Assembly (NCBI GenBank): GCA_009694515.1
Contig: SHUV01000009.1
Location: forward strand, 1-32,777
Direction of reading: 5' to 3'
From: Candidatus Planktophila sp.
Lineage (GTDB): Bacteria > Actinomycetota > Actinomycetes > Nanopelagicales > Nanopelagicaceae
DNA: 32,777 nt
Shown here: positions 1-32,777 of the stretch, one piece after another
How positions within the stretch are numbered: position 1 is the stretch's first letter
Layout of the letters: the number at the start of each line of letters is the position of its first letter
The notes under the pieces: model-generated
Seen by the model: the letters and a program-made list of their open reading frames with translations, nothing else
Database searches by the model: none
What the model was told of the DNA's origin: nothing
Position numbers and translations under genes: made by a program

Positions 1-573
1 CGAATCCTGGATTCTGCATCCTGGGGAATCATCGCCCCGTGGCAGAATAATTTAGCTGATGCACGTGCTTTACAGTCGCATGCAATTAATGCACGTAGTG
101 AATCAATCCACGAGAAGCCAACATTTAGACATGCATTTAGAACTTCACGGTGTCTTATTCCTGCAAGTGGTTACTACGAATGGGCAACCTCGCTCGGCAT
201 ATACTCACCGAAACAACCTTTCTATATTTCACATACAAGCGGTGAACAACTTTCTATTGCTGGAATTTGGAGTTCTTGGCAGAGTGAGAAAGGTGTAGTG
301 ATTCAGAGCGCTGCAATTATTACCCGGGAAGCAGTGGGAGAGTTGGCAACGATTCATAGCCGGATGCCAGTATTTATGCCGCGAGATCGCTGGCCAGGTT
401 GGCTTGATACTGAGGCGCGAGATATCAACCGGCTACTTAAGTTGATGGAGGTAGACGAGCCGGATGCGGGGCTAATTGCACAACCCGTTTCGCCTCGCGT
501 AAACCTGGTTGCTAACAACGGAGCGGAATTAATTATTCCCATAGAACTTGGCGAGCCCGAAACCCTTTTCTAA
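1..573 (+). CDS. SOS response-associated peptidase (SRAP, YedK/HMCES family), 5' truncated
   Basis: The reading frame is open from base 1, so the start and the catalytic Cys2 lie outside the window. Visible family landmarks are WGIIAPW, the NARSE motif, RCLIPASGYYEW (active-site Glu in YEW) and the ATIHSRMPVF segment with the active-site His. Established knowledge: SRAP proteins form a thiazolidine crosslink through Cys2 with abasic sites in single-stranded DNA and so shield them. The 190 visible codons are most of a family member of about 220 residues. A forward ORF starting at 59 lies in another frame and is a shadow. The gene ends 15 nt before sigR. Family assignment is firm; the intact N-terminus cannot be checked here. 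Confidence 0.88.
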   Translation, partial: RILDSASWGIIAPWQNNLADARALQSHAINARSESIHEKPTFRHAFRTSRCLIPASGYYEWATSLGIYSPKQPFYISHTSGEQLSIAGIWSSWQSEKGVVIQSAAIITREAVGELATIHSRMPVFMPRDRWPGWLDTEARDINRLLKLMEVDEPDAGLIAQPVSPRVNLVANNGAELIIPIELGEPETLF

Positions 574-575
574 TA

Positions 576-581
576 TAACCT
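576..581 (+). promoter_or_regulatory. -10 element of leaderless sigR promoter
   Basis: TAACCT, 7 nt before the ATG at 589; no Shine-Dalgarno site lies between. Spacing places the transcript start at or one base before the ATG. Inferred from spacing only. Confidence 0.5.
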
Positions 582-588
582 TGCATCA

Positions 589-1203
589 ATGACATCGAAG
601 GATTTAGTTCTAGAAAGCGCCACCGATCGCACTACTCGGTTCGAGCGCGATGCTTTGGTGTTTACAAATCAACTCTATGCAGCAGCACTTCGTTATACAA
701 AAAATCCAGAAGATGCGCGCGATTTAGTGCAAGACACATACCTCAAAGCTTTCACCTCTTTTCATCAATTTGAAGAAGGTACCAATCTACGTGCCTGGCT
801 CTACCGAGTACTGACAACTACATTTATCAACTCCTATCGCAAAGGACAACGCCAACCACTTATTGCAGATAATGAACTTGAGGATTGGCAAGTGGCCAAA
901 GCCCAAAGCCATACAAGTGATCAAGGAAAATCGGCTGAAACTGTTGCCCTTGAATCTTTACCTGATAGTGATATCAAACGTGCGCTACAGGAGATTCCGG
1001 AAGAGTTTCGCATGGTTGTGTATTTAGCCGATGTGGAAGGTTTTGCCTATAAAGAGATTGCAGAGATAGTAGGAGCACCAGCAGGAACGGTCATGTCACG
1101 TTTGCACCGAGGTCGCAAACAGCTGCGTGAAAAACTCACCGACTATGCCAAGGAACTTGGCTATTCAACTGAGCCCTCCGCTAAGAAAGGAGGCAACAAA
1201 TGA
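589..1203 (+). CDS. sigR: ECF sigma factor SigR/SigH, thiol-oxidative stress
   Basis: This 204-residue ECF (group ECF12) sigma factor resembles Streptomyces SigR and mycobacterial SigH. Region 2 is near residues 20-90, with [20 protein letters not shown] and the [20 protein letters not shown] segment. Region 4 is near residues 125-190, with [21 protein letters not shown] and the recognition helix [18 protein letters not shown]. In the family it directs transcription of thioredoxin, mycothiol-recycling and proteolysis genes under disulfide stress. The next gene is its anti-sigma factor, overlapping at ATGA, which supports the identification. A TAACCT hexamer 7 nt before the ATG suggests leaderless expression. 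No typical SigR -35/-10 autoregulatory promoter (GGAAT...GTT) was noticed upstream. Confidence 0.92.
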
Positions 1204-1598
1204 GTTTCATCGAAATCCAATGCGGTGAAGTTCTCTCTTCCGTAATTTTCATCATTGAAGGTGAATTAGAGACCGTGCCGCAGGCGGCGCAAATTAACTC
1301 CCACCTAACTCACTGCGCGCCCTGCACAGCTGAAATTGAACATGAACGTCTCATGCACCAGATGCTTGCCGATGTTTTAAAGCGTTCGTGTAATGAGCAA
1401 GCCCCGGAGGAACTTCGCCAGAATATCCATCGCCAAATTCGGGAGCAGATGGGTAATTACGCAGGTGCTACAGAGGTAGTCACTCAGTTGCGCATGACTG
1501 AAATTTCTATTGAGGTCGATGAGTTTGGAAACATCGAACACCGCGAGATTCAAATTGAACAGACGCACATCCAACACTTCATCGACGACGAGGACTAG
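1200..1598 (+). CDS. rsrA: Mycothiol-system anti-sigma-R factor RsrA (zinc anti-sigma), with C-terminal extension
   Basis: A ZAS-type anti-sigma factor of 132 residues. The zinc motif is H35-x3-C39-x2-C42, with a further Cys8 near the N-terminus and Cys64 in a [11 protein letters not shown] segment typical of RsrA. In the family, oxidation of these thiols expels zinc and releases SigR. The start is fixed by a strong Shine-Dalgarno site, AAAGGAGG at 1186-1193, six bases before the ATG, and by the ATGA overlap with sigR. Streptomyces RsrA is about 105 residues. Here about 45 extra residues follow the zinc domain, including an acidic segment ending in DDED. The role of this tail is unknown. Its stop codon TAG is also part of the -10 hexamer proposed for the next gene. 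Confidence 0.88.
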
Positions 1599-1601
1599 CC
1601 T
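1596..1601 (+). promoter_or_regulatory. -10 element of leaderless thioesterase promoter
   Basis: TAGCCT, 7 nt before the ATG at 1609. Its first three bases are the rsrA stop codon, so the element lies inside the end of the upstream gene. Confidence 0.45.
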
Positions 1602-1608
1602 TCGAAGT

Positions 1609-2016
1609 ATGAAATCGGCAGATGAAGTCCTAGGAGCGGTTGGCTTCTCTGTGATGACAGTTCGCCCCGGAGATACCTGCGTAACCATGGGCGTCTCTGA
1701 TCTTCCAGTTGTTGCCCCATCGCATTACTTAACTCTGATGGAGAATGCGTGCGTGGCATCACTTTCTGAATATCTTGATTCCGGTGAAACAACATTTCTT
1801 ACACATTCAGCTCTTGAAATTGTTGGATCTGCAACCGCTGGCGCTGAGATTCGGGCAAATTCACGGCTCATTGAAATCGATGGACGCCAGCTAACCTTTA
1901 CCTGCGATGTTTATGAGGGCGAGCGACATTTAGCTCAAGCACAAATTAAAAGAGCGACAGTTGAGCGATTATCTTTCCTCGCCCGAACTGCCGCTCAATC
2001 ACTCATTAATGAGTGA
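1609..2016 (+). CDS. Hotdog-fold thioesterase, FlK-like
   Basis: A 135-residue single-domain hotdog protein. MENACVASLSEYL followed by FLTHSALEIVGSATAGAEI matches the fluoroacetyl-CoA thioesterase (FlK)-like group, in which the Glu of ME-x-AC and the His of the TH motif are catalytic; both are present. The protein continues with RLIEIDGRQLTFTCDVYEG, the usual core beta-strands. Most relatives are uncharacterised acyl-CoA thioesterases, and there is no reason to assume a fluorinated substrate. The ATG at 1609 was preferred over an upstream in-frame ATG at 1510 inside rsrA because it begins at the family's N-terminus and has a TAGCCT hexamer 7 nt ahead. It lies convergent to sodN with a 15-nt gap. 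Confidence 0.78.
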   Translation: MKSADEVLGAVGFSVMTVRPGDTCVTMGVSDLPVVAPSHYLTLMENACVASLSEYLDSGETTFLTHSALEIVGSATAGAEIRANSRLIEIDGRQLTFTCDVYEGERHLAQAQIKRATVERLSFLARTAAQSLINE

Positions 2017-2031
2017 AATTTTAGTCAGGGT

Positions 2032-2430
2032 TTAGGCCTTCTTGGTTGCCCAGAAGATTTCAGCAATCTCATCAATCTTTGAGATCAAGTTATCTGCAAC
2101 CTTTACATCCTGAGTTCCCTTAGTTCCTGCAGCACCTGCAAGCTTTGTCGCCTCATTAAAGAGTGAGTGCAACTGTGGGTAAGCCTCGAAATGTGGAGCC
2201 TTAAAGTAGTCAGTCCAGAGAACCCAGAGGTGCTCTTTAACTTGATGTGAACGCTCTTCTTTAATTGCAACAGAACGTGAACGGAAATCTGCATCTGTAT
2301 TTGCTGCGTACTTCTCCATGCAAGCTTTTACTGAGAGTGCCTCAATCTTTGCTTGTGCTGGATCGTAAACGCCGCATGGAAGATCGCAGTGTGCGTGAAC
2401 AGTGACTTTAGGTGTAAGAAAGTTTCTCAT
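2032..2430 (-). CDS. sodN: Nickel superoxide dismutase precursor
   Basis: A 132-residue Ni-SOD. The HCDLPCGVYDPAQAKIEA segment is the nickel hook: after removal of a 13-residue propeptide the mature chain begins at His14, giving His1, Cys2 and Cys6 as ligands. The rest (VLWTDYFKAPHFEAYPQLH and the C-terminal EIFWATKKA) matches Streptomyces SodN closely. It dismutates superoxide to oxygen and peroxide as a homohexamer in the cytoplasm. The ATG at 2430 was chosen because the propeptide length then matches the family; the frame stays open upstream to 2493. TACCCT lies 7 nt before this ATG. The maturation protease sodX is transcribed divergently from the adjacent 51-nt gap. Confidence 0.96.
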   Translation of the reverse strand: MRNFLTPKVTVHAHCDLPCGVYDPAQAKIEALSVKACMEKYAANTDADFRSRSVAIKEERSHQVKEHLWVLWTDYFKAPHFEAYPQLHSLFNEATKLAGAAGTKGTQDVKVADNLISKIDEIAEIFWATKKA

Positions 2431-2437
2431 ATGCGGC

Positions 2438-2443
2438 AGGGTA
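2438..2443 (-). promoter_or_regulatory. -10 element of leaderless sodN promoter
   Basis: TACCCT on the minus strand, 7 nt before the sodN ATG at 2430. The divergent sodX hexamer lies 25 bp away, so any operator here could control both genes. Confidence 0.5.
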
Positions 2444-2468
2444 CTCCATTGCTTAAGTGGGTGCATCC

Positions 2469-2474
2469 TAGGAT
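2469..2474 (+). promoter_or_regulatory. -10 element of leaderless sodX promoter
   Basis: TAGGAT, 7 nt before the ATG at 2482. This supports 2482 rather than 2473 as the start, because the 2473 ATG would lie inside the -10 hexamer. Confidence 0.5.
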
Positions 2475-2481
2475 GACCGCT

Positions 2482-2859
2482 ATGGCCAAGCATGCGAGCG
2501 TTCGGGTTGAGGGAAACTCGATGGCCCCCACTTATTACGATGGTGAGTGGCTGATGGCGCGGTGGGCAGATTACTCGATGGCTCGCAACCCGCTTACGAA
2601 GTTATTACATCGCCTTCGACTACTGAACTTTCTTGCCGTGGGAGATACCGTTGTTATTGAGCGAGCAGAACAACCAGGCATTTACTTTGTGAAACGTATT
2701 GCAGATGCGCGAGAGCAAAATGCTGAGCGCCCGATGATCTATCTGCTGAGTGATAATCCTGCCGGAACAGATTCGCGTACATGGGGATGGCTACCGATAC
2801 ATTATGTAAAAGCGCGCATTGAATTCAGAGTTAAGCGAGCGAAGCCAACTTCTCTCTGA
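2482..2859 (+). CDS. sodX: Nickel SOD maturation protease SodX (S26/S24-like)
   Basis: A 125-residue signal-peptidase-like protease. VEGNSMAPTYYDGEWLMA carries the nucleophile Ser in the GNSM motif, and the Lys in YFVKRI is the likely general base. The late segment YLLSDNPAGTDSRTWGWLP is the conserved box III/IV region. There is no membrane anchor, consistent with the cytosolic proteases that remove the SodN propeptide. Divergent pairing with sodN is the standard arrangement. The 3' end overlaps the 3' end of the opposite-strand mycoredoxin gene by 29 nt. Start alternatives are 2473 and 2431; 2482 is preferred from the -10 spacing. Confidence 0.9.
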   Translation: MAKHASVRVEGNSMAPTYYDGEWLMARWADYSMARNPLTKLLHRLRLLNFLAVGDTVVIERAEQPGIYFVKRIADAREQNAERPMIYLLSDNPAGTDSRTWGWLPIHYVKARIEFRVKRAKPTSL

Positions 2860-3100
2860 CTGTAATCACTGATGGATTTGTTAGCGAAGTTCCATCAGAG
2901 AAGAGCAAGGTAGGAACGACACGATTGCCACCGTTAACCTGCTCCACAAAATCAGCTGATTCTGGTTCTTGCTCGACATTAATTTCTCGAAAAGTAATTC
3001 CTACTTCACCAAGTTGGCGCTTAAGTCTCTTGCAATACCCGCACCAATCAGTACTGAACATTACAAATTCTTGGCCCATTAAATCAACCGAGTAAGTCAT
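2831..3100 (-). CDS. mrx1: Mycoredoxin (glutaredoxin-like, CGYC)
   Basis: An 89-residue thioredoxin-fold protein. VMFSTDWCGYCKRLKRQL is the active site, with the CGYC pair typical of mycoredoxin-1, followed by the cis-Pro loop RVVPTLLF. Mycoredoxins reduce S-mycothiolated proteins with mycothiol and mycothione reductase, so the gene implies that the organism uses mycothiol, in line with SigR/RsrA upstream. The start codon overlaps the kgd stop as ATGA, so the two genes are translationally coupled. Its 3' end overlaps convergent sodX. The CGYC site separates it from plain thioredoxins (CGPC); a glutaredoxin-like NrdH role is less likely. Confidence 0.87.
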   Translation of the reverse strand: MTYSVDLMGQEFVMFSTDWCGYCKRLKRQLGEVGITFREINVEQEPESADFVEQVNGGNRVVPTLLFSDGTSLTNPSVITVREKLASLA

Positions 3101-6100
3101 CGTGTAAATGCCTCATCTAGTAAAGCCCTTGCTTCATCTTCGTGCAGATGATGACTTCCAGTTGCAGGAGATGCCGCTGCACGACGAGAGATTCGACGCA
3201 ATACTCGTGAATCAACACCAGTTCCGCCAATAGATTCAGTAGTGCTTAAGGCAACATGTGGCCAGGCACCTTGGTTGGCAGGCTCATCTTGCACCCAGAG
3301 CAAGTTCGCATTTGGATGCTTCTTTGCTTCCACTTCCATTTGAGCGACGGGGAATGGGTATAGACGCTCGACTCGGACTATTGCGGTGCTGCTGTCATTT
3401 AATCGATTGCGTTCTGCAACGAGGTCGTGATAAATCTTTCCGGAACAGAAAATTACGCGTGATGCATTGTTGACAGTTGAATCACCGATGACTGGCAAGA
3501 AAGTTCCCGATGTGAAGTCACTGATAGATGAGGCAGCTGCCTTCAGACGCAACATCGACTTTGGTGTGAAGACAACCATTGGCCGACGCTTTGGATTCGC
3601 TGCGTGGAAACGCAGTAGGTGGAAGTAAGAGGCAGGAGTTGATGGTTGGGCCACAGTCATATTCTTCTCGGCACAAAGTGCAAGGAATCGCTCGATACGA
3701 GCAGATGAGTGATCTGGTCCTTGGCCTTCATAGCCGTGCGGAAGTAAGAGCACTACAGATGAACGCTCTCCCCACTTTTGAAGTGCTGATGAGATGAATT
3801 CATCGATGATCGTCTGTGCACCATTTGCGAAGTCTCCGAACTGACCTTCCCATAAGACAAGTGCATCTTCGCGAACAACGGAGTATCCGTATTCAAATCC
3901 CATCGCCGCATATTCACTGAGCAAGGAATCAACGACGAAGAACTGATTCGTATCTGAAATCAGTGAACGTAGTGGTGTCCACTCACTACCATTTTCTTTA
4001 TCAATAATGACAGCGTGGCGATTTGAGAATGTTCCACGACGTGAATCTTGTCCCGCTAATCGAACTGGGCGACCTTCTTTAAGAAGTGAGCCGAAGGCGA
4101 GCATTTCACCTGTGGACCAGTCGATAGTTCCGTCGTTGATGGACTCTGCCCGCTTTTGTAGCTGTGGCAGCAGTTTCGGATGGATATGGAATCCTTCTGG
4201 AATTGCAGTTTGAGTTGCCGCAATTTCGCGAACTAGCTGCTCGGAGATAAAAGTTGGCACATCTTCTGCATTTGGAACGATTGGGACTACGAAGTTTGGA
4301 TCGCTATGTTCTTCATAGTTTGCAACAGATGCAAAGACCTCTTCGAGCTGGACCTGGTAATCACGAGCAATTTCATCTGCTTCTTCTGGAGTAATGTCTC
4401 CGCGGCCAACGAGAGCTTCGGTATACAAAGTACGTGTGGTGCGCTTAGCATCGATGAGTTTGTACATCAAAGGCTGTGTGAAGCTTGGTTCATCACCTTC
4501 GTTGTGACCACGTCTGCGGTAACAGACCATGTCAATAACAATATCTTTATTAAAAGCTTGGCGATATTCAAATGCCATACGGGCAACACGAACGCAAGCC
4601 TCAGGATCATCACCATTAACGTGAAGAACAGGTGCTTCGATTAACTTAGCAACATCTGTTGAATAACGAGATGTACGTGAAGCATGAGGTGAGGTAGTAA
4701 ATCCAACTTGGTTATTAACAACGATATGAATAGTTCCACCCGTGCGATAGCCCGGAAGTTGCGACAGCTGAAGTGTTTCAGCGTTGATACCTTGACCGGC
4801 AAATGATGCATCACCGTGGAGCAGGATTGGCAAGACTGTATAAGCGCCCTTTGTATTTAAGCGATCTTGCTTAGCGCGAACAATTCCCTCGAGTACCGGG
4901 TTTACAGCTTCCAGGTGTGATGGGTTTGCAGCCAAATAAATCTTGGTCTTTGCACCAGATTCTGTTGTGAAGATTCCTTCCGTACCTAAGTGGTATTTCA
5001 CATCTCCTGAACCATGTACTTGGTTCTCGGCGTAGTGCCCTTGGAACTCTTGGAAAATCTGGCCCACTGGCTTACCCGCAATATTTGCCAGCATATTTAG
5101 GCGTCCACGGTGTGGCATTCCAATACAAACTTCATCTAGTCCACACTCTGCTGCTGCAGAAACAATCGCATCTGTAAGTGGAATAACAGATTCTCCACCT
5201 TCAAGTGAGAAGCGCTTTTGCCCTACGAACTTTGTTTGCAAGAAAGATTCAAATGCTTCAGCGCTATTGAGGGTACGTAATATCCGAAGTTGCTCTACGC
5301 GATCTGGAACTTCAGAAACTCCTTCGACATGTTGCTGGAACCACTGACGCTCTGCAGGGTTTGAAATGTGCATGTACTCAAGCCCGACTGAGCGGCAGTA
5401 TGCATCGCGAAGAATTCCAAGAATCTTACGTAGAGGCAGGAACTTCTTTCCGCCAAATCCACCTGTTGCAAATTCACGATCGAGATCCCAGAGTGTGAGT
5501 CCATGTGTGCGCACATCGAGGTCCGTATGATTTCGCTGAATATAAACAAGTGGATCAATATCGGCCATGAGGTGACCCCAGGTGCGATAAGCGTGAATCA
5601 ACTGCTGAACGCGCGCTGTCTTATCAATCTCTTCATCTTTGGTTACGGCAAAATCTGATGCCCAGCGGATTGGTTCATAGGGAATACGAAGTGCGGTAAA
5701 GATTTCGTCATAGAAATCATCTGCACCAAGTAGATATTCGTTGATACGGCGCAAGAAATCACCAGATTGTGCACCTTGAATAACGCGGTGATCATAAGTA
5801 CTTGTCAGGGTAATCACCTTGCTTATTGCAAGACGGGCAAGGGTTTCCGCACTTGCTCCTTGGAACTCGGCTGGGTAATCCATCGCTCCCACACCCAGAA
5901 TCAGTCCTTGCCCCTGCACTAAACGTGGAACAGAGTGAACTGTTCCAATGGTTCCTGGGTTAGTCAGGGAAACAGTTGTTCCGGCATAATCTTCAACGGT
6001 GAGAGTTCCGGCGCGAGCCTTATTCACAATCGCTTCATAGGCCGACCAGAACTGCCCAAATTCAAGTTCCTCGCAACCTTTAATTGATGGAACTAGTAAT

Positions 6101-6813
6101 TGACGCGTTCCATCGGGCTTTGCTAAATCAATCGCGATTCCCAAGTTGATATGTTCTGGTTTTCCAAGTGCTGGCTTTCCTTCGAGTTCACCGTAGAAAG
6201 CATTCATCTCTGGCATCGCACGCAGCGCTTTAATCATCGCGTAGGCAATGATGTGAGTAAATGAAACTTTTCCACCACGGCCACGCTTTAAGTGATTGTT
6301 AATCACGATTCGGTTATCAATCATGAGCTTGGCAGGAATTGCGCGTACAGATGTTGCTGTTGGAACGCTCAGTGATGCTTCCATACTCTGAACAACGCGA
6401 GCAGATACACCGCGAATTGGTTCAAGTGTTGAAGCACTCGGTGTTACTAAAGTTGGAATTGGTTTAGCAATCGGATCTGCAGGTGTCGCGGGAGTCGTTG
6501 TAAGAGTGCGAACGATTGGTTGCGTTGCAGGCGCCGAAGCCACGGGAGTTGGCTGTGTGACAACTGGAGCCGCAACCGGTGCTACAGGTGCAGCTGGAGT
6601 TGGTTGCACTGAACCTTGAACAGAAATATTTGGGGGAGTAACTGGCTTTGGTGTTGGCGGTGTTCCGGCCTTTGGTTTGTCAGCTACCTGCGGATTATTT
6701 TGGAAGTGTGCAATCCACTCACTTGGCACAGACGATGGATCGGCTTGGTATCGCTCGAACATTTCTTCAACGAGCCAATCATTTGCTCCAAAGTCTTGTC
6801 CTGATTGCGACAC
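3097..6813 (-). CDS. kgd: Multifunctional 2-oxoglutarate decarboxylase/dehydrogenase E1 with E2-like domain (Kgd/OdhA)
   Basis: A 1238-residue TCA-cycle enzyme. Residues 1-40 (DWLVEEMFERYQADPSSVPSEW) are the E1 N-terminal helix. Residues 42-130 are a Pro/Ala/Thr-rich linker. Residues 150-370 are an E2-type acyltransferase domain without a lipoyl domain, containing DHRVIQG at 341-347. From about 400 onward is the thiamine diphosphate-dependent E1, with GMPHRGRLN at 565-573, GDASFAGQG at 667-675, VVNNQVGFTT near 698 and RRRGHNEGDEPSFTQP near 766. In Actinobacteria this protein joins the pyruvate dehydrogenase E2/E3 to make succinyl-CoA and is inhibited by a GarA/OdhI-type FHA protein (not in the window). 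The start is GTG, with AAGGGAG six bases upstream. An inverted repeat lies about 30 nt before the start. Confidence 0.96.
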   Translation of the reverse strand: MSQSGQDFGANDWLVEEMFERYQADPSSVPSEWIAHFQNNPQVADKPKAGTPPTPKPVTPPNISVQGSVQPTPAAPVAPVAAPVVTQPTPVASAPATQPIVRTLTTTPATPADPIAKPIPTLVTPSASTLEPIRGVSARVVQSMEASLSVPTATSVRAIPAKLMIDNRIVINNHLKRGRGGKVSFTHIIAYAMIKALRAMPEMNAFYGELEGKPALGKPEHINLGIAIDLAKPDGTRQLLVPSIKGCEELEFGQFWSAYEAIVNKARAGTLTVEDYAGTTVSLTNPGTIGTVHSVPRLVQGQGLILGVGAMDYPAEFQGASAETLARLAISKVITLTSTYDHRVIQGAQSGDFLRRINEYLLGADDFYDEIFTALRIPYEPIRWASDFAVTKDEEIDKTARVQQLIHAYRTWGHLMADIDPLVYIQRNHTDLDVRTHGLTLWDLDREFATGGFGGKKFLPLRKILGILRDAYCRSVGLEYMHISNPAERQWFQQHVEGVSEVPDRVEQLRILRTLNSAEAFESFLQTKFVGQKRFSLEGGESVIPLTDAIVSAAAECGLDEVCIGMPHRGRLNMLANIAGKPVGQIFQEFQGHYAENQVHGSGDVKYHLGTEGIFTTESGAKTKIYLAANPSHLEAVNPVLEGIVRAKQDRLNTKGAYTVLPILLHGDASFAGQGINAETLQLSQLPGYRTGGTIHIVVNNQVGFTTSPHASRTSRYSTDVAKLIEAPVLHVNGDDPEACVRVARMAFEYRQAFNKDIVIDMVCYRRRGHNEGDEPSFTQPLMYKLIDAKRTTRTLYTEALVGRGDITPEEADEIARDYQVQLEEVFASVANYEEHSDPNFVVPIVPNAEDVPTFISEQLVREIAATQTAIPEGFHIHPKLLPQLQKRAESINDGTIDWSTGEMLAFGSLLKEGRPVRLAGQDSRRGTFSNRHAVIIDKENGSEWTPLRSLISDTNQFFVVDSLLSEYAAMGFEYGYSVVREDALVLWEGQFGDFANGAQTIIDEFISSALQKWGERSSVVLLLPHGYEGQGPDHSSARIERFLALCAEKNMTVAQPSTPASYFHLLRFHAANPKRRPMVVFTPKSMLRLKAAASSISDFTSGTFLPVIGDSTVNNASRVIFCSGKIYHDLVAERNRLNDSSTAIVRVERLYPFPVAQMEVEAKKHPNANLLWVQDEPANQGAWPHVALSTTESIGGTGVDSRVLRRISRRAAASPATGSHHLHEDEARALLDEAFTR

Positions 6814-6819
6814 TGAGCG

Positions 6820-6826
6820 CTCCCTT
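6820..6826 (-). promoter_or_regulatory. Ribosome binding site of kgd
   Basis: AAGGGAG on the minus strand, 6 nt before the GTG start at 6813; it fixes the GTG as start codon. Confidence 0.7.
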
Positions 6827-6840
6827 GCGTCCTTGCGTAC

Positions 6841-6866
6841 ATATCTATTGCATACAAACTAGATAT
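6841..6866. repeat. Inverted repeat in the kgd promoter region
   Basis: ATATCTA (6841-6847) and TAGATAT (6860-6866) form a perfect 7-bp inverted repeat with a 12-bp spacer, 27 to 53 bp upstream of the kgd start. The size and position suit a dimeric regulator, but no regulator is identified. The 199-bp gap between kgd and the SDR gene (6814-7012) otherwise shows no gene. Confidence 0.4.
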
Positions 6867-7012
6867 AAATCCTGTAACTGAACGTGGCTAAGACTATCGG
6901 CTCCATGCACCGCAAATAAATGGCATATCCCACACAACCAGCGCGAGATTGAGCACAGTTTGCCCCCCGCTCCCGAGAGGCGGCAGTATCCATTTTTTGA
7001 GACAGTTGCCCC

Positions 7013-7774
7013 ATGAACGCAGCAGAAACTCGCCCCTTAGCCATCATCACCGGTGGCAGCCGAGGTTTGGGATTTGAGAGCGCCAAAGCTCTGGCGCTTC
7101 AAGGTTTTGATCTGGTGCTGATTGCTAAAGACCCAGATCGCCTGGCAGGGGCAGCAACAGCAATCAGCGCGGTTTGCGATATCAAAAACACCAACATCTC
7201 ATCCATTGCCTGCGATCTCGAGCAACCACACCTTGTTCGCGAAGTCATTGATTCAATCAATCAATCTCTGCCTACTCCGCAACTTCTTATTCTTGCTCAC
7301 GGAGTGATGAGTGAGAAAATGTCGAAGACTCTTAAGACAAATGATGCTGAGTGGCGCAGAGTGATGGCAATTAATCTTGACTCTGTCTTTCAACTTGTAA
7401 ATGGAATAGCACCCGCTATGGCAGATGCACGAAACGGCCGCGTCATTATCTTCTCTGCTTGCTTAGGTCGCATGTCTGGACCTGGAAATGCAGGCGGACT
7501 TGCGCCGTATCGAATCAGTAAAGCTGGCGTTAATGCGTTGGTGCGAAACCTTGCACATGAGACCGGACTTGGCGCCCGCGGATTTCTTGTTGATGCAATC
7601 TGTCCTAATCATTCACGAACAGACATGGGTGGTGCGGATGCGCCACGTTCGGCAGAAGAAGGTGCTGCTACTGCAATCTGGTTAGCGACAAGAGCATTTG
7701 ATTCAGCTGGTGCGACAGATGCCGAGAAAGTCACAGGAGTGCTTTGGGAAGATAACCAGATAGTTCCTTGGTAA
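7013..7774 (+). CDS. SDR-family NAD(P)-dependent oxidoreductase
   Basis: A 253-residue classical short-chain dehydrogenase. The cofactor site TGGSRGLG is near residues 14-21. The Asn-Ala-Gly strand motif is changed to LAHG. The catalytic Ser lies in IIFSACLGRMSG and the Tyr-x3-Lys pair in PYRISKAGVNALVRNLA. The VDAICPNHSRTDMGG segment is the usual PG-like loop after the active site. Substrate cannot be predicted; the nearest pattern is the FabG/oxidoreductase group. The C-terminus ends in VTGVLWEDNQIVPW, resembling SDRs with a final cofactor-loop tryptophan. It is divergent from kgd and converges with the next gene at a 7-nt gap. No Shine-Dalgarno site is seen; GACAGT six bases before the ATG is a poor -10 match. 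Confidence 0.85.
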   Translation: MNAAETRPLAIITGGSRGLGFESAKALALQGFDLVLIAKDPDRLAGAATAISAVCDIKNTNISSIACDLEQPHLVREVIDSINQSLPTPQLLILAHGVMSEKMSKTLKTNDAEWRRVMAINLDSVFQLVNGIAPAMADARNGRVIIFSACLGRMSGPGNAGGLAPYRISKAGVNALVRNLAHETGLGARGFLVDAICPNHSRTDMGGADAPRSAEEGAATAIWLATRAFDSAGATDAEKVTGVLWEDNQIVPW

Positions 7775-7781
7775 TTAGCCC

Positions 7782-8204
7782 TTAACCTTCTTCTTTGGCA
7801 ATCATAAAAGCGAAGTAAAGCGTTGGAAGTGCAAGTGCCAGAATAACCACGGCACCGATATAGAACTGTCCTTGTATTTGATAGTAGGCCACTCCCACTG
7901 CAATTAGGTTGGCCAAGATTGTGGGGGATCTTCCGAAACTCTTTCCGTTTACATATCCGCGAGCCGATGCGAAGAGCCCAATAGCTCCAAGAATTGCAAA
8001 GACAACCACTCCAATAAGTGGCAGTAGCTCTTTCTTCTCGTGAGTAAAGCCAAGCACAACTAGCCACACACCTAGGGCGAGTACGAGACTTGCCTCGATA
8101 TAGAGGAGTGCTGCCACTGTTGAACGCTTAGGGGAGAGGTTGGCAGTATTTCCTAACGTGAAACTCTTTTTTGATGATTTATCTCGCTCAGGTTTCGTTG
8201 CCAT
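7782..8204 (-). CDS. Four-span membrane protein of unknown function
   Basis: A 140-residue protein not recognised as a named family. The first 28 residues are polar and basic (KPERDKSSKKS), followed by four hydrophobic segments near residues 29-52, 60-82, 93-108 and 114-134 and a short charged C-terminus (AKEEG). This pattern suggests an inner-membrane protein with a cytoplasmic basic N-terminus. TAAAGT lies 7 nt before the ATG, supporting the start and leaderless expression. It is convergent with the SDR gene and divergent from the GGDEF-like gene. Actinobacteria have many small membrane proteins of this kind; no function is claimed. Confidence 0.7.
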   Translation of the reverse strand: MATKPERDKSSKKSFTLGNTANLSPKRSTVAALLYIEASLVLALGVWLVVLGFTHEKKELLPLIGVVVFAILGAIGLFASARGYVNGKSFGRSPTILANLIAVGVAYYQIQGQFYIGAVVILALALPTLYFAFMIAKEEG

Positions 8205-8211
8205 AGCCCTA

Positions 8212-8217
8212 ACTTTA
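8212..8217 (-). promoter_or_regulatory. -10 element of leaderless promoter for the membrane protein
   Basis: TAAAGT on the minus strand, 7 nt before the ATG at 8204. Confidence 0.45.
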
Positions 8218-8249
8218 TCAGCGCAGCACCGATCTGCATCAATTACTCA

Positions 8250-8708
8250 ATGACTTTTTCACACGATGGATTACGAGACTCGCTCACTCATCTAGCTGCC
8301 CCTCCATATTTTTACGAGAATTTGAGAAGAGAGTTAGGAACTGCTGAACGCAACAAGTCTGAGCTCAGTCTTATTAGATTTTTGATTTCCAAGAATGTGG
8401 CTGGAATTCAAATCACGGAAAGTAAGATTGAGTCAGAAAATTCACAGTATGAGGTTGCAATTCTTTCATTTGCTGAAATTCTGAAAGCGTCAATTCGATC
8501 AGAAGATTTGTGTGCACGCCTTGGCCAGTTTGAGTTCACGTTAGTGATTAAAGCCTCTTCTGATGCAGCGACCTCACTCGCCCAACGAGTGCTGGACAGC
8601 CTGAAAATAGAGAGTTTCGATTGTTATTACTCCGTCGTGACTGCAGATAATTCTGAAAGCTCACTCGAAATTCTCAATCGCCTAGATAACCAAGAGTTAC
8701 AAAGATGA
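8250..8708 (+). CDS. Stand-alone degenerate GGDEF-domain protein
   Basis: A 152-residue protein with the outline of a GGDEF domain and nothing else. DGLRDSLTHLAAPPYFYENL (residues 6-25) corresponds to the usual D-x-LT-x-L-x-NR-x-F start, with the NR pair lost. ILSFAEILKASIRSEDLCARLGQFEF matches the helix and strand leading to the active loop. The GGDEF signature itself is GQFEF (residues 92-96), so the metal and GTP-binding residues are changed. It is unlikely to make cyclic di-GMP. Degenerate domains of this type can act as receptors or scaffolds. There is no sensor domain or membrane span. The stop codon lies 1 nt before the proposed prfB -10 element. Confidence 0.65.
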   Translation: MTFSHDGLRDSLTHLAAPPYFYENLRRELGTAERNKSELSLIRFLISKNVAGIQITESKIESENSQYEVAILSFAEILKASIRSEDLCARLGQFEFTLVIKASSDAATSLAQRVLDSLKIESFDCYYSVVTADNSESSLEILNRLDNQELQR

Positions 8709-8709
8709 C

Positions 8710-8715
8710 TATCCT
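8710..8715 (+). promoter_or_regulatory. -10 element of leaderless prfB promoter
   Basis: TATCCT, exactly 6 nt before the prfB ATG at 8722, so the transcript would start at the A of ATG. Confidence 0.55.
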
Positions 8716-8721
8716 TAACCC

Positions 8722-9825
8722 ATGGCTCGCGACTACATCCTCGAAATAAATGAGACGAGTGCGACCCTGACATCTATCGAAAAAGTCTTGGACCTGCCGA
8801 AGCTTGAAGCTGAAGCGGTCGAACTTGAAGCAGCTGCGGGCGTTCCGAATTTGTGGGACGACCCCGATAAAGCTCAAGCAGTTACGAGCAAGCTATCTCG
8901 CGTGCAGTCAACAATTTCAAGACTTACTGGGTTGCGTCGTCGGGTAGATGAGCTTCCGCTTCTCTTTGAGTTAGCAGCGGGTGAACCAGATGGATCAGCT
9001 CTTACGGATGCAGAAGGTGAATTGGATTCAGCAAAGAAGGCAATAAGTGAATTAGAAGTAACGACGTTACTTAACGGTGAGTATGACGCACGTGATGCCC
9101 TAATAACTATTCGTTCTGAAGCAGGTGGCGTAGAGGCTGCCGACTGGGCTGAGATGTTGATGCGTATGTATTTGCGATATTGCGAACGTCACGAATTTAA
9201 AGTTGACGTATTAGAAACTTCTTTTGCCGAAGAAGCGGGAATTAAATCGACCACATTTCGAGTCAGTGCCCCGTATGCATACGGCACACTTTCAGTAGAG
9301 CAGGGAACACATCGCTTAGTGAGAATTTCTCCTTTCGACTCTCAATCACGCAGACATACATCATTTGCTGGTGTGGAGATTGTTCCAGTCGTTGAACAGA
9401 GTGATCACATTGAAATTGATGAGAAAGAAGTGCGCGTGGATGTCTATCGCTCATCCGGCCCGGGTGGACAGGGAGTTAATACAACAGACTCTGCTGTGCG
9501 CTTGACCCATGTTCCAACCGGAATTGTTGTGTCATGTCAGAACGAACGCTCACAGATCCAAAATAAAGCAACAGCGATGGCTGTTTTGCAATCAAAGTTA
9601 TTAGAACGTCGTCGCCAGGAAGAGCAGGCGAAGATAAATGCGCTCAAGGGCGATAATTCTGGCTCATGGGGAAACCAGATGCGTTCCTATGTATTAGCCC
9701 CGTATCAAATGGTGAAAGATCTCCGTAACAACCATGAAACGGGAAATACTTCAGCGGTATTAAATGGAGAAATTGATGATTTCATCGAAGCGGGAATTCG
9801 CTGGCGCCGTAGCGCGTCACAATAG
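8722..9825 (+). CDS. prfB: Peptide chain release factor 2
   Basis: A 367-residue class I release factor. The RF2 anticodon-like tripeptide SPF is at residues 203-205 ([15 protein letters not shown]), and the universal GGQ is at 248-250 in [17 protein letters not shown]. It ends translation at UGA and UAA by triggering peptidyl-tRNA hydrolysis. The reading frame is continuous: the autoregulatory internal UGA frameshift known from many bacteria is absent. The start has TATCCT six bases ahead and no Shine-Dalgarno site. The order prfB-ftsE-ftsX-smpB-ssrA is conserved in Actinobacteria. Confidence 0.97.
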
Positions 9826-9973
9826 TTCTCGGCAATAACCAGCTGATCCACGCGTGCTGTGATTCTTCTTTCCTCTGTGAATTGGCATAAAAACCCCGAA
9901 TCAACCCTAAATTCCCAGCTCGCCTACCTAAACTAGGGCCAGGTCTCACGAGCGCATCACCATGCGCCTATAT

Positions 9974-9979
9974 AAGGAG
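9974..9979 (+). promoter_or_regulatory. Ribosome binding site deciding the ftsE start
   Basis: AAGGAG, 6 nt before a GTG at 9986. It argues for GTG at 9986 rather than the ATG at 9962. The 160-bp gap from prfB (9826-9985) holds no gene; TAAACT at 9929-9934 is a possible -10 element. Confidence 0.7.
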
Positions 9980-9985
9980 CAGATA

Positions 9986-10675
9986 GTGATTAAGTTTGAG
10001 AATGTCACCAAGGTTTACTCGGGTCAGGAACGTCCTGCCCTCGAGAATGTCACGCTCGAAATTACCAAAGGTGAATTTGTTTTCTTGGTAGGTATGTCAG
10101 GTTCTGGTAAATCAACATTTTTGCGTTTAATTCTGCGCGAAGAGCGACCAACATCTGGCGTCATACACGTTGCTGGAAAAGATCTAGGCACTCTTGCAAA
10201 CCATAAGGTCCCTGAGCTTCGTCGCCAGCTAGGCACCGTTTTTCAGGATTTTAGATTGCTTCCCAATAAAACGATTTCAGAGAACATTGCATTTTCATTA
10301 CACGTACTCGGATATTCGCAGAAGGAGATTAATCGCGAAGTTCCTGAGATGCTTGAACTTGTTGGCCTTGAAGATAAAGGCGATCGCTTGCCTTCTGAAA
10401 TCTCAGGTGGAGAACAACAGCGCGTTGCGATTGCCCGTGCGTATGTCACACGCCCTGCAATCATCATCGCGGATGAGCCAACCGGAAACCTGGACCCTGC
10501 GCTCTCTGTGGGAATTATGAAGTTGCTCGACCGCATTAACCGCGAGGGCACCACAGTATTGATGGCTACGCATGATTCAGGAATTGTTGATCAGATGCGT
10601 AAGCGAGTTATCGAACTCGATGGCGGCCAGGTAATTCGCGATCAAGTTCGCGGCGTCTACGGATATACGGGATAA
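9986..10675 (+). CDS. ftsE: Cell division ATP-binding protein FtsE
   Basis: An ABC ATPase of 229 residues, the usual FtsE length, when started at GTG 9986. Walker A is GMSGSGKST, the Q-loop lies in GTVFQDFRLLPNKT, the signature is SGGEQQRVAIARA, and Walker B is IIIADEPTGNLD followed by the switch His in MATHDS. With FtsX it forms a type VII ABC complex that transmits ATP hydrolysis across the membrane to peptidoglycan hydrolases during division. It sits 10 nt before ftsX. The 9962 ATG would add eight residues that are not typical of the family. Confidence 0.97.
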   Translation: MIKFENVTKVYSGQERPALENVTLEITKGEFVFLVGMSGSGKSTFLRLILREERPTSGVIHVAGKDLGTLANHKVPELRRQLGTVFQDFRLLPNKTISENIAFSLHVLGYSQKEINREVPEMLELVGLEDKGDRLPSEISGGEQQRVAIARAYVTRPAIIIADEPTGNLDPALSVGIMKLLDRINREGTTVLMATHDSGIVDQMRKRVIELDGGQVIRDQVRGVYGYTG

Positions 10676-10685
10676 GGGGAAGATA

Positions 10686-11588
10686 ATGCGCGCAGGATTT
10701 CTCTTCAGTGAAGTTCGAATAGGACTTCGCCGTAACCTCACAATGACATTTGCGGTCATCGTGACTGTTGCAATTTCACTTTCTCTTCTCGGCATTGGAT
10801 TACTATCAAATTCCCAAGTAAATGCGATGAAAGATTATTGGTATGACAAGATTGAAGTTTCTGTATTTCTCTGCGGATCACTCTCGGAGTCACCTTCGTG
10901 TAGCGGTGGAGTTGTCACTCCCGAACAGCGCACATCAATCAAATCGGATTTAGAAGCTCTACCAGTTGTGCAGAGCGTCTTCTATGAATCACAGACTGAA
11001 GCCTTTGCTCGCTTTAAAGAGCGTTTTAAGAGTTCAGCAATTGCGCAGAACGTTACCGCCGATCAGCTACCAGAATCTTTTCGCGTTAAGTTAAAAGACC
11101 CAACACAGTTTGACGTTGTTGTCAGCGCATTTAGCGGTCGACCTGGCGTTGATGTCGTGCAAGATCAGCGCAGCATTCTTGAGAAGTTCTTTCAACTACT
11201 TGCTGTACTTCGCAATGGTGCGCTGATTGTCGGCCTTCTTTCAGTCCTCACAGCAGCGTTGCTAATTAGCAACACGCTTCGAATTGCGGCATTTAATCGT
11301 CGTCGTGAAACTGGTGTGATGCGACTTGTGGGTGCTTCGTCGTGGTCAATTCAACTGCCATTCTTGTTGGAAGGTGTTTTCGCGGCATTTATTGGATGGA
11401 TGCTTGCCAGCGGATTACTCGCCGCACTTAAGTATGTCGTTGAAACAAAAGTTGCCCCATTACTTACCTTTACCAAGTTCTTTGGCTGGGGAGAAGTTGC
11501 TTTAGCATCTGGATGGTTACTTCTTACAGGCCTTGTGGTCTCAACTATTGCATCTGTAGTAACACTGCGCCGATACCTCAAGGTTTAA
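10686..11588 (+). CDS. ftsX: Cell division protein FtsX
   Basis: A 300-residue permease-like protein. One membrane span near residues 20-42 is followed by an extracytoplasmic domain of about 125 residues (from [16 protein letters not shown] to near residue 165), and then three spans in the C-terminal half with the FtsX cytoplasmic loop [23 protein letters not shown]. The two cysteines in the outer domain ([10 protein letters not shown]) could form a disulfide. It anchors FtsE and activates cell wall hydrolases of the RipC type in Actinobacteria. A good Shine-Dalgarno stretch (AAGGGGAAG) precedes the ATG. Confidence 0.96.
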
Positions 11589-11592
11589 CTTT

Positions 11593-12072
11593 ATGGTAAA
11601 AGAAGTCGGACGGAAGCTGATTGCACAGAACAAGAAGGCTCGTCACGACTTTGCAATAGAAGATGTCTATGAATGCGGCATTGTTCTTACAGGTACTGAA
11701 GTGAAATCACTTCGTGCCGGGCGTGCCTCACTCATTGATGGTTTTGCCATGATTGAAAATGGCGAACTATGGCTCCACGGTATTCATATTCCCGAATACA
11801 CAGAAGGTACGTGGACAAATCACACTCCACGTCGCAAGCGAAAGCTGCTCGTTAATAAGATTGAAATTCGCAAGATTGCGGCTCGCACTAAAGATTCAGG
11901 AATCACATTGGTGCCATTGCAGCTCTACTTCAAAGATGGAAAAGCCAAGGTTGAAGTTGCTATTGCAAAGGGCAAGAAGGCTCATGACAAGCGATCGACG
12001 CTGATGGAACAGCAAGCTACGCGTGAGGTAAATCGCGAACTATCTCGCCGCCAATCCGGCAAAGACAGTTAA
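11593..12072 (+). CDS. smpB: SsrA-binding protein SmpB
   Basis: A 159-residue tmRNA partner. Conserved segments include [61 protein letters not shown], and the basic C-terminal tail beginning [16 protein letters not shown] that enters the empty mRNA channel. It binds the tRNA-like domain of tmRNA and mediates rescue of stalled ribosomes. It begins 4 nt after ftsX and lies 231 nt upstream of ssrA on the same strand, the usual arrangement. Confidence 0.97.
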
Positions 12073-12074
12073 TC

Positions 12075-12096
12075 AATGCCCCCAAGCGGGCATTTT
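12075..12096 (+). terminator. Possible weak intrinsic terminator after smpB
   Basis: AATGCCC (12075-12081) pairs with GGGCATT (12088-12094) across a 6-nt loop and is followed by only a short T run. The stem is short, so termination may be partial. Confidence 0.4.
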
Positions 12097-12122
12097 GAAG
12101 AAGTCGCAACCCTCTCTATACT
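12095..12122 (+). promoter_or_regulatory. Candidate promoter upstream of ssrA
   Basis: TTGAAG (12095-12100), a 16-nt spacer and TATACT (12117-12122). If used for ssrA it would give a leader of about 175 nt before the mature tmRNA end. No gene is seen between 12073 and 12303. Confidence 0.35.
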
Positions 12123-12267
12123 TATCTCATACCGTTTGGCTCGATCGAGTTTGGCAGACAAGAATGCCGCTCCATACCTCGCCAAATAACTCATTCACAC
12201 AAAATCTTTCCTCAAGGAAATCAACGGGTGAATTGTCGAAAAAATAAGAAATACAACTACATAGTGT

Positions 12268-12290
12268 GAATTACGTTTTCCACGTAATTC
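12268..12290 (+). repeat. Perfect 9-bp inverted repeat just upstream of ssrA
   Basis: GAATTACGT (12268-12276) and ACGTAATTC (12282-12290) are exact complements around TTTCC. There is no T run after it, so it is not a typical terminator. It ends 13 nt before the mature tmRNA 5' end. It may be a processing hairpin in the precursor or an operator. Confidence 0.5.
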
Positions 12291-12303
12291 CCCATTTCAA
12301 CTT

Positions 12304-12674
12304 GGGGGTGAACGGTCTCGACTTTAGTTGTTGAGGCAGGGGAAGCGGGCCGAGGAAGCCGGGATGATCTCGTAAACCATGAAACCTGTGCAAAAATAAC
12401 TGCAGACAACAGTCGCAGTGATTTCGCTCTAGCTGCATAAGCTAGTTCCGAATCCGTCAGCCCGGGCGCGCTCTCGTCCCGGAATCTGGCGTCGCTAGAG
12501 AGCTCTTCATCGAGATAGCGTTGCGAATATCTCGAGAGAACAGTTTCGCAAATGAGTTCGTTGAATACTTGTGTGTAAGAGATTCAGAACTGAGAAAACG
12601 ATAAACGCACTACGCCCGTAGAAGCCCTGTTTTAATTCTGAAGGACCCGGGTTCGATTCCCGGCACCTCCACTA
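12304..12674 (+). ncRNA. ssrA: Transfer-messenger RNA (tmRNA)
   Basis: The 5' end GGGGGTGAACGGTCTCGACTT is the tmRNA hallmark and pairs with CACCTCC at 12664-12670 to close the acceptor stem (one G-U pair). The T arm GGACCCGGGTTCGATTCCCGG precedes it. The tag reading frame starts at GCA 12402 and reads ADNSRSDFALAA before TAA at 12438-12440. FALAA/YALAA ends are degradation signals read by Clp proteases. The 3' CCA is not encoded (CTA follows the discriminator A), so it must be added enzymatically. With SmpB it releases stalled ribosomes and tags the incomplete proteins. Confidence 0.96.
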
Positions 12675-12687
12675 GTAATGCTTAGTG

Positions 12688-12963
12688 CTACTTGTCTCCG
12701 TCTTCGGCGCCAGGTTTTAGACCTTCAAAGATTTCTTTGCAGATTGGACAGACAGGATATTTCTGTGGGTCGCGAGAAGGAACCCACTTCTTTCCGCACA
12801 GCGCTCTCACAGATTTGCCGGTCATTGCTGATTCAACAATTTTTTCTTTCTTTATGTAATGTGCAAATCGATCATGGCCGCCATCATCTTCTTCTTCAAC
12901 TGGGCGCGTGAGGGTGTCTGTATCGCTCTCAAGCGAAGGAGTACCGCGACCGAAAAGTGGCAT
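12688..12963 (-). CDS. DUF3039 family protein
   Basis: A 91-residue member of the actinobacterial DUF3039 family. DRFAHYIKKEKIVESAMTGKSVRALCGKKWVPSRDPQKYPVCPICKEI is the family core. CGK followed by CPIC gives three cysteines that, with the nearby His, could bind zinc. Function is unknown. The ATG at 12963 was chosen over a TTG at 12981 because it has GATACT six bases ahead and a typical N-terminus (MPLFGRG). It is divergent from argF; their starts are 62 bp apart. Confidence 0.87.
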   Translation of the reverse strand: MPLFGRGTPSLESDTDTLTRPVEEEDDGGHDRFAHYIKKEKIVESAMTGKSVRALCGKKWVPSRDPQKYPVCPICKEIFEGLKPGAEDGDK

Positions 12964-12969
12964 GCGCGT

Positions 12970-12975
12970 AGTATC
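12970..12975 (-). promoter_or_regulatory. -10 element of leaderless DUF3039 gene promoter
   Basis: GATACT on the minus strand, 6 nt before the ATG at 12963. Confidence 0.45.
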
Positions 12976-13012
12976 CAACAAAAACTAGCCACATAGCCAT
13001 CTCGCCTTCCGG

Positions 13013-13018
13013 TAGAAT
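13013..13018 (+). promoter_or_regulatory. -10 element of leaderless argF promoter
   Basis: TAGAAT, 7 nt before the ATG at 13026. It supports that ATG over the in-frame TTG at 13020. Confidence 0.55.
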
Positions 13019-13025
13019 TTTGCCG

Positions 13026-13964
13026 ATGAAAGACTTACTGCGCACCGAGCATTTATCGCGTGCTGATGTCGATTTACTCCTCGACACCGCCGCAGATTTC
13101 GCGCAGAACCCACTTCGCTCCCAGACTGCACTGAGCAACAAGAGCGTTGCCATCTATATGACTAAGCCCTCTACACGTACTCGCCTGGCATCTGAAACGG
13201 CCGTGGCTCATTTGGGTGGGACACCAATCTTTATTCGCGGCGATGAACTACAACTTGGTCGCGGGGAAACAATTGCGGATACCGCCAAGATTATTAGTGG
13301 CTACTGTGATGCGCTGATAGTTCGAACCTTTGCACAATCAGATATCGATGAACTTGGTGCACATTCTAGTATTCCTGTCATTAACGGCTTGAGCGATGAT
13401 GATCACCCAACACAATTGCTCGCTGATTGGGTGACAATTCGTGAAAACTTTGGGACTGACATTAAAGGTAGAAAATTTGTTTATCTTGGTGATGGGAACA
13501 ATATGACCCACGCATGGTTAATCATGGGTGCCATTATGGGTGCGCACGTTGTGGCGGCGACACCGGGTGGCAAGTGGGCACCTGATGCAGCGGTCGTTAC
13601 AAAAGCTAAAGAGATTGCGGCAAAGAGCGGTGCCACGATTGAGGTAACAAATGATCCTGAATCAGCAGCGAGTGGTGCATCTGTTCTCTATACAGATGTG
13701 TGGATGTCGATGGGCGATCCAGAAGCTGAACGTGCTGAAAAAACAAAAGCACTCACACCATTTGCAATTACAGAAAAGTTAATGTCGTTGACAGAAAAAG
13801 ACTCAGTTTTTATGCATTGTCTTCCAGCTCATCGAGGAGAAGAAGTTGCGGGCTCTGTGATTGATGGACCGAAGTCGGTAATTTGGCGTGAAGCATTTCA
13901 TCGTCGCACAACCATCCAGGCATTGCTCTATCACTTAACTCGTGGTGAAATTAAGGGCAATTAA
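13026..13964 (+). CDS. argF: Ornithine carbamoyltransferase
   Basis: A 312-residue enzyme of arginine synthesis that makes citrulline from ornithine and carbamoyl phosphate. The carbamoyl phosphate site STRTR is at residues 49-53, with a second site in LSDDDHPTQLLADW. The ornithine-side motif HCLPAHRGEE begins near residue 264. The FMHCLP loop separates it from aspartate carbamoyltransferases. It stands alone, away from other arg genes, at least in this window. No ARG-box-like operator is evident; the 62-bp gap shared with the DUF3039 gene is the only place for control. Confidence 0.95.
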   Translation: MKDLLRTEHLSRADVDLLLDTAADFAQNPLRSQTALSNKSVAIYMTKPSTRTRLASETAVAHLGGTPIFIRGDELQLGRGETIADTAKIISGYCDALIVRTFAQSDIDELGAHSSIPVINGLSDDDHPTQLLADWVTIRENFGTDIKGRKFVYLGDGNNMTHAWLIMGAIMGAHVVAATPGGKWAPDAAVVTKAKEIAAKSGATIEVTNDPESAASGASVLYTDVWMSMGDPEAERAEKTKALTPFAITEKLMSLTEKDSVFMHCLPAHRGEEVAGSVIDGPKSVIWREAFHRRTTIQALLYHLTRGEIKGN

Positions 13965-14010
13965 CCAGAATTTCGTAATCTTTTGGGTGGCTGTTGCTCT
14001 GAGTTACATG

Positions 14011-14016
14011 TATCTT
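14011..14016 (+). promoter_or_regulatory. -10 element of leaderless pntAA promoter
   Basis: TATCTT, 7 nt before the ATG at 14024, followed by a pyrimidine-only stretch with no Shine-Dalgarno site. Confidence 0.55.
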
Positions 14017-14023
14017 TTCCCCC

Positions 14024-15169
14024 ATGAGAGTTGCAGTCCCGAGAGAAATTAGAGATGGCGAGAAGCGCGTAGCGCTAGTCCCAGACATCATCAACAAATT
14101 AACCAAATTAGGTTATGACGTTGTCATTGAATCTGGAGCGGGTGTTCATGCTCAAGCTACAGATGAGCTGTTCATCGCAGCAGGGGCAACAATCAAAAGC
14201 GGCAATGTCATTAGTGATGCCGACGTTGTTCTCTCAGTTACTTCACTTACTCCAGCACAGATCTCGTCCTTAAAAAAGGGCGCAGTCACGATCTCTTTCT
14301 TATCTCCAGTAACGGCCATAGATTCAATCGATGCGGCAGTAACAGCGGGTGTTACAGCTTTCTCACTTGAACTAGTTCCACGTATTTCACGTGCACAGTC
14401 AATGGATGCGCTGACATCTCAAGCACTCTGTGCTGGTTATCGAGCCGCGCTCGTTGGTGCTGAACTTTCTCCGCGCTTTTTCCCTATGCTCATGACCGCC
14501 GCGGGAACCGTTACACCTGCTCAAGTACTTGTTCTCGGTGCTGGTGTTGCAGGGCTGCAGGCAATTGCAACCGCTCGCCGACTTGGCGCTGTTGTCTCTG
14601 CCTACGATGTTCGCCCATCTTCTGCTGATGAAGTGAAATCCATGGGCGCAACATTTATTGATTTGGAACTTGAAGCCCTAGAGGGTGCCGGTGGTTATGC
14701 ACGTGAAATGACGGAAGAACGTGCAGCAAAGCAACGCGAACTCTTAACTCCATACATTGCAAAATCTCACCTTGTTATTACAACCGCTGCAGTTCCTGGA
14801 AGAGCAGCACCGCGTTTGATGACTGCAGCCATGATTGATGCGATGGAGGCAGGAACAATCATCGTTGATCTCGCTGCCGAAACTGGTGGAAATGCTGAAG
14901 GCTCAAAGCCAGGAGAGATTGTCACAACCGCCAAGGGTGTTCAGATTTGGGGCGGCAAAGATGTGCCGAGCCAGTTGCCCTTCCACGCTTCAAGTCTGTA
15001 TTCACGTAACGTGGTCAATTTACTTACCTTGATGACAAGTGCTGCAAAAGATGGCGAGAAGGTAGCGCTAAATATTGACTTCACAGATGAAATTATTGAT
15101 AAGGCCGCACTTACACATGCAGGTGCCAAGCACACACCTGGAGCTAGTGAAAAAGGAGGCAGCAACTAA
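14024..15169 (+). CDS. pntAA: NAD(P) transhydrogenase subunit alpha, part 1 (NAD-binding domain dI)
   Basis: A 381-residue protein related to alanine dehydrogenase. MRVAVPREIRDGEKRVALVP is the N-terminal signature, SRAQSMDALTSQA is the RQD-loop region in variant form, and VLVLGAGVAGLQAIATARRLGA is the NAD-binding Rossmann motif. The end of the domain is marked by ETGGNAEGSKPGE and WGGKDVPSQLPFHASSLYSRN. This cytoplasmic subunit passes hydride from NADH to NADP+ bound on PntB, driven by proton entry. The alpha subunit is split into two genes here, as in many Actinobacteria and alphaproteobacteria. Its stop overlaps the pntAB start (TAATG). Confidence 0.95.
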   Translation: MRVAVPREIRDGEKRVALVPDIINKLTKLGYDVVIESGAGVHAQATDELFIAAGATIKSGNVISDADVVLSVTSLTPAQISSLKKGAVTISFLSPVTAIDSIDAAVTAGVTAFSLELVPRISRAQSMDALTSQALCAGYRAALVGAELSPRFFPMLMTAAGTVTPAQVLVLGAGVAGLQAIATARRLGAVVSAYDVRPSSADEVKSMGATFIDLELEALEGAGGYAREMTEERAAKQRELLTPYIAKSHLVITTAAVPGRAAPRLMTAAMIDAMEAGTIIVDLAAETGGNAEGSKPGEIVTTAKGVQIWGGKDVPSQLPFHASSLYSRNVVNLLTLMTSAAKDGEKVALNIDFTDEIIDKAALTHAGAKHTPGASEKGGSN

Positions 15170-15459
15170 TGGATGCAATTGCCGTTATTTCAATCTTCAC
15201 CCTTGCAGTATTCGTGGGGTTTGAAGTTGTTTCAAAGGTTTCATCAACGCTACACACGCCCCTGATGTCAGGCGCTAACGCAATTCACGGTGTCATCCTT
15301 GTCGGAGCAATAATCGTTGCAGATCACAGTGAAAATAACCTAGAGCTCGGACTTTCACTCACCGCGATTGTTTTGGCAACAATTAATATGGTTGGCGGCT
15401 TTGTTGTAACTGATCGCATGCTTGAGATGTTTAAACCTAAGAAGGGAGACCAGAAGTGA
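15169..15459 (+). CDS. pntAB: NAD(P) transhydrogenase subunit alpha, part 2 (membrane domain)
   Basis: A 96-residue membrane protein with three hydrophobic segments near residues 2-20, 40-58 and 62-84. The motif VSKVSSTLHTPLMSGANAIHG is the typical start of this subunit. It forms part of the proton channel domain dII with PntB. An AAAGGAGG site at 15152-15159 precedes the ATG, which overlaps the previous stop codon by one base. Confidence 0.94.
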   Translation: MDAIAVISIFTLAVFVGFEVVSKVSSTLHTPLMSGANAIHGVILVGAIIVADHSENNLELGLSLTAIVLATINMVGGFVVTDRMLEMFKPKKGDQK

Positions 15460-16865
15460 GTAGCACTCTCTATAGCTTGGTAGGTCTCGCTGCCGGTGTG
15501 GCATTTATCTTGGCTCTTAAAGGACTTTCACATCCAAAGACTGCCCGCCGCGGTAACTTAATTGGTGCCGCGGGAGCCACAGTTGCGACTCTCTCAGTCT
15601 TCCTCTACGTCACACCAAGCGGTGAAGGCTCAGAGACGCACTCTCTGCCAATTCATAACTTAGGTTGGATCTTGGGTGCAATCGCAGTGGGTCTAATTAT
15701 TGGAGTACCTGCAGCTCGCAAAGTTGAGATGACACAGATGCCACAGCTTGTCGCACTCTTTAATGGTGTGGGTGGTGGCGCTGCAGCACTTGTTGCAATC
15801 GTGGAGTACTTAAATCTTGGCGATAGCGCAACGACAGCTGAAGTAATCTTCACCGTCTTTACCGTTGTAGTTGGCTGCGTATCTTTCAGCGGTTCCATCA
15901 TTACATTTATGAAGTTGCAAGAACTCATGACTACGCGCCCAGTGGTATTTCCTGGCGGTAGATTTGTTATTGCTGCCACGCTCGCTGCAGTACTTGGGGT
16001 CAGCGTCTGGGTTGTGATTGCCCTTGGAACAACTCCACTACTCGTTCTTGCGGTGATCTCACTACTCTTTGGTGTGCTCTTTGTACTCCCAGTGGGTGGT
16101 GCAGATGTACCTATCGTGATCTCACTGCTCAACGCATTCACAGGTCTGACAGTTGCAGCAAGTGGTTATGTGCTCTCATCAACACTTTTGATTATTGCTG
16201 GAACTCTTGTCGGTGCTTCAGGAACAATCCTGACTCGCTTGATGGCAGAGGCGATGGGACGCTCACTCTTTGGAACTCTCTTCGGTGCATTTACTGCAAA
16301 ACCACAAGCAGCAACTGGCACAGCAGAAGAACGTCCGGTGCGCTCAGGATCTCCTGATGACGTTGCAATTCTTCTTAATTATGCGCGACGTGTAGTTATC
16401 GTTCCTGGCTTCGGACTTGCCGTTGCTCAGGCACAACACACAGTGCGCGAACTTGCCGACCTCATGCTTTCAAAAGGTATTGATGTTGCATATGGAATTC
16501 ACCCGGTAGCTGGTCGTATGCCAGGACATATGAACGTACTTCTTGCTGAAGCAAATGTTCCTTATGATCAATTGGCTGAAATGGATGAAGTCAATCCAAC
16601 ATTTGGTCAGACAGATGTCGCCATTGTTATTGGAGCAAATGATGTTGTGAATCCTGCAGCGCAAACAACCCCAGGTTGCCCAATCTATGGAATGCCTATC
16701 TTGGAAGTGAGCAACGCTGCCAACATCATCTTCTTGAAGCGCTCAATGCGCCCAGGATTTGCGGGCATCGAAAATGAACTTCTCTATGACCCAAAGACAA
16801 TGCTTCTCTTCGGTGACGCCAAAGCATCGCTGACTAAAGTTGTCTCAGCACTCAAAGCGCTATAA
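15456..16865 (+). CDS. pntB: NAD(P) transhydrogenase subunit beta
   Basis: A 469-residue protein. The N-terminal 270 residues hold about nine membrane spans of the proton channel. The C-terminal domain dIII binds NADP(H), beginning VVIVPGFGLAVAQAQHTVRELAD and containing YGIHPVAGRMPGHMNVLLAEANVPY and IVIGANDVVNPAA. It starts at GTG overlapping the pntAB stop as GTGA, with AAGGGAG upstream. The complex supplies NADPH, which fits the need of the mycothiol/thioredoxin systems and biosynthesis. Proton pumping by the actinorhodopsin near the right edge could energise it; that link is inference. Confidence 0.96.
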   Translation: MSSTLYSLVGLAAGVAFILALKGLSHPKTARRGNLIGAAGATVATLSVFLYVTPSGEGSETHSLPIHNLGWILGAIAVGLIIGVPAARKVEMTQMPQLVALFNGVGGGAAALVAIVEYLNLGDSATTAEVIFTVFTVVVGCVSFSGSIITFMKLQELMTTRPVVFPGGRFVIAATLAAVLGVSVWVVIALGTTPLLVLAVISLLFGVLFVLPVGGADVPIVISLLNAFTGLTVAASGYVLSSTLLIIAGTLVGASGTILTRLMAEAMGRSLFGTLFGAFTAKPQAATGTAEERPVRSGSPDDVAILLNYARRVVIVPGFGLAVAQAQHTVRELADLMLSKGIDVAYGIHPVAGRMPGHMNVLLAEANVPYDQLAEMDEVNPTFGQTDVAIVIGANDVVNPAAQTTPGCPIYGMPILEVSNAANIIFLKRSMRPGFAGIENELLYDPKTMLLFGDAKASLTKVVSALKAL

Positions 16866-16868
16866 AAA

Positions 16869-17897
16869 CTAGCCTTCTTGTAGGTCAGTTGGTGCGTTGT
16901 GCACATCCAGAATCTTGGTGCGGTTCACAGGACGCTTGGCATCGTCCTTGTAGATCGCAGGAATTGAGCCCAATAGGCCCTTCTGAAAATCTTCAAAGGC
17001 TTGCAGAACTTCGCTCTTTGTATTCATGACAAAGGGCCCCATCCATGCAACAGGTTCCTTAATCGGTTGCCCGCCAAGAATGAAGAGCTCCAAGTTTGGA
17101 GAACGCGACTCTTGTTGGTTTGCAGCGCGAACAACAATGCAATCACCTTCTCCGAAGACGGTGAGTTGACCCATTGAAATCGGACGCTGTTCATCTCCAA
17201 CAAATCCCTGACCTGACATTGAGTAAACAAGTGCGTTGTAATCCTTGCGCCAAGGAAGTCTAAGTTCAGCACCTGGTGCAACGGTTGCGTGAATGAGAGT
17301 AATCGGAGTCTTGGTTGATCCTGGCCCAACGTGACCATCGAGTTCACCGGCAATAATTCGAATAAGTGATCCACCATCAGTTGATGTCAGAAGTGCAACA
17401 TCTTTTGCTCGCACATCTTGATATGCAGGAGGTGACCACTTCTTCACAGCAGGAAGATTTACCCAGAGTTGGAAGCCGTGAAATAGACCGCCAGAGACCA
17501 CTAAATGTTCTGGGGGAGTTTCGATGTGAAGAATTCCACCACCAGCTGTCATCCATTGTGTGTCGCCATCTGTAATCGATCCGCCACCACCATTGGAATC
17601 TTTATGATCAAAGATGCCATCAATAATGTATGTGACAGTTTCAAAACCACGGTGTGGATGCCACGGAGTACCTTTCGGTTCACCTGGTGCGTATTCAACT
17701 TCACCCATTTGATCTAAATGAATGAAAGGATCTAACTCCGCAAGATCAACACCGGCAAATGCACGTCGAACCGGAAAACCCTCGCCTTCAAATCCTTGCG
17801 GAGCAGTTGTAATGCTCTTGATGCCTCGCGCACGCAAATGCGATGCATCGCTGATGCGAGGAAGAATTGTTATATCGCTAACGGTTACTGCTGGCAT
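16869..17897 (-). CDS. Pirin family protein
   Basis: A 342-residue bicupin protein. The N-terminal cupin carries the metal-binding HPHRGFETVTY motif and a later HIE within GGGILHIETPPEH. Pirin relatives include quercetinase-like dioxygenases and regulators; the substrate here is not known. The ATG at 17897 with AAGGGAG at 17903-17909 was chosen over a TTG at 17939 that lies inside the promoter. A promoter (TTGCAG, 17-nt spacer, TACATT) and a perfect palindrome overlapping it lie upstream, so the gene is probably repressed by a palindrome-binding regulator. It is convergent with pntB at a 3-nt gap. Confidence 0.88.
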   Translation of the reverse strand: MPAVTVSDITILPRISDASHLRARGIKSITTAPQGFEGEGFPVRRAFAGVDLAELDPFIHLDQMGEVEYAPGEPKGTPWHPHRGFETVTYIIDGIFDHKDSNGGGGSITDGDTQWMTAGGGILHIETPPEHLVVSGGLFHGFQLWVNLPAVKKWSPPAYQDVRAKDVALLTSTDGGSLIRIIAGELDGHVGPGSTKTPITLIHATVAPGAELRLPWRKDYNALVYSMSGQGFVGDEQRPISMGQLTVFGEGDCIVVRAANQQESRSPNLELFILGGQPIKEPVAWMGPFVMNTKSEVLQAFEDFQKGLLGSIPAIYKDDAKRPVNRTKILDVHNAPTDLQEG

Positions 17898-17920
17898 TGG
17901 GGCTCCCTTGTGATGAGGCA

Positions 17921-17949
17921 AATGTAGTTGAACTTTCAACTACCTGCAA
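17921..17949 (-). promoter_or_regulatory. Pirin promoter with a perfect palindromic operator
   Basis: On the minus strand: TTGCAG (17944-17949) as -35, 17-nt spacer, TACATT (17921-17926) as -10. Positions 17924-17943 form a perfect inverted repeat, GTAGTTGAA-CT-TTCAACTAC on the plus strand, filling the spacer and half of the -10. The layout is that of a repressor site, of the kind bound by MarR- or HxlR-type dimers; the regulator is not in this window. Confidence 0.7.
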
Positions 17950-18017
17950 CTTGGCAATTCTTTTTGTGGCGTGGATGCTTAAGCCAGAGCGAAAATCGAT
18001 GAGCCCCGCAAGCGGTC

Positions 18018-18023
18018 TAGAAT
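18018..18023 (+). promoter_or_regulatory. -10 element of leaderless trhO promoter
   Basis: TAGAAT ends immediately before the ATG at 18024 and 6 nt before the GTG at 18030, so transcription would begin at the GTG and the ATG would not be transcribed. Confidence 0.5.
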
Positions 18024-18029
18024 ATGGTC

Positions 18030-18953
18030 GTGAATAAGCACGCGCCGAAACTCAATAAAGTGGTTCTGTATTACGGCTTCACCCCTGTTGCAGATCCCGA
18101 GGCGTTGCTTCTCTGGCAGAAACAACTCTGCGAGTCTTTAAATCTCAAGGGTCGCATCTTGATTTCTCCACACGGGATCAACGGAACTGTTGGCGGTGAG
18201 ATGGCCGATGTGAAGAAATATGTTCACGAGACACGGGGTTATCAAGGTTTCAAAAATATCGCTTTCAAATGGTCAGATGGAACCGGAAATGAATTTTCAC
18301 GACTTCGGGTTGTAGTCAAAGATGAACTTGTTCCATTCGGAAACCCTGACGAAATTAAAGTCGATGAAAATGGCGTTATCGGGGGAGGAATTCACCTTCG
18401 CCCGGAGCAGGTAGAAGAGCTTGTCAAAGAGCGTGGGGATGACGTTATCTTCTTCGATGGACGAAATACTTACGAGGCTAGAATTGGAAAGTTTAAAAAT
18501 GCAGTAGTTCCTGATGTCGAATCTTCCCGCGACTTCGTAAAAGAAATCGAAAGTGGAAAGTACGATCATTTAAAGGATAAGCCGGTTGTTACTTACTGTA
18601 CTGGTGGCATCCGATGCGAAATTCTCTCTGTTGTCATGAAAAACCGGGGATTTAACGAGGTCTACCAAATAGCTGGTGGCATAGTTAAATATGGAGAACG
18701 CTTCGGCGATGACGCCAACTGGGAAGGCTCGCTCTATATCTTCGATGATCGCATCTCTATGGATTTTTCAACGAAGACAAAAGTTATCGGCGTGTGCGAT
18801 AAGTGCAAAGCCCCCACCAAGGATTTTCGTAATTGCAACACCGCTTCTTGTCACCAATTAACCCTGCTCTGCGATAACTGTGCAGCACTGCCATCTAATT
18901 TAAGTTGCACCCACAACCAGAGTCGTCATCGCGATTCTGAATTGATTGGCTAA
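18030..18953 (+). CDS. trhO: tRNA uridine-34 hydroxylase TrhO (rhodanese-fold, YceA family)
   Basis: A 307-residue protein when started at GTG. The N-terminal acylphosphatase-like domain includes LYYGFTPVADPEAL and GRILISPHGINGTVGG. The central rhodanese domain carries the catalytic Cys190 in YCTGGIRCEILS. A cysteine-rich C-terminal domain (CDKCKAP, CNTASCH, CDNC) probably binds zinc. In Escherichia coli and Bacillus, TrhO makes 5-hydroxyuridine at the wobble position of certain tRNAs using oxygen. The start at GTG 18030 follows from the -10 spacing; ATG 18024 adds two residues. Confidence 0.92.
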   Translation: MNKHAPKLNKVVLYYGFTPVADPEALLLWQKQLCESLNLKGRILISPHGINGTVGGEMADVKKYVHETRGYQGFKNIAFKWSDGTGNEFSRLRVVVKDELVPFGNPDEIKVDENGVIGGGIHLRPEQVEELVKERGDDVIFFDGRNTYEARIGKFKNAVVPDVESSRDFVKEIESGKYDHLKDKPVVTYCTGGIRCEILSVVMKNRGFNEVYQIAGGIVKYGERFGDDANWEGSLYIFDDRISMDFSTKTKVIGVCDKCKAPTKDFRNCNTASCHQLTLLCDNCAALPSNLSCTHNQSRHRDSELIG

Positions 18954-18993
18954 CACTTCAAGCGTTTGTCCCCTGATTAACTTACCTCTGCCA

Positions 18994-18999
18994 TAAGAT
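18994..18999 (+). promoter_or_regulatory. -10 element of leaderless GNAT-operon promoter
   Basis: TAAGAT, 6 nt before the ATG at 19006. It would head the five-gene unit that runs to 22535. Confidence 0.55.
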
Positions 19000-19005
19000 T
19001 GAGTA

Positions 19006-19572
19006 ATGATTTGGTGGCCGGGGCAGATTCCAACTCTTTCGCATGGACTGATTACCCTTCGTCCAAGCACTGAGGAAGATGTTGATGCGATTTTTAACGC
19101 CTGCCAGGACCCGCTCATTCCAGCATTTACGACAGTGCCTTCGAACTACACGATTGATCATGCAATCGAATTTGTGCGCAATGTCCCTTTTGCCTTTGCA
19201 GAACGCCGTGAAATGTTATTTGTTATTGATTATGGAAATGGTGCTGATAAGAAATTTGCTGGAGAGATTTCACTTCATTCGGTCAATATTCGAAACCACA
19301 CCGCTGAAATTGGTTACTGGATTGATTCCGATCAGCGCAGTAAAGGAATAGGCACTACCGCCACACAAATGATTACCGAACTTGGATTAAGTGAAATTGG
19401 ATTCAAGCGTATTGAGGCACTCGTTGATGTTGATAACCACGCATCCCAGAAATTATTAATCAGTGCAGGCTATGAAAAAGAAGGAATCATGCGCAAGAAA
19501 GTCACCCGCGAGGATCGCGGGCAGATAGATATGGCACTCTTTGCAGCAACTGATTCAACATGGGAGAGGTAG
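19006..19572 (+). CDS. GNAT-family N-acetyltransferase (RimJ/RimL type)
   Basis: A 188-residue GNAT protein. HGLITLRPSTEEDVDAIFNACQD is the usual N-terminus of the RimJ/RimL group; DQRSKGIGTTATQMI is the acetyl-CoA pyrophosphate loop (Q/R-x2-G-x-G); and LVDVDNHASQKLLISAGYEKEGIMR is the conserved end. Substrate is unknown; ribosomal protein N-termini, small amines and antibiotics are all possible. It is the first gene of a tight operon with a 2-nt gap to the next gene. Confidence 0.85.
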   Translation: MIWWPGQIPTLSHGLITLRPSTEEDVDAIFNACQDPLIPAFTTVPSNYTIDHAIEFVRNVPFAFAERREMLFVIDYGNGADKKFAGEISLHSVNIRNHTAEIGYWIDSDQRSKGIGTTATQMITELGLSEIGFKRIEALVDVDNHASQKLLISAGYEKEGIMRKKVTREDRGQIDMALFAATDSTWER

Positions 19573-19574
19573 AT

Positions 19575-19892
19575 ATGGAATCACTTGCCCTGCTTGTCTC
19601 TGTCTTAATTTCTATAGTTTTATTCAGTGCACCTATTTCAATTCTCCTCTCAAGCCGAATAGCGCAATCGCTGACTAGCAATCTGGTGGCAAAGATTCTG
19701 CGTCGAGCTTTGATGGCCTTTGTCAGCGCTTTAGGTTCAGCTTTGTCTCTGTTTTTCATCATCAGCCCACTTCCTTTGTTGCTAAAGATAATTTCTCTAG
19801 CAGCTCTACTGGCAAACATCTGGTCGGTCGACCGTGAATATGGTGGGCGATTGATGATCCGCTTTAAATCTATTTTTAGAAAATCTGCATGA
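19575..19892 (+). CDS. Small membrane protein of unknown function
   Basis: A 105-residue hydrophobic protein with three likely membrane segments near residues 3-28, 42-65 and 67-85 and a basic C-terminus ([14 protein letters not shown]). No family is recognised. The ATG at 19575, preceded by GAGAGG, is preferred over an in-frame ATG at 19560 inside the GNAT gene. Its 3' end overlaps the GH18 gene at ATGA, so it is probably co-translated with that secreted protein. Confidence 0.65.
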   Translation: MESLALLVSVLISIVLFSAPISILLSSRIAQSLTSNLVAKILRRALMAFVSALGSALSLFFIISPLPLLLKIISLAALLANIWSVDREYGGRLMIRFKSIFRKSA

Positions 19893-21661
19893 AGAAGTTT
19901 TCACGCATTGGTTTAACATTTACTCTTCTATTTTCACTCTTGACCCATACTCTTTTCTTACCTGTTACACACGCTGAAGAAAATGTACCGCGCAAGATTC
20001 TTACCGGGTGGATCCCTTATTACTCAATGAAAACAGCGCTTCCAGATGTGCTCAACAATGTAGATCTCATTAAAGAGGTGATGCCCTTCTGGTACACACT
20101 TAAATACAACGGGAAGACTAAGGCCCCCGAAATTACCGACCTTTACGCACCGGCAAATCCAAGTGTCCCGATTTCGGTGCCCCTGACCGCACTTCGCAAT
20201 GCCAATCTTCAGATTATTCCTACGATTACCGATGGAACCAGTGAAGGTGTTCTCGCAGGATTACTTAAGAGTCCGACATCACGCACGCAAGTTGTCACTG
20301 CAATTATTAATCTAGTTCGTACAAATAACTATGACGGCATTGATATTGATTTTGAAGGATTCGCATTTGTTGATGGAAATACAACCTGGAAAGCAACGGC
20401 CCCGTTATGGATCGCATTTATCAAGGAATTAAGCCTTGCACTCCGTGCTGAAGAGAAACTGCTCTCAGTTTCAACTCCTTATGTGTTAAACCCTGCAGAT
20501 AAGCAGAAAGGTTATTACGTATACGCCTGGGCTGCGATCGCGGATTCAATCGACAAATTGCGCATCATGACATACGACTACTCGGTAGCAAAAGTTGGTC
20601 CGCTTGGACCAATTACGTGGGCTGAACGAACAGTGCAATATGCCATCTCAATCATGCCTGCATCGAAGGTATTTGTGGGCGTTCCTGGCTATGGGCGAGA
20701 CTGGGTAACGGCTGTTTCGGGAGTGTGTCCAGCAAACGTTGCTAATTCAGTAAAGGTCGGAGCGAAAGCTGCAACATTTGTGATGCGTGATGCACAATCA
20801 CTTGCAGCTACTTATAGTGCAACACCAATCTATGACGAGCAGTTTGGTGAGGTCACTTTTACTTATCAAAAGGTTTATAACGGAACCACGGCCGGCGGGC
20901 TCGCAACAACCTGCACAGCATCGCGCACAGCGTGGTATCAAGACAATCGCAGTTGGGCACTTCGAGCCGCACTTGTTACCAAATACCGCATAGGTGGAAT
21001 AACAGCGTGGACATTTGGCATGGAAGAGCCACTTGCAATGGAAGCTATTCGAACAGTTGCAAAATCAATCGCTCCAGATCAAGTCAACGTTGTGACATCA
21101 GTTGACAAGAGTGAGATGAGCTATGGAACGCCATTCACAGTTTCGGGGCAATTGAGCATCAAAGATAAGTCGCCTATTGCAAATCTTGCTGTCCGAGTCG
21201 AAGGAAAATCTGTGGGTGAAAGCACTTGGCGCACCTTGGCAAATGCAATCACAAACGCCGAAGGCAACTTTGAAAAGTCATTGATTCTCGGCAAATCAAC
21301 CACATTACGTGTTTATTCAGATGCAACGTGGGATAGGAGTGAAGGTCTTTCAGTTGAGATCCCAATCACCATCAGCAGACTGATGAATCTCAGCGCACCG
21401 ACGAGTGCTAAGTCTGGAACACAATTCCAGATTATTGGCAATGTGCTTCCTCGCAGCGCTGATGCCATGGTGGCCCTCGAGAAACTAACCGGGAAAGAGT
21501 GGCAATCTATTACTGAAACTGTACTCACTGATGCTCAAGGGAACTTTGTCATCACGGTCGCACCACAAAATCGAGGCGTGTATACCTTACGAACCACTGT
21601 GAGCGAAGATGCAAACTGGGCTGCCTTAACAAGTCAAACATTTAATATCATTATCCGGTGA
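19889..21661 (+). CDS. Secreted glycoside hydrolase family 18 protein with two C-terminal Ig-like domains
   Basis: A 590-residue protein. Residues 1-29 are a signal peptide (KKFSR, hydrophobic core, THA before EE). Residues 35-395 form a GH18 barrel: [11 protein letters not shown] gives the DxxDxDxE motif at 149-156 with the catalytic Glu156, and LRIMTYDYS and [10 protein letters not shown] are the later conserved strands. It resembles spore-cortex/YaaH-like peptidoglycan or chitin hydrolases. Residues about 405-490 and 495-590 are two beta-sandwich domains of similar plan (PFTVSGQL and QFQIIGNV). No membrane anchor or sorting signal follows. It is coupled by ATGA to the upstream gene and by TGATG to clpS. 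Confidence 0.88.
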
Positions 21662-21954
21662 TGGTGAAAACGGCAGATAAGGTCGAGGAAGAGATGCGGG
21701 CAATCTTTTCTACTGATACGCCATGGGTCACCATTGTTTGGGATGACCCAGTTAATTTGCAGACCTATGTCACCTATGTGTTTATGGGACTTTTCAACTA
21801 TTCCAAAGCTCGCGCCACTGAGTTGATGCTGCAAGTTCATAATGAGGGCAAAGCTATTGTTTCCACAGGAAGTCGGGAAGAGATGGAACATGATGTCGCG
21901 CGCCTACATGAATATGGTTTGTGGGCCACATTGCAACGTGGTGATCAGCTGTGA
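21661..21954 (+). CDS. clpS: ATP-dependent Clp protease adaptor ClpS
   Basis: A 97-residue adaptor. [22 protein letters not shown] is the N-degron binding half, and [28 protein letters not shown] is the C-terminal part; the His of VHNEGKAIV is conserved. It delivers N-end-rule substrates to the ClpC/ClpP machine (ClpC in Actinobacteria). The ATG at 21661 overlaps the GH18 stop; the GTG at 21658 is an alternative that adds one residue. Confidence 0.94.
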
Positions 21955-22535
21955 CCTCTACAGATGGTTTTAAGCGCCACGGGGATCATTCATATGTTGC
22001 ACAATTTGCTGACAGTGAGAAAGAAGTGCTGCTCAACTTGTGTGAACAAATAATTGAACTTCTATCAGAGCGTACAGACCATGGAAATGATGATCCACTG
22101 GCTGCGATGGTTGGAATTACATCCCACGATTCTCCACCCGAAGATGACGTGCTGCACCGCTTGTTGCCTAATGCATACGCTGATTCTGTCGATTCATCTG
22201 AATTTCGCAGATATACCGAATCAACTCTTCGCGCGAAGAAGCAGGCACATGCGGTTGTGATGCGCATACACTTAAAATCATCAGAGGATGGCACGGTTGA
22301 TCTAGATCACGACAATGCCAATGCCTGGCTTGGCGCGATAAACGATATTCGCTTGGCGTTGGGTGTGCGGCTTAAGGTGGAGAGTAATTCTAACGAACAT
22401 CTTGAAATACTCGCACCCGATGATCCGCTTCGAGGTGTCTATGCTGTCTACACCTGGCTAGGTTGGTTACAAGAAAGCCTTCTCTCAGCCCTGATTGATG
22501 ATGCAGATTCGAAATCACAACCTGAGAATTCTTAA
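21951..22535 (+). CDS. DUF2017 family protein
   Basis: A 194-residue member of the actinobacterial DUF2017 family, which almost always follows clpS. Conserved features are the [20 protein letters not shown] helix, [38 protein letters not shown] and the C-terminal [16 protein letters not shown]. Function is unknown. It begins at GTG overlapping the clpS stop as GTGA. Constant linkage with clpS suggests a part in proteolysis control; this is inference. Confidence 0.87.
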
Positions 22536-22547
22536 GATGACTTCTTG

Positions 22548-22553
22548 TAAGAT
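22548..22553 (+). promoter_or_regulatory. -10 element of leaderless mec promoter
   Basis: TAAGAT, 6 nt before the ATG at 22560, in the 24-nt gap after the DUF2017 gene. Confidence 0.55.
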
Positions 22554-22559
22554 ACACGC

Positions 22560-22976
22560 ATGACTCTAGAAATCTCTCGCACATTAGTCGATGCGATTCT
22601 TGAACAATCACGCGTTGAATATCCAGATGAATGCTGTGGTGTGATCTTGGGGGCAATAGGGTCAGATAAAGCTCTTCGGCATAAGCCAATGATTAATGCA
22701 GCGCACTCACCTACTTTTTATGAATTTGATCCGAAAGATCTATTGGCACTTTACCGCGAGGTTGATGACAATGATGAAGAGATTGTTGTTATCTATCATT
22801 CGCATACAGAGACTGAGGCTTACCCATCTCGAACGGATATCGCCTACGCCGGCGAACCGGGTGCACACTACGTCTTGGTTTCTACCCGCAAAGAGATTGC
22901 AACAACTCCAGAATTTCGTTCATTTCGCATCATTGATGGGCTAGTGACCGAAGAGCCGGTCACCATTCTCGAGTAG
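22560..22976 (+). CDS. mec: JAMM/Mec-type metalloprotease, CysO-cysteine peptidase
   Basis: A 138-residue Mov34/MPN (M67) peptidase. The zinc site is H80-x-H82-x7-S90-x2-D93 in YHSHTETEAYPSRTD, with Glu24 in PDECCGVILG. In mycobacteria, Mec+ cleaves cysteine from the CysO-cysteine adduct formed by CysM. The next two genes are cysO and cysM, which supports this role over a generic ubiquitin-like peptidase. Confidence 0.93.
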   Translation: MTLEISRTLVDAILEQSRVEYPDECCGVILGAIGSDKALRHKPMINAAHSPTFYEFDPKDLLALYREVDDNDEEIVVIYHSHTETEAYPSRTDIAYAGEPGAHYVLVSTRKEIATTPEFRSFRIIDGLVTEEPVTILE

Positions 22977-23010
22977 GAATTCTCGATTAGAGATAGCGCC
23001 GATTTTTCGA

Positions 23011-23016
23011 CATAAT
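23011..23016 (+). promoter_or_regulatory. -10 element of leaderless cysO promoter
   Basis: CATAAT, 6 nt before the ATG at 23023. It implies that cysO-cysM can be transcribed separately from mec. Confidence 0.5.
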
Positions 23017-23022
23017 TACGCC

Positions 23023-24248
<1,226 letters not shown>

Positions 24249-24262
24249 TCCATTCTCGCGGT

Positions 24263-24268
24263 TAGACT
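24263..24268 (+). promoter_or_regulatory. -10 element of leaderless murI promoter
   Basis: TAGACT, 6 nt before the ATG at 24275. Confidence 0.5.
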
Positions 24269-24274
24269 CAGCCC

Positions 24275-25072
24275 ATGAATTCTGCGCCAATCGGTATCTT
24301 CGATTCAGGTGTTGGCGGTTTAACTGTTGCTAGAGCAATTCTTGATCAATTACCCAGTGAATCAACTGTATATATAGGTGACACAGCGCGCGGACCATAT
24401 GGCCCCAGGCCCCTGGCAGAAGTTCGCGACTTCGCTCTTGAAACTCTCGATTTTCTCGTGGGACAGGGAGTCAAAGCGCTCGTTATCGCATGCAACACCG
24501 CAAGTGCTGCCATGTTGCGCGATGCAAGAGAGCGATATTCGATACCAGTTATTGAAGTGATTCAACCCGCAGTCCGTCGCGCCGTTGCTGCAACACGATC
24601 GGGTCGAGTCGGCGTCATTGGAACTCGAGCAACAATTGAATCAAGTGCTTATCTCGATTCCTTTGCTGCTGCTCCGCAATTAACAATCGAATCCATTGCT
24701 TGCCCGCTCTTTGTAGAGTTTGTAGAGCGCGGTGAAACCTCTGGCGAGGCAATCATCAAAGTTGCGCGTGAGTATCTCAAGCCGATGATTGATGCCGATG
24801 TCGACACATTAGTCTTAGGTTGCACTCACTACCCACTTCTTACCGGTGTTATTTCATATGTTATGGGTAACGATGTTTCCCTGGTTTCAAGTGCTGAAGA
24901 AACTGCAAAGGATCTATACCGAGTATTGGTTGAGAATGATTTGCTTCGAGAAGGTACTGTGAGTGCATCTACTCACAAGTTCTTGGCTACCGGGGATGCA
25001 CAAGCATTTGAATCACTTGCACGACGCTTCTTAGGACCTGAAGTTGGTTCGGTGCAGCACCAAGATTTGTGA
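24275..25072 (+). CDS. murI: Glutamate racemase
   Basis: A 265-residue enzyme making D-glutamate for peptidoglycan. [13 protein letters not shown] is the N-terminal substrate loop. The two catalytic cysteines are C73 (IACNTAS) and C183 (LGCTHYPLL). Asp10 and [12 protein letters not shown] are conserved. Length and motifs are normal. It lies between cysM and rph, as in many Actinobacteria; the rhomboid gene often found before murI and the metallo-hydrolase gene often found after it in mycobacteria are both absent. Confidence 0.96.
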
Positions 25073-25128
25073 GCAATAAACTTTAATTCTAGCTTTATCC
25101 GCAGAACTAATAGAGAACGAGGAATGTA

Positions 25129-25854
25129 ATGGCACGCAACGATGGACGCACCGTAGATCAACTCCGCGATATCAAGATAACTCGTGGCTGGTTGGATCAC
25201 GCCGAAGGTTCAGTACTTGTTGAATTCGGAAAGACTCGCGTGCTCTGCGTAGCATCTTTCACCCCGGGTGTTCCTCGCTGGCTAAAAGATTCAGGTAATG
25301 GATGGGTAACCTCTGAATATGCAATGCTGCCTAGAGCCACTCATACGCGCTCTGATCGTGAGAGCGTGAAAGGAAAGCTGGGCGGTCGCACCCAAGAGAT
25401 TTCGCGCCTGGTCGGCCGCTCATTACGTGGGATTGTTGATATGAAAGAGCTTGGCGAAAACACAATCGTTATCGATTGCGATGTGCTGCAAGCAGATGGC
25501 GGAACTCGCACAGCTGCAATCACTGGTGCATATGTTGCACTAGCGGATGCAATTGCATGGGCGCAAAAAGAAGGTCATATAAAGGCAGGTGCAAAACCAC
25601 TTACAGACTCAGTCGCTGCGGTCAGCGTAGGAATTGTTGGTGGAGTTCCGATGCTTGATATCTGTTATGAAGAAGATGTGCGGGCAGAGACAGATATGAA
25701 CGTTGTATGCGCTGGTGATGGAAGATTTATCGAAGTCCAAGGAACTGCAGAAGGGGCACCATTTGATCGTGCACTTCTTGATTCGCTAATGAATCTTGCT
25801 GTCGCTGGATGCGCTGAACTTACCAACTTGCAGAAACAAGCACTCGCTCGCTAA
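25129..25854 (+). CDS. rph: Ribonuclease PH
   Basis: A 241-residue phosphorolytic 3'-5' exoribonuclease that trims tRNA 3' ends. [21 protein letters not shown] is the family N-terminus; [46 protein letters not shown] (phosphate site) and [17 protein letters not shown] are conserved. The ATG follows a CGAGGA ribosome site by five bases. Two in-frame stops are absent and length is normal. Confidence 0.96.
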
Positions 25855-26472
25855 ATGTCACACACGTTATTACTTGCCACTCGCAACAAAGGAAAGATTG
25901 AAGAGTTCGGCCGAATTCTTGAAGCTGTTGCACCTGGGGCGATTGATCTCGTGGGCCTTTATCAATTTCCGGATCTTGCTGATGTCATAGAAGATGGCGC
26001 AACTTTCGAAGAAAATGCGCTCAAGAAGGCGCGAGAAATGTCGATGGCAACGGGGCTGCCTGCAATTGCCGATGACAGTGGACTCTGTGTTGATTTCTTA
26101 GGTGGTGATCCAGGAATCTATTCTGCGCGATGGGCAGGTTCCCATGGTGATGATGCAGCAAATACTGAAAAAGTTCTACAACAGTTGCGCGATATTCCAG
26201 ATGAGAAAAGGGGAGCACATTTCACCTGTGTCGCGGCCCTCTATCTGCCTGATGGCAGGAGCCACTGGGAAGAGGCACAGTTCCACGGCTCAATTTTGCG
26301 CGCACCAGTGGGTGAATTTGGATTCGGGTATGACCCCATATTTCTACCCCATGGTTTCGCGCAGTCGAGTGCGCAAATGAGCGCAGAAACCAAGGATGCA
26401 ATCAGTCATCGGGGAAAATCGCTTCGAGCCATTGCACCGCATGTGATCACTTTGCTCGAAAGCCTGGGTTAA
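25855..26472 (+). CDS. rdgB: dITP/XTP pyrophosphatase (RdgB/HAM1)
   Basis: A 205-residue nucleotide house-cleaning enzyme. LLLATRNKGKIEEF is the N-terminal substrate site, and IADDSGLCVDFLGGDPGIYSARWAG and GFGYDPIFLP are the other family motifs. It removes inosine and xanthosine triphosphates from the pool. Its ATG follows the rph stop with no gap and has no obvious Shine-Dalgarno site, so translational coupling is likely. Confidence 0.95.
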   Translation: MSHTLLLATRNKGKIEEFGRILEAVAPGAIDLVGLYQFPDLADVIEDGATFEENALKKAREMSMATGLPAIADDSGLCVDFLGGDPGIYSARWAGSHGDDAANTEKVLQQLRDIPDEKRGAHFTCVAALYLPDGRSHWEEAQFHGSILRAPVGEFGFGYDPIFLPHGFAQSSAQMSAETKDAISHRGKSLRAIAPHVITLLESLG

Positions 26473-26511
26473 ACTTTGCCCGTACCCATCATCTTTGAAC
26501 GTCAACTATCT

Positions 26512-26516
26512 AGGAG
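26512..26516 (+). promoter_or_regulatory. Ribosome binding site of the H1-like gene
   Basis: AGGAG, 6 nt before a GTG at 26523; it sets the start codon. TAAACT at 26470-26475 is a possible -10 element upstream. Confidence 0.55.
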
Positions 26517-26522
26517 ATTACA

Positions 26523-27386
26523 GTGGCAGTAAAGAAGAAGTCAGCAGCGAAGAAAGCTGCTCCAAAGAAGTCAGCAGCGAAGAAAGCTGCTCCAAAGAAG
26601 TCAACCGCTAAGAAGAGCACAGCTAAAAAGAGCGCGGCAAAAAAGAGTGCACCCAAGAGAGCAGTGAAGAAGGCTGTTGTAAAGAAGAAGGTTACCAAGA
26701 AGTCAACAGCAAGAAAGTCAACTGCGAAGAAGACAGTAAAGAAGTCTGCAGCGCGTAAGAAGATTGCATCAAAGGTTGTTATCCCGCCAGTTCCATCAGT
26801 TGGCAGATCTCGTGTAAATGTTTCAACTACCCCAGCACCTGCTGCGCCACGCACTTCAGCAGCAAGTGCTAAGCCATTGGCTTCTTCAAAGCCAGCAACG
26901 AGTCCGAACAGCAAGTCGGCATCAAAGGCCCTCTTTGCAGTTCTACTTGGAATTTTGGTAGTAGGAGCAATTGTTATCACTAATTCAAATAAAGATAGCG
27001 ATATGGCGGCACCTGAAGCAACAGAATCTGCAGCACCTGAAGCAACAGAATCTGCAGCACCCGAGGAAACTCCGGCTGTGACAGATGCCACTAACACAAC
27101 AGGTGAGGCACCATCACGTTTTATTGGAAATTGGAAAGACAGCTCGAAGTCAGTCATGGTCATTACTTGGAATGCACCAGCTGGAGAAGTAAAGGGTTAC
27201 TTAGTAGAAACTCGAGCAAACCTCGGAGAGTGGAAAGTTGTATCAGAGGTTTCTGCAACAACAAATGCGGCAGAATTTGCTAAGACTGCAACCGAAGGAT
27301 CAACTGCATTCCGCGTATCAGCTGTCTACCCAGATGGTTCACTCGGAGTTGCAACACCATTCGGCTTTGCCGGCCAGTTCGAATAA
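26523..27386 (+). CDS. Membrane-anchored histone H1-like protein with FN3-like outer domain
   Basis: A 287-residue protein with an unusual plan. Residues 1-82 are almost only Lys, Ala, Ser, Thr and Pro, in KKSAAKK/KKSTAKK repeats like bacterial H1-like and AlgP-type DNA-binding tails. Residues 83-135 are a flexible Ser/Pro/Ala linker. Residues 136-154 (ALFAVLLGILVVGAIVITN) form one membrane span. Residues 160-195 are an acidic repeat linker (APEATESA twice). Residues 196-287 look like a fibronectin type III domain (VMVITWNAPAGEVKGYLVETR... AFRVSAVYPDG). By the positive-inside rule the basic part would be cytoplasmic and could touch DNA, with FN3 outside. No named function is known to me. GTG start after AGGAG. 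Confidence 0.75.
   Translation: MAVKKKSAAKKAAPKKSAAKKAAPKKSTAKKSTAKKSAAKKSAPKRAVKKAVVKKKVTKKSTARKSTAKKTVKKSAARKKIASKVVIPPVPSVGRSRVNVSTTPAPAAPRTSAASAKPLASSKPATSPNSKSASKALFAVLLGILVVGAIVITNSNKDSDMAAPEATESAAPEATESAAPEETPAVTDATNTTGEAPSRFIGNWKDSSKSVMVITWNAPAGEVKGYLVETRANLGEWKVVSEVSATTNAAEFAKTATEGSTAFRVSAVYPDGSLGVATPFGFAGQFE
26535..26602 (+). repeat. 30-bp perfect tandem repeat in the H1-like coding region
   Basis: Two identical 30-bp units (26535-26564 and 26565-26594) and an 8-bp partial third copy. The unit is a multiple of three, so each copy adds ten residues of the basic tail. Confidence 0.9.
27009..27056 (+). repeat. 24-bp perfect tandem repeat in the acidic linker
   Basis: Two identical 24-bp units (27009-27032, 27033-27056), each encoding eight residues (APEATESA) just outside the membrane span of the H1-like protein. 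Confidence 0.9.
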
Positions 27387-27395
27387 AAGTTATAG

Positions 27396-27429
27396 AAAAA
27401 ACCTCGACCAGCATCGGTCGGGGTTTTTT
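27396..27429. terminator. Bidirectional intrinsic terminator between convergent genes
   Basis: ACCTCGACC (27401-27409) pairs with GGTCGGGGT (27416-27424) across a 6-nt loop, with A residues on the left and T residues on the right. It can serve both the H1-like gene and the acyltransferase, whose stop codon overlaps the T run. Confidence 0.85.
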
Positions 27430-29174
27430 CATTTCAAATACTTAAGAATTTCTCCAACATAGACTGCAACACCTGTCGGCACCAAGTGAATTCCATCGGG
27501 TGCAAAGTATTCGGGATGGCCCATAGAAATTGAATTCCAATCAATTAGCGTGACTGTGGAATATTGTTGGGCAACCTCGGCAACTAGTGCATTATTCCCA
27601 TCTCGCCAAGGTCTTGATACTGCCGTATTCACCACAATCACTTGAGGCTGATCTTTTACAAGTTCGAATATTGCCTGGACATCACTGCGATTTAATACCC
27701 CGTTGTTTCCCAAGTTAAAGATCACCGGTGAATTACCAATTTCAGCCTTATCACGTGTCATGACCTCTAGAAGCTCAGGCGCCTGTCGCCCAATTCGCGC
27801 ATTCATCACTGATATCGGCATTTGCGCATCAAGTGAGGCGCGAATTCCCAAGATGACCGAATCACCTGTCACCCAGAGCCCATCTGCCACTGGCGCACTG
27901 ATTGAAACGTCTGGAGAAGTGAGAGCCTTTTCTATCGCAGCGCGTTGTTCATTGCCTATCGAGACTGCGCGAACACTGACAACGGTAGCAAGTGCAAGTA
28001 CAACAACGAAAACAGCTGCAAAGGTACGTGTTTGTCGCGAGCGTTCTTTTTTAGTTCTGTATTTAAGTCCTTTAAGCCAAAGCTTGAGAGCTCCTCGACG
28101 AATTGGCTGTTCCACATATCGCAAAGAAATATCAGCTAGAGCAAAAACAATAAGAATACGAAGTGCATAAAGCGCCCACATCTGACCAGCTAGATCAACG
28201 CTCGGGCGAGTAACTTGGAAAATTATCCAATGCCATAAATACATCGCATATGAACGCTGACCAATCCACACCAGAATACGATTTTGCAGAATCGGTGCGA
28301 AGCGAGATGCTGGATGAACAACCGACATGATTATTGAGGCTCCGAAGAGTCCAGCAAGTGGGAAGGCAATTTTGTATAAAGTCGGTTTGGTTTCATCGAT
28401 AAGTAAGAAAGTTGCGATGATTCCAATAAAACCAAAGACACCAATTCCGTCGATGAAGTCCTGAGCCTTCTTACTTACATTGATCGTGAAATTCTGTGGA
28501 ATCCAACTTACGGCAAGTGCTGCACCTAAGAACAATCCAATGCTGTGGGTATCTGTACCGAAGTATACGTGGCTCACTTTCGACGCATTTGAGGCATCGA
28601 GTGAGAATGAAACAAGAAGCAGCGTGATACCGGAGGCTGCGGCAATAACAAGTGCGGCAATTGGTATCCGACGTTTACCTAAGCGCTTGAGAATAAAGAA
28701 AAGAATTAGCGGCCAAAGAAGATAAAACTGTGCCTCAACTGCAAGTGACCATGTGTGCTGAAGAAGAGGTGGCCGGCCGATACTTTCGAAATAATCTTGG
28801 TGACGCGCGACCAGCCACCAATTCATAGTGCCTGTGAGTGAAAATGGCATATCTGTGAGAAGTCGCTTGATGGTATCGGGCGCCCAAATACCAATTGCAA
28901 TCGTTGTAGTGGTCACTGTGAAGATGAGGGCTGGCAGCAATCGCCGAGCGCGCGCAAGGTAAAAGCCGCGAAGATCAAGCCCACCGCTCTGCTCAATAGA
29001 ATCAAGGAGCAAACGTGTTATTACATAACCAGAGATGACAAAGAAGAGATCAACACCGAGAAATCCGCCCGGAATCCAAGTGAAACCCAGGTGATAAAGC
29101 ATCACCGCAATTACTGCCAGTGCACGAAGCCCATCGATCGCAGGGATGTATTGGATACCGCGATTGGCAGCCAT
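27429..29174 (-). CDS. OatA-like acyltransferase 3 with C-terminal SGNH domain
   Basis: A 581-residue membrane O-acyltransferase. The first 400 residues carry about ten or eleven membrane spans with family motifs IPAIDGLRALAVIAVMLYHLG, GGFLGVDLFFVISGYVITRLL, FYLARARRLLPAL and LQHTWSLAVEAQFYLLWPL. From about residue 430 an SGNH domain follows: GDS at 437-439, GNNG near 489-492, DGIH at 560-563. Such proteins transfer acetyl groups to peptidoglycan or surface sugars. The exact acceptor is unknown. It starts 5 nt after the coiled-coil gene on the same strand, so the two are co-transcribed. Confidence 0.9.
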   Translation of the reverse strand: MAANRGIQYIPAIDGLRALAVIAVMLYHLGFTWIPGGFLGVDLFFVISGYVITRLLLDSIEQSGGLDLRGFYLARARRLLPALIFTVTTTTIAIGIWAPDTIKRLLTDMPFSLTGTMNWWLVARHQDYFESIGRPPLLQHTWSLAVEAQFYLLWPLILFFILKRLGKRRIPIAALVIAAASGITLLLVSFSLDASNASKVSHVYFGTDTHSIGLFLGAALAVSWIPQNFTINVSKKAQDFIDGIGVFGFIGIIATFLLIDETKPTLYKIAFPLAGLFGASIIMSVVHPASRFAPILQNRILVWIGQRSYAMYLWHWIIFQVTRPSVDLAGQMWALYALRILIVFALADISLRYVEQPIRRGALKLWLKGLKYRTKKERSRQTRTFAAVFVVVLALATVVSVRAVSIGNEQRAAIEKALTSPDVSISAPVADGLWVTGDSVILGIRASLDAQMPISVMNARIGRQAPELLEVMTRDKAEIGNSPVIFNLGNNGVLNRSDVQAIFELVKDQPQVIVVNTAVSRPWRDGNNALVAEVAQQYSTVTLIDWNSISMGHPEYFAPDGIHLVPTGVAVYVGEILKYLK

Positions 29175-29179
29175 ATGAA

Positions 29180-29989
29180 TTACTTGCGCTTAGTAGCAGA
29201 TTTCTTAACAGGGCGCTTTGCAGCAGATTTTTTAGAACGTTTAGGTGCACTTATAGCAGCGCGTGTGCGCTTACTCTCTACGGCAATTGGAGCAGATCTT
29301 TTAATAGTTCCATCTTCATTTATTGCACTATTAACTACATCGCTCATCTTACTTAAGCGAGCAAAGGCAGAATCTAATCGGTCACGAGATTGTGCGATTG
29401 CACTCTCGGCAGCAGATAGCGCCTGATTTTGCGAGCGATAGAGACGTTCAGTATCTGTGATGATTTCGGCAAGCCATGCTCGATACTCATTGACGTTCTC
29501 AGATGCTTCACCGATTACTCGTTCAGCTTCACGACGCGCAGCTGTGGCAAGTGCAGCAGCTTCGCGGCGCTTACTCTCCATAACTAGATCTGCCTCACGA
29601 CTTGCCTCACGAATCAGCTCGGCTGCTTCAAGTTCAGCTACGGAAATATATTTACGCCCTCGAGTTTCAGCTCCAGCCAGGACGCTTCGTGCCTTGTTCT
29701 CAGCACCCTCAAGAACATCTTTAGCGGTACGTGATGATTCAGAAATGACACGGTCGGCAGTGGAAAGTGCCTTTGCCTCGCGAGCTTGCGCTGATTTGAT
29801 CATCGCCATTGCTGTTTCGGTGGCAAGGATTTCAAACTCTTCCCGAGTAAGACCAGTGATATCGCGACGTGAACGTAGATCAGCTAATTGAGATTCAAGA
29901 TCACGAATGCGATCAACAGGGTTTGCAATTGGTTCACGATCGGTTTCTTCACGGAAACCCACCCAGTTGCGGAAATTCTTCTCTGCCAT
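29180..29989 (-). CDS. Coiled-coil (DivIVA/Scy-like) protein with lysine-rich H1-like tail
   Basis: A 269-residue protein. Residues 1-45 include VDRIRDLESQLADLRSR, a short heptad segment. Residues 50-220 are a long Ala/Glu/Arg-rich coiled coil (EAAELIREASREADLVMESK, AARREAERVIGEASENV), as in actinobacterial polar-growth scaffolds and DivIVA relatives. Residues 240-269 form a basic tail (KRSKKSAAKRPVKKSATKRK) like that of the H1-like protein nearby. There is no membrane span and no typical DivIVA N-terminus. Start is uncertain: ATG 29989 with GAGAG upstream is preferred over ATG 30004. It probably forms a filament or scaffold able to touch DNA; this is inference. Confidence 0.72.
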   Translation of the reverse strand: MAEKNFRNWVGFREETDREPIANPVDRIRDLESQLADLRSRRDITGLTREEFEILATETAMAMIKSAQAREAKALSTADRVISESSRTAKDVLEGAENKARSVLAGAETRGRKYISVAELEAAELIREASREADLVMESKRREAAALATAARREAERVIGEASENVNEYRAWLAEIITDTERLYRSQNQALSAAESAIAQSRDRLDSAFARLSKMSDVVNSAINEDGTIKRSAPIAVESKRTRAAISAPKRSKKSAAKRPVKKSATKRK

Positions 29990-30074
29990 TGTGAGAACTC
30001 TCATTCGCGGTATCGACTCGGATATTTATCACCAGGCTTCACACCCCGTGAGAGTCCTAGATTAGGGCATTGCG

Positions 30075-30722
30075 CTACTTTCGGTAAATGGCGAAAGATA
30101 CCGCTAGGTACTGCGAAATCCATGCTGCGAGCACAAAGATGTGAAAAAGCTCGTGGAAACCAAAGTACTTGGCGTTGCGCCCCGGCAATTTTAAGGCGTA
30201 AAAGATCGCCCCGATGGAGTAGAGCAGACCCCCGATAAGAATAGGAATTAACACCCATAAACCACCCTCGCGATAAAGCTGCGGGGTATAGATCACGGCA
30301 ACCCAGCCGAGTACTAAGTAATTGGCAACATAGAGCCAACGTGGTGCGCCCACCCAAAAAACGCGGATGGCGACGCCAAATATTGCGCCAATCCAAATCA
30401 CTGCCAGCAGAATATTTCTATCACGGTTATCAAGAAGAGCAACGGCAAAGGGGGTGTAAGAACCAGCGATCAGTAGATTTATATTGGCATGATCCCATCG
30501 GCGCCAAATCTTCTTCTTACTTGGCACCCAGGGCACGCGGTGATACACAGCCGAAACGCTAAAGAGCATGATTGCTGTGATGGAGTAGAGCGCAACGGCA
30601 AATCTCAAGGATTCACGGCTGAGAATAAAGAGAACTAGCGAAGCGATGATGACTACCGGGGTGGCACCTAGATGGAACCAACCACGTAGCTTGGGCGGCT
30701 TTACTGGCAGATCTGAACTCAT
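30075..30722 (-). CDS. Hemolysin III / PAQR-family membrane protein
   Basis: A 215-residue protein with seven membrane segments. Family motifs are SAVYHR (first metal-binding His), DHANINLLIAGSYTP and the late FGFHELFHIFVLAAW with two His residues. The His and Asp residues probably bind zinc, as in PAQR hydrolases. The name comes from a hemolytic homologue; the usual cell role is not settled and may concern membrane lipid homeostasis. The start is supported by TAGGCT 7 nt before the ATG. It lies 10 nt after the MFS gene in the same direction. Confidence 0.9.
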   Translation of the reverse strand: MSSDLPVKPPKLRGWFHLGATPVVIIASLVLFILSRESLRFAVALYSITAIMLFSVSAVYHRVPWVPSKKKIWRRWDHANINLLIAGSYTPFAVALLDNRDRNILLAVIWIGAIFGVAIRVFWVGAPRWLYVANYLVLGWVAVIYTPQLYREGGLWVLIPILIGGLLYSIGAIFYALKLPGRNAKYFGFHELFHIFVLAAWISQYLAVSFAIYRK

Positions 30723-30729
30723 GGCGAGC

Positions 30730-30735
30730 AGCCTA
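30730..30735 (-). promoter_or_regulatory. -10 element of leaderless hemolysin III gene promoter
   Basis: TAGGCT on the minus strand, 7 nt before the ATG at 30722. Its first three bases are the TAG stop codon of the MFS gene. Confidence 0.45.
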
Positions 30736-31944
30736 GGGGTTTTCTAAGTCACGCACAGATTTAACCAGCAACGACAGCGTTGCGGCGATAAAAGTTATTA
30801 CACCTGTTACAAAGAGAATCGTGTTGACTCCAAAATGCATCGCTAAAGGTCCAGCAATGACAATTCCAAGAGGTGCGATACCAAATGAACCTAAGGTGTC
30901 ATATGAACTGACCCTTGAGTATGACTCCTCAGGGACGTGGCTTTGCAGAGATGTATTCCAGGAGACTATGAATACTTCCAAACTTATCCCCGAAATGACA
31001 CCTGCCAGAATTGAGAAAATAATAGGCAAATCAAATGCCAGCGAGAAATCCCACAGCGCTGAGATTGCAACAAGCACCATTGCAATGCGTAAAAGTTTTT
31101 TAACTTTTACCTTGAGCACCCACACACCTGCAAGCAACATGCCAACAGAGAGAGCTGCCAAGTTATAAGACCATTCTTTCGGACCGGTCTTGGGGTCACT
31201 AAAGTTCAGTGGTCCTAGTACAGAGAGCATTGATTCGAATGCCATATTTATCAATGCAAATGCACAGACCATTGTGATTACCCAGGTACGAGAAATAAAT
31301 TCTTTCCAACCAACAATGAGATCATGCAAAATTCCAGGACTCTTTTCTTTCGCCTTACCCATGATTGGTAAAAACCAGACAATCACTCCAGCTATAAAGA
31401 AGGAGATGGCATCTACGAGAAGTCCCCATCCAGCGCCCAGTGTTGCAACAAGAATTCCACCTGTGAGCGTTCCGATGATGTATCCAAAATTTGTCATCAG
31501 GCCAATGACAGCATTTCCTTCTTGCAACTTCTCCTTAGGCATAATTTCTGGCAACACCCCAGACATTGCCGGCCACCAAATTGCATTAAGAATTCCAAAT
31601 AGCGCACCCATAAGTGCTAATAACCAGACGCTAGAAAAGTCAGCGATGAGAGAAGTTGCGCTGACGGCGGCTATAAAACTTCCGACCATGTCCGCCCCAC
31701 CAACAAGTCGGTTACGTTGAAAACGATCCGCCAGGACGCCGCCAAATAACATAAATGCAATGAGGGGCAGAAAACGTGCCGCCATGACTAGTGAGAGGTC
31801 CTTGCCGTCTGCTCCGGGAAGGCTCAAAACTCCATAAGCCAGCGCAATGGGGGAGATTCCGTTACCCAAATTGGAGATGAAACGTGAGATCGCCAGGCTG
31901 GTAAAGCCCGGATGGCCTCTGAGTTCGCGAAGTTGGCTCAGCAT
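30733..31944 (-). CDS. MFS transporter (MFS_3/EntS-like)
   Basis: A 403-residue major facilitator protein with 10-12 hydrophobic segments. FTSLAISRFISNLGNGISPIALAYGVLSL begins span 1, and FGGVLADRFQRNRLVGGADM is the A-loop motif (G-x3-D-R-x-R type) between spans 2 and 3. LFGILNAIWWPAMSGVLPEIMPKEKLQEGNA is typical of the EntS/MFS_3 group, which includes siderophore and drug exporters. Substrate unknown. TACCCT lies 6 nt before the ATG, with no Shine-Dalgarno needed. Confidence 0.88.
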   Translation of the reverse strand: MLSQLRELRGHPGFTSLAISRFISNLGNGISPIALAYGVLSLPGADGKDLSLVMAARFLPLIAFMLFGGVLADRFQRNRLVGGADMVGSFIAAVSATSLIADFSSVWLLALMGALFGILNAIWWPAMSGVLPEIMPKEKLQEGNAVIGLMTNFGYIIGTLTGGILVATLGAGWGLLVDAISFFIAGVIVWFLPIMGKAKEKSPGILHDLIVGWKEFISRTWVITMVCAFALINMAFESMLSVLGPLNFSDPKTGPKEWSYNLAALSVGMLLAGVWVLKVKVKKLLRIAMVLVAISALWDFSLAFDLPIIFSILAGVISGISLEVFIVSWNTSLQSHVPEESYSRVSSYDTLGSFGIAPLGIVIAGPLAMHFGVNTILFVTGVITFIAATLSLLVKSVRDLENP

Positions 31945-31950
31945 TCCCTT

Positions 31951-31956
31951 AGGGTA
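31951..31956 (-). promoter_or_regulatory. -10 element of leaderless MFS gene promoter
   Basis: TACCCT on the minus strand, 6 nt before the ATG at 31944. Confidence 0.5.
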
Positions 31957-32102
31957 GTCAAAAGCGGCTAAATGCTCAGATTTACCGATTTTTCTTCGAA
32001 CCTCACGCTCATCTCCCTAAAAAGTTGCAAAACACTTTCACTACAAGGGTGCTTATTCGCCCGGATTGACGCACAATATTACCTGTCGGTGGTCGCTGGG
32101 GT

Positions 32103-32156
32103 TCCTCGAGGATTCCAATTGCCATATTGCCGAACGTGCGGACCGCCCGGTCTGCA
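32103..32156 (+). promoter_or_regulatory. Structured leader upstream of actinorhodopsin
   Basis: The 240-bp gap 31945-32184 contains no convincing gene. It holds a 10-bp perfect palindrome TCCTCGAGGA (32103-32112), a direct repeat ATTGCC (32118-32123, 32126-32131), and a hairpin TGCGGACC/GGTCTGCA (32137-32144, 32149-32156, one G-U pair, loop GCCC). The hairpin ends 28 nt before the start codon. TTGACG at 32066-32071 is a possible -35 element, but no matching -10 is clear. Confidence 0.4.
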
Positions 32157-32184
32157 TAGCTAAGCACTCACGGAGGCTTAATAC

Positions 32185-32777
32185 ATGTCAGTAACACTCG
32201 ACAGCAACCAATGGAACCTCGTTTATAACGTATTTTCATTCGGTTTGATCTCAATGATCGCATGCACAATTTATACCCTCGTATCGCAATCACGCGTTCT
32301 TCCTAAGTACCGCAACGCACTCGTAATGTCATCAATGGTTACATTCATTGCTGGCTACCACTATTGGCGTATCTTCGACTCATTCGGTGAGTCATCAGAA
32401 GGAATGATGGTAAACCTCTCAGGCGAGCCGGGCTCATTCAACGAGGCATATCGCTACGTTGACTGGCTACTTACTGTTCCACTACTTCTAGTTGAAGTTA
32501 TCGCTGTATTGGCACTTGCTAAGGAACTTTCAAGGTCACTTATCACTCGCCTCGTCCCAGCATCAGCTGCGATGATCGCACTTGGTTACCCAGGTGAAAT
32601 CTCAACTGTCCAGAACACACAGGTGCTTTACGGAGTTCTTTCAACAATTCCATTCATCTACATCCTCTACGTACTATTCGTAGAGCTTGGTAAGTCACTC
32701 GATCGCCAGCCAGCTGGCGTTGCAGAGACAGTCGGACGGCTACGTCTGCTTCTCATCGCAACATGGGGTGTTTACCC
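32185..32777 (+). CDS. actR: Actinorhodopsin, light-driven proton pump, 3' truncated
   Basis: The first 197 codons of a microbial rhodopsin, cut by the window end before the retinal lysine in helix G. GYHYWRI contains His59, matching the His of proteorhodopsin that pairs with the proton acceptor. Helix C reads RYVDWLLTVPLLLVE: Asp93 (acceptor), Thr97 and Glu104 (donor) give the DTE triad of a proton pump, and Leu101 at the tuning position predicts green absorption. It starts at ATG 32185, with GGAGG at 32172-32176 eight bases before. In acI bacteria it adds proton motive force under light. Retinal synthesis genes are not in the window. Confidence 0.95.
   Translation, partial: MSVTLDSNQWNLVYNVFSFGLISMIACTIYTLVSQSRVLPKYRNALVMSSMVTFIAGYHYWRIFDSFGESSEGMMVNLSGEPGSFNEAYRYVDWLLTVPLLLVEVIAVLALAKELSRSLITRLVPASAAMIALGYPGEISTVQNTQVLYGVLSTIPFIYILYVLFVELGKSLDRQPAGVAETVGRLRLLLIATWGVY

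Follow-up and report, generated by a model that had tools for sequence, protein, structure and literature searches.

The window analysed here, a stretch of 32,777 nucleotides, is one whole contig of a 0.92 Mb, 74% complete source genome, and its host is Candidatus Planktophila of the family Nanopelagicaceae, the acI freshwater actinobacteria. The gene under study, referred to here as K-FN3, spans 26523..27386 on the + strand and encodes a membrane protein of 287 aa with a Lys/Ala tail and an FN3 domain, the FN3 part being closest to that of Candidatus Planktophila versatilis (92% identity) among named relatives. The chain of four parts that a preliminary description had read at this position, namely tail, membrane span, acidic linker and FN3-like domain, is present and is not a product of chance. 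An AGGAG ribosome-binding site (26512..26516, + strand) lies 6 nt upstream of the GTG start; both an AGGAG-like site and the GTG start are kept in 54/54 same-genus orthologues read at full length, and a GTG-GCN N-terminus (VAVKK or close) is found in 54/54 same-genus proteins, the window's included. The GTG start with its kept ribosome-binding site perhaps reflects selection to limit K-FN3 expression. A spurious ORF is rejected by the conserved start, the dN/dS and the synteny. An opposite-strand ORF at 26510-27163, which arises because of the AAG and GCN codons on the + strand, was likewise rejected as a real gene, since synonymous changes prevail on the + strand.

Upstream of K-FN3 on the + strand lie murI, rph and rdgB (24275..26472), where rph and rdgB were assigned by Pfam and murI by similarity. 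This murI-rph-rdgB order precedes K-FN3 wherever the contig reaches among the 102 loci compared, which include some species twice (two collections), and is family-wide. Downstream, a terminator-like hairpin with T-runs (27405..27429), called on the - strand and seen by eye to have a T-run on the + strand as well, is situated between K-FN3 and the convergent gene of an acyltransferase-3 membrane protein (27429..29174, - strand; Pfam PF01757, 1e-28), which adjoins K-FN3 in 102/102 loci. The next gene (29180..29989, - strand) encodes a coiled-coil protein with a C-terminal Lys/Ala/Ser tail, the longest ORF (29180-30004) having been shortened to begin at its M6, which is invariant; it is a constant neighbour, located two genes beyond K-FN3 in nearly all loci that are long enough. 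The coiled-coil protein is highly conserved, retains an N-terminal segment of the MAEKNFxNWVGF type and is predicted by AlphaFold2 to comprise a short helix (residues 6-14), a helix of 174 residues (54-227) and a disordered, Lys-rich C-terminal tail, which is of Lys/Ala/Ser make-up in most genera.

K-FN3 is a core gene in 12 genera that are among the most abundant freshwater bacteria. It is present in 57/60 other sampled genomes of the genus, the three congeners without it being 41-60% complete, and in 12/17 genera of the family, always with the same plan and in the same place (murI-rph-rdgB-gene). A further 11 genera show the plan at 20 loci, and full-length reads of 74 orthologues give the same domain order. 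Although A2 matches occur in 14/17 genera, g41 and g45 were excluded since their matches lie inside large FN3 proteins (frames of 503-16932 aa). At the rdgB locus the gene is absent from the g41, g45 and g48 genomes read, and in genera g38 and g50 the locus was not readable (short contig; rdgB not found). Outside the family, an FN3-profile search of about 270 other Actinomycetes genomes (class sample of 297) returned no orthologue; the domain order that the preliminary description proposed to seek in other actinobacterial genomes does recur, within the family. As separate observations, a rare second protein of the K-FN3 plan (Lys/Ala tail, span, FN3-like domain) is encoded at L061:715-1677 (G045:C26), and an FN3 profile match in a 332-aa frame at G033:C39:4151-4423 is a possible second-copy case. 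Searching for another widespread paralogue retrieved only its source genome and K-FN3 orthologues.

Residues 1-82 of K-FN3 (26523..26768, + strand) form a Lys/Ala/Ser/Thr repeat tail that is predicted to be disordered (pLDDT about 50) and is putatively cytoplasmic. The tail contains 35 K/R and 0 D/E, an excess of K/R with a binomial P of about 1.6e-14 against the 10% K/R in other window genes, and the best 80-residue stretch carries a net charge of +35 in K-FN3 compared with +15 in the next best window gene. Over 74 orthologues the tail is composed of K 38%, A 25%, V 12%, S 9%, R 4% and about 0.3% acidic residues, and measures 47-142 residues by a K/R-density rule; repeats, which in the coding DNA of the window include units of 30 bp and 15 bp, change its length across orthologues, whereas the composition stays constant. 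Tail dN/dS against close relatives is 0.06-0.19, with substitutions mostly among A/S/T/V/P and K/R and no acidic gain. The basic repeat tail and its charge are under purifying selection, as follows from the low dN/dS together with substitutions that nearly all spare basic residues. The histone-H1-like character first proposed for the tail is supported: the HC2 profile (PF07382) matches it in 48/54 same-genus members (best 4.5e-13) and its AKK/PAKK make-up is that of the HU tail. The window protein itself, at 35.4 bits, scores under the curated HC2 cut-off of 40, which some orthologues (G040, G052, G102) exceed. HC2 and histone H1-like nucleoproteins resemble K-FN3 in the tail match, but are soluble and have neither span nor FN3, both of which K-FN3 possesses.

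Between the tail and the span, the juxtamembrane motif VVIPPVPSVGRSRVNVSTTPAP (residues 85-106; 26775..26840, + strand) is conserved across most genera of the family with the consensus [IV]xPxVP ... [VI]STTPxP, where P91 is nearly invariant (alignment A1). Like the coiled-coil neighbour, this motif was absent from the preliminary description. A single transmembrane helix, indicated by AlphaFold2, hydropathy and dN/dS, occupies residues 134-153 (26922..26981, + strand), with a mean hydropathy of 2.56 and a dN/dS of 0.02-0.21. Across the 54 same-genus proteins the charge ahead of the span ranges from +31 to +50, and that behind it from -1 to -14. This asymmetry and the one AlphaFold2 helix agree with the single span and the tail-inside topology considered earlier, and the charge argues strongly that the tail lies inside and the FN3 domain outside. 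The juxtamembrane motif would accordingly be positioned on the cytoplasmic side, where it may be a docking motif. No Cys is present in any of the 54 same-genus proteins, and K-FN3 therefore has no lipobox.

Following the span, residues 158-194 (26994..27104, + strand) make up an acidic Pro/Ala/Ser/Thr/Glu linker of net charge -9, predicted to be disordered and extracytoplasmic, in which an exact 24-bp tandem duplication (27009-27061) codes for APEATESA. Residues 195-287 (27105..27383, + strand), putatively extracytoplasmic, are predicted by AlphaFold2 with 54 orthologues to adopt the strands of a beta-sandwich (pLDDT about 95). Foldseek against the PDB yields FN3 domains throughout, with TM mostly 0.6-0.79 when normalised to single-domain targets, and a profile built from the 54 orthologues finds titin FN3 domains at 6e-30. 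The predicted fold, its structural neighbours and the titin match together turn what had been called FN3-like, with structure prediction suggested as the check, into a true FN3 domain. Pfam fn3 is detected in 28/54 orthologues, the window protein not among them. Invariant positions of the domain are P197, W216, G225, E229, W237, T261, R264, Y269, D271, F280 and G284, which include the B-strand Trp (W216) and the F-strand Tyr (Y269) of the Ig-like FN3 sandwich, and the domain dN/dS is about 0.1.

The single HU found in the genome (L062:7772-8236; G000:C9:17771) has a Lys/Ala/Pro tail of the mycobacterial HupB type. This HU tail has K 39%, A 32% and 7 AKK in 59 residues, compared with K 39%, A 26% and 6 AKK in 82 residues for K-FN3; a single HU was found in each of seven genomes, with a tail make-up nearly that of K-FN3, and the AKK content of the two tails is similar in the three genomes compared. 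The genome search lists the HU tail against the K-FN3 tail at E 1.6e-4, and BLASTP gives no alignment between the K-FN3 tail and the genome's own HU, as expected for low complexity; the likeness is therefore one of composition and motif, and not proven homology. Mycobacterial HupB and actinobacterial HU share the Lys-repeat grammar of K-FN3, within the same genome too, but HU is a soluble DNA-bending dimer, whereas K-FN3 is a membrane protein without an HU domain, the HU fold (PF00216) being absent from the window protein. A zinc-finger protein of the DksA/TraR type and a sigma-70 factor (L214, L212, L219, L215) also carry N-terminal Lys/Ala tails, and histone-like tails on transcription proteins look widespread in this family. 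Repeats of the Lys/Ala type bind DNA in HupB and are both necessary and sufficient for binding in HbhA (PMC10665949), and lysine repeats keep Streptomyces TopA on DNA (PMC7398561). HbhA of M. tuberculosis combines a Lys/Ala/Pro DNA-binding tail with a link to the cell envelope, as is proposed for K-FN3, but is known as a surface adhesin with a C-terminal tail and no FN3, whereas the tail of K-FN3 is N-terminal and an FN3 domain is present (PMC10665949).

The closest protein by design is Rv3852 ('H-NS') of M. tuberculosis, which is membrane-anchored, has N-terminal KAAK/PAAK repeats with the membrane helix downstream, and binds DNA and the coiled-coil polar scaffold Wag31 (PMC8233713), the PAKK repeats having been found to bind DNA (PMC4433263). 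The effects of deleting Rv3852 are mild and the protein appears non-essential (PMC8233713), so that a nucleoid-organising role is uncertain even for this known analogue. Like Rv3852, K-FN3 bears N-terminal tetrapeptide-type repeats (AKK/APKK/SAAKK, residues 1-82). Rv3852, however, is 134 aa long, with an acidic N-terminal lead, a helix at the very C-terminus and no outer domain, whereas the helix of K-FN3 is internal (134-153) and is followed by a 134-residue outer part, with an acidic linker, an FN3 domain and a juxtamembrane motif as further differences; moreover, Rv3852 is confined to slow-growing mycobacteria. Alignments between the two proteins extend over at most 30 residues and stay inside the repeats (best E 0.026). 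Since nothing significant aligns beyond the repeats, homology to Rv3852 is not demonstrable, and we suggest that the first part of the K-FN3 design may work as that of Rv3852 does, with no claim to family membership. Of the initial statement that no system of this plan had been described, one half gives way, the Rv3852 design being already known, and the other stands, no FN3-ectodomain version having been found in the open-licence literature, which likewise returned nothing on Planktophila with FN3 or on Nanopelagicales with the nucleoid. New relative to Rv3852 are the FN3 ectodomain, the internal span, the core conservation and the linked coiled-coil neighbour. In eukaryotes, the lamin B receptor is an inner nuclear membrane protein that directs a basic tail to chromatin; it is alike in principle to K-FN3 as a membrane-anchored basic tail, but the domains differ and no homology is claimed.

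The best explanation, to which we assign a probability of roughly 0.55, is that K-FN3 serves as a membrane-spanning, histone-tailed nucleoid anchor. Beyond the observed architecture, conservation, selection on tail charge, predicted FN3 fold and synteny, we infer that the tail sits on DNA and that the nucleoid is joined to the envelope. K-FN3 would be a single-pass membrane protein with its N-terminus inside. Its disordered Lys/Ala stretch of about 82 residues, of the type found in histone H1 and HupB, probably binds the chromosome regardless of sequence at the membrane's inner face. A single helix would span the membrane, the flexible acidic linker would extend into the cell-wall zone and the FN3 domain outside might hold an envelope protein or a polymer of the wall. 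Overall, nucleoid and envelope would be joined by a distributed tie. The [IV]xPxVP...STTPxP motif might, in addition, dock a cytoplasmic partner, with the linked, K-tailed coiled-coil protein as the leading candidate.

Given the tail-inside orientation, DNA is probably the main ligand of the tail, and lipid and RNA are its main competitors. The tail could instead bind curved membrane or an anionic phospholipid such as cardiolipin or phosphatidic acid, or serve retention or assembly, with FN3 as the working part of an envelope or polar-growth factor, a reading that is conceivable and yet clearly the less probable one. It draws on the positively charged, disordered, cytoplasmic extension of mycobacterial FtsK, which bound anionic lipid, namely cardiolipin and phosphatidic acid, and not DNA (PMC13277299), as well as on the weak Wag31-like match of the linked coiled-coil (NF050102, E 1e-3). 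The N-terminal FtsK extension and the K-FN3 tail are indeed both positive, disordered, cytoplasmic tails on membrane proteins, but FtsK is a DNA translocase and its extension is not described as a Lys/Ala repeat (PMC13277299). The AKK/PAKK grammar of K-FN3, by contrast, is that of the genome's own HU tail, a repeat type with measured DNA binding; furthermore, 82 residues with a charge of +35 go far beyond the needs of a lipid-binding juxtamembrane patch, and some 50 weakly charged residues intervene between tail and membrane. Lys-rich tails generally bind RNA and the basic tails of membrane insertases face ribosomes, and the K-FN3 tail might on this basis bind RNA or the ribosome close to the membrane, coupling translation or transertion to the envelope. 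We regard this as improbable, as the YidC tail of relatives differs, consisting of an acidic stretch and then a poly-K end with no AKK, and the repeat type of K-FN3 is that of DNA-binding proteins. Finally, the extracellular ligands of the HBHA Lys/Ala/Pro tail are sulfated sugars (PMC10665949), and an HBHA-like adhesin would result if the hydrophobic stretch were a cleaved signal or the tail lay outside. This is very improbable: signal peptides do not tolerate the roughly 130 residues with a charge of +43 that lie ahead of the helix, all of the charge favours the tail inside, and the host is free-living plankton. An outside tail or a cleaved signal was thus rejected on the charge and length before the span.

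The nucleoid-anchor reading can be extended to a lineage-specific scaffold of two proteins, in which K-FN3 recruits the coiled-coil K-tailed neighbour and the two organise chromosome and cell pole, an extension that we consider doubtful. The Rv3852-Wag31 pair provides a precedent (PMC8233713), and the neighbour is linked to K-FN3, its gene being present in 10/10 genomes with K-FN3 and in 1/15 family genomes without it, the one such case being a fragment at a contig end, in a different context and in a genome with 3% contamination. The Pfam model of DivIVA, moreover, has no match in the ten Nanopelagicaceae genomes searched (0/10 with PF05103; G000, G052, G040, G015, G100, G102, G108, G104, G118 and G111), the Corynebacterium control being positive, although sensitivity may explain the absence. 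That DivIVA is not detected in these ten genomes is unusual for actinobacteria. The neighbour itself matches no Pfam family above noise, PF05103 included, and reaches 19 bits against the Wag31 model NF050102, for which the cut-off is 260; it was therefore rejected as a true DivIVA. Against the extension, the neighbour is encoded on the opposite strand, and the co-occurrence may reflect one gain of a linked block instead of repeated evidence. A murI, rph and rdgB tree places the block-lacking genera at its base, although some deep supports are no higher than 66-72, and a single gain of the K-FN3 and coiled-coil block is the simplest account; the co-occurrence would then be one linked event with faithful retention, and not many independent events. 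That this block, gained once, forms a nucleoid-envelope scaffold coupling chromosome position to the wall without a recognisable DivIVA is a speculative and rather unlikely proposal.

The physical tie between chromosome and envelope in bacteria is an old question for which few proteins are capable of a direct link. K-FN3 brings a DNA-binding-type tail, a span and a wall-side domain together in one chain, so that the question can be tested on a single small protein, and its locus offers a coiled-coil protein as candidate partner. Slow-growing mycobacteria are, moreover, not alone in having a membrane-anchored lysine-repeat design, which is no oddity of theirs. Elsewhere in the window, the gene at 19889-21661 (+ strand) probably encodes a secreted family-18 glycosyl hydrolase with a C-terminal carboxypeptidase-regulatory-like domain.
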